From the NCBI GenBank assembly GCA_903906315.1, contig CAIVJW010000181.1, forward strand, positions 1 to 64,000: a stretch of DNA of 64,000 nucleotides, given 5' to 3'. Below the pieces are notes generated by a model. The model saw only the letters and a list, made by a program, of their open reading frames with translations. It searched no databases and was not told where the DNA came from. Source of the DNA: an uncultured delta proteobacterium. Lineage in GTDB: Bacteria > Myxococcota_A > Polyangia > Polyangiales > Polyangiaceae. Position 1 is the first letter of the stretch. Each line of letters starts with the position of its first letter. The position numbers and the translations under genes are program-made. Below are positions 1 to 64,000 of this stretch, piece after piece.

Positions 1-80
1 CCCCCCCCTCTCCCTCCCGCCCCCCCCTCTCCCTCCCGCCCCCCCTCTCGCGCACCCCCCTCTCCCGCCCCCCCTCTCGC
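1..80. repeat. C/T-rich imperfect tandem repeat at window edge
   Basis: Runs of six to eight C alternate with ctctccctcccg or ctctcgcgca blocks, giving an irregular repeat of about 20 bp on a polypyrimidine strand. The complementary strand carries many G-runs of three or more and could form a G-quadruplex or triplex. No coding capacity is evident. It continues to the left edge, so its full length is unknown. Confidence 0.7.
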
Positions 81-88
81 GCAACCGC

Positions 89-211
89 AGAGAGGGTGAA
101 TCCGCCGTCGCGAGCGCCCCGCCGCTAGGAAGCCCGACGCAGGGGTACTCCAGTACCCCGAGGAGGGCGACCGACGCGGCGGGGCGCGCAGCAGGCGGAT
201 TCACCCTCTCT
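89..211. repeat. Nested inverted repeat (cruciform/hairpin element)
   Basis: Three perfect inverted repeats share one centre near position 150: an outer pair of 18 bp (89-106 with 194-211), a middle pair of 12 bp (114-125 with 176-187) and an inner 8-bp pair (142-149 with 152-159; ggggtact/agtacccc) with a 2-nt loop. The right arm touches the stop codon of the gene at 211-954, so it may end that transcript, although there is no U-tract. The architecture is also that of a REP/MITE-like dispersed element. Confidence 0.75.
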
Positions 212-954
212 CAGGTGGGGGTGACGTTCTGGGAGGGGACCCAGTGCTGCTGACCGTTCGGCATCACGCAAAGGACCTGGCCGTTCGCGCTCTGCGCGAC
301 GCTGGCGGGGTAGCGGTTACCGTCGCTCCACAGCACGACGACGCGCGCGCCCGGCGCGAAGCCGCCTCCCGGCGCTGCGCCCTGCGGCGCCTGAGCGTAG
401 CCGCCCGGAGCCGCGCCCTGCTGCGGAGCCTGGCCGTAGCCCTGCTGCGGAGCCTGGCCGTAGCCCTGCTGCGGAGCCTGACCATAGCCCTGCTGCGGCA
501 GCGCCGGCGCGCCGCCACCGCCCGCGAGCTGGGGCGATCCGATGAGCTGCGGGACCTGCTCGAAGAACGCCTTGGTCCCGCTGACGGTGGTGAGCCACGG
601 CGAGATGCGCAGGGTCGTCTTCGAGCCGTCGCGCAGGTGGAACGTCATCGACCGGTTGTTGGCGATGCCGCTCGTCGTGCATCGGACCAGCTGCCCGACG
701 TCGTACTGCTCGAGGCCCAGGTTCAGCATCGCGGGCTTGATGAAGCCCTGCTTGGTGCGGATGAAGATGAGGCGCCGGTCCGTCAGGACGGCGTAGTAGG
801 CCTTCGTCATCAGGAACAGAAACAGGCCGCCCACGAGCAGGATCTGCACGAGGAGACCGGGCTGCCGGACCATGAACGCCGTGTGCAGCACACGCTCCCC
901 CGGTGCGAGGATCGGTCCGATCTGGCTCTGGATGAATTGATCTCGCTCGTTCAC
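211..954 (-). CDS. bPH-like membrane protein with Gln/Gly repeats and SH3/Tudor-like tail
   Basis: 247-aa protein of unknown specific role. A GTG start at 954 follows AAGGAG with 6-nt spacing, which rejects the much longer open frame upstream. One hydrophobic segment (about residues 33-50) leads straight into AYYAVLTDRRLIFIRTKQG, a pattern typical of bacterial PH-like (YdbS/DUF304-type) domains in which a strand after the membrane segment reads V-x-LT-xx-R. A low-complexity linker follows with tandem APQQGYGQ units. The last 45 residues (ARVVVLWSDGNRYPA through HWVPSQNV) resemble a small SH3/Tudor/Agenet-like barrel. It is probably a membrane-attached adaptor. The domain assignments are by pattern only. 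Confidence 0.75.
   Translation of the reverse strand: MNERDQFIQSQIGPILAPGERVLHTAFMVRQPGLLVQILLVGGLFLFLMTKAYYAVLTDRRLIFIRTKQGFIKPAMLNLGLEQYDVGQLVRCTTSGIANNRSMTFHLRDGSKTTLRISPWLTTVSGTKAFFEQVPQLIGSPQLAGGGGAPALPQQGYGQAPQQGYGQAPQQGYGQAPQQGAAPGGYAQAPQGAAPGGGFAPGARVVVLWSDGNRYPASVAQSANGQVLCVMPNGQQHWVPSQNVTPT
416..498 (-). repeat. 24-bp tandem repeat inside the coding sequence
   Basis: Three 24-bp units (416-439, 440-463 and a slightly diverged 464-487) plus a partial fourth encode APQQGYGQ octapeptides. The length is a multiple of three, so changes in unit number would keep the frame. This makes the linker a candidate for strain-to-strain length variation. Confidence 0.85.
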
Positions 955-1120
955 GGCGGCTCCTTGCGGCGAAACGCCGCGCTCGCGAGAGGATATCCAG
1001 CTGCGGCCCGAGGGCCCACGTTCCCGCGCGCGACGGCGGCGTTTTCGACGCGGGAGCGGGCGCGCCGCGGGGCCTGCGCGTCTCCGCTCCGCCCGCGGAC
1101 CGTGGTACGGCGATCGGCCC

Positions 1121-2176
1121 GTGCTCGCCGAACCCCGCCGCGCCCTCCCCACGGCGACGATCGCCGGCTGGACCCTGGCGCTGGTGGCGACGCTTGGCGC
1201 CGGCGCCGCATGGGCCGAGCCCGAGCCCGTCCGCCTCTCCTGGGTGCGCGGCCGCGGCGCGGAGGCCTGCCCGAGCGCCGACCGCGTCGCGGACGACGTG
1301 GCCCGCCGGCTCGGCAGGAGCCCCTTCTCGCCGCGCGCGCCGCGGTCGATCGACGTGCTCGTCACGCGCACGGACGCTGGCTACCGCGCCGAGATCGACG
1401 TCCGCTCCGGGGAGGGCGCGCTCGTCGGCACGCGCGATCTCGCCAGCGACGGGCCCGACTGCGCCGCGCTCGGGGCCGCGGCGGTGCTCGCGCTCGCTCT
1501 GGCCATCGATCCCGCGGCCGCGCTCGCCGCGCCTCCGCCGGTCGCGGCGATCGTCCCCGTCGCCGCGCAGCCTCCGCCGCTCCTCGTCGCGCCCGGGCCG
1601 CCGCCGGTCGCGCTGCCGCCGCCCGCGAGCTTCGCCGCCCCGCCACCGCCCTCCCCCGCGTCGCCCGGCCTCGGTGGCTCGAGCGTCGCGCTCCGCGGCG
1701 GGGTCGGCCTCGGCCTCGTGCCCCAGCCCTCGCCGGGCCTCGGGCTCGTGGGCGCCGTCGGCGTGACGCGATCGGTCGCGATCACGGCCGAGGGGCTGTT
1801 CCTGCCCGAGGTCCGGGCGAGCGACGGGCGCTTCGGCTTCGGCCTCACCGCGATCGCCATCGGCGCCTGCGTCGACGTGCTCCACCGGGACGAAATCGAC
1901 CTCGCGGCCTGCGGCGCGGTCTGGGGCGGCGCGCTGCACGCGGTCGTCTACGCGCTGATCCCCGACGCCCCGGGGGATTTCGCCTGGGCCGCGGTCGAGA
2001 TCGGTCCGCGCCTGCGCGTCCGCCTCGCGCCCCACGTGCACGCGGAGCTCGGCGCGCACGTCTTCGCCCCGCTCGTGCGCCGTCCGTTCGTGGTCGAAGG
2101 GCATGCGGACACCGTCTTCCGCCAGTCCGTGATCGCGGCCGAGCCGTTCCTCGGCCTGGGGGCGAATTTTCGCTGA
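1121..2176 (+). CDS. Secreted outer-membrane-like protein upstream of ECF sigma factor
   Basis: 351 aa from a GTG start. The N-terminus carries a signal peptide (hydrophobic stretch about residues 15-31, likely cleaved after AWA). The first mature region (LSWVRGRGAEACPSAD, then a Val/Arg-rich helix ending RLGRSPF) recurs in myxobacterial exported proteins encoded beside ECF sigma factors. A Pro/Ala linker follows at about residues 130-190. The C-terminal 160 residues alternate hydrophobic and polar residues and end in GLGANFR, as a small beta-barrel would. It is followed 42 bp later by the sigma gene, suggesting one operon. The barrel and a sensory role are inferred, and the start codon is only moderately certain because no strong Shine-Dalgarno is visible. 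Confidence 0.72.
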   Translation: MLAEPRRALPTATIAGWTLALVATLGAGAAWAEPEPVRLSWVRGRGAEACPSADRVADDVARRLGRSPFSPRAPRSIDVLVTRTDAGYRAEIDVRSGEGALVGTRDLASDGPDCAALGAAAVLALALAIDPAAALAAPPPVAAIVPVAAQPPPLLVAPGPPPVALPPPASFAAPPPPSPASPGLGGSSVALRGGVGLGLVPQPSPGLGLVGAVGVTRSVAITAEGLFLPEVRASDGRFGFGLTAIAIGACVDVLHRDEIDLAACGAVWGGALHAVVYALIPDAPGDFAWAAVEIGPRLRVRLAPHVHAELGAHVFAPLVRRPFVVEGHADTVFRQSVIAAEPFLGLGANFR

Positions 2177-2218
2177 AGGCGGCGCCCGCCTCCGGGCATT
2201 GAGTCGACGTACGCCACC

Positions 2219-2785
2219 GTGAGCCTCCTCGCTCCCAGCCAGCCCACCGCGGGGCGCCCGCTCGACGTGCGCGCGATCCACGACGCGCACGCCGATTTCG
2301 TGTGGTGCTCGTTGCAGCGCCTCGGCATCCGGCCGGCCGACCTCGAGGACGTGATGCAGGAGGTGTTCGTGGTGGTCCACCGACGGCTCGCGAGCTTCGA
2401 CGGCTCATCGCTCCTGACGACCTGGATCTACGGCATCTGCCTGCGCGTCGCGGCCGGCCACCGGCGTCGCGCGTGGATCCGCCGCGAGCTGCCCACGGCC
2501 GAGCTGCCCGACGAGGACGGCACGCCCCCGAGCGAGCGGCCCGACGAGCTCGTCGCCGCGCGCCAGGCCCGCGCCGCCCTCGACCGGGTGCTCGAGCGCA
2601 TGGACCTCGAGAAGCGGGCGGTGTTCGTGATGTCGGAGATCGATGAGCTCCCCGCAGGCGAGATCGCGGCCGTGCTCGGCGTGCCGGTGGGGACCGTGTG
2701 GTCGCGCCTCTCGGCGGCGCGCAAGCAGTTCCAGGTCATGCTCGGGCGCGAGCGCCCGGGGCTCGGGCGAGGAGCCGGACGATGA
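2219..2785 (+). CDS. ECF-type RNA polymerase sigma factor (RpoE family)
   Basis: 188 aa, GTG start. Region 2 is at about residues 20-75, with DLEDVMQEVFVVVHRRL for core binding and TTWIYGICLRVAAGHRRR for -10 recognition. A variable linker carries RRELP...DEDGTPPSERP. Region 4 is at about residues 120-175, with MDLEKRAVFVMSEIDELPAGEIA and a helix-turn-helix GVPVGTVWSRLSAARKQ for -35 recognition. The length is normal for the family. The 3' end overlaps the next gene by 4 bp (ATGA), so the two are probably translationally coupled. It should direct polymerase to envelope or stress promoters, and its regulator is probably the downstream membrane protein. Confidence 0.95.
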   Translation: MSLLAPSQPTAGRPLDVRAIHDAHADFVWCSLQRLGIRPADLEDVMQEVFVVVHRRLASFDGSSLLTTWIYGICLRVAAGHRRRAWIRRELPTAELPDEDGTPPSERPDELVAARQARAALDRVLERMDLEKRAVFVMSEIDELPAGEIAAVLGVPVGTVWSRLSAARKQFQVMLGRERPGLGRGAGR

Positions 2786-3549
2786 GCGAGCGAGGCCGTC
2801 TGCGGGACGAAGGGCCGGACGAGGTGCGCGCGATCCTGCGCGCGGCGCGGCGCAGTCGGCCGATGACGGACGCCGAGCGCGCGCGGTCGCGGGCGCGCGT
2901 GGTCGGGATCGCGGCCGCGAGCGCGGCGGCGGCAGGGCTCTCGTGGGCGCCGGCGGCCGCGTTCGGCGCCGGGCTCGGGGCGGTCGCGATCGTGGCGTGG
3001 ACGGTGGTGCCGGCCCTCGTGGCGCCGGCCGCGATCCCCTCCACCGCGCCATCGGCGAGGCACGCCGCGCCTCCGCCCGAGGCGCGACCGCTTCCACCGC
3101 TCCCGCCGGCCCCCCCGACGCCCCTCGTCGCGTCGACCCAGCCTGCCGTCGCGGCGCCGCCCGCGCCCGCTCGCGATCCGTCCCCGTCGATGCCAGCAGC
3201 GCCCTCGACGAGCGCGGACGCCCCGCCCCCGCCCCCCGCGCCCGCCGGCGACTCGCTCGCCCGCGAGGCCGAGCTCCTCGAGCGCGCGCGCGCCGGCCTC
3301 GCCGGGCGCCCCGCCGAGGCGCTCGCGATCACGCAGGCGCACGCCGCCGAGTTCCCCGCCGGCAAGCTCTCGGTCGAGCGCGAGCTCCTGGCGATCGACG
3401 CGCTCGGCCGCCTCGGTCGCGCCACCGAGGCCCGCGCGCGCGCCGAAGGCTTGCTCGCGCGCGCCAGGGGCAGCCTCTACGAGGACCGCATCCGCGCGAT
3501 CCTCGGGGGTCTCCCGAGCCAATCGGCCGACCCCTCGTCGAATCGGTGA
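2782..3549 (+). CDS. Membrane protein coupled to ECF sigma factor, putative anti-sigma
   Basis: 255 aa, ATG start inside the ATGA overlap with the sigma gene. The N-terminal 40 residues are charged and cytoplasmic. A hydrophobic segment lies at about residues 43-75 (GIAAASAAAAGLSWAPAAAF, then a Val/Ala stretch). A long Pro/Ala-rich linker follows, and a helical C-terminus of about 85 residues with TPR-like repeats (ERARAGLAGRPAEALAITQA, then LGRATEARARAEGLLARA). No zinc-binding anti-sigma HxxxCxxC motif is present. The topology and strict coupling fit an anti-sigma factor with an outside sensor, but sigma binding is inferred only from position. Confidence 0.75.
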   Translation: MSERGRLRDEGPDEVRAILRAARRSRPMTDAERARSRARVVGIAAASAAAAGLSWAPAAAFGAGLGAVAIVAWTVVPALVAPAAIPSTAPSARHAAPPPEARPLPPLPPAPPTPLVASTQPAVAAPPAPARDPSPSMPAAPSTSADAPPPPPAPAGDSLAREAELLERARAGLAGRPAEALAITQAHAAEFPAGKLSVERELLAIDALGRLGRATEARARAEGLLARARGSLYEDRIRAILGGLPSQSADPSSNR

Positions 3550-3596
3550 AGGCCGGACCCGGGTCCCCGCATCGAGCTACTGAAACGGAGGTTCCC

Positions 3597-4694
3597 ATGT
3601 CGCTTCGCCTGGTTTCCTTTTCCACGCTCACGCTCGGCGCCCTCGGCGCGATCCTCTTCTCCGCCTGCAGCGACCCCGCGGTCATCGCCAAGGACGGCGC
3701 CGGCGGCGGCGCCTCGTCCACGACCACCACGACCACCACGACCGGCGCCCCCGGCGGCCAGGGCCAGGGCGGCCAGGCCCAAGGCGGCGCTGGTGGGCAG
3801 TCGACGGGCGGCGCGGGCGGCGCGGGCGGCGCGGGCGGCGGCCCGACGTGCATCGACGGCTGCCCGGACGAGGGCGCCGTGCGCTGCATCGCCGCGGCGG
3901 CGCAAACCTGCCACAAGGCGGACAACGGCTGCCTCGGCTGGAGCGCGGCGACGGCGTGCCCGGTCGATCAGACGTGCAACGCCGCGGGCTCCGGCTGCGT
4001 CGACCCGACGGGCCCTTGCCAAACCGACGACGACTGCGGCTGCGCGCAGGCGTGCGTGGCCGGCGAGTGCAAGGGCATGGGCGCGATCCCGCCGAGCTGC
4101 GCCACCGACGCGGACTGCGGCCCCGCCTGCCTCGGCTTCGCCTGCGTGAGCGGCCAGTGCGCGGCCTCGTGCCTCGACACCTGCGCGAGCAACGGCGCGA
4201 CGCGCTGCGTGGGAAACGCGATCGAGACCTGCGCGCCCGGCGCCGGCGGCTGCCTGGCCTGGGGCGCCGCCACCGCGTGCCCCGACACCGAGGTCTGCGA
4301 CGCCAACGGCGCCGCGTGCCTCGCGCTCCCGGCCGCGTGCCAGAACAACGCGGAGTGCGGCTGCGCGCAGACCTGCGTCGCGGGCGAGTGCAAGGGCATG
4401 GGCGCGTTCCCTCCGAGCTGCGCGACCGACGCGGACTGCGGGCCCCCGTGCCTCGGCGTCGTGTGCATCGCGGGCGCGTGCGCGGCATCGCTGCCCGTCG
4501 GCCCGGCAGACCTCTGCGTGAAGACCGGCGGCACCATCGGGAGCGCGCAGTGCTGCCTCGGCGCGAGCGACTTCCCCGATCTGTGCACGGAGGGCCCGTG
4601 CGGCTGTGGGCCGGACGCCAGCCACAGCGTCCAGATCTGCCAGTGCCCGGGGCAGGCCTGCTTCAGCGAGCAGGTGGGCTGCACCGGGCTCTGA
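3597..4694 (+). CDS. Cys-rich lipoprotein with duplicated EGF-like modules
   Basis: 365 aa. The ATG at 3597 follows ACGGAGG with 6-nt spacing. A signal peptide ends in the lipobox LFSAC, so the mature protein should be lipid-anchored. Next come a Thr8 run and a Gly/Gln/Ala linker, then two repeats of about 108 residues with matching Cys patterns (CIDGCPDEGAVRC and DTCASNGATRC begin them; each contains CGCAQ-CVAGECKGMGA and SCATDADCGP). A unique C-terminus carries further Cys pairs, including CGCGPDASHS. Disulfide-bonded surface display is likely. The gene follows the sigma operon after 47 bp but has its own Shine-Dalgarno. The ligand is unknown. Confidence 0.88.
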   Translation: MSLRLVSFSTLTLGALGAILFSACSDPAVIAKDGAGGGASSTTTTTTTTGAPGGQGQGGQAQGGAGGQSTGGAGGAGGAGGGPTCIDGCPDEGAVRCIAAAAQTCHKADNGCLGWSAATACPVDQTCNAAGSGCVDPTGPCQTDDDCGCAQACVAGECKGMGAIPPSCATDADCGPACLGFACVSGQCAASCLDTCASNGATRCVGNAIETCAPGAGGCLAWGAATACPDTEVCDANGAACLALPAACQNNAECGCAQTCVAGECKGMGAFPPSCATDADCGPPCLGVVCIAGACAASLPVGPADLCVKTGGTIGSAQCCLGASDFPDLCTEGPCGCGPDASHSVQICQCPGQACFSEQVGCTGL

Positions 4695-4746
4695 TCGTCG
4701 GATCCCGCGGCGCCGCGCCGCGAATCGCGCGCCGTGAGCGGGCGGG

Positions 4747-6234
4747 TCAGCCGCCCTCGCCCGACGGCGCCACCGGCACCTCGAGCACGAACCGCGCGCC
4801 GCCGTCGGGGGCCGCCTCGGCCGCGATCGTGCCGCCGGCGGCCTCGACGAGGCCGCGGCACACGGCGAGGCCGAGGCCGGTGCCCTTGCCGACCTCCTTG
4901 GTCGTCACGAAGGGCTCGAAGAGCTTCGCGCGCACGCTCGGGGCGATGCCCGGGCCGTTGTCCTCGATCACGATCCGCACGCGACCGTCGCACGGGATCG
5001 CGCGCACCGCGATCTTGGCGCCTCGGTCCGGCACCGCGTCGACCGCGTTGAGCATCAGGTTCAGCAGCAACTGCACGAGCCGCTCGTGCGACAGCACGAC
5101 GAGCGGCAGATCGCCCGGCACCTCGGTCTCGAGCGCGACCTCGCGGAAGCCGCGCTGCGGCGTGCAGAGCGCGACCACGTCGTCGAGCGCCTCGCGCACC
5201 GACCCCGGCGGCTCGCGCCCGCCGTCGCCCGGCTTCGCCGCGGGCCTCGCGAAGTCGAGCAGGTCGCGCAGCACGCGGTGGATGCGCTCGGTCTCGCGCT
5301 TCATCCGCTCGAGGAAGTCGCGCTGCTCGCCGGGCTCGAGCCCACCCAGGATCAAGAGCTCCTGAAAGCCGAGGATCGCCGAGATCGGATTGCCGATCTC
5401 GTGGGCGAGCCCGGCCGCGAGCCGCCCGACCGACGCGAGCTTCTCGCTGCGCACGAGCGACCCCTGCGCGCGCTCGAGGTCGGCCGCGTACCGCTGGACC
5501 TCGGCGATCTTCGCGAGCAGCGCGTCCTCGTCGGCGCGCATGCGGCCCATCATGTCGCCGAGGCTCTCGCCGAGCTCGAGGATCTCGCGCGCGCCGGCCT
5601 GCGGCACGTCGAGCCGGCGCGCGCCGTCGGAGACGCGCCGCGCGGCGGTCACGAGCTGGTCGATCGGCTGCACGACGAGCCGCGTCATGGCGAAGTACGC
5701 GAAGACCAGCAGCGCGAGCGCGACGAGCCCCGTGTAGAGCGCAAAGAGCCCCACGAGGCGGCTCGATCCGACGCTCGACGGATCGGTGCGCAAGAGCGCC
5801 GCCACCGCGCCGGTCGCGTCCGCGCGGTCGTCGAGCGCGGGGACCACCACGAGCAGCGCCGGCCCGCGCGGCGTGGCGACCGGCAGGAGCTGCTCGGCCC
5901 CGACGCGCACGCGGCCGGGCAGCATCGGCAGCGCGCTCTTCTCGCCGCCGCGCGGGCCGAGCACGCCGTCGAGATCGTAGACGCCGATCGCGGCGACGCC
6001 GGCCTCGCCGACCTGCGCGTCGAGCAGCGGCAGGATCTCCGCGTCGGTGCGCGTCGCGCGCGCCTCGAGCACGTGGCCGGCGATGGCGCGGCCGAGCGCG
6101 CGCGCGGTGGCCTCGCGCGCGGTCGTCATGGTCGCGTGCGTGAGGCCCGCCATCGCGAAGAAGAGCGGGGCGAACGCGGCCACGAGCAGCGTGCCGAGCG
6201 CGAGGACGAGGTAGAGGCGGATGCCGGATCGCAC
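4747..6234 (-). CDS. Membrane sensor histidine kinase
   Basis: 495 aa, GTG start. TM1 is at about residues 7-28, an extracytoplasmic sensor of about 140 residues follows, TM2 is at about 173-196, then a HAMP linker (TRLVVQPIDQLVTAARRVSD). The dimerisation/phosphoacceptor helix has LAAGLAHEIGNPISAI with the phosphorylated His near residue 278. The catalytic domain is complete: N-box LLLNLMLNAVDAV, G1 EDNGPGIA, F-box LFEPFVTTK and G2 GKGTGLGLAVCRG. It lacks a receiver domain and no response regulator is adjacent, so it is an orphan kinase. A TACGCT hexamer lies 8 nt before the start and there is no Shine-Dalgarno. The gene is divergent from the diguanylate cyclase at 6496. Confidence 0.93.
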   Translation of the reverse strand: MRSGIRLYLVLALGTLLVAAFAPLFFAMAGLTHATMTTAREATARALGRAIAGHVLEARATRTDAEILPLLDAQVGEAGVAAIGVYDLDGVLGPRGGEKSALPMLPGRVRVGAEQLLPVATPRGPALLVVVPALDDRADATGAVAALLRTDPSSVGSSRLVGLFALYTGLVALALLVFAYFAMTRLVVQPIDQLVTAARRVSDGARRLDVPQAGAREILELGESLGDMMGRMRADEDALLAKIAEVQRYAADLERAQGSLVRSEKLASVGRLAAGLAHEIGNPISAILGFQELLILGGLEPGEQRDFLERMKRETERIHRVLRDLLDFARPAAKPGDGGREPPGSVREALDDVVALCTPQRGFREVALETEVPGDLPLVVLSHERLVQLLLNLMLNAVDAVPDRGAKIAVRAIPCDGRVRIVIEDNGPGIAPSVRAKLFEPFVTTKEVGKGTGLGLAVCRGLVEAAGGTIAAEAAPDGGARFVLEVPVAPSGEGG

Positions 6235-6495
6235 GGCGTTGGAGCGTAGCAGCGCAGGGCGATCTCCTGGGCGCGAGGACCCCGCGCCGTGCGGGCGCCC
6301 GGGCGCTCCCCGAGGCGGTCGCCGGCGTCGTCGGACACGCCGCCGTCACCGGACGTCGGTCGCGCGGGGCCACCCCTCCCACGAGGTGCGAGCCCGGCCC
6401 CCGCGCCCGTGCGGTCGATCACGCCAAATCCGCGCGTTCGCGCCGAGAAGTGGGCCTCGCCAGCGCCGCTCTGGTAGCCCCAGAGCCCTCCTCGA
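6235..6495. other. Divergent intergenic region, histidine kinase / diguanylate cyclase
   Basis: This 261-bp spacer must hold promoters for both outward-facing genes. On the minus strand TACGCT (6248-6243) sits 8 nt from the kinase start. On the plus strand TAGCCC (6475-6480) sits 15 nt from the cyclase start. No convincing -35 boxes, operators or small genes were seen. Confidence 0.4.
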
Positions 6496-8814
6496 ATGGC
6501 GCCGTTGGTCAAGCTCGTGCTCTCCGCGCGTCGCGCCGCCCGGGCCGCGATCCCTCTCGCGATCGCGCTGCTGCTCGGCGCCCTCGTCGTGCTCGACGCG
6601 CAAGCGCCGCTCGCCGCGCCGTGGGCCGTCGCCGCGGGCGTGGTGCTGTTCGTGCTGCTCGCGACGCGCATCCGCAAGCGCGTGAAGGCCATCGAGGGCG
6701 GCCTGCTCGTCGACCTCGAGGTCGGCCTCACGCTGCTCGTCGCCGCGCACGCCGCCGTCATCCGGCTCGATGGATCGCTCGACGGCGCATCGTACCCGGT
6801 CGTCTACGCGGTCGTCGCGCTCGTGAGCGCGTTCGCGCGGCCCGCGGCCTCGGCGCTGCTGCTCGTCGCGCTCGCCGCGCTCGAGGGATCGATCCGCGAG
6901 ACCTGCGGCGGCGCCTTCGCCCTGAGCCGCGCCGCCATGCACGTCGGCTTCGGCGCGGCCTTCGCGGCGCAGAGCGCGCTCGCGCTGCGCGCCGAGATCG
7001 CGCGCATCCGCGAGGCCTCGAAGACGCACCTCGAGGCGAAGATCGAGCGCCTGCGCGACGACGCGCGGAGCTACCGCCTGCTGGCCGCCCCGACCAGCGC
7101 GCACGCCGCCGCCCGCCCCGTCGACGACGACCGCCTCGCCCGATCGGGCGTCGAGGAGATCCACCAGTCGGTGCTCTTCGCGCTGCGCCTCTTGCGCGAG
7201 TCGCTCGACCTGCACACGGCGATGCTGCTCTGGCGCAACGACTCCGGCTCGCACCTGCGCATCAGCGAGCTCGCGAGCGACGCGCCGAACCTTTCCGAGG
7301 GGCCCTTCCTCGCCGGCGACGGCGTCCTCGGCGCCGCGATCGCGCAGCGATCGGCCGTGTGCCTCGCGGACCTGAAGCCCGGCTCGCACCTGCCGTACTA
7401 CGTCGGGGCGTGCCCGGTGCACGCGGTGTGCGCGCTGCCGGTCTACGAGCACGGCGCCCTGCGCGGCGTGCTGGTCGCCGATCGCGCCGAAAACAGGCCC
7501 TTTTCGCCGCGCGAGGTCGAGCTCGTCGAGGAGGCCAGCCGCTACGCCGTCCGCGCCATCCAGAACGAGCGCGTCTTCGTGCAGCTCGAGCGCGCCAAGG
7601 TCGAGCAGGGCAAGCTCTACCGCGCCGCCGAGGCGCTCGGCGCGGCCACCACCGAGGCCGACGTCGTCGACGCCGGCGTGAAGAGCACGCGCGAGATCAC
7701 CTCCGTCGACTACGCGGCCGTCACGCTCTACGACGACGTGCAGAAGACGCACGAGATCCGCGCCGTCAGCGGCGACGCCAAGGGCGCCGACGACGTGGTC
7801 GGCCAGAAGTTCCGCCACAACACGGGCCTCGTCTCGATGGTGCTGCAGAACCGGCACCCCTTGCCGTACCGCGGCGAGTACGACGACAAGCACCAGGTCG
7901 TGTTCACGCGCCGCCTCGCGCCGCCGACGATGCCGTCGATCCTCGTCCTGCCGCTGCTCGTGCACGACCGGCCGCTCGGCACGCTGGTGCTCGGATCGCG
8001 CAGGCGCGCGGCCTTCACCGACGCGGCGCGATCCACGCTCGAGGTGCTCGCGAGCCACATGGCCGTGTCGCTGTCGAACGCCCGGATGGTGCGGCGGCTC
8101 GAGGAGCTCGCCACGATGGACGGGCTCACGGGCCTGCTCAACAAGCGCGCGATGCTCGAGGTCGCCGAGCAGAAGATCACCGCCTCGCGCCGGTTCGGGC
8201 GGCAGCTCAGCGTCCTCATCGTCGACATCGACCACTTCAAGAAGGTCAACGACACCCACGGCCACGACGTCGGCGACGTGGTGATCAAGGGCCTCGGCGA
8301 GATCCTCCGGCGCGCCAAGCGCACGACGGACGCGGTCGCGCGCTTCGGCGGCGAGGAGTTCGTCATCATCTGCGAGGAGACGGACGCGCGCGGCGGGATG
8401 CTGCTCGCCGAGCGCGTGCGCGAGGAGCTCGGCCGCACGGCGTTCCACCCGCAGACGGCCAAGGACGCCGGGGCGGGCCCGGCGCTGTCGGTCCAGGTCA
8501 CCTGCTCGATCGGCGTGGCGACGTTCCCCGAGGCGGGCGACTCGTGGGAGCAGCTGTTCAAGGCCTCGGACGACGCGCTCTACCTGTCGAAGCGGTCGGG
8601 CCGCGACCGATCGACCGCGTGGTCCGGATCGATGCGCGGACACGGCCACGACAGCGCGCCGCTCACGCTGCCGGCCCCGCCGGCCGCGCCCGCCGAGCCC
8701 GCGCGCGATCGGGGCGCGCCGGCGACCGTGCGGTCGAGCGCGCTGCCCGCGGTGCCGCCGGGCTGGAAGGGCACGCCGATCGCGCCCAAGGGCAAGGCGT
8801 CGTCGGCGGCGTGA
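6496..8814 (+). CDS. Diguanylate cyclase with tandem GAF domains
   Basis: 772 aa. It makes the second messenger c-di-GMP from two GTP. The N-terminus has several hydrophobic segments (about residues 15-60 and 75-165), then a coiled region, two GAF-type sensor domains (about 215-355 and 365-530) and a C-terminal GGDEF domain. The active site is GGEEF at residue 618, inside RFGGEEFVIICEE. An RTTD inhibitory site lies nine residues before it, so product inhibition should operate. The metal-binding IVDIDHFKKVNDTHGH and TCSIGVATF motifs are intact. A Pro/Ala tail of about 70 residues follows. No EAL domain is present. The ATG has no clear Shine-Dalgarno. Confidence 0.95.
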   Translation: MAPLVKLVLSARRAARAAIPLAIALLLGALVVLDAQAPLAAPWAVAAGVVLFVLLATRIRKRVKAIEGGLLVDLEVGLTLLVAAHAAVIRLDGSLDGASYPVVYAVVALVSAFARPAASALLLVALAALEGSIRETCGGAFALSRAAMHVGFGAAFAAQSALALRAEIARIREASKTHLEAKIERLRDDARSYRLLAAPTSAHAAARPVDDDRLARSGVEEIHQSVLFALRLLRESLDLHTAMLLWRNDSGSHLRISELASDAPNLSEGPFLAGDGVLGAAIAQRSAVCLADLKPGSHLPYYVGACPVHAVCALPVYEHGALRGVLVADRAENRPFSPREVELVEEASRYAVRAIQNERVFVQLERAKVEQGKLYRAAEALGAATTEADVVDAGVKSTREITSVDYAAVTLYDDVQKTHEIRAVSGDAKGADDVVGQKFRHNTGLVSMVLQNRHPLPYRGEYDDKHQVVFTRRLAPPTMPSILVLPLLVHDRPLGTLVLGSRRRAAFTDAARSTLEVLASHMAVSLSNARMVRRLEELATMDGLTGLLNKRAMLEVAEQKITASRRFGRQLSVLIVDIDHFKKVNDTHGHDVGDVVIKGLGEILRRAKRTTDAVARFGGEEFVIICEETDARGGMLLAERVREELGRTAFHPQTAKDAGAGPALSVQVTCSIGVATFPEAGDSWEQLFKASDDALYLSKRSGRDRSTAWSGSMRGHGHDSAPLTLPAPPAAPAEPARDRGAPATVRSSALPAVPPGWKGTPIAPKGKASSAA

Positions 8815-8944
8815 CCTCAGCCCGACCCCGCTGTCCCCGCGGGAGACGGGCTCCGGGGCGGCGGCTTTCGGGCCGGTGACCGAAGCCGTCGCGGGCGCCC
8901 CAGCCCACCTTGGACAGGGCATGGGGCGCCGCGTCTCCGGACGC

Positions 8945-10132
8945 CTACGGCTTACAGACGGGCAGATCCTTGCAATCGGCGCAGACGCAGCCCTCCGCGT
9001 AGGGCTTGCAGATGCCGTCGTCGGTGCAGTTGGCCTTGTCGGAGCAGTACGCGTCGGCCTGGCAGTCCTTGCAGACGCAGTCGTCGTCGTTGCCGCAGGT
9101 GCCGTCGTCGTTGCACGCGGGGACGATGCACTCGAGCTTGGCCGCGCAGTCCATGCAGGCGCAGGTCTCGTTCGCCGAGCACGTCCCATCGCCGAAGCCC
9201 TGCTCGCAGTCCGCGTCCGGCGACACGCAGCGAGGCTCGACCGCGCAGTCGGCACAGCCGCACGACTCGCCCGCGTCGCACTTCTTGTCGGCCTTGCCCC
9301 CGGCGCAGTTCGCCGCGTAGTTGTCCTTGCACTCCGTGACGTCGGCGCAGTCGGCGCAGGCGCAGCCCTCGGTGAACTTGTTGCAGGCCCCGTCGTCGAC
9401 GCACGCGGCGCCCGTGCACGCCTTCTCGGCGTCGCAATCCGCGCAGATGCAGTCGTCGTCCTGGCCGCACGCGCCGTCGGGGTTGCACGTGGCGACGATG
9501 CACGACGCCTTCGCGGCGCAGTCGACGCAGGAGCAGGGCTCGTTCGCGCCGCAGGTGCCGTCGGGGACCTTGCCGTCGCAGGTCGCGTGGTTGTCGGCGC
9601 AGGCGGCCTTTGCGTAGCAATCGGCGCAGTTGCAGCCCTCGCTGAACGAGTCGCAGGTGCCGTCGCCGTTGCAGGCGTCCGCGCTGCCGCAGTACGAGTC
9701 GGCGTCGCAGTCCGCGCAGATGCAGGCGTCGTTGAGATCGCACACGCCGTCGTCGGTACACTTGTCCGGCTGGCACATCGCCGTGTCGGAGCAGTCGGTG
9801 CAGGTGCAGTCCTCCGCCTGCGGGTTGCAGGTGCCGTCCGCCGCGCCACCCTCGCAGGCGTCCGGGCTCGCGCCGCCCGCGCCACCGCCCGTGCCGCTGC
9901 CGCCGGCGGCCGTGCCGCCGCTCCCGCCGCTGCCGGTGTTCGTCGTCGTGGTGCTGCCGCCGCCCGCGCCGGTGGTCGTGGTCGTGGTGGTCGATCCGGT
10001 GGTCGTGGCCGCGCCGCCGGCGCCGGTCGTCGCGCCGGTGCTCGCGGTCCCGTCGCTCGACGAGGAACAGCCCAGCGTGAACGCGATCGCGATCGCGGTG
10101 GTGGAAATCAGGGTGCGTGCCGTCCGTCGCAT
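8945..10132 (-). CDS. Cys-rich repeat lipoprotein
   Basis: 395 aa. The ATG at 10132 follows GAAGGAG, and the open frame upstream of it is not needed. The signal peptide ends in LGCSSSS (lipobox TLGC). A Thr/Gly linker of about 60 residues follows. The rest is repeats of about 45-50 residues built on C-(D/N)-x-DG-x-C-xxx-(D/E)-x-C-x-C-xDC, such as DDGTCGNDDDCVCKDC and DDGICKPYAEGCVCADC, repeated across residues 95-395. The acidic, evenly spaced Cys pattern suggests disulfide-stabilised, possibly Ca-binding, surface modules. Function is unknown. It belongs to the same architectural class as the lipoproteins at 3597 and 54652. Confidence 0.87.
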   Translation of the reverse strand: MRRTARTLISTTAIAIAFTLGCSSSSDGTASTGATTGAGGAATTTGSTTTTTTTGAGGGSTTTTNTGSGGSGGTAAGGSGTGGGAGGASPDACEGGAADGTCNPQAEDCTCTDCSDTAMCQPDKCTDDGVCDLNDACICADCDADSYCGSADACNGDGTCDSFSEGCNCADCYAKAACADNHATCDGKVPDGTCGANEPCSCVDCAAKASCIVATCNPDGACGQDDDCICADCDAEKACTGAACVDDGACNKFTEGCACADCADVTECKDNYAANCAGGKADKKCDAGESCGCADCAVEPRCVSPDADCEQGFGDGTCSANETCACMDCAAKLECIVPACNDDGTCGNDDDCVCKDCQADAYCSDKANCTDDGICKPYAEGCVCADCKDLPVCKP

Positions 10133-10328
10133 GGTCGCTCCTTCGTGGTGGCTCGAGCCGGGGGTGCGAACGCGGCAACTGCCGCCGGTCCCGTCGCCCC
10201 GTCGCATCGTTCGAGGCTACCCGACGCGGGGCAAAATAGGGCGGAGACTCCCGCCCGGCGAGCCACGGGACGCGCGGTCGGCGAGGTGCTCCTTGCCGGC
10301 CGGCCGCGCGCGCCGCATATCCGGGGAC

Positions 10329-10763
10329 ATGGGGACGGACGACGACAAGCCGCGATCCGAGGGCAACGACAAGTCGCAGGCCACCGAGCACTTGAAGCAA
10401 GGCCTCGGCCTGCTGTTTCAGGCTGCGCGCGAGGCCGCGACCGGCGTGAAGAAGGAGCTCGACCGCAGCGACTGGACCAAGACCCTCGACGACGCCGGGC
10501 GGGAGCTCGTCCGCGCGACCGCCAACGTGGTCGAGCGCGTCGGCACCGAGATCAAGGCCGAGATCGATCGCGTGCGCGATCCGGCCCGGCGGCCGAGCGA
10601 TCCGACCGGCCACGCGCCGCCCCCGGCCGAGGCCCGCGCGCCCGACGATCACCGTCCGCCACCGGAGAAGCCGAAGGGCCCGACGCCGGCCGATCCGGGC
10701 TTCCGCATCGTGATCGACGACGAGCCGCCGAAGGGCGGCGACAAGGGCGGCGAAGGGGGCTGA
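10329..10763 (+). CDS. Small amphipathic-helix protein of unknown function
   Basis: 144 aa from the ATG at 10329. The upstream open frame overlaps the antisense lipoprotein and is ignored. Residues about 18-78 form a continuous amphipathic helix (LKQGLGLLFQAAREAATGV, then ELVRATANVVERVGTEIKAE). The remainder is Pro-rich and charged, ending in a Lys/Gly tail. No signal peptide, Cys or catalytic motif is seen. It resembles short apolipoprotein- or phasin-like helical proteins, but I cannot assign a family. Confidence 0.65.
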   Translation: MGTDDDKPRSEGNDKSQATEHLKQGLGLLFQAAREAATGVKKELDRSDWTKTLDDAGRELVRATANVVERVGTEIKAEIDRVRDPARRPSDPTGHAPPPAEARAPDDHRPPPEKPKGPTPADPGFRIVIDDEPPKGGDKGGEGG

Positions 10764-10942
10764 CCGCGCCTCGCGGCGGGGTCCACCGGGTCGGATCGGA
10801 GCCCCGGAGCGCGACGGACGCGACGCGAGCCGCCGCGTCGCCAGGGAACATGGCTCGATCTCGGCGCATGGCCTAGCCTGGCCCCCGACGAGCGTCGCGC
10901 GCGCGGGGGGCGCGTCCGACGCGCGCGCGAGGTGCCGTCGCG

Positions 10943-13900
10943 ATGGAGTTCTTTCTCTTCACGGTCGTCCTCGGCCTCGTGGTCACGGCCCTCGTGCAGC
11001 GCGCCGAGGCGGCGAAGCGCGACGCGCGCATCGTGCGGCTCGAGGGCGAGCTCGACGAAGCGCAGGGACAGCTCGGGTGGGTGCTGCGGGAGGCCGGCTA
11101 CGCCAAGGGCGCGTTCGAGGGGCTGGCGGCCCGCGTCGCGCCGCTCGAGCGCGCGCTCGCGGAGGCCCGGCAGCCGCGTGCGCCCGCGCTCCCGGCGCCC
11201 GTGGACGCGACCGCCGCGGGCCCCGAGCCCACCGCCGCGAAGCCCGCCCTCGCGGCCGCCGTCGCGCCCGACGCGACGCCCCTCGCCATCCCCGACGCGG
11301 CGTCCCCTCCGCCCGCGCCCCCGGCCGCCGACGACCTCGCCGAATCGCCCACCGCGCCCGGCGCCGATGGCACGGTCGACCCGGCCCCCGCGCCCCCCGC
11401 CGATGCGCCGGCCGCCGATCCCTCCGCCCCGGTCCCCGTCCATCCCTCCGCCCCGGTCCCCGTCCATCCCTCCGCCCCGGTCCCGGCCGGTCGCCCGCGC
11501 CCCGCAGCTCCGCGCCCCGCGTCGGCGCCGCCGCCCCCGCCCTCGATCGCCATCGACTGGGAGCGCTGGCTCGGCGTCCGCGGTGCCGCCGCCGCCGGCG
11601 CGGCGATCCTCGTCCTCGCGAGCCTCTACTTCTTCAAGTACTCGATCGACGCCGGCTTCTTCGGCCCGAGCGCGCGCGTGGTCACCGGCACGGGCGTCGG
11701 CCTCGCGTGCCTCCTCGGGTCGCTGCGCGCGCGCGACCGCGACCACGTCGTCCTCGCCGACTGGATCGCCGGCGCCGGGATCTCGATCCTCTACACGGCC
11801 TTCTGGGCGGCCCACTCGCTCTACGACCTCATCCCGGGCCCGATCGCGTTCGCGCTGATGATCGCCGTCACCGCGGCGTGCGTCGCCCTCTCGGTCCGCC
11901 ACTCCTCGCAGGTCGTCGCCGTGCTCGGCCTCCTCGGCGGCTTCGTCACGCCCTTCGCGCTCTCCAGCGGCGAGGACCACCCGGTCGGCCTCTTCGGCTA
12001 CTTGCTGCTGCTCGACGGCGCGCTGATCGGCGTCGGCCGGCGCAAGGCCTGGCGCGTCGTCACGGCGCTCTGCGTCGCCGGCACGCTGCTCTACCAGCTC
12101 GCGTGGATCGGCGGGCGCATGGGCCCGGACGACCTCGGCCTCGGCATGAGCATCGTCGTCGTGTTCGCGGCGCTCTTCGCGGTCACCGCGCGCCCGGCCG
12201 ACGCGCCCGCCGGCGAGGGGGTCTTCGTCGAGGGCGGATCCGTCCTCGCGCCGTTCGTGTTCGGCCTGTACTTCGGCCTGCGCGCCGATCTGGCCCCGCA
12301 CGTCGCGCCCGTCGCGCTGATGGTCGCGATCGTCTCGGCCGCGGCGTGCGTCCTCGCCGAGATCCGCGGCGCGCGCGCCTACCCGCTCGTCGCGGCGGTC
12401 GGCAGCCTGGCCGTCCTCCTCGGCTGGACCGCCGCGCACGACCCGCCGGACGGCGCGATCGAGCTCCTCGGCTGCACGCTGCTCGTCGCGGGCGTGTTCC
12501 ACGGCTACCTCGAGGTGCGCCGCCGCCGCGGCCACGACGAGGAGGGCTTCCCGCCCGCCGCCCTCGCCGGCGCGGTCGCCGCGATCGGGGCGATGGTCGT
12601 GATCTTCGTCGCCGCGGTCCTGTGGATCGCGCCGATCGCCCCGCCCGCGGTCCTCGCCGGCTGGGTCGTGCTCGCGGGCCTCGCGCTCCGCCAGGCCGGC
12701 CTCCCCGGCCGCGCCCGGCTCCACCTCGCCGTCGCGATCGCGATCGGCGTGCTGCTCCCCGCCCTGCACGCCGCGCAGGCCGACGCGCCCTTCTACGCGC
12801 AGGGCGGCGCCGCCCTCGCGGTGGCCCTCGCGGCCGCAGGCGCGCTCCTCGGCGTCGCCCTCGTGCGCCGCGACGAGGACGCGCGCCGCACCGGCCTCCA
12901 CGCGGCCGCGCTGATCGCGCTTCTCCTCCTGGTCGAGCCGCTCGCCTTCCCGCACGCCGTCGGCCCGGGCGCCCTGCTCGCCGTCGCGACGCTGCTCGGC
13001 GGGATCGCGCTCTTCGCGGCCGCCGTGCTCTGCAGCGGGCCGTGGGTCCTCGCGGCGACGCTCACGGTGGCCTTCGTCGACACCGCGTGGGCGCTCGGCG
13101 CGACCGCCGCGGCGCGGCCCGACGTCACGGGCTTCGCCTCCCTGGACGCCGCCAGCCTCGCCGCGGAGCCGGGCCTGCGAATCGGCCTCGCCGCCCTCGG
13201 CCTCAGCGCAGCCCTCTTCACCGCGTGGCCCGTCGCGCTCTCGCGCCGCTTCGAGGGCGCGCCCTGGGCCTTCCGCGCATCGGCCCTCGCCGGCCCCGCC
13301 TTCCTCGTCCCGGTCCGCGCCGTGTGGATCGCCCTCTTCGGCGACGCGGCGATCGGCCTCGTGCCCGCCGGCCTCGCGGTCCTCGCGTTCGGCGCCGGCA
13401 TGATCGCGCATCGCCGCCTCGACGCCGACGCCGGCGCCCGCCCCGACGCGCCCGTGTGGCTCTTCGGCGCGACCATCGCCCTCGTGTCCGTCGCGATCCC
13501 GATGCAGCTGCGCGACGAGGGCATCACGATCGGCTACGGCGCCCTCGGCGTCGCGCTCGTCGGCCTGTGGTCGCGCTTCGACCACCCGGGCATGAAGCTC
13601 GCCGGCCTCGCGCACCTCGCCCTCGCGACCGCGCGGCTGACGCTGAACCCGTTCGTCCTCGAGTACCACCCGCGGACGGCGTCGCTCCTCTTCAACTGGC
13701 TGCTCCCGACCTACGGCCTGCCCGCGCTCGCGCTGATCGCGGCGGCCTACGTGCTCGGCCCGCGCGAGGTCGCGCGCCTGCGGCCCTGGGAGCTGCGCTT
13801 CTACGGATCGGCGCGGCCGCTCGGCGCGCTCGGGTCCGGATTCGCGGCGGTCCTGGTTGTCTTCGCCTGGGTGAACCTCACGATCCTCAACGCCTACTCA

Positions 13901-14218
13901 CCGGCCGGCGCCCTCGCGTGGAGCTTCCACCACGAGCCCGCGCGCGACCTGACCCTGTCGGTCGCGTGGGCCGTCTACGCCCTCGGCCTGCTCGCCCTCG
14001 GCACGACGCGCAAGAGCGCCGCGCTGCGGTGGACGAGCCTCGTCCTGATCCTCACGACCGCGCTCAAGGTCTTCCTCTACGACCTCGGCCACCTGCGCGA
14101 CCTCTACCGGGTGGCATCCCTCGTCGGGCTCGCCTTCTCGCTGATCCTGATCTCGCTCGCGTACCAGCGGTTCGTGTTCGGGGCGAAGGAGGGGGCGAAG
14201 AAGGACGATCAGGGGTAG
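10943..14218 (+). CDS. DUF2339 family large membrane protein
   Basis: 1091 aa. An N-terminal hydrophobic helix is followed by a short coiled coil (RIVRLEGELDEAQGQLGWVL) and a Pro/Ala linker that contains SAPVPVHP repeats. The hallmark IDWERWLGVRGAAAAGAAIL (about residues 198-217) opens a domain with more than twenty hydrophobic helices, including FKYSIDAGFFGPSARV and LYDLGHLRDLYRVAS near the end. These are the conserved signatures of DUF2339, an inner-membrane family with no established activity. A TAGCCT hexamer (10874-10879) lies upstream. A hairpin at 14284-14301 may end the message. Confidence 0.9.
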   Translation: MEFFLFTVVLGLVVTALVQRAEAAKRDARIVRLEGELDEAQGQLGWVLREAGYAKGAFEGLAARVAPLERALAEARQPRAPALPAPVDATAAGPEPTAAKPALAAAVAPDATPLAIPDAASPPPAPPAADDLAESPTAPGADGTVDPAPAPPADAPAADPSAPVPVHPSAPVPVHPSAPVPAGRPRPAAPRPASAPPPPPSIAIDWERWLGVRGAAAAGAAILVLASLYFFKYSIDAGFFGPSARVVTGTGVGLACLLGSLRARDRDHVVLADWIAGAGISILYTAFWAAHSLYDLIPGPIAFALMIAVTAACVALSVRHSSQVVAVLGLLGGFVTPFALSSGEDHPVGLFGYLLLLDGALIGVGRRKAWRVVTALCVAGTLLYQLAWIGGRMGPDDLGLGMSIVVVFAALFAVTARPADAPAGEGVFVEGGSVLAPFVFGLYFGLRADLAPHVAPVALMVAIVSAAACVLAEIRGARAYPLVAAVGSLAVLLGWTAAHDPPDGAIELLGCTLLVAGVFHGYLEVRRRRGHDEEGFPPAALAGAVAAIGAMVVIFVAAVLWIAPIAPPAVLAGWVVLAGLALRQAGLPGRARLHLAVAIAIGVLLPALHAAQADAPFYAQGGAALAVALAAAGALLGVALVRRDEDARRTGLHAAALIALLLLVEPLAFPHAVGPGALLAVATLLGGIALFAAAVLCSGPWVLAATLTVAFVDTAWALGATAAARPDVTGFASLDAASLAAEPGLRIGLAALGLSAALFTAWPVALSRRFEGAPWAFRASALAGPAFLVPVRAVWIALFGDAAIGLVPAGLAVLAFGAGMIAHRRLDADAGARPDAPVWLFGATIALVSVAIPMQLRDEGITIGYGALGVALVGLWSRFDHPGMKLAGLAHLALATARLTLNPFVLEYHPRTASLLFNWLLPTYGLPALALIAAAYVLGPREVARLRPWELRFYGSARPLGALGSGFAAVLVVFAWVNLTILNAYSPAGALAWSFHHEPARDLTLSVAWAVYALGLLALGTTRKSAALRWTSLVLILTTALKVFLYDLGHLRDLYRVASLVGLAFSLILISLAYQRFVFGAKEGAKKDDQG
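11421..11486 (+). repeat. 24-bp in-frame tandem repeat in DUF2339 linker
   Basis: Two exact 24-bp units (11421-11444 and 11445-11468) and a partial third encode SAPVPVHP in the Pro-rich linker ahead of the membrane domain. The length keeps the frame. Confidence 0.8.
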
Positions 14219-14538
14219 GGGCGGCCGCGACGGCTACGGAGGCCGGCTCGAGAGCGGGAGCAGGCGCACACCGCCGTGCGCCGGGCGGGTGACAACCCGC
14301 CGCCGCTCGAGGGCTCACCGCCGACGTCGAACGCCGTGGGCGCGACTCGGGAACAGAGGGCTCCGCGCGCACGGAACGCGGCGCGCGCCACCGTGCGCCG
14401 AGCCGTGACACGCATCGGCACACCTCGGCCCGCCTGCGGCAGAATCAGGCACCGTCGAACCCGACTCGGCGATGGCATGCACCGTGCTCATCGCCGAGAC
14501 AACCAACGCGGCCCCATATCTCAAGGAGGACCCAGTCA
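14219..14538. other. Intergenic region with possible terminator hairpin
   Basis: 320 bp without a credible gene. It contains a 7-bp hairpin (14284-14290 with 14295-14301, loop gaca) about 65 nt after the DUF2339 stop, without a T-run, and a strong AAGGAGGA Shine-Dalgarno serving the next gene. No other structure was recognised. Confidence 0.4.
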
Positions 14539-15159
14539 ATGACCCCGCGAATCGCCTTCACGCTCTCCCTCTCGGCGCTGCTCCTCGCCTGCAATGGCAC
14601 CGTCGTCGACCTCTCCGCCGGAGGCGGCTCGCAGGCGCCGGTCGTCCCGCCCCCCGGCGCGGTCGAGGACGTGCCGTGCGCCTGCCCGGCCGACTCGATC
14701 CAGTGGGAGCTCGACGCCCAGTACGTGCCGGTCTCGCAGCGGTGGCAGGTCGAGGGCTGCGCCGCGATCACCTACGTCGCCCAGCCGATCGACGGCCTGC
14801 GCAATCCTCCCAAGCCCGTGACCTGCTCGCAGCCCCTCGCCACATGCGACTCCGGCGCCGAGGTCTCGATCGACGCGCTCGCGCAAGCGACCGGGCAGCC
14901 CGACGTGAAGGCCGCGCTCGAGGCCGCGGCGAAGTCCGGGTCCGAGCCGTTCTACGGCTACGACGAGCGGCCGGTGGACGGCTGGGCGATCCGCCTGATC
15001 GTGGGGAACGCATCGATCGTCGTCGGGAGCGACTGCGAAGACGTGCCGGGCTGCACGCCGATCCCGAAGGGGCTCGCGGCGATGCGCGATCGGCTCGTGG
15101 CGATCGGCTACGCGGTGTACCAGTCGACGGCGTGCACCGAGGCGGCCGGCGGCAAGTAG
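14539..15159 (+). CDS. Small lipoprotein of unknown function
   Basis: 206 aa. The ATG at 14539 is preceded by AAGGAGGA with 8-nt spacing, one of the best Shine-Dalgarno sites in the window. The signal peptide SLSALLLAC is a clear lipobox. The mature protein has about nine Cys, including an early CACP, and a mixed alpha/beta look (WAIRLIVGNASIVVGSDCED). No known domain is recognised. Probably an envelope-anchored protein. Confidence 0.8.
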   Translation: MTPRIAFTLSLSALLLACNGTVVDLSAGGGSQAPVVPPPGAVEDVPCACPADSIQWELDAQYVPVSQRWQVEGCAAITYVAQPIDGLRNPPKPVTCSQPLATCDSGAEVSIDALAQATGQPDVKAALEAAAKSGSEPFYGYDERPVDGWAIRLIVGNASIVVGSDCEDVPGCTPIPKGLAAMRDRLVAIGYAVYQSTACTEAAGGK

Positions 15160-15489
15160 TCTGCCGCGCACCCTGGGTCCGTCGCTTACGGCAACGCGCG
15201 GGCGGCTAGCGTCCAGCGACCAGCCGCCCGAGCGTGGTGCGCTTCGTGGGCTCCACGCGCCTCGGACCCCCGAGCGCGCGGGCCGCGTCAGACTCGCCTT
15301 TCGCGCTTTCCTATGCCGAGCACCGCTCTTGCGCGCGTCCGAGCCCGGCACCGCCGGGCTTCTTGGCTGCCCTGCACCGGCATTCATGCGGGAGGCCGCA
15401 GCCGGCACTTCGACGCAAACACTCCCACCCCCGCGAGAATCGGGGCGGGGCCGCGTCCGCGGGCCTCCCGAGAACAGTGAGCCCCGCGA
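15160..15489. other. Convergent intergenic region with hairpin
   Basis: 330 bp between the ends of converging genes. A perfect 8-bp stem with a 3-nt loop (15342-15349 with 15353-15360; agcccggc/gccgggct) could act as a bidirectional terminator, but no T-tract follows. The base composition is less codon-like than the neighbours and no gene is supported. Confidence 0.45.
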
Positions 15490-17352
15490 TCAGAGGGCGC
15501 GATCGTGCATGCGCCGGTACGCCCGCTCGAGCCCGCGCGTGAACGCGGCCGCGTCACAGAGGCTCGACGCGGCCATGCGCGCCCGCAGCGACGCGCGCAG
15601 CGACGCGAGCCTCGGCCGATCGGCGGCGAGCGCGGCCGCGAGCGCGACGTAGTCGTCGTCGGAGGCCGCGATGAGCGGCAGTCCCACGCGCGTGAGGAGA
15701 GAGACCCCGACCCGCGCCGCGTGCCGGTCGCCCGCCCGCACGACCGTGGGCACGCCCATCCAGAGCGCCTCGCACGTCGTGGTCGTGCCGTTGTAGGGAA
15801 ACGGGTCGAGGGCCACGTCGACGCGCCCGTAGGCCCCGAGGTGCGCGCGGTCGTCGCGCAGCTGGCCGGCGCACTCGACGCGAGCCGGATCGATCCCGGC
15901 CGCCTTCGCGCGGTCGAGGAGCGACGCCACGGTGCTCGCGTCCCCGAGACCGCGCGCCTTCAGCAGGAGGCGCGATCCGGGCACGGCCGCGATCACCCGA
16001 GCCCAGAGGCGGAGCGTGCTCGGTGAGATCTTCGCGGCCTGGTTGAACGATCCGAACGTGATCGGGCCCTCGGCCCCCGAAGGCGGCGGCGCGACGTCCG
16101 GGGCGTCGGCGGGGGGCTGGTAGCAGAGAAAGCCTGTCTCCAGGCGGACGAGCGCCTCCGAGCAGGAGTCCTCGGCTCCCGGCGGGTCGGCCTCGGCGTC
16201 GGTGAGGCGGAAGTCCATCGCCGCGACGCCGGTCGTGCCCGGGTAGCCGAGCCAGGTCACCTGCGTCGGCGCGGCGCGCGCGGCGAAGACCCCGAGCCGG
16301 TTGTGGGCCGTGTGGCCCGCTAGATCGACGAGCACGTCGATTCGATCGGCCAGGATGACCGCTCGCGCGCGGTCGTCGTCGAGCCCGACGAGGCGGCGGA
16401 AGCCGTCGCCCACGCGGGCGGCGATCCGGTCGGTGACGGCGTCGGGGCGCGGAACGTCGGCGTACACGAACACCTCGACGCCGGCGTGGTGGGCGAGGAC
16501 GGGCTCGAGGAAGTAGGCGACGGAGTGCTGGCGCACGTCGGGCGAGACGTAGCCGACGCGCAGCCGGCGATCGTCGCCGCCCGCGACGGTCGCACGCGCC
16601 TCGTCCCCGGGGCCCCGGATCGGCCCGAGGGCGGCCGCGAGCTCCACGTGGGCCTCGAGCAGCGCGCGCGGCGAGAGCCCGTCGGCGTAGTGGTGGGCAT
16701 AGAGGACGTTGGAGCGCAGGCCGGGCAGGTCGGGATCGAGCGCGATCGCCTCGCCATACAGCGCGATCGCCTCCTCGACATGGCCGGTGTCCTTCAGGAG
16801 CCCGGCGAGGTTGGCGAGCGTCGCGGCCGACGGAGGCCCCCTGCGGCTCCCCTCGCGCAGGCACCACGTCGCGTCCCCGAGCAGGCCGACCTCGCGGAGC
16901 GCGACGGCCGCGTTCTCGTACGACGCGCGGCGGGTCGGGTCGATGCCGAGCGCGCCGAGGTAGCGCTCGACCGCCTCGGGGGCGCGCCCTGCGGCGAGCA
17001 GCGCGTCGCCGAGCACGTGCAGCGCGGCGGCGTCGGTCGGCGCGTCGACCACGGCGCGCTCGGCGTGCGCGACCGCGTCGGCGAGGCGCCCGGCCCGAAC
17101 CAGGAGCGGCACCAGCCCGAGGCGGATCGCCGTCCGGCCGGGCGCGGCGGCGAGCGCACGATCGAGGTGCGCGACGGCCTCCTCGGTCAACCCGCGCTGC
17201 CCGAGGAGCATGCCAATCAGGTACAGCGCGTCGGCGTGGCGAGGGGCCTTCGCGAGGACCTGGCGGTAGGCCTTCTCGGCCTCCGCGAGGCGCCCCTCGC
17301 GATGCGCCACCGCGCCCCGCGCGAGGCGCGCGGCGAGGTCATCGGCAGCCAC
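15490..17352 (-). CDS. TPR-containing O-GlcNAc transferase-like (GT41/SPINDLY) glycosyltransferase
   Basis: 620 aa. The GTG at 17352 is chosen because GGGGAGG lies 5 nt upstream; a GTG two codons earlier would sit inside that site. Residues 1-240 are about six TPR repeats (for example EGRLAEAEKAYRQVLAKAPR). Residues about 260-620 are the GT41 catalytic half: RVGYVSPDVRQHSVAYFLEP, VDLAGHTAHNRLGVFA, TWLGYPGTTGVAAMDFRLTD, TFGSFNQAAKISPSTLRLWA and DPFPYNGTTTTCEALWMGVP. The family transfers a sugar from a nucleotide donor to protein Ser/Thr or similar acceptors, with the TPRs choosing the target. It is probably cotranscribed with the FkbM gene 63 bp upstream, hinting at a shared glycan or glycoprotein. 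The acceptor is unknown. Confidence 0.92.
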   Translation of the reverse strand: MAADDLAARLARGAVAHREGRLAEAEKAYRQVLAKAPRHADALYLIGMLLGQRGLTEEAVAHLDRALAAAPGRTAIRLGLVPLLVRAGRLADAVAHAERAVVDAPTDAAALHVLGDALLAAGRAPEAVERYLGALGIDPTRRASYENAAVALREVGLLGDATWCLREGSRRGPPSAATLANLAGLLKDTGHVEEAIALYGEAIALDPDLPGLRSNVLYAHHYADGLSPRALLEAHVELAAALGPIRGPGDEARATVAGGDDRRLRVGYVSPDVRQHSVAYFLEPVLAHHAGVEVFVYADVPRPDAVTDRIAARVGDGFRRLVGLDDDRARAVILADRIDVLVDLAGHTAHNRLGVFAARAAPTQVTWLGYPGTTGVAAMDFRLTDAEADPPGAEDSCSEALVRLETGFLCYQPPADAPDVAPPPSGAEGPITFGSFNQAAKISPSTLRLWARVIAAVPGSRLLLKARGLGDASTVASLLDRAKAAGIDPARVECAGQLRDDRAHLGAYGRVDVALDPFPYNGTTTTCEALWMGVPTVVRAGDRHAARVGVSLLTRVGLPLIAASDDDYVALAAALAADRPRLASLRASLRARMAASSLCDAAAFTRGLERAYRRMHDRAL

Positions 17353-17415
17353 GCGCACCTCCCCGGCCGGGGGGGAGCGGTCGCGCGCGGGCGTCGTCGA
17401 GCGCCGGCGGACGGA

Positions 17416-18906
17416 TCACGACGAGGCCCGGCGCGGCGCGGAGCGGTCGCTCGAGACGAGCGCGAGCCGGCGGTCCATCTCCGCGCACGGAAAGCCGAGC
17501 GTCGCGAGGATCTCGAGCGACGTGCGGACGTCCGGGCGGCGGCCCGAGAAGTACGTCGAGTACGCCCGCACGCGCTCGCGCTGCTCGAGCACGCACGCGA
17601 CCGTCCACAGCTCGAGGCGGTCGCCCGGGTCGAGGGAGTCGAAGCGGGGGCAGGCGGGGAGGAACGGCTCGCGAAGGGTGACCTCGCCCCGCTCGACGAC
17701 GAGCACGACCGCCTTCTGGAGGATCTCGAGCGCGACGGCGCGTGCGCCGAACGCCGCGGCGAGGCGCGCGCGGGTCAGGAGGCGCGCGACCTCGTCGGGC
17801 GCGCCGTCCGGCGCGATCGCGACCTCGAGCGCCGATTGGAGCGCTCGCGCGCGCACCGACGGATCGAGGTCCCGGCGCTGGCTCAGGCCGTAGCGCTCGA
17901 GGGCGGTCCGGTGGCGCGCCGCGGGGCCGCCCGCCTGGCCGAACCCGGCGTGGTCCCCGAGCCGCGCGACCGCGGGGATCTCGGCGACGACGGTCGACCA
18001 CGAGGGGGCGTCGGGGAGCTCGCCCTCGTCGGCGAAGCGCCGAGCGAGGAGCCCGCGCCTTTCGAGGGCGGCGGCGCGATCGGGCCGCGCCGCGAAGACG
18101 TTGAGCAGGTAGCCGTCGGTGTCGGTGCCGATCGGGTGCGGGACGAGCAGGCCGAGCCCCGGGACGAGGCGGTAGGTCGCGTAGCCGAGCGCGAGGAGCC
18201 GCTCGAAGAGGCCGCGGTTGACCACGGGACCGTGCTTGTACTCGACCATCACGAGCGGCTCGTCGCGCTCGAGCAGCCCTGTCGCGCCGTCGATCGCGCG
18301 GATCTCCTCGCCCTCGACGTCGAGCTTCACGAACGAGACGGAGGCGCAGCCGAGATCGCGGACGCAGCGATCGATCGTGGTCACGCGGACGCGCTCCGAC
18401 CCGCCGGCGTCGCCCGGCGCACCGGCCAGCGAGCTGAGCTCGCTGCTCGACCCCGTGTGCAGCACGGCCTCCCCCTCGTGGTCGGAGATGGCGCACTCGA
18501 GGACCTCGAGGTGTCGGAAGCCGTTGGCCTCGGCGCTCGCGCGCAAGCGAATCGCCGTCGCGCTCGCGGGCTCGACGGCGACGACCCGGCCCGTCGCGCC
18601 GACGGCGCGGGCCATGGAGAGCGCGTACACGCCGTGGTTGGCCCCGACGTCGAGCACGGTCTCGCCGCCGCCGAGCAGCTCGCGCACGAAGCCGATCTCG
18701 TCCTCGAACCAGTCGCCCTGCTCCTCGAGGACGTACGTGGTCATCTGGTCGATCGTGTCGGGCGTCGCGATGTGGACGCCCCCCGGCAGCGAGAGCCAGC
18801 GCGATGGGACGTCGAGCCGCACGGTCGACGGCCCCGGCGCCGCCGCCGCGGCTCCCGCACCGGCGGCCGCCGAGGGATCGCTTCCCGCCGAGGTGCCCGT
18901 TCGCAT
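17416..18906 (-). CDS. FkbM family methyltransferase with long C-terminal extension
   Basis: 496 aa. A SAM-dependent class I methyltransferase core lies at about residues 80-270, with ETVLDVGANHGVYALSMA as the SAM-binding motif I, VVAVEPASATA as motif II, and SFVKLDVEGEEIRAI, the FkbM signature. FkbM enzymes O-methylate sugars or polyketide hydroxyls. About 210 more residues of helical sequence follow, unlike a minimal FkbM protein. The N-terminus is Ala-rich. TAGCAT (18918-18913) lies 6 nt before the ATG and no Shine-Dalgarno is present. The pairing with the downstream GT41 gene suggests methylation of a sugar or glycoprotein. Confidence 0.88.
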   Translation of the reverse strand: MRTGTSAGSDPSAAAGAGAAAAAPGPSTVRLDVPSRWLSLPGGVHIATPDTIDQMTTYVLEEQGDWFEDEIGFVRELLGGGETVLDVGANHGVYALSMARAVGATGRVVAVEPASATAIRLRASAEANGFRHLEVLECAISDHEGEAVLHTGSSSELSSLAGAPGDAGGSERVRVTTIDRCVRDLGCASVSFVKLDVEGEEIRAIDGATGLLERDEPLVMVEYKHGPVVNRGLFERLLALGYATYRLVPGLGLLVPHPIGTDTDGYLLNVFAARPDRAAALERRGLLARRFADEGELPDAPSWSTVVAEIPAVARLGDHAGFGQAGGPAARHRTALERYGLSQRRDLDPSVRARALQSALEVAIAPDGAPDEVARLLTRARLAAAFGARAVALEILQKAVVLVVERGEVTLREPFLPACPRFDSLDPGDRLELWTVACVLEQRERVRAYSTYFSGRRPDVRTSLEILATLGFPCAEMDRRLALVSSDRSAPRRASS

Positions 18907-18987
18907 CGCGCCATGCTAGCGGCGCCCGCGTCGCGCGCGTCCCCGAAAGACGCCCCGCCACCCCAGCGGCGGCTCGCGGCGGGTGGG

Positions 18988-21681
18988 CTAGGCGTCGGCC
19001 CAGCTCGCCGCGTAGCCGGCGTCGACCACGAGCGGCACGTCGAGGTCGGCCACCGTCTCCATCGCGCGCGTGACCTTCGCCTTCGCCTCGTCGGCGAGCG
19101 CCTCGGGCACCTCGAAGGCGAGCTCGTCGTGCACGGTCAGCACCATGCGAGCGCCGGGCACGACCGGCTCGGCGAGGCGCACCATCGCCAGCTTGAGCAG
19201 GTCGGCCGCGGTGCCCTGGATCGGCGTGTTCTGCGCGACGCGCTCGGCGTACGAACGCCGGAACGCGTCGGCGCTGCGCAGATCGGGCAGGTGGCGCACG
19301 CGGCCGAAGAGCGTCCTGGTCTGCTCGGTGCGGCGCGCCTCCAGCATCGTCCGGTCGAGGAACTCGCGCACCCCCACGTAGCGCGCGAAGTACGCCTCGA
19401 TGAAGCGCGCGGCCTCGGCGCGCGGGATCGTGAGGCGCTTGGCGAGCGCGACCTCACCCATGCCGTAGATGACGCCGAAGTTGATCGTCTTCGATCGGCG
19501 GCGCATCTCGTCGGTCACGCCGTCCGCCGCGACGCCGAAGATCTCCATCGCCGTGCGCACGTGCACGTCTTGCCCCGTGCGGAAGGCGTCGACGAGCACC
19601 GGGTCCTTCGACAGGTGCGCCAGCACGCGCAGCTCGATCTGCGAGTAGTCGGCCGAGAGGAAGACCGCGCCCGGCGGCGCCACGAACGCGCGCCGGATCG
19701 ACCGGCCAAGCGCGGTGCGCACCGGAATGTTCTGCAAATTCGGGTCGTTCGACGAGATGCGGCCCGTCGCCGCGACGGCCTGCGTCCAGTGCCCGTGGAT
19801 GCGGCCCGTGTCGGGGTTCACGAGCTTCGGCAGGGCGTCGACGTAGGTGCCCTTGAGCTTGGCGATCGCGCGGTGCTCGAGCACGAGGCCCGGCAGCGGG
19901 TGATCGCCGACGATCGCCTCGAGCGCGTCGGCGTCGGTCGATCGGCCGGTCTTCGTCTTGCGGCCCGCCTTCAGGCCGAGCTCGTCGTAGAGCAGCGCCT
20001 CGAGCTGCTTGGGCGACGCGAGGTTCACGTCGTGGCCGGCGGCCTCGCGCGCGCGAGCCTCGATCGACGCGATCTCGGCCGTCATCTCGCGCCCGATCGC
20101 CTCGAGCGCGCCGAGGTCGACGAGCACGCCGACGCGCTCCATCTCGGCGAGCACCGAGGAGAGCGGCAGCTCGACCTCGGCGAGCAGCTTCTCGAGGCCC
20201 GCGCTCGCGACGCGCGGCGCCTGCGCGTCCGCGAGGCGCAGGGCGAGGTCGGCGTGCTGCCCGGCCCAGGTGGCCGCCTCGCCGAGCTCCACGTCGTCGA
20301 GGCCGCGCTGGGGCTGGCCGCGCTTCTTGGGTGCGAGCGCGTCGAAGGGCGAGAGCTTCGCGCCGATCTCGCGATCGGCCAGGGGGGCGAGGTCGTTGTC
20401 GGCCTCGGGATCGATCAGGTAGCTCGCGAGCATCGTGTCGAAGCGGACGCCGAGGAGGGGCAGCCCGACGCGCGCGCCGAGCACGGCCGCGAACTTCGTG
20501 TCGTGGCCGATCTTCGGGAAGCTCGGGTCGGCGAGCAGCGGGCCGAGGACGGCCCTCACGTCGGCGATCGAGAGCTGCGCCGGCGCGCCGAGGTAGCGGT
20601 GGCCGACCGGCACGTAGACGGCGTGGCCGGGCGTGCACGCGAGCGCGAGGCCGACGACCGCGGCGCGCATCGGCTCGCGGCTCGTCGCGTGCAGCTCGAC
20701 GGCGAGGCGCCCGGCCGCGCGCGCCTCGGCCACGAACGCCTCGAGATCGCCGCGATCGAGGATCGGGCGCGAGGTCGCGGTGGCGGCCGGCGGCGCGTGC
20801 ACGGCCTTGAGGAAGCGCCCGAAGCCGAGCTCGGTGAAGAGCGCGCGGAGCCGATCGGTGTCGGCACCCTCGTAGCGGAGAGCCTCGAGATCCATGTCGA
20901 TCGGCAGGTCCGTGTACAGCGTGACGAGCTTCTGCGACAGGCGCGCCTCGGCCTCGTTTTCGCGCAGCGCCTCGCGGGTACGCGGCTTCTTCACCTCGTC
21001 GAGGCGCTGGTAGATCGCCTCGAGCGACCCGAACTGCGAGAGCAGGTCGGTCGCGGTCTTCTGGCCGACGGTCGGCACGCCGGGCACGTTGTCGACCGCG
21101 TCGCCGACGAGCGCGAGGAGGTCGCGCACCTGCTCGGGCGGCACGCCGAGCTTCGCCTGCACCTCGGCGGGGCCGAAGACCTTGTCGCGCATGGCGTCCC
21201 AGAGAAAGACGCGCCCGTCGTCGACGAGCTGCATGAGGTCCTTGTCCGACGAGGCGACGACGACGCGCAGCCCGCGCTCCTTCGCGCGCCCGACGGCGAC
21301 GGCGATGAAGTCGTCGGCCTCGTAGCCCTCGCCCACGAAGACAGGGATCCGATACGCATCGACGATCTGGCGGCAGCGTTCCATCTGCGGGCCGAGGTCG
21401 GGCGGCGGCGGGGGGCGATGCGCCTTGTAGCGCGCGTCGAGCGCGTCGCGGAACGTCTTGCCGGGCGAGTCCATCGCGACCGCGAGCAGGGCCGGCTTTC
21501 GCTCCTCGACGAGCTTCGTGAGCATGCCGACGGTGCCGTAGACCGCGTGCGTCGGCTCGCCCGTCGGGCTCGTGAGCGGCGGGAGCGCGTGGTACGCGCG
21601 GAAGACGTAGCCGGAGAGGTCGACGATGTAGAGGACGTCGGGGGCGCCCGGCGGCGGAAGCTCGGTCGGCTTGGTGGTCAT
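18988..21681 (-). CDS. polA: DNA polymerase I with degenerate 3'-5' exonuclease domain
   Basis: 897 aa; the ATG at 21681 gives MTTKPTELPP. It fills gaps and removes RNA primers. The N-terminal 5'-3' nuclease (about 1-290) is intact, with VLYIVDLSGYVFRAYHAL, GYEADDFIAV and VASSDKDLMQLV. The polymerase motifs are intact: A, SADYSQIELRVLAHLSKD; B, RRRSKTINFGVIYGMG; C, LTVHDELAFEV. The middle domain keeps the fold, but by alignment to E. coli Pol I every proofreading residue is changed: Asp355 to Glu, Glu357 to His, Asp424 to Ala, Tyr497 to Trp and Asp501 to His. Proofreading should be absent, as in Taq polymerase. There is no Shine-Dalgarno; TATGCG is 12 nt upstream. Confidence 0.97.
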   Translation of the reverse strand: MTTKPTELPPPGAPDVLYIVDLSGYVFRAYHALPPLTSPTGEPTHAVYGTVGMLTKLVEERKPALLAVAMDSPGKTFRDALDARYKAHRPPPPPDLGPQMERCRQIVDAYRIPVFVGEGYEADDFIAVAVGRAKERGLRVVVASSDKDLMQLVDDGRVFLWDAMRDKVFGPAEVQAKLGVPPEQVRDLLALVGDAVDNVPGVPTVGQKTATDLLSQFGSLEAIYQRLDEVKKPRTREALRENEAEARLSQKLVTLYTDLPIDMDLEALRYEGADTDRLRALFTELGFGRFLKAVHAPPAATATSRPILDRGDLEAFVAEARAAGRLAVELHATSREPMRAAVVGLALACTPGHAVYVPVGHRYLGAPAQLSIADVRAVLGPLLADPSFPKIGHDTKFAAVLGARVGLPLLGVRFDTMLASYLIDPEADNDLAPLADREIGAKLSPFDALAPKKRGQPQRGLDDVELGEAATWAGQHADLALRLADAQAPRVASAGLEKLLAEVELPLSSVLAEMERVGVLVDLGALEAIGREMTAEIASIEARAREAAGHDVNLASPKQLEALLYDELGLKAGRKTKTGRSTDADALEAIVGDHPLPGLVLEHRAIAKLKGTYVDALPKLVNPDTGRIHGHWTQAVAATGRISSNDPNLQNIPVRTALGRSIRRAFVAPPGAVFLSADYSQIELRVLAHLSKDPVLVDAFRTGQDVHVRTAMEIFGVAADGVTDEMRRRSKTINFGVIYGMGEVALAKRLTIPRAEAARFIEAYFARYVGVREFLDRTMLEARRTEQTRTLFGRVRHLPDLRSADAFRRSYAERVAQNTPIQGTAADLLKLAMVRLAEPVVPGARMVLTVHDELAFEVPEALADEAKAKVTRAMETVADLDVPLVVDAGYAASWADA

Positions 21682-21739
21682 GCGGCGCCGAACCGCATAG
21701 CGCACGTCGGCCGCGCGCACGAGGGCGGAGCGCGCGCGA

Positions 21740-22456
21740 TCAGCCGCGCAGGCGCGCGATTTCCGCCCGGAGCCGCGCGACCTCCGCGTCGGCGGCGGCG
21801 TGCGCGGCCTCGGCAGCCGCGCGCGCGGCCTCGGCGGCGTCGGCGCGCTCCGCGTCGGTCGGCACGAGGTCGTCGCCTCGGGGGCCGGTCGCGATCCGCA
21901 GGCGCAGCGCGTCGCCCTCGCCGACCGCCCTCAACCAGCAGCCGAGCACCCGCGATCGCACGCGGTCGCCGTCGGTGTGCCGGACGATCGCGAAGCTGCC
22001 GTCCTTGGCGCGCCGATAGACCTGGAAGCGGGGCCGCCCGGAGGGCGAGGGCCACGTGGCGTCGAAGATCACGAGCTCGCGAGCGCCGATCTCGTCGTAG
22101 CGGAGCGGCGAGAGCGTGTCGTCCTTGCGCCCGACCCCCGAGAGGACGTCGACCGCGAAGCTCGGCGGCGCGCCCTGCTCCCACAGCTTCCAGCACGGCG
22201 GCGCGAGGCCCGGGTCGACGCCGGGCAGGACGTAGAGATCCGGCGCGACGCAGATCGTGGGCGCGTACTGCACCCAGTAGATGAAGTTGTCGGCGCCGAC
22301 GCAGGCGCGCACGCCGCGCGTGGCGAGCCACCGCGCCACGAGCGGCCGGAGCTGGTCGACGATCAGCCCGTGGAGCATCCCTTCCGGCATGTCGTCCTCG
22401 ACCGGGTAGAAGGTCGGGTCGACGAGCGGGCGCCTTGCTGCCGTCATGGGGACCAT
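21740..22456 (-). CDS. Uma2-like (DUF820) PD-(D/E)XK-type protein with coiled-coil tail
   Basis: 238 aa from the ATG at 22456, which has GAGG 4 nt upstream; a second ATG three codons later (22447) is possible. The core (about 10-190) follows the Uma2 layout: EDDMPEGMLHGLIVDQL, an APDLYVLPG segment matching the PD of the nuclease fold, then FAVDVLSGVGRKDD where the family usually has EV-x-SPS, so the acidic residue here is Asp. A helical Ala/Glu coiled coil (ADAAEAARAAAEAAHAAADA onward) ends the protein. The family is abundant in cyanobacteria and myxobacteria and is often called a putative endonuclease, but activity is unproven. Confidence 0.8.
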   Translation of the reverse strand: MVPMTAARRPLVDPTFYPVEDDMPEGMLHGLIVDQLRPLVARWLATRGVRACVGADNFIYWVQYAPTICVAPDLYVLPGVDPGLAPPCWKLWEQGAPPSFAVDVLSGVGRKDDTLSPLRYDEIGARELVIFDATWPSPSGRPRFQVYRRAKDGSFAIVRHTDGDRVRSRVLGCWLRAVGEGDALRLRIATGPRGDDLVPTDAERADAAEAARAAAEAAHAAADAEVARLRAEIARLRG

Positions 22457-23019
22457 CGTACCTCGCGGCGCGGCTCTGGGCAGGCGGCGTGCCGCGGCAC
22501 GCACCGCGCCGAAACGCCCGAAGAACCCGGCCTCGTCGCGGCTGCGCGGCGTGCGCGCGGCAGGCGGCCGCCATGGCGGATTCGCTGTCCGCCACCTCCC
22601 CCTCGGGCGCGCGCGCGAACGCCTCGCGCCGCCGGGCGCGCTCGTCGCCGCGCCGATCGGCCTCGCGGCGACGGCCCGACGGCGGACGTCGTCGACCCGG
22701 CGCGGACCTCGGAGGGGCCGACGGTCGGGGGGCACCTCGCATCGCAACGAACCGCCTGCTTTCAGGCCGTGCCGGCCGCTCGGCGTTCGCCGACAGGGAC
22801 CGGCGGACGGCCCGACCGAGGCGGAGCGAGCCGGCCCGCGGCGTGTCCCCGAGGCGCTCCGGGCCGGCCGTCGCGCCGTGGCCCGGCGCACAGAGCTCGC
22901 GGCTGCCCCGGTTCGTCGCCCGGCAAAGTGACCCTCGCGGAGCTTCCCCTCGATCGAAAGGGGGCCGCCTGACGTAGGCTCGGGCGCCCCGCCGGACCTT
23001 CGCCGCTCGAGCTCGCGCC
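22457..23019. other. Divergent intergenic region, no feature recognised
   Basis: 563 bp between the Uma2-like gene and the diguanylate cyclase. Open frames on both strands are Arg/Ala/Pro-rich with no domain, signal peptide or Shine-Dalgarno, and are judged to be GC artefacts. No RNA gene, repeat or convincing promoter was found. Confidence 0.4.
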
Positions 23020-24903
23020 GTGCCCCACGACGCTCCGACAGCCACCGCCCTCGACCTGCCGCGCGCGCTCCGCCCGAGGCGCGTCCTCGCCTCCGCGCGG
23101 CGCGGCCTGATCGCGATCGCGATCGCGCTGGCCTCGGCCTCGGGAGCCACCGTCGCCTCGGCGGAGCCGGACCTCGAGGTCGCGCGATCGCGGTACATCT
23201 TCCTCGGAAACGAGAGCCGTCCGCCGCTGGTCTACAAGGAAGGCGGGCAGCCGATCGGCGTCGTGGTCGACCTCGCGCGAGCGATCGCCGACAAGGCCCT
23301 GCTCGACGCCGAGGTCCGCGCGACAGCGTGGTCCGACGCCCAGCGCGACGTCCAGACCGGCGCCGCCGACGCGCTCCTGCTGGTCAACAAGGACCCCGAG
23401 CGCGAGCGCCTCTACGACTTCTCGGACCCGCTCCTCGACACCGAGTTCTCGATCTTCCGCAAGGACGACCGCATCGACGTGAACGGCGTGGAGTCGCTCC
23501 GCGGGCGCACGGTCGGCGTCGAAGCCGGCGGCTACTCGGCGCTCCTGATGGCCCGCTACCCGCAGGTTCACCAGCGGACGGTCCCCGACTTGAACGTCGG
23601 ATTCCGCCTCCTCTGCGAGGGCCAGCTCGACGCGCTGCTCACCGACCGCTGGGCCGGCGAGTTCGCGCTCGCCCAGGGCAAGGTGACCGGCGTCCGCGTC
23701 GTGGAGGAGCCCGTCGACCGGACCTCCTCGTGCATCGCCGTCCGCAAAGGCAACGACGACCTGCTCGTGCGCATCAACGACGGGCTGCGACGAGCCCGCG
23801 TGGACGGCACCATGCAGCGGATCCTGGACCGCTGGAAAGGCCAGCACGTCGTCTACGTCCTCGAGCGGGACTATGGCTGGTACCGGCTCTCCATGGCCCT
23901 GGCCGTGGTGGCGCTCGCGCTCGCCGCGGTGGTCTACTTCGACGCTCGGAAGATCGCCCGCGCCAAGCGCGCGCTCGCCGAGGAGGCGCGCCGGACCCGC
24001 GCGATGCTCGAGGACCTGCCGCTCCCCGTGAGGTGCTCGTCGCTCGACCCCGACGGGCGCATCGTCTTCGTCAACGACCAGTTCGTCGAGACGTTCGGCT
24101 ACACGCTGGCCGACGTTCCGACGGTCGACGAGTGGGCGCGCAGAGCCTACCCCGACGAGCCGTACCGCACCGACAACCGCGCGTGGTGGAACGCGGCGAT
24201 CCACGACGCGATCAAGCGACGGGCTCGCATCCCCCACCGGGAGCTCTCGGTGACGACCCGGGACGGCACGACGCTCGACGTGCTCTGCACCGCGTCGATC
24301 TCGGGCGACCAGCTCATCGTGTCGTTCCTCGACGTGACCGAGCGCAAGCGCCTCGAGGCGAGCGTCCGCGAGCTCGCGTTCCGCGACCCGCTCACCCACC
24401 TCGCCAACCGCCGCCTGATGGAGGAGCACCTCGGCCAGGCCATGGCGACGTGCCGTCGATCGGGCCTCTTTGGCGCCCTGCTGGTCATCGACCTCGACAA
24501 CTTCAAGCCGCTCAACGACGCGCACGGCCACGGGACGGGCGACCGGCTGCTCGTCGAAGTGGCCCGGCGGCTCACCTCGAGCGTCCGACAGTGCGACGTC
24601 GTGGCCCGCTTCGGCGGCGACGAGTTCGTGGTGGTGCTCGGCGGCGTCGACGCCGACGAAGCCGTCGCGCAGGGCGGGGCCGGGACGGTCGCCGAGAAGA
24701 TCGCGCGGGCGGTGTCGGCGCCCTACCTGCTGAAGGTCGGCGCGGAGGAGTCGCCCCTCGATCACCGGTGCTCCGCGAGCATCGGCGTCGCGCTGTTCGG
24801 CCGGGACGACCTGACGCGCGATCAGCTGTTTTCGCGCGCGGACCGGGCGATGTACCAGGCCAAGAAGGCCGGCCGGGGCCAGGTGCGCTTCCACGCCGAG
24901 TGA
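23020..24903 (+). CDS. Diguanylate cyclase with periplasmic solute-binding (SBP_bac_3) and PAS sensors
   Basis: 627 aa, GTG start. A signal anchor or signal peptide is followed by a periplasmic substrate-binding domain (about residues 55-285; RPPLVYKEGGQPIGVVVDLA, NKDPERERLYDFSDPLLDTE, LRGRTVGVEAGGYSALLM) of the type that binds amino acids. A TM helix lies near 290-312, a PAS-like domain at about 325-440 (DPDGRIVFVNDQFVETFGYT), and GGDEF at about 445-627. The active site GGDEF is at residue 532 and the I-site RQCD at 523-526, so synthesis of c-di-GMP with feedback inhibition is expected. It probably converts an extracellular amino-acid-like signal into c-di-GMP. Confidence 0.94.
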   Translation: MPHDAPTATALDLPRALRPRRVLASARRGLIAIAIALASASGATVASAEPDLEVARSRYIFLGNESRPPLVYKEGGQPIGVVVDLARAIADKALLDAEVRATAWSDAQRDVQTGAADALLLVNKDPERERLYDFSDPLLDTEFSIFRKDDRIDVNGVESLRGRTVGVEAGGYSALLMARYPQVHQRTVPDLNVGFRLLCEGQLDALLTDRWAGEFALAQGKVTGVRVVEEPVDRTSSCIAVRKGNDDLLVRINDGLRRARVDGTMQRILDRWKGQHVVYVLERDYGWYRLSMALAVVALALAAVVYFDARKIARAKRALAEEARRTRAMLEDLPLPVRCSSLDPDGRIVFVNDQFVETFGYTLADVPTVDEWARRAYPDEPYRTDNRAWWNAAIHDAIKRRARIPHRELSVTTRDGTTLDVLCTASISGDQLIVSFLDVTERKRLEASVRELAFRDPLTHLANRRLMEEHLGQAMATCRRSGLFGALLVIDLDNFKPLNDAHGHGTGDRLLVEVARRLTSSVRQCDVVARFGGDEFVVVLGGVDADEAVAQGGAGTVAEKIARAVSAPYLLKVGAEESPLDHRCSASIGVALFGRDDLTRDQLFSRADRAMYQAKKAGRGQVRFHAE

Positions 24904-25206
24904 CCCCGCCCGACGGGACCGAGGTCGCCATCGCGGTCGCCGAGCCGGCCTTGCGCCCGCCGACCCGGCTCCGCGCCCGGGCAGCGCCCCGTCGGCGCGT
25001 TCGCGACCTGTCCCCCGACGGCGCCTGCCGCGCAGCCGGGGACGCCCCGTCTCGCGCCTCTTCGAGCGCTCAGCGGCCCCGGGGAGCCGGCGATCGCAGG
25101 CAGCTCCCGCCCTGCAACCTCACCGTGCTCCTGCACCCGCGCACGGATCTGCTGCACCGAGGCCGAAGGCGCAGGCAGGTGACCCTGCGGCTTCGAGGGA
25201 CCCTCC
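24904..25206. other. Convergent intergenic region, nothing recognised
   Basis: 303 bp between the stops of the cyclase and the propeller lipoprotein. No gene, clear hairpin terminator or repeat was recognised. Confidence 0.35.
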
Positions 25207-27138
25207 TCACGGCGCGAGCTTCACCACGAACACCTGGCTCGTCCCCTCGCCGATGAGCGCGCCGCCGCCGAAATCGACCACGCCGAGGAAATCGCCCGCC
25301 GCGACGAGGTTCGCGCTCGCGTCGGTCGTCACCACCTGGGCCACGTCGGCGTCCGCGTCGCCGAAGCGCTTGGCCCACGTGGAGGTGCCGTCGGGCGCGA
25401 GCTTCAGGACGAAGGCGTCCGTGTTGCCCGCGGAGACGAGCACCCCGGCGGCGCCGAAATCGATCGAGCCGCTCATGCTCCCGACCACGACGACCTTGCC
25501 GTCGACGTCGACCGCCACGTCGTGCGCCTCGTCGTGCTGCGGGCCACCGAACGCGCGCGCCCAGATCGCCTGTCCCTTGTCCCCGAGCCGCACGACGAAC
25601 AGGTCGGAGAACGGGGCGTTCTTTGGCGTGAAGGCCTTCACGCCGAAATCGATCGGCCCCGAGAAGCGCCCGACGATCACCGCGTCCGTGCCCGCGGCGG
25701 CGATGCCGTTCGCGAGGTCGATATCGGCCCCGCCGAAGCGGCGGCTCCAGACGTGGGCCCCCTTCGCGTCGAGCTTCGCCACGAAGACGTCCGCCTTGCC
25801 GGCCGACATGAGCGCGCCGCCGCCGAAGTCGATGCTCGAGGTGAAGTGCCCCGCGAGCAGGATCGACCCCTTCGCGTCGAGCGCGAGGTCGTGCGGCTGG
25901 TCGACGTCGGGACCGCCGAAGCGCGCCGCCCACGCGAGATCGCCCGCCGCGGAGAAGCGCGCGACCGCGACGTCGGTCACGCCCGCGGAGGTGAGCGCGC
26001 CCCCGCCGAGGTCGATCGCGTCCATGAACATGAACGCGACCACGGCCTCGCCCTGCGCGTCGACCGCGAGGCGGCGGCCCGAGGCCACCGACGGGAACGC
26101 CTTGCTCCACTGGTGATTTCCGTCGGCGTCCAGCTTCGCGACGAAGGCGTGCTGGGCGAGGCCGCCGACGCCGACGGGGCCGCCGCCGAAGTCCGCGGTC
26201 GACTCGAACGAGCCGGTGACGATCACCGCGCCCTGCGCGTCGACCGCGACGCCGTACGCATAGTCCGCGCCGGCGCTGCCGAAGCGCTTGCTCCAGAGGT
26301 GCTTGCCCGTGGGGTCGAGCTTCGCGACGAACAGGTCGGCCTGGCCCGCGGAGGCGAGCGCGCCGCCGCCGAAGTCGACCGATGCGTCGAAATGGCCGAC
26401 GAGGATCAGGTCGCCCTGCGCGTCGACCGCGACGTCCTCCACGATCTCGCCGCCGGCGCCGCCGAAGCTGCCGCTCGCGAGGTGCGCCCCCGCGCAGTTG
26501 CCGTGGCCGTTGCAGGCGAGGGCGCCCGCGCACTCGTCATCGGGGTCGCCGCCCGCCACGATCGCCGCGCAGACTCCCGGCTTGCCGGCGACGTTGCAGA
26601 TCGCGCACACGCCGTCGCACGCGCTGCCGCAGCAGAGGCCGTCCACGCAGTGGCCCGAGAGGCACGCGGCGTCGACCGCGCACGCCGATCCCTGGCTCAC
26701 GAGGCAGTTGCCCGCGCCGTCGCACACCTCGCCGCCCGCGTCGCACGAGGTCCCCGCCTTCGCGAGCGTGACCCCGCACGCCCCGCCTTCGCACGTCGCC
26801 GCGCGGCACGCGTCGGGCTTCGGGCAGTCACCCGGGCCCGAGCACTCCGCGGCGGACCCGCCGGTGCCCGCGCCGCCGCCGCCGACCGCGGTGGTCGAGG
26901 TGGAGGCCCCGCCCGCGCCGCCGATCGCGGTGGTCGAGGTGGAGGCGCCACCCGCGCCCCCGCTCGCCGCCGTGGTCGCGGAGGTCGTACCGCCGCCCGT
27001 GCTCGCGGCGGAGCCGCCCGCGTCGTCACCGCACGCGACGACGGCGGCCACCGCGCCGGCGAGGAGCGCGAGGCGCGCGAGGCGCGCGAGGGAAGGCCGA
27101 GGGGCGCCCGTGGACGAGACGCACGACGCGTGGCGCAT
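25207..27138 (-). CDS. Beta-propeller (SBBP-type) lipoprotein with Cys-rich stalk
   Basis: 643 aa; the ATG at 27138 is used and the longer frame rejected because a lipoprotein signal follows directly (LAGAVAAVVACGDD). A Gly/Ser/Thr linker with repeated GGAGGASTSTTA units comes next, then a Cys-rich region at about 95-215 (CSGPGDCPKPDACRAATC and CLSGHCVDGLCC). The C-terminal 420 residues are about eight repeats of roughly 50 residues, patterned (V/D)-DAQGD-(I/L)-LVGHF-xxSVDFGGG-ALxSAG-xx-D-x-FVAKLD, typical of SBBP propeller blades. It is surface anchored, and a binding or scaffold role is likely. Confidence 0.9.
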   Translation of the reverse strand: MRHASCVSSTGAPRPSLARLARLALLAGAVAAVVACGDDAGGSAASTGGGTTSATTAASGGAGGASTSTTAIGGAGGASTSTTAVGGGGAGTGGSAAECSGPGDCPKPDACRAATCEGGACGVTLAKAGTSCDAGGEVCDGAGNCLVSQGSACAVDAACLSGHCVDGLCCGSACDGVCAICNVAGKPGVCAAIVAGGDPDDECAGALACNGHGNCAGAHLASGSFGGAGGEIVEDVAVDAQGDLILVGHFDASVDFGGGALASAGQADLFVAKLDPTGKHLWSKRFGSAGADYAYGVAVDAQGAVIVTGSFESTADFGGGPVGVGGLAQHAFVAKLDADGNHQWSKAFPSVASGRRLAVDAQGEAVVAFMFMDAIDLGGGALTSAGVTDVAVARFSAAGDLAWAARFGGPDVDQPHDLALDAKGSILLAGHFTSSIDFGGGALMSAGKADVFVAKLDAKGAHVWSRRFGGADIDLANGIAAAGTDAVIVGRFSGPIDFGVKAFTPKNAPFSDLFVVRLGDKGQAIWARAFGGPQHDEAHDVAVDVDGKVVVVGSMSGSIDFGAAGVLVSAGNTDAFVLKLAPDGTSTWAKRFGDADADVAQVVTTDASANLVAAGDFLGVVDFGGGALIGEGTSQVFVVKLAP

Positions 27139-27143
27139 GGTGC

Positions 27144-27173
27144 CTCGTACGCCGCCTCGTGCGCGCAAGTCAA
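27144..27173 (-). promoter_or_regulatory. Candidate sigma-70 promoter of propeller lipoprotein
   Basis: TTGACT (27173-27168) and TACGAG (27149-27144) are separated by 18 bp and end 5 nt before the ATG, so the transcript would be essentially leaderless. A GAGG close to the start is an alternative reading for initiation. Confidence 0.35.
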
Positions 27174-27269
27174 AATGGCGGCAGCCCTTCTCGCGAAAGA
27201 GCAGCGCACCCTTGGCGAGAGGAACCCAAGGGCCCCGGCGGCTCGAGGCGCCAGCCGCCGCGAGCCGCG

Positions 27270-27806
27270 CTACCTCACGCGGACGCCGAAGCCCACGCCG
27301 ACGCTCACGCCCGCCTGAGCCTCGCGGGCGACGACACGCAGGCCGACGAGGTGCGTGACGAGCGTGCACGCCTGCCGCGATCGCGGGGTCGCGTCGCACC
27401 CCATCCAGGCGCCCCAGCTTCGGCGCTCGCCGCCTTCGCCGTAGCGCAGGACCTCGCCGTCGTCCGTGACGGAGAGCCAGGCGACGTCGCGATCGGGCAG
27501 GGTCGCGTGCACCACGCCGACGTGCCCGAGCGGCTGGTCGCCGGGGCCGAGGACGCGCCCGTCGAGCTCGAGCACCGCGAGCGGGTCGCCCTCGGGCGTG
27601 AAGACGCGGCCGGCGCGGTCGAGGCCGAGCTCGTGCTCGCCGTTCACGAGCACGCGGCCGTCGGGCAGGAGGTCGACGGTGAGATCGCCGCGCACCCAGC
27701 GCGCCCGCGGCAGATCGAGCGGCGCGCCGCCCTGCGCGTAGTGCGCGGGGGGCGGGGCGACGCACGCGGAGAGGGCGAGGAGCGACGCGGAGAGGGCGCG
27801 TTTCAC
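27270..27806 (-). CDS. Small lipoprotein of unknown function
   Basis: 178 aa, GTG start. The lipobox is LLALSAC at residues 9-15. The mature protein is beta-rich with recurring DGRVL turns (LLPDGRVLVNGEHELGLDRA, VLELDGRVLGPGDQ), and its C-terminus carries two Cys and a glycine-rich strand (GVSVGVGFGVRV). TAGCCT (27819-27814) lies 7 nt before the start and no Shine-Dalgarno is visible. No named family is recognised. Confidence 0.78.
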   Translation of the reverse strand: MKRALSASLLALSACVAPPPAHYAQGGAPLDLPRARWVRGDLTVDLLPDGRVLVNGEHELGLDRAGRVFTPEGDPLAVLELDGRVLGPGDQPLGHVGVVHATLPDRDVAWLSVTDDGEVLRYGEGGERRSWGAWMGCDATPRSRQACTLVTHLVGLRVVAREAQAGVSVGVGFGVRVR

Positions 27807-27866
27807 GGGGCGTAGGCTAGCGCGAGGGGAGGGGTGCAGCTCGCGCCGTCGCGAGCGGGCCTCCCG

Positions 27867-29177
<1,311 letters not shown>

Positions 29178-29186
29178 GGTGGGAGC

Positions 29187-29215
29187 GCTCTACCCGAAGC
29201 GCGCCGCCGTCGCAA
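29187..29215 (-). promoter_or_regulatory. Candidate sigma-70 promoter of serS
   Basis: TTGCGA (29215-29210) and TAGAGC (29192-29187) have exactly 17 bp between them. The start codon is 9 nt beyond the -10 element, so the predicted leader is only a few nucleotides. Confidence 0.42.
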
Positions 29216-29302
29216 AGGCCGAGCCCACCCCGCGGGGCGGTCGCACGGCGCCCGGCGGCCCGGCGGCGCCCGGGCACGACTCGCGACGGAGACCTCTCGC
29301 CC

Positions 29303-30022
29303 ATGTGCGGACGCTTCACGCTGACCCTGCCCGACTACGACACCCTCGCGCGCGCGCTCGGCGTGGTCGTCGACCCGGAGCTCGCGGCGCGCTACCGGCC
29401 CCGCTACAACGTCGCGCCGACCAACGTGCACCTCGTCGTGCGCGACGGCGACGCCGGGCGACAGGTGGTCTCCGCCCGCTGGGGGCTCGTCAACGCGTGG
29501 GCCAAGGACCGCTCCGCGGGGCTGAAGCAGATCAACGCGCGGAGCGAGACGGCCGCCGAAAAGCCCGCGTTCCGATCCGCGTTCGCGACGCGCCGCTGCG
29601 TCGTGCCGGCCGACGGGTTCCTCGAGTGGGACGGCCCGAAGGGCGCGCGCCGCCCGGTCTGGTTTCACGCCGCCGACGGCGGCCTGGTCCGCCTCGCGGG
29701 CCTCTACGAGAGCTTCGACGACCCGACGACGGGCGAACGCGAGCGCACCTTCACGATCCTCACGACGCCGCCGAACGACCTCGTCGCGCCCGTGCACGAT
29801 CGCATGCCCGCCGTGCTGCTGCCGGCCGACGTCTCGGCATGGCTCGCCGGGTCGACCGACGTCGCGACCGCCCGGGCCCTCTTGCGGCCAGCGCGCGCCG
29901 GGCTGCTCGTCGCGACGGCCGTGTCGCCGCGGGTGAACGCGGTCGGCAACGACGACCCGGGGTGCCTCGCGCCCGCCGATCCCCCGCGCGGCGAGACCCT
30001 GCCCCTCTTCGGCCGCGGCTGA
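29303..30022 (+). CDS. SRAP-domain protein (YedK/HMCES family), abasic-site shield
   Basis: 239 aa. The family forms a covalent thiazolidine crosslink with abasic sites in single-stranded DNA through its N-terminal Cys after Met removal. The key residues are visible: Cys2 in MCGRFTLTLPDYD, the Asn of RYRPRYNVAPTN, the Glu of VVPADGFLEWDG and the His of PVHDRMPAVL. Also seen are ARWGLVNAWAKD and INARSETAAEKPAFR, which form the DNA-binding groove. Length is normal. It diverges from serS and converges on the DNA methyltransferase with only 9 bp between stops. Confidence 0.95.
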   Translation: MCGRFTLTLPDYDTLARALGVVVDPELAARYRPRYNVAPTNVHLVVRDGDAGRQVVSARWGLVNAWAKDRSAGLKQINARSETAAEKPAFRSAFATRRCVVPADGFLEWDGPKGARRPVWFHAADGGLVRLAGLYESFDDPTTGERERTFTILTTPPNDLVAPVHDRMPAVLLPADVSAWLAGSTDVATARALLRPARAGLLVATAVSPRVNAVGNDDPGCLAPADPPRGETLPLFGRG

Positions 30023-30031
30023 TCCAAGCCG

Positions 30032-31069
30032 TCAGGGCTCGCGCCGCCCGCGCCGACCGATCACGGCGAGCTCGGCCTCGGTCAGGGGCGATCGCGCCCC
30101 GAAGGAGCGCGGCGCGGCCACGTCGGGGAACGCCGCGACGAGGCGGCGCTCGGCCAGGTGGAGCGCCACGCTCGACGCGTCGATCCCGACGAAGCGCCGC
30201 CCGAGACGCTGGGCCACCACGAGCGTCGTGCCCGATCCGCAGTACGGGTCGAGAACGACGTCGCCCTCGCGGCTCGACGCGCGCACGACGCGCTCGAGCA
30301 ACGCCTCGGGCTTCTGGGTCGGCCAGCCGACGCGCTCCTTCGCGATGGGCGCGATGATCTTCACGTCCCACACGTCCGAGAGCGGCGGGCCCGGCGACTC
30401 CTCGTCGGTCTGCCCGGGCTTTCTGTGCCCGGAGGAGAAGTCCGCCTGCTGCTTCTTCGTGCCGAACGTCTTCTTCGTGCTCTCGGCGAGCCCCTCGTAG
30501 CCGTAGAGCGGCGTGAAGACGTGCTCGCGCGTCTTCGCGTAGAAGAGCAGCACGTCGTGCATCCGCTGAAACCGCCGGGATTTGGCGGGCCATCGGCGGT
30601 AGCGCCACACCACCTCGTTGCGAAACGCGTCCGGCCCGAACACGCGGTCGAGCAGCACCTTGAGGTAGTGGCTCGCGGTCGGGTCGCAGTGCAGGTAGAG
30701 GCTGCCCGTCGGCCGCAGCACCCGGCGCAGCTCGACGAGGCGCAGCGCCATGTGCACGAGGTACGCGAGCAGCCCGCCCTCGCCCACGAGCAGGCGCAGC
30801 GCCTCGATCGCGCGGCCGACCTCGCCCCCCGCGGCGACGATCTCCGCGTGCGCGGCGCGCGCCGCCTCGCCCCAAGTCCACGTATCGCCGAAGGCGTCGA
30901 CGGGCGCCGCGCCCCGGGGCGACGGGCGCACTCCGTGCAAAATCGCGAAATCCTGCGCGGAGTTGAAGGGCGGGTCGAGGTAGACGAGGTCGATCGAGGC
31001 GTCCGCGACCGAGGTGCGCAGCACGGCGAGGTTGTCGCCGGCGTGGAGCTGGTTCGGGGGGAGGAGCAT
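30032..31069 (-). CDS. Orphan site-specific DNA methyltransferase (beta class, N4/N6)
   Basis: 345 aa. It transfers a methyl group from SAM to an amino group of adenine or cytosine in DNA. The catalytic motif IV, YLDPPFNSAQDF, is at about residue 30, and motif I, DPYCGSGTTLVVAQRLGR, is near residue 295, preceded by GWPTQKPEALLERVV. This order (IV before I) defines the beta class. The middle region (about 150-240) is the probable target-recognition part. No restriction endonuclease or specificity gene lies beside it, so it is an orphan. TAGGAT lies 36 nt upstream of the ATG. Its recognition sequence cannot be read from the protein. Confidence 0.92.
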   Translation of the reverse strand: MLLPPNQLHAGDNLAVLRTSVADASIDLVYLDPPFNSAQDFAILHGVRPSPRGAAPVDAFGDTWTWGEAARAAHAEIVAAGGEVGRAIEALRLLVGEGGLLAYLVHMALRLVELRRVLRPTGSLYLHCDPTASHYLKVLLDRVFGPDAFRNEVVWRYRRWPAKSRRFQRMHDVLLFYAKTREHVFTPLYGYEGLAESTKKTFGTKKQQADFSSGHRKPGQTDEESPGPPLSDVWDVKIIAPIAKERVGWPTQKPEALLERVVRASSREGDVVLDPYCGSGTTLVVAQRLGRRFVGIDASSVALHLAERRLVAAFPDVAAPRSFGARSPLTEAELAVIGRRGRREP

Positions 31070-31149
31070 GGCAGCGCAGCGCCGTGCCGGTCGACGGCCG
31101 GGCGCATCCTACGACGAACCGGGGCGCCGCACACGACGGCGCGCCCGGG

Positions 31150-33537
31150 CTACTCCTGCCCCCACACGCTGAGCTTCGCGAGGATGTCGGCGTCGAGCGT
31201 CGCGGGCTCGCGCTTGTCGGGCGGAGCGCGCTCGGCCAGGTCCGCCGCGACGAAGCGGCGAAAGAGCGCCTGGGTCGCGAGCGGCATCGCCTCGCGCCGA
31301 TTGAACGCGCAGGTCGCGTCGACCGCGAGGTCGCAGAGCGTCGGCGCGGCGCCGGCCTTCCCCGAGAGCAGGAGGTCGCCCCAGCGCACCGCGTACCGGT
31401 CGCCGATCGTGGCGACCTGCGGCCCGCTCGCGGCCGCGGCCCGCCCCGACGCGAGCTCGGCGAGGTCGCGGCCCCGCACGTCCTTGGGCACCGCGAGGTC
31501 CAGCGACGCGAGCAGCGTGCGCGTGACGTCGACGAGCTCGGTCGGCGCGCTCGCGCGCTGCCCCGCGAACAGCCCCCCGGGGAAGTGCACGTAGAGCGGG
31601 AGCGTCAGCGCCGGCTCCTTCAAGTCGAGGCCGTCCGCGAAGAGCGCCGCGTCCGAGGCGCCGCTCGCGACGTCGCCGGTCACGACGAAGAGGGTCTGGT
31701 CCCACAGGTTGGCCGCGCGCAGCGCCGCGACCAGCCCCCCGATCGCGCGGTCCTGACCCGCGAGCGCGAGCGCGGCGAGCGCGCGCACCCGGTCGCGGTC
31801 GGCCTGCGGTAGCTCGTGCGGCCCGCGCTTGCGCCGCATCTTGGCGAGCACCTGCGCCGCCCGGCGGGGCTCGATGAGGCCGGCGTAGTCGACCGGCTGC
31901 AGCGCGGAGAGCTCCTTCGGCGTCACGTCCCAGGGCGGGTGCGCCCCCCGCGCGTGCACCACGGCGAGCAGGCGCGCGTCACGCTGGTCCTTGCCGATCT
32001 CGGCGATCCACGCCGCCGCCCCATCGATGGGCGCGGTCGCCGGGTCGCCGCCATTGGGCGCGTGCTCGACGAACTTCTCCCACCACGCGTTGAACCCGAA
32101 CGGCGCGAAGGTCGTCGGCACGCCCGTGAACATCGCCGCCCGCACGGCCGCGTCCCGCGCGATGCCGGCGACGGTGGTGTGGGTCGCGGGCAGGCGCGCG
32201 CTCGCGTCGGTCAGCCCATGCGATCGGGGCGGCAGGCCGGTGAGCAGCGACGCGACCGCCGCCGAGACGACGGTGGTCGGCGCGCGGTGGCGGTCAAAGA
32301 CGGTGCCGAGCTTGGCGAGCTCGGCCAGCGTGGGGAGCGACGCCGCGGCCTTCTCGTTCCACGGCGGCAGGTCGCCGCGCTCGACGCCGTCGAGCACCAC
32401 GACCACGACCGCGCGCGCCGGGGGCGCCGCGGGGGGAAACGGCGGCGAGAGCACCACGGCGGGATCGCCGAGCAGGACGCGCGAGCCGCGCGCCGCCTCC
32501 ACAGCGCGGAGCTCGATCGTGGCGAGCGCCGATCCGCGGCCGTCGAGCGGCACGTCGACGTCGACCCACACGGCCTTGTCGCCGCCCTTCACGTGCGCTC
32601 GGTGCAGGACCACCGGCTTGGCGCCGTCACGCAGGAGGCGGATCTCCGCGTCGCCCTCGCCGGGGCCCTGGAAGCCGATGGCGGTCCGCAGGTGCGCCCC
32701 CTCGGCCACCCGCATCGGGCAGCGAACGGCGCCGGGCGCGCGTAGCGCGAGCGACCGGTGCGGGACGCCGGAGAGCGCCGCCGACGGGGCGACCAGGTCC
32801 TTCAGCGTGGGCGGGCCGTAGGTCGAGGGGCTGTCGTCGGGCATGCCGAGGCGCACCCAATCGAGGTCGACGAGGCCCTCGTCGTCGCTCCTGCTCCGGC
32901 CCGAGAAGCGCAGCGTGAGCAGGTGCAGCCCGGGGTCGACCGGCATGGTCGTCGTGCCGGTCTGCGCGACGCGGATCTGCCCGCGCCCAAAATTGAGCGT
33001 CCCCACGGGCTGGTCGTCGAGGAACACGCCCGCGTTCTTGGCGAGGTGGCCCATCGCTCGCGCGGACACGAAGATCGGGCTCGGCTCGGTCAACACGAAC
33101 GCGAGCTCGAGCTTCTTGTCGAAGGCCCGGGCCCACGTCGACCCGTCGTGCTCGACGGTCCGGAGGCCCGGCGGCGTGCCGACGAGCCAACCGAAACGGC
33201 CGACCGTCGCGTCGGTCCCGGCGTCCGCGAGGAGCCCGCGGTGCTCGAGGTCGCAGCCGGCGAGCTCGCGGACGAAGTCGAAGACGATGCGGTTCGCGGG
33301 CGGACGCGGGGCCCCGACCGAGCCGGCGGGCGCCGCGATCGAGCCCACAGGAGCGATCGCGCTCGTCGCCGCGGGATCGCCGCCCGTCGAGGGCGTGCCG
33401 CACGAGCCGCAACCGCTCAGGAACGCGGCCGCGAGGGCCGCGAGCGTCGCGCGCTCGCCCGGTCGCGCGCCGCGAGGCGACGACCCGGCTGGCCGCGGGT
33501 CACCGGGACCAGGGCGGCGCGACGCGGACGCGCGCAA
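31150..33537 (-). CDS. Sulfatase-like (alkaline phosphatase superfamily) lipoprotein
   Basis: 795 aa. The TTG at 33537 is chosen because AGGAAGG lies 6 nt upstream; it starts 38 bp inside the end of the upstream gene. The lipobox is FLSGCGSC at about residue 43. The N-terminal half (about 85-370) is beta-rich. The C-terminal half looks like a sulfatase: VVVVVLDGVERGDLP (metal-binding Asp), FDRHRAPTTVVSAAVASLLT, GLPPRSHGLTD, and FVVTGDVASGASDAALFADG near the second metal site. The CxPSR nucleophile of true sulfatases is absent; the aligned position is Val, with nearby Thr residues. Hydrolase activity is therefore doubtful or uses another residue. Confidence 0.85.
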   Translation of the reverse strand: MRASASRRPGPGDPRPAGSSPRGARPGERATLAALAAAFLSGCGSCGTPSTGGDPAATSAIAPVGSIAAPAGSVGAPRPPANRIVFDFVRELAGCDLEHRGLLADAGTDATVGRFGWLVGTPPGLRTVEHDGSTWARAFDKKLELAFVLTEPSPIFVSARAMGHLAKNAGVFLDDQPVGTLNFGRGQIRVAQTGTTTMPVDPGLHLLTLRFSGRSRSDDEGLVDLDWVRLGMPDDSPSTYGPPTLKDLVAPSAALSGVPHRSLALRAPGAVRCPMRVAEGAHLRTAIGFQGPGEGDAEIRLLRDGAKPVVLHRAHVKGGDKAVWVDVDVPLDGRGSALATIELRAVEAARGSRVLLGDPAVVLSPPFPPAAPPARAVVVVVLDGVERGDLPPWNEKAAASLPTLAELAKLGTVFDRHRAPTTVVSAAVASLLTGLPPRSHGLTDASARLPATHTTVAGIARDAAVRAAMFTGVPTTFAPFGFNAWWEKFVEHAPNGGDPATAPIDGAAAWIAEIGKDQRDARLLAVVHARGAHPPWDVTPKELSALQPVDYAGLIEPRRAAQVLAKMRRKRGPHELPQADRDRVRALAALALAGQDRAIGGLVAALRAANLWDQTLFVVTGDVASGASDAALFADGLDLKEPALTLPLYVHFPGGLFAGQRASAPTELVDVTRTLLASLDLAVPKDVRGRDLAELASGRAAAASGPQVATIGDRYAVRWGDLLLSGKAGAAPTLCDLAVDATCAFNRREAMPLATQALFRRFVAADLAERAPPDKREPATLDADILAKLSVWGQE

Positions 33538-36500
33538 GGCGCCCTTCCTTCACGGCGACGTAGCGCACGCGATCCTCGCCGCGCAGCTTCACGCGGACCT
33601 CGAACTCCGCCTGCGCGCCGGTCTTGGGCGCGAGGACGAGCCGGACGACGGGCCCTTTGCCGACCATCTGCCCGTCCACGTAGATCATGTCGCTCGATCC
33701 CGCCACGATCTCGAGGCGGCCCTGCCCGGCGGGCAGCTTGTCGCCTGGCTTGAGCGGCAGATCCTGCACCGACACGGCCTCCTCGGGCTCGGCCGCCGCA
33801 GCGCTGGCCGAGGGGCCAGCCGCGACGGGTGCGGGTGCGACGGGCGCCTGCGCGGCGAGCTGCGCCGGCTGCGGCGCGCCGATCAGCGCAGGCGGGGCCG
33901 CGGGGGGCGGGCCACCGAGCAGGCCGTGGTCGCGCGACCAGCGCGCGCCGACGGCGAAGACGACGCCGACGGCGGCGAACGCGATCCACCACGTGAAACG
34001 CACGTCGCGCGGGTCCTTGCGCGGCGGGGCGAGCGCCCCCTCCGGCGCGTACGCGCTCGGGCGCGGGTACCTACGCGCGGACGGCGTCTCCGCGTTGGGC
34101 TCTTCCCGCGTGCGGCGCGACTCCTCCCGGCTGCGCGACGGGATCGGAACGCTCGGGTCGGACGGCGACGCCGCGCGAGGCGGATCCTTCGGCGGCGGGA
34201 CCGGATCCGGGGCGGCTGTCGCGGCGACCGAGCGCAGAGCGAGGTCGACCCCTTGCTCGGCGGGAGGCGGCGTGAACGAGAGCGTGAGCACGGGCCCTAG
34301 CGTCGCCCGAACCTCGCCCTCGGGCAGCGGCTCCGGGGCCGGCGTGAGATCGGAGGGGGTCGGCGTCGGCGACGCGGCGGCCCCGAGGGGCAGGTAGATG
34401 GGCTCGAATCCCCCGGGGACGCGCGTCGAGGCGTCGTCGCCGCCGAGCTCGACCGGGCGCGCCGCCGCGGAACGGGGTGCCTTTGGCGCCACGACGACAC
34501 CGGGAGCGTCGTCGTCGCCCGCCGCGAGCAGCTGCTCGGCGCAGGCTTCCGCGACCTCCTGATCGGCGGCCGCGCGCAGGATCTCGGCCGAAGGCGGCTC
34601 GAGCGGCGGCAGCGGCGGCGCGAGGTCGCCCGGCGGCGGCTCCACGGCGCGGACGAGCCGCAGCACCGGCTCATCGACCACCGCCGTGGGCTCGGGCGTC
34701 CACCGCAGGTCCGCGTCGGGCGCGGCCGTCGGGACAGGCCCGGACTCCTCGTCGGCGGGCCGCTCGAGGACGGCGCCGGCGAACGGCGTCAGCGGCAGGA
34801 GCCCCTCGGGCTCGGAGAGGGCGGGCGGCGGCTCGGAGATCCGCTGGCCAAGGAGGACCGACTCCTCGCGCTCGATCGCGGCCGGGAGCAAGTTGACGCC
34901 GGAAGTGTCGAATACGGACGCCACCGCACCGTGCGCCGCCGCGTCACAGAGGACGTCCTCGAGGAGCCGCGCGGGCACCTGCCCGGCGAGCAGCAGCGCG
35001 CGCGGTGACTCGCCCAGGGCGAGCGCGCGCAAGAGGCCGCGAGCCGGTTCGGGGGTCGCGTCGACGTAGGCCGCGATCCGATCGGACACGAGGCCGACGC
35101 GGTCGGCGCCGAGCAGCGCGGCGCCCGAGAGCAGGCGCTGCGCGGCGCGCGCGAGGGCGACGTGGGGAAGGAGCTGCTCGCCCAGCGAACCGGTGAGCTC
35201 GGCACGCCCGCGCGCCGGCTGCTCGGCGGCCATCGGCGACACGACGAAGCGGCCCGCCCCGACCCCGAGCAGCGACGCGAGCACGCCCGGACCCCGCTCG
35301 AAGGCGCCGTGGGTCGCCGTGCGGGTCGCCCGCGTCGGTCGCCCCGCGCGGATCTCGACCTCGTAGAGGAACGAGGCGTCGCGCACGACGAGCGTGGAGA
35401 ACGGGCGGTGCGCGCAGGTGAAGGCCAGGAGCGTGCGGGCCGTGAGGCCGTCGACGCGGCCGCGGACCTCGCCGGCGCCGGCCAGCCGCTGCGCGACCCG
35501 GTAGCGCGGCCGCAACACCTCGCGGACCCGCTGCACGATGAGCCCCGCGCTCGCCTCCTTGAGGAGATAGCCGTCGGCGTCGGCGCCGAGCTCGCGCACG
35601 CGCTGGAGGAGGTCCTCCTTCCAGGACAGGAGGACCACCGGGATGTCCCGCAGGACGACGTCGCGCTTGAGCGCACGACAGACGGCGAACCCGTCGAGCT
35701 TGGGCATCAGCACGTCGCTCACGACGAGGTCGGGCGAGTGCCGGAAGGCGAGCTCCAGCGCCTGCGCCCCGTCGCGAGCCTCGTGGACGGTCGCCCCAGC
35801 CGCCCTCAGCGCGCCGGCGAGGAACCAGGTCACGGCCGGGTCGTCGTCGGCGACGATCGCGACCATGCCGTCGAGCCCGGGCGCGCCCTGCGAGCGCTCG
35901 GTCGCCACCGAGCGCGCGGGGGCCCCGCCGACCGCGCCGCCCTCGCCGAGCCAGGGGGCCACGGGTAGCGCGCCCTCGGGCCCGTTCGGGGAGAAGTGCA
36001 CCGCCCCACCCGAGCGAATCGTGACCAGGTCGCGGATGCGCGCGACCGCTCCCCACAGGGCGGCGAGCACCTCGTCGCCCTCGCCGAGGTCGACGGTGAC
36101 GCCGCGTCCACGCGGATCCACCGCGTCGCAAAGGCCGCGGCGCAGCTCCTCCGCGAGGCGTGCCCCGAGCTTGTCGACGGTGATCGCGCCGATCGGCTCG
36201 CGCGCGACCTCGCGCCGCAGGTAGGTCGCCGAAGCCTCCGCGCAGGCCGCGCGCAGCACATCGGGCGAAACCGGCCGCGCCAGCGTCCGCGCGACCCCGA
36301 GGGCGACGTAGAGCGCCGCATCCTCCGCCTTGGTCCACGAGCCGATCGCGATGACCGGGACGGCCTCCGTGAGCGGGTCCGCGAAGAGCGCGCCGATGAG
36401 CGCCCCGGCTCCTGGGACGTCGACGTCGACGACCACCACGTCGGGGGCGAACGCACGCGCGAGGCCCGCCGCACCGGGAGCGTCGTCGGTCCGCTCGACC

Positions 36501-37072
36501 TCGAACGCGAGGTCGCCGGCGCCCATTTCCAGCAGCGCGTCCGCGATCGGCGCCGGCCCGACGACCAGCGCGGTCAGCGGCCCGGCCAGGATCAGGTCCG
36601 CGATGCTCCCCTCCACGCCCTGCGAAGGCCGGGGGCCCGGGGGCGCCTGCGCGCCCCGGGCGGGCTCGAGCAGCGACGTCTCGCCCCAGGCGAGCGCCGG
36701 GGCGCGCGCGATGGCGCCGCGGAGCAGGTTCGAGGTGTCCCCGTCGAGCGCCGCGTCCGGCGCCAGGAGGTCGACCACCCGCTCGCACGTGACGAGATCG
36801 TCGGCGAGGCGCGTGAACCGGAGCAGCCGCGATCCGGCCGCCAGCGCGTGCAGCCGCTTCTGCAGGTCCTCGCGGGCCGCCGACGACCAGGGGTCCGCCT
36901 GCCAGCCGCGCAGGCTCGCTCCGAGCTCCCCGACCCGTGCGCCCAGCCCGGCCACGAAGTCCGCGCGAGCGCCGCCGAGCCGCGCCTGCCGCGCGGCCAG
37001 CGCCTCGTCGCGCGCCTCCGCGCACTCCCCCAACCCCGCGTTCCGATCCACGGCGCCCGATCCGACCACCAT
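33500..37072 (-). CDS. Large multi-domain response regulator with receiver, DUF4388-like and PEGA-like domains
   Basis: 1190 aa. Residues 1-100 are helical and unknown. Residues about 155-275 look like a degenerate receiver (DVVVVDVDVPGAGALI, PVIAIGSWTKAED). A canonical receiver lies at about 395-515, with acidic ADDDP, phospho-Asp near residue 453 in DLVVSDVLMPKLDGF, and the Lys of VVLLSWKED. A DUF4388/PATAN-like region follows (VDGLTARTLLAFTCAHRPFS, about 530-650). A long Pro/Glu linker leads to one TM helix near residues 1025-1045 and a C-terminal PEGA-like beta domain (GRLEIVAGSSDMIYVDGQMV). A cytoplasmic phospho-signal could thus be linked to an envelope domain. Confidence 0.87.
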   Translation of the reverse strand: MVVGSGAVDRNAGLGECAEARDEALAARQARLGGARADFVAGLGARVGELGASLRGWQADPWSSAAREDLQKRLHALAAGSRLLRFTRLADDLVTCERVVDLLAPDAALDGDTSNLLRGAIARAPALAWGETSLLEPARGAQAPPGPRPSQGVEGSIADLILAGPLTALVVGPAPIADALLEMGAGDLAFEVERTDDAPGAAGLARAFAPDVVVVDVDVPGAGALIGALFADPLTEAVPVIAIGSWTKAEDAALYVALGVARTLARPVSPDVLRAACAEASATYLRREVAREPIGAITVDKLGARLAEELRRGLCDAVDPRGRGVTVDLGEGDEVLAALWGAVARIRDLVTIRSGGAVHFSPNGPEGALPVAPWLGEGGAVGGAPARSVATERSQGAPGLDGMVAIVADDDPAVTWFLAGALRAAGATVHEARDGAQALELAFRHSPDLVVSDVLMPKLDGFAVCRALKRDVVLRDIPVVLLSWKEDLLQRVRELGADADGYLLKEASAGLIVQRVREVLRPRYRVAQRLAGAGEVRGRVDGLTARTLLAFTCAHRPFSTLVVRDASFLYEVEIRAGRPTRATRTATHGAFERGPGVLASLLGVGAGRFVVSPMAAEQPARGRAELTGSLGEQLLPHVALARAAQRLLSGAALLGADRVGLVSDRIAAYVDATPEPARGLLRALALGESPRALLLAGQVPARLLEDVLCDAAAHGAVASVFDTSGVNLLPAAIEREESVLLGQRISEPPPALSEPEGLLPLTPFAGAVLERPADEESGPVPTAAPDADLRWTPEPTAVVDEPVLRLVRAVEPPPGDLAPPLPPLEPPSAEILRAAADQEVAEACAEQLLAAGDDDAPGVVVAPKAPRSAAARPVELGGDDASTRVPGGFEPIYLPLGAAASPTPTPSDLTPAPEPLPEGEVRATLGPVLTLSFTPPPAEQGVDLALRSVAATAAPDPVPPPKDPPRAASPSDPSVPIPSRSREESRRTREEPNAETPSARRYPRPSAYAPEGALAPPRKDPRDVRFTWWIAFAAVGVVFAVGARWSRDHGLLGGPPPAAPPALIGAPQPAQLAAQAPVAPAPVAAGPSASAAAAEPEEAVSVQDLPLKPGDKLPAGQGRLEIVAGSSDMIYVDGQMVGKGPVVRLVLAPKTGAQAEFEVRVKLRGEDRVRYVAVKEGRLARVRVAPPWSR

Positions 37073-37081
37073 GCGCGACCG

Positions 37082-37110
37082 GTTATCACGGGAGGTCGGA
37101 CCGGCCCCAA
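37082..37110 (-). promoter_or_regulatory. Candidate sigma-70 promoter of the 1190-aa response regulator
   Basis: TTGGGG (37110-37105) and GATAAC (37087-37082) are 17 bp apart. The start codon is 9 nt downstream of the -10 element and no Shine-Dalgarno exists, predicting a very short leader. Confidence 0.38.
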
Positions 37111-37162
37111 TTTGCGGCGCCCGCGGGCCTCCGGTCGGGAGGCCCTCCGGGCGGGCCGAGGG

Positions 37163-38257
37163 TCAGAGCTCGGCGGCGAGCTTCTCGCGAACCCACGCGG
37201 CCGCCGCCCTCGTCCCGAGCGTGCCTCCGACGTCGACGGTGCACATCCGCTCGTCGATCGCGGTGGTCACCCACTTCTCGACCCGGGCCTCCTCCTCGGG
37301 CCAGCCGAGGTGGCCGAGCATCATGCCGGCCGTGAGGAGCGCCGCGAACGGGTTGGCCACGTCCTTGCCGGTGAGCGGAGGGGCCGAGCCGTGCACCGGC
37401 TCGAACATCGCGACCCGCGGCGTGTCCGCGGGCGACGCCGGGTAGTGCAGGTTCGCGCTCGCGGCCATGCCGAGACCGCCCTGAAACGCCGCGCCGAGGT
37501 CGGTGATGATGTCGCCGAACAGGTTGTTCGTGACGATGACCTGGAACTGCGACGGGTCCTGGATCATGAGCAGGCACAGCGCGTCGACGTAGAGGTGCTG
37601 CGAGATGATCTCGGGGTACTGCGCCTTCACCTCGCCGAAGACCCGCAGCCAGAGCTCGCCGGCGTAGCGCAGGGCGTTCGACTTGTCGGCCATCGTGACC
37701 TTGGTCCTGCCGTGCGCGCGCGCGTACTCGAACGCCGCGCGGATGATCCGCTCGACGCCCTTGCGCGTGTTGACGTCCTCGTTGATGGCGACCTCGTCGG
37801 GCGTGCCGCGCTTGAACTGCCCGCCCATGCCGACGTAGAGGCCCTCGGTGTTCTCGCGGAACACGACGATGTCGACGTCCTTCGCGCGGCGGTCCTTGAG
37901 CGGCACGAGCCGGTCGGACAGCGCCTTGACCGGCCGCACGTTCGCGTACAGGTCGTAGCCGAAGCGCATCCCGAAGAGGATGTCGCGCGCGTGCTCGAGG
38001 CCCGGGACGCGCGGGTCGCCCAGCGCGCCGAGCAGCACCGCCGCGCACTCGCGCTGGATCGCGATCTGGATCTGGTTCGGGAACGTCGTCCCGTCGCGCA
38101 GGAAGCGGTCCGCGCCGAGGTCGAGCTCCCAGAGCTCGAGCGGCAACCTCGCCCGGTCCCGGTAGATCTCGAGGAGGCGCACCGCCTCCTGCGTCACCGA
38201 AGGCCCGATCCCGTCGCCGCCGATGATGGCGATCTTCTTCTTGCCCGTGCTTGCCAC
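37163..38257 (-). CDS. Isocitrate/3-isopropylmalate dehydrogenase family enzyme
   Basis: 364 aa, GTG start. Metal- and NAD(P)-dependent beta-decarboxylating dehydrogenase: KIAIIGGDGIGPSV at the N-terminus, substrate-loop VVFRENTEGLYVGMGG, catalytic Lys/Asp regions in KVTMADKSNALRYAG and IVTNNLFGDIITDLGAAFQG, and nucleotide-binding EPVHGSAPPLTGKDVANP. The RENTEG motif is typical of isocitrate, homoisocitrate and tartrate dehydrogenases, whereas classical LeuB has RELTGG. Many proteobacterial members annotated as isopropylmalate dehydrogenase share this variant. It lies 18 bp after the alanine dehydrogenase gene, probably in one operon. The substrate is unresolved between leucine biosynthesis and another 2-hydroxyacid. 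Confidence 0.9.
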   Translation of the reverse strand: MASTGKKKIAIIGGDGIGPSVTQEAVRLLEIYRDRARLPLELWELDLGADRFLRDGTTFPNQIQIAIQRECAAVLLGALGDPRVPGLEHARDILFGMRFGYDLYANVRPVKALSDRLVPLKDRRAKDVDIVVFRENTEGLYVGMGGQFKRGTPDEVAINEDVNTRKGVERIIRAAFEYARAHGRTKVTMADKSNALRYAGELWLRVFGEVKAQYPEIISQHLYVDALCLLMIQDPSQFQVIVTNNLFGDIITDLGAAFQGGLGMAASANLHYPASPADTPRVAMFEPVHGSAPPLTGKDVANPFAALLTAGMMLGHLGWPEEEARVEKWVTTAIDERMCTVDVGGTLGTRAAAAWVREKLAAEL

Positions 38258-38275
38258 GCTGATGCTCGATTCGGG

Positions 38276-39388
38276 TCAGGCGAGCGCGCGCTCGATCGGC
38301 ACGTACTCGAGGTTGTGAGCGACTGCGACCGGGCCGTACGTCACGTGCCCGCCGAAGGTGTTGAGGCCGAGCGCCACCGCCCGGTCGCCGCGCGCCGCCC
38401 CCGCGGCGCCCTTGTTCGCGAGCGCCAGCGCGTAGCCGAGGGTGACGTTGGTCAGCGCGGTCGTGCTCGTGCGCGGCACGGCGCCGGGCATGTTCGCGAC
38501 GCCGTAGTGCACGACGCCGTGCTCCACGTACGTGGGAGCGTCGTGCGTCGTCGGCCGGCACGTCGCCACGCACCCGCCCTGATCGACGGCCACGTCGACG
38601 ATGACGCTGCCGGGATCCATCTGGGCGACGAGACCCGCCGAGACCAGCTCCGGCGCGCGCGCTCCGGGCACGAGGACGGCGCCGATGACGAGGTCGGCGC
38701 CGCGCACGGCGAGCTCGACGTTCGCGGCGTTCGAGTAGAGCGTCTCGACGGCGCCCCCGAGCACGTCCTCGAGGTAGCTCATCCTCTCGGCGCGCACGTC
38801 GAGCACGGTGACCCGGGCGCCCATGCCGACCGCGACCCTCGCCGCGTGGCGCCCGACCACGCCGCCTCCGAGCACCACGACGCGACCACGCCGCGTGCCG
38901 GGGACGCCCCCGAGCAGCACGCCTTTGCCGCCGCGGTCCGACTCGAGGCACGACGCGCCGACCTGCACGGCCATGCGCCCGGCGATCTCGCTCATCGGTC
39001 GAAGAAGCGGGAGCGATCCGTCCTGAAGCTGGACCGTCTCGCACGCGACGGCCGCGACGCCCTGCGCGGCGAGCGCGCGCGCGAGATCTGGCTGGGTGGC
39101 GAGGTGCAGGAAGCCGAACAGGACCTGCCCGCGGCGGAAGAGCGCGTGCTCGGCCGGCGCAGGCGGCTTCACCTTCACCACGAGGTCGGCGGCCCACGCC
39201 TCGGGCGCCGTCGTCGCGAGGGTCGCGCCCGCTCGAACGTAGGCCTCGTCCGCGTGCCCGCTGCGAGCGCCTGCGCCGACCTCCACGACCACGCGGTGGC
39301 CGTGCGCGACGAGCGTGCGAACGCCGACCGGCGTCACCCCGACGCGGTGCTCCCGAGCCTCGATCTCCTTCGGAACGCCGACGAGCAC
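38276..39388 (-). CDS. ald: Alanine dehydrogenase
   Basis: 370 aa, GTG start after GAGGAGGAG. It catalyses reversible NAD-dependent oxidative deamination of L-alanine to pyruvate and ammonia. The N-terminus MLVGVPKEIEAREHRVGVTP is the family signature. The substrate-binding KVKPPAPAEH (catalytic Lys) is followed by HLATQPDLARAL with the catalytic His. The Rossmann motif is VVVLGGGVVGRHAARVA. The NMPGAVPRTSTTALTNVTLG motif is complete. It probably forms an operon with the downstream dehydrogenase. Confidence 0.97.
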   Translation of the reverse strand: MLVGVPKEIEAREHRVGVTPVGVRTLVAHGHRVVVEVGAGARSGHADEAYVRAGATLATTAPEAWAADLVVKVKPPAPAEHALFRRGQVLFGFLHLATQPDLARALAAQGVAAVACETVQLQDGSLPLLRPMSEIAGRMAVQVGASCLESDRGGKGVLLGGVPGTRRGRVVVLGGGVVGRHAARVAVGMGARVTVLDVRAERMSYLEDVLGGAVETLYSNAANVELAVRGADLVIGAVLVPGARAPELVSAGLVAQMDPGSVIVDVAVDQGGCVATCRPTTHDAPTYVEHGVVHYGVANMPGAVPRTSTTALTNVTLGYALALANKGAAGAARGDRAVALGLNTFGGHVTYGPVAVAHNLEYVPIERALA

Positions 39389-39480
39389 GCGCCTCTCCTC
39401 CTCGGTGCGAGGCGCGGACGATAGCAGAAGCGCGGCAGCACACGCTCGCGGAACCCCGCGACGCAGCGCGCCAATTCGGG

Positions 39481-40314
39481 TCAGAGCGGCGACGCGAGCT
39501 CGCCGCGGAACACGCGTCGGGCGGGCCCACGCATGCTCACCGCCCGCGATCCGGCCTCGACGCGGATCACGAGCTCACCGCCCGGCAGGCGCACGCGCAC
39601 CGGTGCGCCGAACGCCGCGCGCCCCTCGTCGCACGCGGCCACGGCGACCGCGCAGGCCCCCGTCCCGCACGCGAGCGTGCGACCCACGCCGCGCTCCCAC
39701 ACGACGACGTCGAGGACGCCCGGCTCCTCCGGGCTCACGACGCAGAACTCGACGTTGGTCCCGTGCGCGGGCGTCGTCGCGACGCGGGGGCCGACGCGGT
39801 CGATCGAAGCCTCGTCGTAGGGGAGAAACGTGATCGCGTGCGGGTTGCCGAGGTCGACGCGACGAAAGCGGTGGTCGTGACCCTCCAGGATCACCCCGAG
39901 ATCCGGGTCGATCCGGGCTGCGCCCATGTCGACCTCGACGTCGAACCCGCCCTCGGCGACCGGCGTGACCACGCAGCGGCGCTCCCCCGCGTCGGTCTCG
40001 ACGTGGATCGCGTGCGGCCAGGCCGGCGTCCCCGCCGCGCTCCCGGCGACGAACGCCGCGACGCACCGGACGCCGTTACCGCACATCTCGGGTCGCGTGC
40101 CGTCCGCATTGAACACGACCATCCGCGGCCGCAGCTCGTCGAGGCCTTCGACCACGAGGATCCCGTCGGCGCCCACGCCGCGCCTTCGGTCGCAGACGGC
40201 CACGATCGTCTCGGCGCGCAGGTCCGCGGCTGCGCCGAGGAGCCGACCCCGCCCCGCCACGACGATCACGAAGTCGTTGCCGAGCCCTTCCCACTTCTCG
40301 AACGCGAGGGTCAT
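39481..40314 (-). CDS. dapF: Diaminopimelate epimerase
   Basis: 277 aa; the ATG at 40314 overlaps the upstream DUF167 stop by 4 bp (ATGA). It converts LL- to meso-diaminopimelate for lysine and peptidoglycan synthesis. Both catalytic Cys are present: first in NADGTRPEMCGNGVRC, second in GRTLACGTGACAVAVAA. KWEGLGNDFVIV is the usual N-terminal motif, and LGNPHAITF is also conserved. The C-terminal half ends in LPGGELVIRVE, typical of the family. Confidence 0.97.
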   Translation of the reverse strand: MTLAFEKWEGLGNDFVIVVAGRGRLLGAAADLRAETIVAVCDRRRGVGADGILVVEGLDELRPRMVVFNADGTRPEMCGNGVRCVAAFVAGSAAGTPAWPHAIHVETDAGERRCVVTPVAEGGFDVEVDMGAARIDPDLGVILEGHDHRFRRVDLGNPHAITFLPYDEASIDRVGPRVATTPAHGTNVEFCVVSPEEPGVLDVVVWERGVGRTLACGTGACAVAVAACDEGRAAFGAPVRVRLPGGELVIRVEAGSRAVSMRGPARRVFRGELASPL

Positions 40315-40664
40315 CGCTTGCCTACCTTGCCCGCAGCCTGGCCGAGCCGGTCGCGCGCGACGTCGCCCGTCATGCCGTTCACCTCGACCAGCTTGTTCCG
40401 ACCGCTCGCGCCGACCACGATGGTGAGGTCCCCCCGCCGCACGTCGAGCGCCTTCGCGAGCAGCTGCAAGAGCTCGGCGTTCGCGGCGCCGTCGGCCGGT
40501 GGCGCCCGGAGGGCGACGTCGAGCGCTTGCTCGCGTACCCCGAGGATCGCGCTCCGTGACGATCGCGGGCGCACGTGGATGGGCACCCGGACGCCACCGG
40601 CACGCTCCACGAGCTCGAGTCGGTCGAACTCGTCTACCACGCCGCTCTTCTCGGTACCGTCCAT
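40311..40664 (-). CDS. DUF167 (YggU-like) family protein
   Basis: 117 aa from the ATG at 40664 (MDGTEKSGVVDEFD); longer upstream starts lack family similarity and overlap the aroC promoter region. It has the DUF167 pattern: VRVPIHVRPRSSRSAILGV, LRAPPADGAANAELLQLLA and VVGASGRNKLVEVNG. The fold is small alpha/beta with a conserved basic groove and no established activity. It is translationally coupled to dapF. Confidence 0.9.
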   Translation of the reverse strand: MDGTEKSGVVDEFDRLELVERAGGVRVPIHVRPRSSRSAILGVREQALDVALRAPPADGAANAELLQLLAKALDVRRGDLTIVVGASGRNKLVEVNGMTGDVARDRLGQAAGKVGKR

Positions 40665-40861
40665 CGGGGGCTTGGGAGCTCGAGGCTCGTGCGCGTGCTC
40701 GTTGGAACAGGAAGCCGGGGAGGCAGAATGCCACGGTTCGACCTCCCGCTTCCCGGCGATGACCTCGCTCGATCGCCGGCGAGAGCTTAGCAAGCGCAGG
40801 GCGGGAGCGTGAGGCCCGGGAGCCCCCTCCGCGGCAGCGCGAACGCTGCTAGCTTTCCCCT
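40665..40861. other. Divergent intergenic region, DUF167-dapF / aroC
   Basis: 197 bp serving both directions. TAGCTT (40850-40855) is 6 nt before the aroC GTG. No operator-like inverted repeat was noticed. Confidence 0.35.
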
Positions 40862-42028
40862 GTGGCGCGGCTTCGGTGGATGACGGCGGGCGAGTCGCAC
40901 GGGCCCGAGCTCGTCGCGGTGGTCGAGGGCATCCCGGCCGGGCTTCCCCTGCTCGCGGCCGACGTCGACGCCGACCTCGCGCGCCGACAGCGCGGCTACG
41001 GGCGCGGCGGCCGGATGCGCATCGAGACCGACCGGGTCCGCTTCTCGGGGGGCGTGCGCGGCGGCGAGACCCTCGGCAGCCCGATCGCGCTGGCGATCCC
41101 GAACCTCGATCACGCGAGCTGGACCGGCCGCATGGGCGCCGAGCCCTTCGAGGAGCCCCCCGAGGCGCTCACCCGCCCGCGCCCCGGCCACGCCGACCTC
41201 GCCGGCGGCCTGAAGTACGATCGCCACGACCTCCGCGACATCCTCGAGCGGGCGAGCGCCCGCGAGACGGCCGCCCGCGTCGCGGTCGGGGCCGTCTGCC
41301 GCAAGCTCCTCGCCGCCCTCGGCATCGAGGTCTTCGCCCACGTGACCGCGATCGGGCAGGTCACGACGGACCTCGGCGACCGGGCCCTCGACGAGGTGCG
41401 CGACGCGGCGCGCGCGTCGGACCTGAGCTGCGCCGATCCCATGGCCGAGCAAGCCATGCGGGCTGCCATTCTGGAAGCCTCCCACGCGGGCGACACGCTC
41501 GGCGGCACGTTCGAGGTGGTCGCCACGGGCGCTCCGCCAGGCCTCGGCAGCCACGTTCAGTGGGATCGCAGGCTCGACGGCCGGCTTGCCCAGGCGCTGA
41601 TGAGCATCCAGGCGATCAAGGGCGTCGAGATCGGCCTCGGGTTCGAGGCGGCCTCACGGCGAGGCTCCGAGGTGCACGACGCCATCGCCTTCGACGCAGC
41701 CGCGAGCGCGTTCACGAGGCCGACCAACCGCGCGGGCGGCCTCGAGGGAGGCCTGACCAACGGCATGCCCATCGTGTGCCGCGCGGCGATGAAGCCCATC
41801 GCGACCCTCCGCCGAGCGCTCCCGTCGGCCGACGTCGTGACCAAGCTGCCGTTCGAGGCCGCCTTCGAGCGAAGCGACGTGTGCGCGGTGCCCGCCGCCT
41901 CCGTGGTGGGGGAAGCCATGGTCCTCGTCACGGTCGCGGACGCGCTGATCGAGAAGCTCGGCGGCGACAGCCTCGGTGAGCTGCGTCGAGCGCTCGAGGG
42001 CTACCGCGCGCAGCTGCGGGCGTATTGA
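40862..42028 (+). CDS. aroC: Chorismate synthase
   Basis: 388 aa, GTG start. It performs the last shikimate step, converting EPSP to chorismate with reduced FMN. The signatures GESHGPELVAVVEGIPAGL, RRQRGYGRGGRMRIETD (FMN/EPSP-binding Arg residues), RPGHADLAGGLKYDRHDLRD, ERASARETAARVAVG and the late TNRAGGLEGGLTNGMPIV are all intact. The length is normal. TAGCTT sits 6 nt before the start with no Shine-Dalgarno. The fused aroK-aroB gene follows after 42 bp, so the two probably form one shikimate operon. Confidence 0.98.
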   Translation: MARLRWMTAGESHGPELVAVVEGIPAGLPLLAADVDADLARRQRGYGRGGRMRIETDRVRFSGGVRGGETLGSPIALAIPNLDHASWTGRMGAEPFEEPPEALTRPRPGHADLAGGLKYDRHDLRDILERASARETAARVAVGAVCRKLLAALGIEVFAHVTAIGQVTTDLGDRALDEVRDAARASDLSCADPMAEQAMRAAILEASHAGDTLGGTFEVVATGAPPGLGSHVQWDRRLDGRLAQALMSIQAIKGVEIGLGFEAASRRGSEVHDAIAFDAAASAFTRPTNRAGGLEGGLTNGMPIVCRAAMKPIATLRRALPSADVVTKLPFEAAFERSDVCAVPAASVVGEAMVLVTVADALIEKLGGDSLGELRRALEGYRAQLRAY

Positions 42029-42070
42029 CCGGCGCGTGCGCCCGCCCCGAGCCCGGCTAGGCTTCCGCGA

Positions 42071-43660
42071 ATGAGCCGAACGCGGCCTACGCTGCTCCTC
42101 TCCGGCTTCATGGGCACCGGCAAGTCGACCGTCGGGCGGCTCGTCGCGGCGCGAGCGGGGATCCCGTTCGTCGACCTCGACGAGCGCGTCGAGCAGGCAA
42201 GCGGGCAGTCCGTGGGCGAGATCTTCGCGACCGGGGGCGAAGCCGCGTTCCGCGCGCTCGAGCTGCAGGCACTGTCGGAGGTCCTCGACGCCGCCGAGCC
42301 TCGGGTCGTCGCGCTCGGCGGCGGCACCCTCCTCGACCGCGCGACGCGCCTCCGCGCCCTCGGCCGGGCGCGCGTCGTCACCCTCACCGCGCGCCCCGAC
42401 ACGCTCCTCGCGCGGACGGCGAGCGGAGGCCGCCCGCTCCTGAATGCCCACGCGGACCGACGCGCGCGCATCACCGAGCTCCTCGAGCTCCGGGCGTCGG
42501 CCTACGCCGAGACCCACGCCAGCGTCCCCACCGACGACCGTGAGCCCGCGGAGGTCGCGGCGGCGGCGACCACGGCCTGGGCGACGCCGACCATCGCCGT
42601 CCCGCTCGGCCTGCGCAGCTACGCGGTCCGGGTCGTCGACGACGCGGCCGTCGAGGCCGCCCACGAGCTGCGCCGCCTGGCGCCGTCGCGCGTCTTCGTC
42701 GTCACCGACGCGAACGTCCTGCCGCTCTGGGGCGCTCGGCTGCTCGCGACCATCGAGTCCTCCGGGCTGCCGGTCGCGCCACCCGTCGTGCTCGATCCGG
42801 GCGAGCCCCACAAGCAGCTCGCCGGCGTCGAGCGAGCGCTGCGGAGCATGGTCGAGGCCGGCGCGGACCGCGACGCGGTCGTGGTCGCGATCGGCGGCGG
42901 CGTGGTGTCGGACATGGCCGGCTTCGCCGCGGCGACCCTCCTCCGCGGCGTCCGCTGGGTCGCGGTCCCGACGACCCTGCTCGCGATGGTCGACGCGTCG
43001 GTCGGCGGCAAGACGGGCGTCGACCTCGGACCCGCGAAGAACGCCATCGGAGCGTTCCACCAGCCGTCCGCCGTGGTGACGAGCCCCGCGTTCGTCTCCA
43101 CCCAGCTCCGCCGTGACTTCGTCGGCGGGCTGGCCGAGGTCGTCAAGTCGGCGGTCCTCGGCGATCGGGGGCTGTTCGACCTGCTCGAGACCGAGACGGC
43201 CGCGATCGCCCGCCAGGACCCCGACGTCGTCCTGCGGCTCGTCGTCGGCTCGGTCGCCGTTAAGGCGGGCATCGTCGGCCGTGACGAGCGCGAGTCGGGC
43301 GAGCGCCTGCTGCTGAATTTCGGCCACACGGTGGGCCATGCCCTGGAAGCCGAAGGCGGCTTCGAGCGCCTCACCCACGGCGAGGCCGTCTCCCTCGGGA
43401 TCGTCGCTGCGCTCTGCGTCGGCGTGCGCCTGGGCGTCACGCCCGCCGCGCTGGCCGACCGGGTCACCGCGGCGCTCGCGCGCCTGTCCTTGCCGACCGA
43501 ACTGCGCGACCAGCCCGTCGCCGAGGCCCTTCGCTGGGTCGACCTGGACAAGAAGCGGCGCGGCGGCGCCCTCCGGTTCGTCCTCCTCCGCGCGATCGGC
43601 GACGCCGTCGTCCGGCGCCTCACCCGCGAAGAGCTGGGCGACGTGCTCGGCGCACGCTAG
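42071..43660 (+). CDS. aroKB: Bifunctional shikimate kinase / 3-dehydroquinate synthase
   Basis: 529 aa in one frame. Residues 1-165 are shikimate kinase: Walker A SGFMGTGKSTVGR, FVDLDERVE for shikimate binding, and VVALGGGTLL. Residues about 175-529 are dehydroquinate synthase: NAD-binding VVVAIGGGVVSDMAGFAAA, TTLLAMVDASVGGKTGVD, the metal ligands in GGLAEVVKSAV and NFGHTVGHALEAEGG, and LDKKRRGGALRFVLL. The enzymes are two non-consecutive shikimate steps (DAHP to dehydroquinate, and shikimate to shikimate-3-phosphate). Such fusions are known in a few bacteria. TAGGCT lies 7 nt before the ATG and no Shine-Dalgarno is seen. Confidence 0.97.
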   Translation: MSRTRPTLLLSGFMGTGKSTVGRLVAARAGIPFVDLDERVEQASGQSVGEIFATGGEAAFRALELQALSEVLDAAEPRVVALGGGTLLDRATRLRALGRARVVTLTARPDTLLARTASGGRPLLNAHADRRARITELLELRASAYAETHASVPTDDREPAEVAAAATTAWATPTIAVPLGLRSYAVRVVDDAAVEAAHELRRLAPSRVFVVTDANVLPLWGARLLATIESSGLPVAPPVVLDPGEPHKQLAGVERALRSMVEAGADRDAVVVAIGGGVVSDMAGFAAATLLRGVRWVAVPTTLLAMVDASVGGKTGVDLGPAKNAIGAFHQPSAVVTSPAFVSTQLRRDFVGGLAEVVKSAVLGDRGLFDLLETETAAIARQDPDVVLRLVVGSVAVKAGIVGRDERESGERLLLNFGHTVGHALEAEGGFERLTHGEAVSLGIVAALCVGVRLGVTPAALADRVTAALARLSLPTELRDQPVAEALRWVDLDKKRRGGALRFVLLRAIGDAVVRRLTREELGDVLGAR

Positions 43661-43707
43661 AATCGTCGAAACGGGGCGCCGCTTCGGAATTCGAGGTGCC
43701 GCGAATT

Positions 43708-43736
43708 TTGCCGGTCTGCGAGGTCGTCGTTAGACT
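43708..43736 (+). promoter_or_regulatory. Candidate sigma-70 promoter of lipoprotein gene
   Basis: TTGCCG (43708-43713), 17-bp spacer, TAGACT (43731-43736), in a locally AT-richer stretch after the aroKB stop. The predicted leader is about 37 nt and includes a GGGAGG Shine-Dalgarno. Confidence 0.5.
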
Positions 43737-43779
43737 TTCCCACGACGCCGCCGGTCCAAGGTGGTGGGAGGCTTTCGGA

Positions 43780-44559
43780 ATGATTCGTGGCAAGCACGCA
43801 GTGGCAGGGCTCTTGGTCGTGGCCGGCACGGGCCTGCTCGGCATGGCATGCGCCAAGAACGAGAGCACGCTCTTCGTTCGCGACGTGAAGCAGGTCTCCG
43901 GTGACAACTGCGCGGCGACGGCGGACGAGACGTCCCCCGCGTGGCTGTCGGGCGTCCTCGATGTCGCCATCCGCCTGGAGTACGACGCGACGTTGCTCAT
44001 CGGTAGCCAGCTCGTCGAGCAGGGCGACCCGCTGACGCTGCGCACCGAGACGTCGAAGGTCCAGCTCTACGCGACCGACGTTCAAGTCCTCGACGAGGAC
44101 GGCAACGTCTACGCGTACGCGGACGCGAACGGTGACCACACGGCCGAGTTCAGCACGCCCAGCGCCGGCTTCGTCAACGCCAGCGCGGGCAACGCAACGG
44201 CGTACGGCCTCATCGGCGCGACCCTCATCGACTACAACACGGCCTCGGATCTGCGAGCGCAGCTGAACCAGCCGACCCATCCGGAGCGGAGCCTCGTCGC
44301 GAGCGTCGTCGTCCACGGGCGCACGCTGGGGAGCAACGAGCTGGTGACGGCGCCTTTCACCTTCCCGATCCGCGTCTGCTACGGCTGCCTCGTCTCCTTC
44401 CCGCCGGACGCCATCGAGGACAACCCGAAGTACCCGCCGGTGAACTGCCGCAACACGCAGGCGGCCACGGACAAGCTCGTGGGTTGCCGGCTCGGGCAAG
44501 ACGAGGTCGTGCCGTGCACGCAGTGCAAGAGCGTGAACGCCGAGGTGTGCAACCCGTAG
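43780..44559 (+). CDS. Lipoprotein of unknown function
   Basis: 259 aa, ATG at 43780 with GGGAGG upstream. The signal peptide ends in the lipobox LLGMAC. The mature protein is beta-rich with few charged repeats (LDVAIRLEYDATLLIGSQLV, ADVQVLDEDGNVYAYAD-like stretches). The C-terminal third has paired Cys residues (CYGCLVSFP, CRNTQ, CRLGQDEVVPCTQCKSVNAEVC), suggesting disulfides. No domain is recognised. The gene has its own promoter between aroKB and zapA. Confidence 0.85.
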   Translation: MIRGKHAVAGLLVVAGTGLLGMACAKNESTLFVRDVKQVSGDNCAATADETSPAWLSGVLDVAIRLEYDATLLIGSQLVEQGDPLTLRTETSKVQLYATDVQVLDEDGNVYAYADANGDHTAEFSTPSAGFVNASAGNATAYGLIGATLIDYNTASDLRAQLNQPTHPERSLVASVVVHGRTLGSNELVTAPFTFPIRVCYGCLVSFPPDAIEDNPKYPPVNCRNTQAATDKLVGCRLGQDEVVPCTQCKSVNAEVCNP

Positions 44560-44577
44560 CGCTCTGAGTGCGACGCG

Positions 44578-44594
44578 GCTCGCCTCGAGCGAGC
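44578..44594 (+). terminator. Possible terminator hairpin after lipoprotein gene
   Basis: A 6-bp stem gctcgc/gcgagc with a 5-nt loop starts 19 nt after the stop codon. There is no T-run, so Rho-independent function is uncertain. Confidence 0.3.
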
Positions 44595-44759
44595 GCGCCG
44601 CACCGCCCCTGCCAGGTGGGCCGGCCACCGCCTCATGGCTCGCGGCTCGAGCGGCGGCGGCCCTCCCCTCGCGCAGGGCCGCTTGTAGCCGAGCTCGGAG
44701 CGCCCCATGGGCAGCGGCCTGCAGCGGTCGTTGCGCCTGATTCATGGTAGCTTCTCGAG

Positions 44760-45074
44760 GTGAGCGGGCGAGTCGTGCAGCTTCGGGTGGGCGGACAGAC
44801 GTACCGGGTGAGCACGTCGGCCACCGAGGAAGAGCTCCTTCGGCTCGCGGCCGTGGTGAACGGCAAGCTCGGCGGTCGACCGTTGACGCCGCAGAACATG
44901 TTTCTCGCTGCGATCGCGCTGGCTCATGACCTCGAGGAGGCGCAAGCCAAGACCGAGGCGGTCACTCGCAAGTCACGAGACGTCGTTGGCCGAGTGCTGA
45001 AGCGGGTGGACGCCGCGCTCACGAGCCTCGGCGGCGAGAGCCCCGGCGGGACGCAGCCGGACGGAAGGTCGTGA
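44760..45074 (+). CDS. zapA: Cell division protein ZapA
   Basis: 104 aa, GTG start. It binds and bundles FtsZ at the division ring. The N-terminal globular part, VQLRVGGQTYRVSTSATEEE with LLRLAAVVNGKL, matches the ZapA fold, and a C-terminal helix (about 45-90; MFLAAIALAHDLEEAQAKTE) forms the tetramer coiled coil. TAGCTT is 6 nt before the GTG. The stop overlaps the bioF start by 4 bp (GTGA), so zapA leads a zapA-bioF-bioD operon. Confidence 0.9.
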   Translation: MSGRVVQLRVGGQTYRVSTSATEEELLRLAAVVNGKLGGRPLTPQNMFLAAIALAHDLEEAQAKTEAVTRKSRDVVGRVLKRVDAALTSLGGESPGGTQPDGRS

Positions 45075-46207
45075 GCCCGCCGGACCCGCTTCGACACCTC
45101 GAAGCGGAGCTGGCGAAGCTAGCGGCGGACGGGTTGCTGCGGCTCGAGCCGCGCGTGGAAGATCTCGTTGGCGATGGGTTAGGGCCCGTCATCGCCTGCT
45201 CGAATGACTACCTCGGCTACGGCGCCGAGCCGTGGCCTGGGGCCGCGAATCCTGCAACGCCTTCGGGCTCCGGGGCGTCGCGGCTGGTCTCCGGCGAGCA
45301 CCTCGAGCACCGGCTGGCAGAGCGCGCCCTGGCCGGCTGGCTGGGGGCTGACGACGCGCTCCTGTTCTCCTCCGGCTACGCGGCGAACGTCGGCGCGGTC
45401 TCGGCCCTGACGGGCCCCGGCGACGTGGTCGTCTCGGACGCCCTCAACCACGCGTCGCTGATCGACGGCTGTCGACTCTCGGGGGCCACGGTGGTCGTCG
45501 CCGCCCACCTCGACGCCGGCGCCATCGAGCGCGCGCTCGAGGCCTCCCGCGGGGCGCGCCGGCGCTGGGTCGTGACCGAGTCGTACTTCAGCATGGATGG
45601 GGACACGCCCGACCTCGAACGGCTGCGCGCTGCGTGTTCCGCGCTCGACGCGGCGCTGGTCGTGGACGAAGCGCACGCGCTCGGGGTGTTCGGTCCGGCC
45701 GGCGCCGGCCGATGCGCCGAGCACGGCGTGAAGCCCGACGTGCTCATCGGGACGATGGGCAAGGCGCTTGGGCTTCAGGGAGCGTTCGTGGCCGGTCCAG
45801 CCGCGGTCCGCTCATGGCTTTGGAACCGCGCGCGAAGCTTCGTTTTCTCGACGGGGGTCAGCCCCGTGCTCGCGAACGCGGTGTCTTCTCGTGTGGCGCG
45901 CACCGCGGGCGACGAGCTAGGAAGGGCGCGCCTTCGGGCGGCCGAGCACGCCATGCGCGACGAGCTTCGACGACTCGATGTCCAGGTCGTCTCGGACGAC
46001 GGCCCGGTGCTTCCCGTGCTGGTCGGGGACGCGCGCGCGGCGGTCGACCTTTCTCAGCGGTTCTTCTCGTATGGGGTCAAGGTGCAGGCGATTCGTCCGC
46101 CGACGGTGCCGCTCGGGTCGTCGAGGCTGCGCATCACCGCAACCGCCGCGCTGACGGGCGATCGGCTGGACCGGGTGCTCGCGGCGTTCGGCCGGGTCTG
46201 GGGCTGA
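45071..46207 (+). CDS. bioF: 8-amino-7-oxononanoate synthase
   Basis: 378 aa, GTG start overlapping the zapA stop. A PLP enzyme of the alpha-oxoamine synthase family that condenses pimeloyl thioester with alanine in biotin synthesis. Motifs: SNDYLGYG, GSGASRLVSGEHLEHRLAE, LLFSSGYAANVGAVSAL, DALNHASLIDGCRLSG, VVTESYFSMDGDTPDL, VDEAHALGVFGPAGAG and the PLP lysine in IGTMGKALGLQGAF. Its stop is followed one base later by the first candidate start of bioD. Confidence 0.96.
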   Translation: MSPPDPLRHLEAELAKLAADGLLRLEPRVEDLVGDGLGPVIACSNDYLGYGAEPWPGAANPATPSGSGASRLVSGEHLEHRLAERALAGWLGADDALLFSSGYAANVGAVSALTGPGDVVVSDALNHASLIDGCRLSGATVVVAAHLDAGAIERALEASRGARRRWVVTESYFSMDGDTPDLERLRAACSALDAALVVDEAHALGVFGPAGAGRCAEHGVKPDVLIGTMGKALGLQGAFVAGPAAVRSWLWNRARSFVFSTGVSPVLANAVSSRVARTAGDELGRARLRAAEHAMRDELRRLDVQVVSDDGPVLPVLVGDARAAVDLSQRFFSYGVKVQAIRPPTVPLGSSRLRITATAALTGDRLDRVLAAFGRVWG

Positions 46208-46208
46208 C

Positions 46209-46931
46209 GTGGGCCGGACCGTTTCACGTGAAACAGGGGTGACCCGAATCGCCGTCATCGGCACCGGCACGGCCGTCGGCAAGACCCACGCAACCCGCGC
46301 CCTCACGCTCGCCCTCGCCCACACCGGCGCCGAGGTCGCCGCCCTCAAGCCCATCGAGTCCGGCGTCGGCGCCGGCCCCACCGACTTCGACCTTCTCGCG
46401 CGAGCCGGCACCTTCTCAGTAGCCCCGCCCCCGTACGCCTTCCCGGACGCCCTCTCACCGCACCTGGCTGCCCGCCGAGCCCGACGCCCCGTCCGGATCG
46501 ACGTCGTCGCAGACTGGGTACGCAATCACCCCGCCCGTTGGACCTTCATCGAGACGGCAGGCGCCCTACTCAGCCCCTTGAGCTTGCGCACCACCAACCT
46601 CGACCTCGTCGTCGAGCTCGACTGCGCCGCCGTCGTCCTCGTGGCCCAGGATCGCCTCGGCGTCCTGCACGAGCTCCGCGCGTGCACCCTCGCGCTCCGC
46701 GTCGCTCTCCCCGACATTCCCCTCCTAGTCCTCCTCCAGCCACCCGCCCGCCCCGACACCTCGACCGGCGTCAACGCGGACGAGGTCCGGCGCCTGGGCA
46801 TCGCCAGGCAGGTCCACAGCCTGCCGCGCCACGCGAGCCCGGACCATCCCTCCGTCCAAGTCGCAGCCGGTCGGGCTCTCCGTGCGCTGGCGCGCCTCAC
46901 CGGACCCGCCTCCCGCCCCCCGACGCGCTGA
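46209..46931 (+). CDS. bioD: Dethiobiotin synthetase
   Basis: 240 aa from the GTG at 46209; a second GTG at 46239 (VTRIAVIGTG) would give 230 aa and fits the family N-terminus better, while 46209 has the better Shine-Dalgarno-like GGGG and is coupled to the bioF stop. ATP-dependent carboxylation of 7,8-diaminopelargonate. The P-loop is GTGTAVGKTHATRAL, with ALKPIESGV for substrate binding and FIETAGALLSP matching the (E/G)-GAGG-like loop in degenerate form. If 46209 is used, a parS palindrome encodes residues VSRET. The gene converges on the ABC ATPase with 12 bp between. Confidence 0.9.
   Translation: MGRTVSRETGVTRIAVIGTGTAVGKTHATRALTLALAHTGAEVAALKPIESGVGAGPTDFDLLARAGTFSVAPPPYAFPDALSPHLAARRARRPVRIDVVADWVRNHPARWTFIETAGALLSPLSLRTTNLDLVVELDCAAVVLVAQDRLGVLHELRACTLALRVALPDIPLLVLLQPPARPDTSTGVNADEVRRLGIARQVHSLPRHASPDHPSVQVAAGRALRALARLTGPASRPPTR
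46220..46235. other. parS centromere-like site (ParB binding)
   Basis: A perfect 14-bp palindrome GTTTCACGTGAAAC at 46221-46234, flanked C and A, matches the bacterial parS consensus tGTTtCACGTGaAACa at 15 of 16 positions. ParB loads here and spreads to organise origin segregation with ParA/SMC. Such sites cluster near oriC, and dnaN-recF-gyrB lie 3 kb away. No parA or parB gene is in the window. Confidence 0.88.
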
Positions 46932-46943
46932 GTCGAACCCCGC

Positions 46944-47621
46944 TCAGCTGCTCGCGACCACGCGCCCGCGCTCGAGCCGAACGCGCGCAGTCACGTGCTC
47001 CCGAAACACCTCGGGCTCGTGCGTCGCGACCATCACCACCGCGCCGTGGGCGACCTCCTCGGTGATCACCAGCAACAGCCGCGTCACGCCAGCCTTGTCC
47101 AGGCCGGTCGTCGGCTCGTCCAGAAGCACGACCGACGGCGCGTGAACCAACGCGCGGGCTAGCGCGACCCGCTGCCGCTGCCCCCGCGAGTAGGTACGGA
47201 TCGGCCGCATCGCGAAGCTCCCGAGCTCGAACCGCTCCCTCGAGCGCTCCCATGACTCTTTCGCGTCGAGCCCCTGGATACGAGCCGCCAACTCGATGTT
47301 CTGCCGTCCGGAAAGGTCGGGGTACGCCAGCGTCTCGTGCGACACCCAGCCCAGCCGCGCACGCACGCTCAGCACGTCGTCGTCGAATGGCTCGTACCGC
47401 ACCCGCCCCGACGAAGCTCGGATCACCGTCCCGACGACGCCTAGCAACGTCGACTTCCCCGAGCCGTTCGATCCCTCGATCAGGGTCAACGCCCGGGACT
47501 GGAACTCCGCGTCGACCCCCCGAAGCGCCAGCGTCGACCCGTACGCCTTCGCCACCCCTTCGACCACGACCCGGGTGATCGCCCCACTTCCTTCGCTCAC
47601 GTTCGCTCCCATCACCTTCAC
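46944..47621 (-). CDS. ABC transporter ATP-binding protein (CcmA-like), no adjacent permease
   Basis: 225 aa, GTG start overlapping the kinase stop by 4 bp (GTGA). Complete nucleotide-binding domain: Walker A EGSNGSGKSTLLGVVG, Q-loop region GWVSHETLAYP, signature YSRGQRQRVALARAL, Walker B VVLLDEPTTGLD and switch His in VATHEPEVF. The short length and TYSRGQ signature resemble CcmA/NatA-type subunits. No membrane partner is beside it; downstream is convergent bioD. It must work with a permease encoded elsewhere or have a regulatory role with the kinase. Confidence 0.93.
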   Translation of the reverse strand: MKVMGANVSEGSGAITRVVVEGVAKAYGSTLALRGVDAEFQSRALTLIEGSNGSGKSTLLGVVGTVIRASSGRVRYEPFDDDVLSVRARLGWVSHETLAYPDLSGRQNIELAARIQGLDAKESWERSRERFELGSFAMRPIRTYSRGQRQRVALARALVHAPSVVLLDEPTTGLDKAGVTRLLLVITEEVAHGAVVMVATHEPEVFREHVTARVRLERGRVVASS

Positions 47622-48817
47622 TTCGCCTTCGGCCGCACCGCGAATCCGCCCTCGCGTCGGACAACCGTCACCGAGTCGTCCAGAAACGACGGCTCGTCTA
47701 CCAGCGTCGACTCCGGGTCGGATCCCCCGGGATCCCAGCGCCCCGCACCCACAGGCGCAGCGCTCGCCCCGGCGGCCGCCCCGATCACGACCGTCTCCTC
47801 CGACTGAAAGAATGCCCCAGCTTTCGGCGGCGGGACCATCGCTCTACCCACCGGCACCGTCGCGAAGACCTCCACCCGGGCGAGCGCCTCGAGCATCTCG
47901 AGCCCGGTCGCGAACCGATCCTCACGCGCCTTCGAGAGAGCCCGGTCGACCACCCGGCTCACCCCCGCAGGAACTTCGACCCGAAGCATCGCCACGGGCA
48001 CGTGCTTCGCCGTGAGAATCTGGACCAGCAGTGCGTTGTAATTGCTCGCATCGAACGGCAGCCGCCCCAAGAGCGCTTCATACAGCATCACGCCTACGGC
48101 CCACAGATCCACCCGGCCATCCAGCTCCCGGTCACCGCGCGCCTGCTCGGGCGCCATGTAGTACGGTGTCCCGTCGACCCCGCCAGGAACGCTCGTTACG
48201 ACGCCAGCCTCGTCGCTTCCCCCCGTTCGGGCGATCCCGAAATCGAGAATCTTGGCTACCGGCCCGATGCCAGGTCGCTGCCCGAGAAACACGTTCTCGG
48301 GCTTGAGATCGCAGTGGACGATCCCCTTCTCATGCGCGGTCGCGAGCGCACTGAGCACCTGCAGGGCCAGCTCGCGCAGCTCCGGCCATGCCATGCAGGG
48401 ATCGGCCTTCAGCCGCCCAGCGAAGGTCCGCCCGTGCAATCGCTCCATCACGACGAACGGGCTCCCATCGTCCAGCCGCCCCACGTCGAAGACCTCGCAG
48501 ACGTTCGGGTGCTCGACCGAAGCCGCCACGCGCGCCTCGTGCCGTAGCCGCGCGGCGGCCTCCCTATCGCCCCTCAGCCCCGAACGGACCACCTTGATGG
48601 CCACCATGCGTCCGAGCGCCAGGTGCTCGGCCTCGTAGACCTCGCCCATTGCACCGGCACCGAGGAGCTTCGTCACCCCGTAACGGTCCCCGATGACCCG
48701 CCCCACGAGCTGCCGCTCCCCGACCTCGGCGCGAGCTACCACGAGGCGCGGCGAAGCGGCGCACACGCCCGCTGCCTCGTGCGTCGACCCGCAAAACGGA
48801 CACAGCGAACCTCTCAT
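47618..48817 (-). CDS. Ser/Thr protein kinase with N-terminal zinc-ribbon motif
   Basis: 399 aa from the ATG at 48817; the open frame extends further upstream into the origin-like spacer but without family similarity. The N-terminus CPFCGSTHEAAGVC looks like a zinc ribbon. The kinase domain (about 48-300) has the glycine loop LLGAGAMGEVYEAEH, Lys in MVAIKVVRSG, catalytic loop GIVHCDLKPENVFLG (HCD in place of HRD), DFGIARTGG and the APE motif YYMAPEQARGD. A low-complexity tail of about 100 residues follows, without a TM helix, so the protein is probably cytoplasmic. It is coupled to the ABC ATPase by a GTGA overlap. Confidence 0.94.
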   Translation of the reverse strand: MRGSLCPFCGSTHEAAGVCAASPRLVVARAEVGERQLVGRVIGDRYGVTKLLGAGAMGEVYEAEHLALGRMVAIKVVRSGLRGDREAAARLRHEARVAASVEHPNVCEVFDVGRLDDGSPFVVMERLHGRTFAGRLKADPCMAWPELRELALQVLSALATAHEKGIVHCDLKPENVFLGQRPGIGPVAKILDFGIARTGGSDEAGVVTSVPGGVDGTPYYMAPEQARGDRELDGRVDLWAVGVMLYEALLGRLPFDASNYNALLVQILTAKHVPVAMLRVEVPAGVSRVVDRALSKAREDRFATGLEMLEALARVEVFATVPVGRAMVPPPKAGAFFQSEETVVIGAAAGASAAPVGAGRWDPGGSDPESTLVDEPSFLDDSVTVVRREGGFAVRPKAK

Positions 48818-49235
48818 CGAGCCGCGTACGTTCTGCCATCCCCTGCGCCCGGCCAACGAAAAAAACACTGCCCTGCGCCCCCCCCCGCTTCCTGGGGACA
48901 ACCCCTGCCCAACTCCGGGTCGAACGCGGGACAACTCGCCCAGTTCCCCCCACCGACGCAACGTGACCCCACCATAACCCCGGTTGCGCCTCCCCCGACC
49001 CCGGAGTTCTCCCTCCGGCAAGCCCTCGACATCGCACGGGTACAACCGGTTATCCCCGTCCTCCACAGGCCCTAAGACGGCTACGGATCTCATTTAGATC
49101 AACCAAATCCGGAACCGTAGAGCCACCGGCCGAGCCTCGGCGCGACGCCTCGCTTTCTTCCGAACCGCGCTGCCGAGGGTCTGCTAAGAGGGGCACGTCG
49201 AGCGCGCCACGAAGCGCCTCGTGGGTGGAGCAGCC
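48818..49235. other. Candidate oriC: dnaN-proximal spacer with DnaA-box-like sites
   Basis: A 418-bp spacer directly before dnaN. DnaA-box-like 9-mers (consensus TTWTNCACA, here compared with TTATCCACA): TTGTCCCCA on the minus strand (48893-48901), TTATCCCCG (49050-49058) and, immediately adjoining, TCCTCCACA (49059-49067), plus a weaker TTGTCCCGC on the minus strand (48926-48934). An AT-richer stretch at 49089-49110 (catttagatcaaccaaatcc) could be the unwinding element. The dnaN-recF-gyrB context and the nearby parS support an origin. None of the boxes is a perfect match. Confidence 0.5.
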
Positions 49236-50366
49236 ATGGACCTCGTCATCGCGAAGAAAGACCTCCTGCGCCTGGTGGCTCGTTGCCAGGGCGTAGCCGA
49301 CAAGAAGAGCGCCATGCCGGCGCTCGCCAACGTCCTGCTCTCCGCCGAGGGCAACGTGCTTCGCGTCGCGGCGACCGACCTCTACCTCGCCGTTACCGGC
49401 CAGGCGACCGCCGAGGTGGCCAAGGCGGGCAGCGTAGCCGTCCCCGCGAAGGATCTCCTCGAGCGGGTGAAAATGATGCCCGACGGTCCGGTGCAGATCG
49501 TCGCCAAGGACGGCGCGCAGACCACGCTCAAGGCTGTCGGATCGCCCCGCCGATACACGATTCATGGCATGCCCGGGACCGACTTCCCGGCGCTCCCCCA
49601 GCCCTCGCCCGACGCCCCGTCGCTCGAGCTGCCCATCGACGTTCTGTCGACCCTGATCGCCCGCACGCACTTCTCGATCTCGACCGACGAGACCCGCGCG
49701 CACGTCAACAGCGCGCTCTTCGAGTGGGCAGGCGAGCGCGTCCGCATGGTGACGACCGATGGTCATCGCCTCTCGAAGATGGAGATCACCGTCGGCGGAA
49801 CCAACGCCACCGCGACGATGCTCATCCCCCTGAAGGCAGTGAACGAGCTCCGTCGCCTCGCCGACGAGTCGCGGGCCGAGAAGGAAGTCCCCGCGGTCCG
49901 CATCACGCAGAGCGGCCCCAACGCCTTCTTCAGCATCGCCGGAATGCAGTTCTCGGTGAAGCTCGTCGACGCCCAGTTCCCGCCCTACCAGCAGGTCATC
50001 CCGAGCGTCACCGACCGGTCGGTTCGCGCTCCTCGCAGCGCCTTCTCCGACGCGCTCAAGGCCGTAGCGCTCGCCGCCAGCGACCGCACGGGCGGCGTCA
50101 AGCTCGCCATGACGGCCGGCACCCTCCGCATCACGAGCGAGAGCCCGGAGAGCGGCAACGGCTTCGATGAGGTCCCCGTCGACTACGCCGGCCCGGACCT
50201 CACCATCGGCTTCAACGCCAAGTACTTCCTCGACGTCCTCGCCGCCATCGACGACGACGAGGTCATCCTCGGCATCTCCGGCGAGCTCGACCCGGCCGTT
50301 CTCCGGCCCGGCACGGAGTCCGCGGAGCAAAGCTACGTCGCCGTCGTCATGCCGATGCGGATCTGA
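49236..50366 (+). CDS. dnaN: DNA polymerase III beta subunit (sliding clamp)
   Basis: 376 aa; the ATG at 49236 follows GGAG with 5-nt spacing and is preferred to a GTG 15 bp upstream. It forms the dimeric ring that tethers DNA polymerase III to DNA. Family landmarks: MDLVIAKKDLLRLVARCQGV, LRVAATDLYLAVTGQA, VRMVTTDGHRLSKMEI, VKLVDAQFPPYQQVIPS and the C-terminal clamp-binding groove VAVVMPMRI. Length is normal. recF follows after 3 nt. Confidence 0.98.
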   Translation: MDLVIAKKDLLRLVARCQGVADKKSAMPALANVLLSAEGNVLRVAATDLYLAVTGQATAEVAKAGSVAVPAKDLLERVKMMPDGPVQIVAKDGAQTTLKAVGSPRRYTIHGMPGTDFPALPQPSPDAPSLELPIDVLSTLIARTHFSISTDETRAHVNSALFEWAGERVRMVTTDGHRLSKMEITVGGTNATATMLIPLKAVNELRRLADESRAEKEVPAVRITQSGPNAFFSIAGMQFSVKLVDAQFPPYQQVIPSVTDRSVRAPRSAFSDALKAVALAASDRTGGVKLAMTAGTLRITSESPESGNGFDEVPVDYAGPDLTIGFNAKYFLDVLAAIDDDEVILGISGELDPAVLRPGTESAEQSYVAVVMPMRI

Positions 50367-50369
50367 TCG

Positions 50370-51497
50370 GTGTCGCTCCCGCGGGTGCTGCTCGAGCGGC
50401 TCTCGGTGCGCCACCTGCGCAACCTCAGCCACGTCGACCTCGAGCCCGCTCGGCGCGTCAACGTCATCGGCGGCAACAACGGCCAGGGCAAGACGAGCCT
50501 CCTCGAGGCCGTCTACCTTGCCTGCACCTCGAAGAGCTTTCGGACCGCCCGCCCCGCGGAGCTCATCCAGCACGGGTCGGATACCGGCAGCGCGCGCGCC
50601 CGCCTCGCGGACTACGGTGACGACGACGGCCCGGCGCCGATTGCTCGAGAGCAGACGGTCGCAGTCCAGGGGCGCCGCGTGCAGGTTCGCACCGACGGAA
50701 ACCGGCCCGCGTCTCTCGCCGAGTTCGCCACGCGATCGCCGGTGGTCGCGTTCCACCCCGACGAGCTCACGCTCTCGACCGGCCCCGCTCAGGGCCGCCG
50801 AACGCTCCTCGACCGCCTCGCGCTCTTCATGCAGCCGACGAGTGGAGACCACCGGGCGCGCTACCAGCGGTCGCTGCGGTCCCGCCACGTATTGCTGCGT
50901 CGCCCGTCGCCCGACGAGGCCGAGATCCTCGCCTTCGAGCGCCTGGCCGCCCACCACGGGGCCGCCATCACTCGCGCCCGCGCGGCCGCCGCCACCGCCC
51001 TCATCGCCGAGCTTCTCCCCGCATTCGATCGAATAGCAGCCCCGGGGCTGGTCCTCGGAGCGTGCTACGCGCCGGGCGGGACGGCGGACCCCGACGAAGC
51101 TATCGAGCAGCTTGCTCGTCACCGCGCGCGTGACGCTCACCGGCCCACCGCGAGCTTCGGCCCTCACCGTGACGACCTCGCGCTCACGCTCGACGGGCAC
51201 CCCGTCCGCGCCGTCGCCTCCCAAGGCCAGCACCGCGCGCTGACCCTGGCGCTCAAGGCCGCGGAGACCGCCTCGGTGGCGTCCGCTCGCGGCGTCGAGC
51301 CGATGCTGCTCCTCGACGACGTCTCGAGCGAGCTCGACCCGGACCGCACAGAGGCGCTGTTCACCTTCCTCGGCCTGACCCGCGGTCAGCTCTTCCTGAC
51401 GACGACTCGCCGTGACCTGATCGTCACGCCGGGCGTCGACGCGGCGGACCGGCGCGATTTCGAGGTCCAGGACGGCAAGCTTCACGCGGTCCGCTGA
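50370..51497 (+). CDS. recF: DNA repair and recombination protein RecF
   Basis: 375 aa, GTG start 3 nt after dnaN. An SMC-like ATPase that helps load RecA at gaps with RecO and RecR. Walker A GGNNGQGKTSLLEAVYL, ABC-like signature ASQGQHRALTLALK, Walker B MLLLDDVSSELDPDR and the N-terminal LSVRHLRNLSHVDLEP are all present. The usual dnaN-recF pair is kept, and gyrB follows after a 386-bp gap. Confidence 0.97.
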   Translation: MSLPRVLLERLSVRHLRNLSHVDLEPARRVNVIGGNNGQGKTSLLEAVYLACTSKSFRTARPAELIQHGSDTGSARARLADYGDDDGPAPIAREQTVAVQGRRVQVRTDGNRPASLAEFATRSPVVAFHPDELTLSTGPAQGRRTLLDRLALFMQPTSGDHRARYQRSLRSRHVLLRRPSPDEAEILAFERLAAHHGAAITRARAAAATALIAELLPAFDRIAAPGLVLGACYAPGGTADPDEAIEQLARHRARDAHRPTASFGPHRDDLALTLDGHPVRAVASQGQHRALTLALKAAETASVASARGVEPMLLLDDVSSELDPDRTEALFTFLGLTRGQLFLTTTRRDLIVTPGVDAADRRDFEVQDGKLHAVR

Positions 51498-51589
51498 CGA
51501 ATTCGCCTCGAATGGGGCCACGCCGGGAGCCATGTCGACCGGCCTCGTCCGGAGACGGCGCCGCTTCAGCGGAGGCCGGACCTCGGTGA

Positions 51590-54379
<2,790 letters not shown>

Positions 54380-54382
54380 TCA

Positions 54383-54408
54383 CGAAGGGGTCGCGAGCGG
54401 TCCCTTCG
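54383..54408 (+). terminator. Possible gyrB terminator hairpin
   Basis: Stem cgaaggg (54383-54389) pairs with cccttcg (54402-54408) across a 12-nt loop, 3 nt after the gyrB stop. No T-run is present. Confidence 0.4.
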
Positions 54409-54651
54409 GGTCCGGCGATGGCCCCGCGTGGCGCCGGCGGCGGTCTTCGAAGCCCGCTCGCCGGCGGAGCGCTTGCGGCCACGATGGGGCCGCGAGCAGC
54501 GTCGACCAGGGCTCACTCGGGCCGCGGTTGCGGCTTCGTGCTTCCGGCTGCGGCCGCGCCGGATGTCACGCCGGTCGCTTCGCGCGCGACGCGAGCGCCT
54601 CAGGCGCGCAAGGGCTCGCTCCGGGTGCGGGGTCGCGCGCGGCGCGCGTCT
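54409..54651. other. Convergent intergenic region, nothing further recognised
   Basis: About 243 bp of GC-rich sequence between the gyrB hairpin and the end of the Cys-rich lipoprotein gene. No gene or repeat is supported. Confidence 0.35.
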
Positions 54652-55578
54652 CTACGGGCAGGTCAGGTTCGGTGCGGCGTTGCAGAGCTGTTGCGTCGCG
54701 GCGACGCAGTCCGCGCTCCACCCCAAGGCCGCCGGGTCGCTGCAGCACTTCGGGAGATTGTCGCAGACGATCTTCACGCACGGATCGCACTTCTCGTAGA
54801 GGCGAGGCCCGGGGCAGGTGAAGTCGTGGGTGCACGAGCAGCTGAACGCGCCCGGGTTGGTCGAGCAGACCGTCGGGTCCTTCGCCAGTGCGACGCACTC
54901 GGCCGTCCAGCCCTGGGCGCAGCACTTGGCGTCCTTCAGGCACACCTTCGACACGCAGTCCGACGTTGGGCCGAACGTGCACGTCTTCGGATCGAGCTGC
55001 TTGCCCTCGACACACACCGAGTGGTCGCAGTTGCAGTCCTTCTTGGGCGAGTGCGTGATGTCGCCCGTCTTCGGATCGCACTCGTTGGCGTGGCAGAAAT
55101 TGCCGTCATCGATCGCGGCGAGCGGGACATTCTTGATGCCGGTCGTCGGGTCGCACGTGTCGACGGTGCAGAGGTTGTCGTCGTTCGGATCGACGGGCGC
55201 GTGGACGGGGCCCTTGACCGGGTCGCACGAGTCCGTGGTGCAGTTGTTCTTGTCGTCGGGGTCGATCTTCGTGTGGATGACGCCCGTCGTCGGCTCGCAT
55301 GCGTCGAGCGTGCACTTGTTCTTGTCGTCGAGGTTCGGCGGCGTGCCGTTCACGCAGCGGCCCTCGGTGCACAGCTTGCCGCTGCACCGAAAGTTCGGAT
55401 CGCAGTCGGCCGCGGTGGTGCATTCGGGCGTCGTCGTGGTGGCCCCGCCGCCGGCGCCCCCCGCGCCCGCGCTCGTGTCGACGGCCTGCACGTCCTCCGG
55501 GGCGTTCACGATCGAGCATGCGGCGGAGCCGACGACGCCGAGGGCGACGGCGAGCGCGAGGAAGGATCGGGCGGTCAT
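54652..55578 (-). CDS. Cys-rich lipoprotein with thrombospondin-3-like repeats
   Basis: 308 aa, ATG at 55578. The lipobox is VGSAACS. A short Gly/Thr linker (GAGGAGGGATTTT) precedes [18 protein letters not shown] and a run of about four repeats of roughly 22-25 residues patterned D-x-(D/N)-x-C-T-x-D-(A/S/T)-CDP-xxG (for example [20 protein letters not shown]), resembling Ca-binding thrombospondin type 3 units. The C-terminal half has [14 protein letters not shown] and [18 protein letters not shown], a duplicated module. Probably a calcium-stabilised surface protein. CATACT lies 7 nt before the start. Confidence 0.88.
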
Positions 55579-55746
55579 CGCGCGCAGTATGCCCCTCTCT
55601 CGCGCCCGCGGAAAAGCTCTTCGACGTCGCGGAGGACGGCCGCCGAGGCGCTGCGGTCGAAATGGCGACGGCGGGAGCGCGCCCGACGCGCGCGCAGGAC
55701 GCCCGCGCCACGCCCCGGACGGCGCAGCCGCGCGGTTGGTCGGCCC

Positions 55747-55773
55747 CTTGCTAGGGCGCGGTCGCGCCTTAGT
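55747..55773 (+). promoter_or_regulatory. Weak candidate heat-shock-type promoter of clpB
   Basis: CTTGCT (55747-55752) and CCTTAGT (55767-55773) are 14 bp apart, loosely like sigma-32 CTTGAA/CCCATNT. No CIRCE element is present. The match is weak and suggested mainly by the gene it precedes. Confidence 0.22.
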
Positions 55774-55818
55774 TTGGCTCCGTGCTCGGTGAACAGGCCC
55801 GAGCGGGGAAGTAGCGCC

Positions 55819-58428
55819 ATGCGTATCGAGCGAATGACCACGAAGGCGCAGGAAGCCCTGCGCGCAGCCGTCGACTTTGCCAGCCGGCGCGGCCACCCGG
55901 AGCTCTACCCCGAGCACCTCGTCCGGGCGGTGGTCGAGCAGGAGGACGGCATCGGTGGTCCGCTCGTGCAGAAGGCCGGCGCGGAGCCGGCGGCGCTGGT
56001 GCGCCTGCTCGACGCGAAGATCGAGTCGTATCCGCGCGTTTCGGGCGGCGCGGAGCCGGGGCTCTCGCGGCGCGCGCTCACGCTGCTGCAACGCGCGGAG
56101 GACGAGGCCAAGGCGTTCAAGGACGACTTCGTCTCGACCGAGCACGTGCTGCTCGCCGCCGCGAAGTCCGATCGCGAGATCCAGGCGGTGCTCGAGAAGG
56201 CCGGCCTCAATCACGACAAGCTGCTCAAGGCGCTCGCCGCCGTGCGCGGCAGCCACCGCGTCACCGATCGCGACCCGGAGGGGAAGTTTCAGGCGCTGGA
56301 GAAGTACACGCGCGACCTCACCGAGCTGGCGCGAAAGGGCAAGATCGACCCCGTCATCGGCCGCGACGAGGAGATCCGGCGCGTGATGCAGGTGCTCTCG
56401 CGGCGCACGAAGAACAACCCGGTGCTCATCGGCGAGCCTGGCGTCGGCAAGACGGCCATCGTCGAGGGCATCGCGCAGCGGATCGTGCGCGGCGACGTTC
56501 CGGAGTCGCTCAAGGACAAGCGCCTGATGGCGCTCGACCTGGCGGCCATGGTCGCAGGGTCCAAATTCCGCGGCGAATTCGAGGATCGCCTCAAGGCCGT
56601 GCTGAAGGAGATCGAGGCGTCGAAGGGCGCGATCATCCTGTTCATCGACGAGCTGCACACGCTCGTCGGCGCGGGCGCGGCCGAGGGGGCGATGGACGCG
56701 GCCAACATGCTCAAGCCCTCGCTCGCGCGCGGCGAATTGCGCTGCATCGGCGCGACGACGATCGACGAATACCGAAAGCGCATCGAGAAGGACGCCGCGC
56801 TCGAGCGCCGCTTCCAGCAGGTGCTCGTCAGCGAGCCGACGACCGAGGACACGATCGCGATCCTGCGCGGCCTCAAGGAGCGCTACGAGGTCCACCACGG
56901 TATCCGCATCCAGGACGCGGCGCTCGTGGCTGCGGCCGTGCTGTCGAGCCGCTACATCACCGAGCGGTTCCTGCCGGACAAGGCGATCGACCTGGTCGAC
57001 GAGGCCGCGTCGCGCATCCGGATGGAGATAGACAGCCTGCCGACGCCGATCGACCAGGTGGAGCGGGAGCTCTTGAAGCTCGGGATGGAGGAGCAGGCGC
57101 TCAAGCGCGAGAGCGACAAGGCGAGCCGAGCGCGCATCGACGACGTGCGGCGCGAGATGGCCGAGCGGCAGGCGTCGCGTGACACGATGCGCGCCCAGTG
57201 GCTGCGCGAGAAGGAGCTCATCGCCGAGATCCGCAAGGTGCAGCCCGACCTCGAGGCGCTGCGCGGGGCCGAGGAGCAGGCGCAGCGCGCGGGCGACCTC
57301 GGTAAGGCCGCGGAGATCCACTACGGCAAGATCCCCGAGCTCAACGGCAAGCTCGAGCAGCTGCGCGGCAAGCTCGCGGGCGTCCAGGGCAAGACGAGCT
57401 ACCTCAAGGAGGAGGTCACCGACGAGGACATCGCCGCGGTCGTCTCGAAGTGGACGGGAATCCCCGTGTCCAAGATGCTCGAGGGCGAGAAGCAGAAGCT
57501 CCTGCGCCTCGAGGAGGAGCTCCGCAAGCGCGTCGTCGGGCAGGAGGACGCGCTGCGGGCCGTGTCGAACGCGATCCGGCGATCGCGCGCCGGCCTCGGC
57601 GACGAGCGGCGGCCGATCGGGTCGTTTCTCTTCCTCGGGCCGACCGGCGTCGGCAAGACCGAGCTCGCGCGCACGCTCGCCGCGTTCCTCTTCGACGACG
57701 AGCGCGCGATGGTGCGCATCGACATGAGCGAGTACGGCGAGCGCCACACGGTCGCGCGGCTCCTCGGCGCGCCGCCCGGCTACGTCGGCTACGAGGAGGG
57801 CGGGCAGCTCACCGAGCCCGTGCGACGGCGGCCGTACTCGGTGCTGCTCTTCGACGAGGTCGAGAAGGCGCACCCGGACGTGTGGAACGTGCTCCTCCAG
57901 GTGCTCGACGACGGTCGCCTCACCGACGGGCAGGGGCGCACCGTGGACTTCAAGAACACGGTCATCATCCTGACGTCGAACATCGGCACGCCGGCCGCGG
58001 GCGCGATCGAGGAGCGCGAGGGGATCGACGCCGCCGACAAGGCCGAGCTCGTGAAGCGCGTCGTGCTCGACGAGGTGAAGAAGCAATTTCGGCCGGAATT
58101 CCTCAATCGGCTCGACGAGATGATCGTGTTCCGGCGCCTCGGTCGGGAGCAGATGGAGAGCATCGTCGGCATCCAGCTCGGGCTGCTCGAGAAGCGCCTC
58201 GGGCGTCGCGGGCTCGCCATCACCTTCACCGCGGCTTCCAAGGCCTTCGTGGTGGAGCAGGGCTGGGACCCGCAGTACGGCGCGCGGCCGCTCAAGCGCG
58301 CCATCCAGCGGCTCGTCGAGGACGCGCTCGCCAGGCACGTGCTCGCCGGCGACTTCCAGCAAGGTGACACGATCCTGGCCGGGCTCGCCGCGGGCGAGCT
58401 GACCTTCACGCGCCAGCTGCCGAACTGA
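55819..58428 (+). CDS. clpB: ATP-dependent disaggregase ClpB
   Basis: 869 aa, ATG at 55819 with GGGGAAG upstream. A hexameric AAA+ disaggregase working with DnaK. The N-domain (about 1-145) starts [20 protein letters not shown]1 has Walker [18 protein letters not shown] and Walker [20 protein letters not shown]. The coiled-coil middle domain (about 410-525) distinguishes ClpB from ClpA. NBD2 has [31 protein letters not shown] and sensor 2 in [16 protein letters not shown]. Both Arg-finger regions look intact. The stop codon abuts that of cinA with no base between. Confidence 0.98.
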
Positions 58429-59673
58429 TCAGCGCTCGGGCAGGCCCGAGGCGATGCGACGGAGCAGATCGAGCGCGGCGTAGGTCGCGGCGATCTGCAC
58501 CGTCTCGCGATCGCCCGGGAAGACGCGGTGGCGCACGACGGTGCCGCCCGGGTGCGCCACCGACCAGAACACGAGGCCGACCGGCTTCTCGTCGGAGCCG
58601 CCGGTCGGTCCGGCGATCCCGGTCACGCCGACCGCTACGTCGCACTCGCACACGCGCCGCGCGCCCTCGGCCATCTCGGCCGCGACCTCCGCGGAAACCG
58701 CGCCGTGGCCGCGCAGCGTGTCCTCGGAGACGCCGAGCAGGCGGGTCTTGGCGCTGTTCGCGTACGTGACGGCGCCGCCGACGAGGTACTCGCTCGCGCC
58801 GGCGACGCTGGTGAGCACGTGCGAGAGGAGGCCGCCCGTGCAGGACTCGGCCAGCGCGAGCCGCCAGCCGCGCCCCCGGAGCGCGCGACCGACGATCCCG
58901 GGGAAGGTGTCGTCGCCCTCGCCGTGCACCACGTCGCCGAGCCGCAGCCCGACCTCCCCGGCGGCGCGCAGCGCGAGCTCGCGGGCCTTCGACTGCACGG
59001 CGGCGCGGGCGTGCACCTTCACGTCGACCTCGGGGAAATGGACGCGGTAGCCGAGGGTCACGCCCGGGTACGCGGCCTCGACCCCGTCGAGCGCGAGCCC
59101 GACCGCAGACTCGCCGAGGCCGTAGGTGCGCAGGACGATCTGGTGCGTGTTGCTCTCGCCGTGCGAGCGGATGCGAGGCAGCACCTGCTCGAGGAACATG
59201 CGCTTCATCTCGCGCGGCACGCCGGGGAGGCAGAGCACCGTCGAGCCGCCGAGGTGGACCGCGAAGCCCGGCGCGGTGCCGTCCGAGTTCGGCAGGACGT
59301 CCGCGCCCGCGGGGAGATCCGCCTGCTTTTCGTGACCCGCGTTCATCGTGCCGCCCCGCGATTCGACGCGGCGCCGGATCGCGAGGACGGAGCTCTCGTC
59401 GCGCACGACGTCCACGCCGGCTGCCCGTGCGACCGCGGCGGCCGTGAGGTCGTCGGTGGTCGGCCCGAGGCCGCCCGTCACGAGGACGATGCGCGCGACG
59501 CCCGCGAGGCGCCCGATCGCCGCGACGACCGCGGGCTGGTCGTCCGCCACCGTGTCGATCGCCGTCACGGTGAAGCCGGCCTCGGTGAGCTCGGCCGCGA
59601 GCCAGGTCGCGTTCGAATTGACGATCTCGCCGCGGGTCAGCTCAGTTCCGATGGTCAGGATCGCGGCGCTCAT
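58429..59673 (-). CDS. cinA: CinA family nicotinamide-nucleotide amidohydrolase
   Basis: 414 aa. N-terminal COG1058/MoaB-like domain (about 1-170; [47 protein letters not shown]), associated with ADP-ribose pyrophosphatase activity. C-terminal PncC domain (about 255-410; [56 protein letters not shown]) deamidates nicotinamide mononucleotide in NAD recycling. Length is normal. TAGTCT (59689-59684) is 10 nt before the ATG and no Shine-Dalgarno is present. It may be the last gene of the right-hand minus-strand cluster, 60 bp after the SUMF1-like gene. Confidence 0.96.
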
Positions 59674-59733
59674 GGGACCCGGGAGACTAGCGCAGGTGCG
59701 GCGGCGTTCGTGCCCCGTGAAACGCCCGCGGGC

Positions 59734-60600
59734 TCAGCGGTAGGCGCAGCGGAAGCCGACCTCGGCGGACCGGTGGCTCGGGGGCAGCGTCCTCTGCTGC
59801 CAGCTCCGCAGCGCGGGCGCGGAGGCGTCGACCCACGATCCCCCGCGCACCTCCGCGACCGGGCGCGACGGGTCGCCCCCGAGGGCCCATTCGGCCACGT
59901 TGCCCGACAGGTCGTGGACCCCGTCGGGTGACGCCCCGGCCGGGTGGGAGCCGGCGACCTCGGGGCCGACCGCCCCGACGCCGCAGGGGCCATCGCGCAG
60001 GCCGAAGGCGGCGCGGCGGCAGACCGCGCCGGTGTCGCCCCAGGGGTAGCGCCGGGCGTTCGGGCCGGCCGCGGCGAACGCGAGCTCGTCGCTCGTCGGG
60101 ACCGCGCCGCCGGCGAACGCGCAGAACCGCGCGGCCTCGTCGAGCGTCACGCCCGCGACCGCGAGGCCGGGCTCGCCCGACAGCGCCACCGCGGGGCACG
60201 CGCCGGCGTCGACGCACGCGGACCAGCGCGCTTCGGTGACCTCGAGCGCGTCGATCCCGTACGGTGCGACCCGCGCCTCGCGCGGCGTGACGACCCCCTG
60301 CGCCTCCCAGTCGCCCGGTCCGATGCGTAGCACGCCACCGCTGAATCGTGCCACGCGAGGCGCGCTCACGCAGCCGCTCGCGGTGACGTCGAGGCCCGCG
60401 GCGCAGCGAGCGGGCGCGCCCCGGCAGCGGCCGGCGTCGTCGAGGCGCTGCCCTCCCCCGCAGCAGCGTGGCCCGATCGCGACCATGCCCGCGGCGCAGC
60501 GCGCGGGGCCCTCGGCGCGTCGGCCCGCGATCGCGACGATGGCGCCTACGAGCGTCGCCGCGCACAGGGCCGCCACGAGGACCGAGGCGGCGCGCCGCAT
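59734..60600 (-). CDS. SUMF1/FGE-sulfatase-fold exported protein
   Basis: 288 aa from the ATG at 60600; a TTG at 60630 overlapping the FAA hydrolase stop is possible but has its Shine-Dalgarno too close. A signal peptide or anchor (VLVAALCAATLVGAIVAIAG) is followed by a Cys-rich stretch (CAAGMVAIGPRCCGGGQRLD). Residues about 130-288 show the formylglycine-generating-enzyme-like fold: IDALEVTEARWSACVDAG, VTLDEAARFCAFAGGAVPTS, YPWGD, GVHDLSGNVAEWALGGD, VRGGSW and a terminal RSAEVGFRCAYR. The paired active-site Cys of true FGE are not evident, so a ligand-binding role is likelier. Confidence 0.85.
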   Translation of the reverse strand: MRRAASVLVAALCAATLVGAIVAIAGRRAEGPARCAAGMVAIGPRCCGGGQRLDDAGRCRGAPARCAAGLDVTASGCVSAPRVARFSGGVLRIGPGDWEAQGVVTPREARVAPYGIDALEVTEARWSACVDAGACPAVALSGEPGLAVAGVTLDEAARFCAFAGGAVPTSDELAFAAAGPNARRYPWGDTGAVCRRAAFGLRDGPCGVGAVGPEVAGSHPAGASPDGVHDLSGNVAEWALGGDPSRPVAEVRGGSWVDASAPALRSWQQRTLPPSHRSAEVGFRCAYR

Positions 60601-60626
60601 CGCACCGCGCCCGGCCCGGAGCCGGG

Positions 60627-61436
60627 TCAACCTTCCGCGGCCGCCGCGGCGACACGCGCGGTGAGCGCGCCGATGCCGTCGATCTCGATGACGAGCTCGT
60701 CACCGTCGACCAGCGGTCCCACGCCCGCCGGCGTGCCCGTGAGGATCAGATCCCCGGGCTCCAGCGTCATGACCTGGCTCACGTAGGCGACGAGCGCAGG
60801 GACCGAAAAGACGAGGTCGCGCGTCGAGCCGTCCTGCCGCAGCGCCCCGTTCACGCGGCAGCGCACGCCGAGGGCGTCCCACGGGAGCCCCGAGACGACG
60901 ACGGGCCCGACCGGGCAGAAGGTGTCCATGCCCTTGGCGCGGGTCCACTGGCCGTCCTTCTTCTGGAGGTCGCGCGCGGTGATGTCGCCGGCGGCAGTCA
61001 GCCCGAACACGGCGGCGGCGGCCTCGGCGTCGGTCGCGCGCCGCGTGCGACGGCCGATGATCACCGCGAGCTCGGCCTCGTGATCGACGCGGCCCGAGAT
61101 CGACGACGGCGGCAGCTCGATCGTGCCGTCGGGATCGAGCAGCGACGAGGGAGGCTTGAAGAACAGCAGCGGCTCGACGGGCACGTCGTTGCCGAGCTCG
61201 CTCGCGTGCGCGCGGTAGTTGCGGCCGACGCACACGATCTTGGTCGGCGTCGCGGGCGTGAGGCGTCGCGTCCCGGCCGAGCGCCCCTCGTCGTCGACGC
61301 CCCCGAGGCGCTCGCCGGTGAGCGCGCCGCCCTCCCACGGTGCGCTCGAGAGCAGCCGCGCCTCGCCCTCGGCGAGCTCCGCGAACACGCGGCGCCCGTC
61401 CTCGAGCGCCAGCCGGGCGAACCGGCGCGGGCTCAC
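60627..61436 (-). CDS. Fumarylacetoacetate hydrolase family protein
   Basis: 269 aa; the GTG at 61436 overlaps the upstream stop by 4 bp (GTGA). Residues 1-60 form the small N-terminal domain and about 65-269 the FAH fold, with IVCVGRNYRAHASELG, LLFFKPPSSLL, metal ligands in VDHEAELAVIIG and AAGDITARDLQKKDGQWTRA, and LILTGTPAGVGPLVDGD. Members cleave or decarboxylate 2-oxo acids such as acylpyruvates or oxaloacetate. The exact substrate is not determined by sequence. It is the fourth cistron of the coupled right-hand cluster. Confidence 0.94.
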   Translation of the reverse strand: MSPRRFARLALEDGRRVFAELAEGEARLLSSAPWEGGALTGERLGGVDDEGRSAGTRRLTPATPTKIVCVGRNYRAHASELGNDVPVEPLLFFKPPSSLLDPDGTIELPPSSISGRVDHEAELAVIIGRRTRRATDAEAAAAVFGLTAAGDITARDLQKKDGQWTRAKGMDTFCPVGPVVVSGLPWDALGVRCRVNGALRQDGSTRDLVFSVPALVAYVSQVMTLEPGDLILTGTPAGVGPLVDGDELVIEIDGIGALTARVAAAAAEG

Positions 61437-62965
61437 GCGCCCGCCGACGCGGCGCCCCGACCCTGCCCAGGCCGCCGGCGCGCGAGCTTGGCCTCGCGGG
61501 CATCCTCGAGCATCGACACGATGCGCGCGAGGGCGTCGAGCAGCGCCGTGCGGACCCGTTCGTAGCTCTTGGGCCCGACCTCGCCGCTCTTGTGCGCCCG
61601 CTCGAGCGCGACGATCTCGTCGAGCAGCGCGGCCTGCGCCTCGCGCAGATCGCGGCGCGTGTCGTCGTCGAGCGCGCCCGGGGTGTTGCGCCGACGCGCC
61701 ACGTAGCCGACGCCGCCCGCGACGAACGCGAGCCCGAGCGCGACCGCGATCCACCGGCCGGGGCCCTGCGTGGGAAGGCCGCTCAGCGTGAGCTCGATCG
61801 AGGTGAGGCCGCCCTCGGCCTGCCGCGCCTGGCGCTCGGTCACGAGGATCTTCTTGCCGTCGCGGCCGGTCTGGCGCTGCGCCGCCGGGAAGCCCGCGAC
61901 CTCGAGGCCCATCTTCTTCGACGCCTCGACCATCACGCGCATCTGCCCGAAATGCGGCGGAAGCTCGAGGCGCAGCGTCTGCCGCTCGGTGCCCGCCAGC
62001 GGCACGGTGTAGTGGAACTCGAGGTCGTGCTGGCCCGGCGCGAACGTGCCGCGGATGGCGACGCCCTTCTTCGGCGCCTCCTCGACGCGGCCGTCGTTGC
62101 CGGACTCCTGCTTGTTGAACGCGCGGAAGCCCTCCGGCAGCGCGACGACGAGATCGTCGGGCGCCCAGGCGGTCTTGCCCATGTTCATCACGCCGAAGTA
62201 CTGCTGCACGTTGAGCGAGTCCTCGCGGAGCTGCACGTAGACGACGCCTTGCATGCCAACCATCGTGCGGTCGATGTTGGTCGTCACCTCGTAGGCGTGG
62301 ACGGTGACCTGCTTGCCCACCTTGTCGCCGAGGGAGAACGGCGGCGCCTCGTAGCTCGCCGAGCCGCGCTGCGTGGACACGCGGAACGTCGCGCCGGTGC
62401 CGACGGGCTGGTCGTCGTAGCGGACGGTGCCCTGATCGTCGGTCGCGCGCGTGAGGTTCTGCAGCGGCGCGTCCCCCTTCGCGATGGAGCTGCGCTGCAC
62501 GGCCACCGTGAGGGGCGCCCGCGGGATGGGCTTGCCCTCGCCGTCGCGGATCGTCACGACGATGCTCCCGGCGGGCAACGCAGGGTCGTCGGTCACGGAG
62601 TTCTGCGGTGCGTTGAACATGCCGGGCATCCCTGCCTGGCCCTGCCCGTCCGGCCCCGCGCCGCCCTCGTCGTCATCGAGGGGCGGGTGCCCCGGCGGCA
62701 GCGCGCCGCCCTGCGGGGGCTCGGCCGGCCGCGGCTCGCTCGGCTTCGCCTCCGCGGCCTTGTCGGGCGCCTTGTCGGCTTTGGCCTTGTCGGCTTTGGC
62801 CTTGTCGGGCGCCTTGTCGGCCTTGGCCTTCGACGTCGCGTCGCCCTTCGGCTGCGCCGAGACGGCGCCGCCCCCGAGCAGCACGCACGCCGAGAGCGCG
62901 GCCGCGATCCCGCTCCAGAACCTTCGCGCGCTTCGGCTGCGCGCGCCCGCGTCGACCCGGCTCAC
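61433..62965 (-). CDS. Membrane protein with carboxypeptidase-regulatory-like domain
   Basis: 510 aa from the GTG at 62965, overlapping the zinc-ribbon gene stop by 4 bp (GTGA). A signal peptide (FWSGIAAALSACVLLGGGAV, then SAQ) is followed by a repetitive Lys/Ala/Asp region (KADKAPDKAKADKAKADKAP) and a Pro/Gly linker. A beta domain at about 125-330 has SIVVTIRDGEGKPIPRAPLT, resembling the carboxypeptidase regulatory fold, then further beta sequence. One TM helix near residue 410-428 (WIAVALGLAFVAGGVGYV) leads to a cytoplasmic helical tail (LREAQAALLDEIVALERAHK). It seems to present a periplasmic beta module. Function is unknown. Confidence 0.82.
   Translation of the reverse strand: MSRVDAGARSRSARRFWSGIAAALSACVLLGGGAVSAQPKGDATSKAKADKAPDKAKADKAKADKAPDKAAEAKPSEPRPAEPPQGGALPPGHPPLDDDEGGAGPDGQGQAGMPGMFNAPQNSVTDDPALPAGSIVVTIRDGEGKPIPRAPLTVAVQRSSIAKGDAPLQNLTRATDDQGTVRYDDQPVGTGATFRVSTQRGSASYEAPPFSLGDKVGKQVTVHAYEVTTNIDRTMVGMQGVVYVQLREDSLNVQQYFGVMNMGKTAWAPDDLVVALPEGFRAFNKQESGNDGRVEEAPKKGVAIRGTFAPGQHDLEFHYTVPLAGTERQTLRLELPPHFGQMRVMVEASKKMGLEVAGFPAAQRQTGRDGKKILVTERQARQAEGGLTSIELTLSGLPTQGPGRWIAVALGLAFVAGGVGYVARRRNTPGALDDDTRRDLREAQAALLDEIVALERAHKSGEVGPKSYERVRTALLDALARIVSMLEDAREAKLARRRPGQGRGAASAGA
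62757..62829 (-). repeat. Short in-frame repeat encoding KADKAPDK units
   Basis: About five copies of a 13-15-bp unit (ccttgtcggctttgg and variants) encode the Lys/Ala/Asp/Pro-rich segment after the signal peptide. The near-identity at DNA level suggests recent slippage or expansion. Confidence 0.75.
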
Positions 62966-63891
62966 TTCTTCACCGCCTTGCCCTTCGGCGCTTCGTCCGA
63001 CGTGGCGCTTGGCCCGCCAGCGTCGTCGCGATCCTTCGCGGACCCCCCGACCTCGTCGGACGACTCGCCGTCGCCGTCGTTCACGGAGCCCTCGAGATCC
63101 CCGTCCTCGTCCTCGTCGCCGCCCCGCGGCGGCGCTTCGCGCCTGAGGGGCGTCGCGCCTGCGGGCGCCTGCCGGGCACCGCACTTCTTGCAGAACGCGG
63201 CGTCGGCGTCGTTGGCCGTGCCGCAGCTCGCGCAGCTCGGACCCGAGCCGGCGCGCGCGGCCTTCTTCTTCTTGCTGCGCAGCGGCTTGCCCGCGGGCGT
63301 GGCGGCAACGGAGCCGGTCGCGACGCGCGCGGCGACCGCGTCTTGCGCCTTCTTCTCCTCGTCGGTCGGCTCGCCCTCGGGTGAGTCCAAGAGCCCCGCG
63401 CGCTTGAGCCGGCGCTCGACGAGCGCCTCGACCTCGGCGCGCCGCGGCCTCGCGTCGTCATCGAGGATGCGCAGCAGGCGCTTCGCTTCGGTGCGGTATT
63501 GGGTCACCAGCACCTGGTAGTCCTCTTCGCTGATCTTGCCGACGCCGTGCTCGAACTCGAGGTCCTTCAGGGCGCGCAGGACGGCTCGCTTCTGCTCCTC
63601 CTCGGCGCGGGGGGCGCCGATGGCGTACGCGTCGGCGCCCGAGAGCGGCGTCTCGCCGAAGAGCGTGCGCAGGCTCGACCAGAAGACGGCGATGCAGCCG
63701 ACGAGCGCGCCGCCGGCGAGCACGATGACGGCGGCGCCCGGCCCCTGCACCCAGCCCGCCGCAGCCGCGATGGCGACCGTGCCGATCGGGAACGCGATGG
63801 GCGCGAGGTCTTCGATTCGCTTTTCGAGCTCCGACGTCGCGTCGGCGCTCGGCTTGAGCCCCGCGTCGGGGGCTGCGTCGGTGGTGGTCAT
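62962..63891 (-). CDS. Zinc-ribbon membrane protein
   Basis: 309 aa; the ATG at 63891 overlaps the preceding stop by 4 bp (ATGA). Two hydrophobic segments lie at about residues 29-48 and 50-72. A helical region, RAVLRALKDLEFEHGVGKIS then EEDYQVLVTQYRTEAKRLLR, resembles the short helical hairpin found in cytochrome-c-maturation-linked and zinc-ribbon proteins of deltaproteobacteria. A classic zinc ribbon follows at about 216-236 (CASCGTANDADAAFCKKCG), then an acidic low-complexity tail. It is probably an accessory factor of the envelope process encoded by this operon. Confidence 0.85.
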   Translation of the reverse strand: MTTTDAAPDAGLKPSADATSELEKRIEDLAPIAFPIGTVAIAAAAGWVQGPGAAVIVLAGGALVGCIAVFWSSLRTLFGETPLSGADAYAIGAPRAEEEQKRAVLRALKDLEFEHGVGKISEEDYQVLVTQYRTEAKRLLRILDDDARPRRAEVEALVERRLKRAGLLDSPEGEPTDEEKKAQDAVAARVATGSVAATPAGKPLRSKKKKAARAGSGPSCASCGTANDADAAFCKKCGARQAPAGATPLRREAPPRGGDEDEDGDLEGSVNDGDGESSDEVGGSAKDRDDAGGPSATSDEAPKGKAVKK

Positions 63892-64000
63892 TCGTCGAGG
63901 TTCCGCAGCTCGTCGTCGAGCTTCGCGTCGTAGGCGTCGTTTTCGCCGGCCTTCTGCGCCGGGGCCGGCTTCCTCGCCGCGGCGTCCGCGTCTCCGCGGG
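63888..64000 (-). CDS. Truncated gene, C-terminal 37 codons of unknown protein
   Basis: The reading frame ends in KAGENDAYDAKLDDELRNLDE at 63888, overlapping the next gene by ATGA. The N-terminal part lies beyond the window. The Ala/Pro-rich segment (RKPAPAQK) before the tail suggests a linker. The close spacing shows it belongs to the operon running leftwards. No function can be assigned from this fragment. Confidence 0.7.
   Translation of the reverse strand, partial: RGDADAAARKPAPAQKAGENDAYDAKLDDELRNLDE

Follow-up and report, generated by a model that had tools for sequence, protein, structure and literature searches.

Background

Among described origins, the one that most resembles the locus analysed here in position is that of Sorangium cellulosum So ce56, a related organism in which oriC was placed next to dnaN, nearly 2 Mb from dnaA, by Gao and Zhang in 2008, according to a review that describes this as an algorithmic proposal for a genome lacking the usual GC-skew inversion (PMC8538405). 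Because a dnaN-side origin was proposed there as early as 2008, the location that we describe is not new in kind. What is added, for another species, is the anatomy of the module, its linkage to parS, strand skew in two other genomes and the family-wide layout of dnaA and dnaN.

In its anatomy, the closest system is the basal unwinding system (BUS) of Bacillus subtilis, in incC, which lies between dnaA and dnaN (PMC6669920, PMC8287927, PMC10721633). As formulated in PMC8287927, the BUS rule asks for a DnaA box with at most two mismatches plus a tandem second box with at most four, and for at least three NAN trios. In the experiments reported in PMC10721633, a C at the centre of the first trio was opened about as fast as an A, G and T being slower, and a central cytosine also outperformed G or T in vivo. 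B. subtilis further has a distal DnaA box that acts with helical phasing; both of its orientations have been examined (PMC6669920).

For segregation, the point of comparison is Myxococcus xanthus, where parS lies near the origin and ParA and ParB are both present; its parAB genes, as those reports give it, are about 35 kb from oriC, and its parS sites number 22 (PMC3899335, PMC3778016). More generally, parAB genes are described as usually origin-proximal (PMC3899335).

The dnaN locus

The window is the whole stretch of DNA that was analysed, 64,000 nucleotides of contig C181 in an 8.79-Mb draft genome of 455 contigs; its features are collected in Table 1. From the left, the flank of dnaN comprises genes for chorismate synthase, shikimate kinase/dehydroquinate synthase, a protein without a Pfam match, zapA, an aminotransferase of the bioF kind and a bioD-like gene, the names bioF and bioD being our reading of the Pfam matches Aminotran_1_2 and AAA_26. 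There follow, on the opposite strand, the ABC ATPase and Ser/Thr kinase genes, and then the spacer, dnaN, the recF-like gene and gyrB. The product of dnaN is up to 82% identical to its Minicystis and Sorangium homologues, from which we take the organism to be a Polyangiaceae-like myxobacterium, and a recF homologue stands within 2.5 kb downstream in 65 of the 65 loci with more than 4 kb of sequence from the dnaN start.

Table 1. Features of the dnaN locus, with positions and strands in the window
Feature	Position	Strand	Remarks
parS-like site	46220..46235	+	CGTTTCACGTGAAACA; 1 mismatch; 3.0 kb from dnaN
ABC transporter ATPase gene	46944..47621	-	domain match 3.4e-24
Ser/Thr protein kinase gene	47618..48817	-	Pkinase, 5.8e-43; upstream position, divergent from dnaN
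Candidate oriC spacer	48818..49235	.	418 bp, between kinase gene and dnaN
Distal reverse DnaA box	48893..48901	-	TTGTCCCCA; 2 mismatches; 157 bp upstream of box 1
DnaA box 1	49050..49058	+	TTATCCCCG; 2 mismatches to TTATCCACA
DnaA box 2	49059..49067	+	TCCTCCACA; 2 mismatches, gap 0 to box 1
GC linker GGCC	49068..49071	+	4 bp; separates box 2 from first trio
Trio array	49072..49089	+	CTA AGA CGG CTA CGG ATC
AT-rich stretch, probable duplex-unwinding element	49084..49118	.	AT content
CTGCTAAGAGGGG element	49181..49193	+	about 45 bp before dnaN; alignment conservation
dnaN, sliding clamp	49236..50366	+	three DNA_pol3_beta domains
recF-like gene	50370..51497	+	SMC_N domain, immediately 3' of dnaN
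gyrB	51881..54379	+	start codon uncertain

The original prediction placed a Ser/Thr kinase and an ABC ATPase at the upstream position beside dnaN, which their domain matches bear out, and took dnaA to have been displaced by the kinase. The gene dnaA is indeed absent from this place in 14 of 14 family members. A displacement caused by the kinase goes beyond the evidence: a similar divergent kinase lies within 2 kb upstream of dnaN in just 17 of the 68 relatives with more than 2 kb of upstream sequence, so that only some members of the group have it beside the spacer.

The DnaA boxes and the unwinding module

Measured against TTATCCACA, the spacer has no DnaA box at zero or one mismatch, three at up to two (48893-48901 on the minus strand, 49050-49058 and 49059-49067 on the plus strand) and seven at up to three. 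The boxes that had been predicted do exist; whether one counts four of them, as was done at first, is a matter of the threshold. When the spacer was shuffled with its dinucleotides preserved, the shuffles reached three boxes at up to two mismatches in 1 of 500 trials and seven at up to three in 22 of 500, so that the cluster exceeds chance for this intergenic spacer. Counting single boxes over the whole window was uninformative (17 boxes, 17.00 expected) and was given up. The case for the boxes rests on conservation: when the spacer is aligned to 12 close loci, or to 19 from a wider range, the box pair and the bases that follow it are, together with the CTGCTAA element, the most conserved noncoding bases. 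CTGCTAA, the core of the CTGCTAAGAGGGG element, is invariant in all 13 aligned loci, the window included, and is perhaps part of the dnaN promoter.

The conserved module, 49050-49089, begins with the tandem boxes; a linker of 4 bp separates them from a three-base repeat that leads into AT-rich DNA. Its consensus reads GTTATCCCCA nTATCCACA GGCC CTA CTA CGA CGA C, then AT-rich DNA, and the window has TTATCCCCG TCCTCCACA GGCC CTA AGA CGG CTA CGG ATC. The two boxes are back to back, as had been noticed at the outset, with no base between them and two mismatches each. The AT-richer stretch expected near 49100 was likewise found beside them: 49073-49102 is 60% AT, a level reached by 0.016% of the 30-mers of the window; 30-bp windows at 49074-49118 have 57% AT, against 20-40% in the rest of the spacer, and the 21 bases 3' of trio 5 have 71%.

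A 36-base weight matrix, trained on the relatives alone, gives the module at 49050 a score of 41.6 bits, although its seed, an alignment consensus that includes the window, was not fully blind. The second-best score within the 64-kb window is -2.0, and 140 regions of 20 kb, sampled from two relatives, gave no score above 14.3. Of 112 relatives, 80 were listed and 72 used, those with less than 720 bp upstream of dnaN (L022, L034, L036, L039, L050, L053, L067 and L081) being left out. Upstream of dnaN, scores above 19.9 bits were obtained, by leave-one-out, in 68 of these 72 listed relatives; the exceptions are L064, L079, L080 and L082, whose best module scores are below 20 and which do not enter the counts of trios and distal boxes below. 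In Sorangium So ceGT47, three copies of the module stand 278 bp apart, at 153, 431 and 709 bp upstream of dnaN (43.9, 43.3 and 43.3 bits), a tandemly triplicated origin module.

A coarser pattern of the module, with one mismatch allowed, has a single match in the window's own genome; of the 14 genomes of the family, 13 have a match no more than 700 bp upstream of dnaN. Over the phylum, the broad pattern matches in 42 of 143 genomes. Inside the family, its 17 matches stand against 3 for a reversed-pattern control. Outside, the control outnumbers the pattern (about 91 to 36), so that these matches are mostly chance, though eight of them sit upstream of dnaN.

The trio register and DnaA

In the window, the trio centres on the minus strand are A in trios 1, 4 and 6 and C in trios 2, 3 and 5. 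The same register is seen in trios 2-5 of the relatives, near-identical loci having been collapsed to 60 non-redundant listed ones: of 240 trios, 179 have T or G at the centre, 35 at the first position and 67 at the third. Read on the bottom strand, the 240 centres are A in 89, C in 90, G in 52 and T in 9. Central and flanking compositions differ with p of about 1e-44, and 9e-20 with 33 more diverse sequences, p-values that ignore phylogeny. Since central top-strand G rises with the GC content of the locus (Spearman 0.31, p 0.018) and central T falls (Spearman -0.40, p 0.0016), GC pressure contributes to the choice of centre. The natural frequencies, A and C high, G between and T low, agree with the mutagenesis in B. 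subtilis.

How close is this to a BUS? Shared with the B. subtilis element as described are two co-oriented boxes, a short GC linker, a trio array and AT-rich DNA, all upstream of dnaN. Both boxes of the window have two mismatches and no gap, within the tandem-box rule, and the distances to the trios are 4 bp from box 2 and 13 bp from box 1, within the BUS limit of 16 bp; the second of these distances is the commonest spacer reported. Unlike the B. subtilis element, the locus lacks dnaA, and its bound-strand trio centres are A and C about equally, not A. In the window, no run of three or more consecutive NAN trios, with central A on the bound strand, occurs in any register within reach. Among the relatives, such runs occur in 19 of 60 in any register and in 10 of 60 from trio 1, and in 34 of 60 from trio 1 if central C is allowed. 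We therefore file the window as a BUS-like variant and not as a strict member. A distal DnaA box, the effect of which depends on helical phase in B. subtilis, is common to both, but that of the window is reverse-oriented and about 157 bp away.

The DnaA of the window's genome, aligned to 8btg_A, keeps Glu183, Asn187, Ile190, Ile193, Arg202, Glu223 and Glu228 (B. subtilis numbering) and differs at Lys222 (Arg) and Asn196 (His). The base-capture roles of such residues in B. subtilis DnaA are treated in PMC10721633; the five whose change to alanine is severe there, Asn187, Ile190, Ile193, Arg202 and Glu228, are all identical. As far as our literature search reaches, the molecular detail of this origin, with A or C at the trio centres, a phased distal box, and parS near and parAB far, seems new; for natural central-C trios, the search was limited, PMC10721633 and PMC10225481 being among its sources, and does not establish their absence from print.

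The distal DnaA box

The rule applied to distal boxes allowed one mismatch at most, with A or C free at position 7, at 20-260 bp upstream of box 1. By this rule, a reverse-strand box is present in 48 of 69 loci, the window included, and lacking in 21; a forward-strand box is found in 17 of 69. The tested stretch holds 54 matches to the reverse box, whereas 56 scrambled words gave 0.95 matches on average and 5 at most.

In 21 of 35 sequence clusters the box lies at 155-159 bp. In 12 of the 14 remaining clusters, its distance differs from 157 bp by a whole number of 10.5-bp turns, to within 2.5 bp, the exceptions being 132 and 144. Against a null of uniform placement, which ignores phylogeny, this phasing has p 0.00055, and a cosine test gives p 0.00015. 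These tests used one hand-entered distance per cluster, one value being picked where a cluster had two (157 for L018/L024, where 110 also occurs, 158 for L030/L033/L048 and 169 for L072/L075), so that phasing was slightly favoured. When the distance was chosen at random for each cluster, a mean of 11.5 of 14.5 off-mode clusters lay within 2 bp, and the best-fitting period was 11.25 bp, slightly above the 10.5-bp helical repeat. With a looser clustering threshold of 0.62 the loci all merged into a single group, and this clustering was rejected.

parS and parAB

At up to two mismatches, the parS-like site at 46220-46235 is the only one in the window's own genome, and it is close to the candidate oriC, as origin regions with ParABS would have it. 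All four complete relatives have an exact parS 2.8-5.1 kb upstream of dnaN, and all five exact sites are found there. Of five mismatched sites in these chromosomes, two are in the same zone and three elsewhere, each of the latter with two mismatches: Minicystis has one of them, and So ce26 the other two, of which one is about 47 kb from dnaN. In the upstream flanks of the wider set, many of them short, a parS-like site was seen in 17 of 73 loci, the window included; more distant relatives mostly have none within 10 kb of dnaN.

The parAB genes are arranged otherwise. The window's own genome encodes proteins with confirmed ParA and ParB domains (L233). In all four complete relatives (G001-G004), where the adjoining ParA was identified by eye, parAB is not close to oriC but near the terminus, its distance from dnaN being 0.84-0.92 of the half circle. 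M. xanthus shares the parS near the origin and the pair of proteins, and differs, as far as the cited reports describe it, in its origin-proximal parAB and its many parS sites, against one parS-like site here.

Strand composition and the position of dnaA

Where, then, is dnaA? The search that the original prediction had called for found it on another contig (C370:7400-8776), and in the four complete relatives it lies 0.9-1.4 Mb from dnaN, a layout of the Sorangium type. Skew, the other check proposed, was analysed in two complete relatives, So0157-2 and Minicystis, the window's genome being the draft described above. In So0157-2, GC skew is -0.0097 before dnaN, +0.0156 from dnaN to dnaA and +0.0145 after dnaA (sixty 20-kb samples); the change has a Mann-Whitney p of 0.0056 across dnaN and 0.49 across dnaA, and a step at dnaN is favoured by 4.6 logL. 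With twenty coarse samples alone, the half expected to lead has 0.0124 and the other half -0.0046 if one counts from dnaN (p 0.016), whereas counting from dnaA gives p 0.31. A scan for the origin with 80 samples peaks at 13.2 Mb, dnaN being at 13.34 Mb, with t 3.96 near dnaN and 1.43 at dnaA. In Minicystis it is the AT skew that switches, from +0.020 before dnaA and +0.021 between the genes to -0.029 after dnaN, the step at dnaN being favoured by 11.0 logL. The GC skew of Minicystis has no significant switch, and the AT skew of So0157-2 leans to dnaA by 1.5 logL, which is not significant. The single significant signal in each of the two genomes thus switches at dnaN and not at dnaA, and in these relatives the skew did not refute the predicted position.

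These data bear on the idea that the module is a relic of an ancestral origin and that another, unrecognised site fires. One could point to the boxes of the window, two mismatches from the consensus, and to its trios, which depart further from the canonical form than the relatives' consensus does. A relic, however, would be expected to lose its phased distal box, which is kept in most loci that have one, and the module itself persists, with its trio register, in 68 of 72 listed relatives, while the skew of So0157-2 puts the origin near dnaN. We regard a relic as highly improbable.

A point against the spacer is that boxes closer to the consensus stand upstream of dnaA, while those of the spacer all have at least two mismatches. 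Two boxes TTGTCCACA with one mismatch precede the dnaA of the window's genome (L001 3031-3039 and 3118-3126), perhaps for dnaA autoregulation, and in three of the four complete relatives an exact TTATCCACA box is located about 120 bp upstream of dnaA. One could place the origin there and see in the dnaN spacer only a DnaA-regulated promoter for dnaN-recF-gyrB, to which the conserved CTGCTAAGAGGGG element might belong; the records of three of the four complete relatives were indeed deposited with dnaA at position 58. We consider this quite unlikely. In the window's genome, Minicystis and So0157-2, the surroundings of dnaA have no unwinding-type module, the matrix maximum being 4.4 at a site inside dnaA itself; parS is at dnaN, as is the skew switch in two genomes; and a promoter would need neither a trio register nor AT-rich DNA behind it.

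Could both places belong to one split origin, the boxes near the distant dnaA regulating from afar and the dnaN spacer being the part that unwinds? DnaA boxes are kept at both genes, and the oriC of B. subtilis is described as bipartite, with unwinding between dnaA and dnaN (PMC6669920). Parts 0.9-1.4 Mb apart, as in the relatives, would hardly make one origin, however, the boxes at dnaA could be autoregulatory, and the spacer already contains a distal box; such an arrangement is very unlikely. Near-consensus pairs of DnaA boxes, 12 bp apart, also occur far from both dnaA and dnaN, at 5106937-5106957 in G004 and 3501227-3501247 in G002, and are perhaps sites of DnaA titration or reactivation.

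In the phylum, both genes are listed in 135 of 143 genomes, and dnaA lies directly upstream of dnaN in at least 58, a count that includes five (family f29) with a second, below-cut-off DnaA-like gene there and in which the contig ends of drafts can hide adjacency. Among the dnaA matches listed, the two genes adjoin in none of the 14 genomes of the window's family, against 9 of 9 in other families of the order. Where the module pattern was found upstream of dnaN outside the family, it lies between dnaA and dnaN in six of eight genomes. The simplest reading is that the ancestral origin was between the two genes and that dnaA left, in this lineage no later than the base of the family, and independently in others. 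Two genomes of family f33 (G103 and G131, 91 and 90% complete) have dnaN and no good dnaA among the 11 candidates, out of 15, that were scored in each, the best match having E 5.4e-4 in one and there being none in the other.

A model for initiation

The origin originally predicted before dnaN is supported by the module, by the sole parS-like site 3 kb off, by skew in two relatives and by the retention of dnaN-recF-gyrB. Very probably, the spacer 48818-49235 is the chromosomal oriC; DnaA binding, looping, unwinding and actual initiation are what we infer for it. We propose that DnaA, made from its gene elsewhere, would bind the tandem boxes, assisted by DnaA on the distal reverse box, which a DNA loop would bring in. 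A DnaA-ATP filament starting at box 2 would then pass over the GC linker and continue along the trios on their minus strand, capturing those central bases (A or C) that bear an amino group. The AT-rich DNA in front of dnaN would open as a result, allowing helicase loading, and ParB at parS would later segregate the new origins.

With middling confidence, we extend this to the group: its origin may be a natural variant of the DnaA-trio type that takes C as readily as A at its centres, matching the amine recognition of B. subtilis, with a distal loop box that has shifted mostly by about whole turns (146, 157, 167, 177 and 190 bp). The origin would have stayed with dnaN when dnaA left, with parAB near the terminus.

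The chromosomes of the four complete relatives, at 11.3 to 16 Mb, are very large for bacteria, and three of the four records open at dnaA, as though the origin were there. A firm origin position corrects replichore maps, reasoning on gene dosage and coverage-based estimates of growth rate. Beyond this, the two patterns offer tests by natural variation of two claims based on mutagenesis in B. subtilis: the trio pattern, of the claim that it is the amino group of a trio's central base that DnaA recognises, and the phasing, of the claim that the distal box loops with a preferred helical phase.
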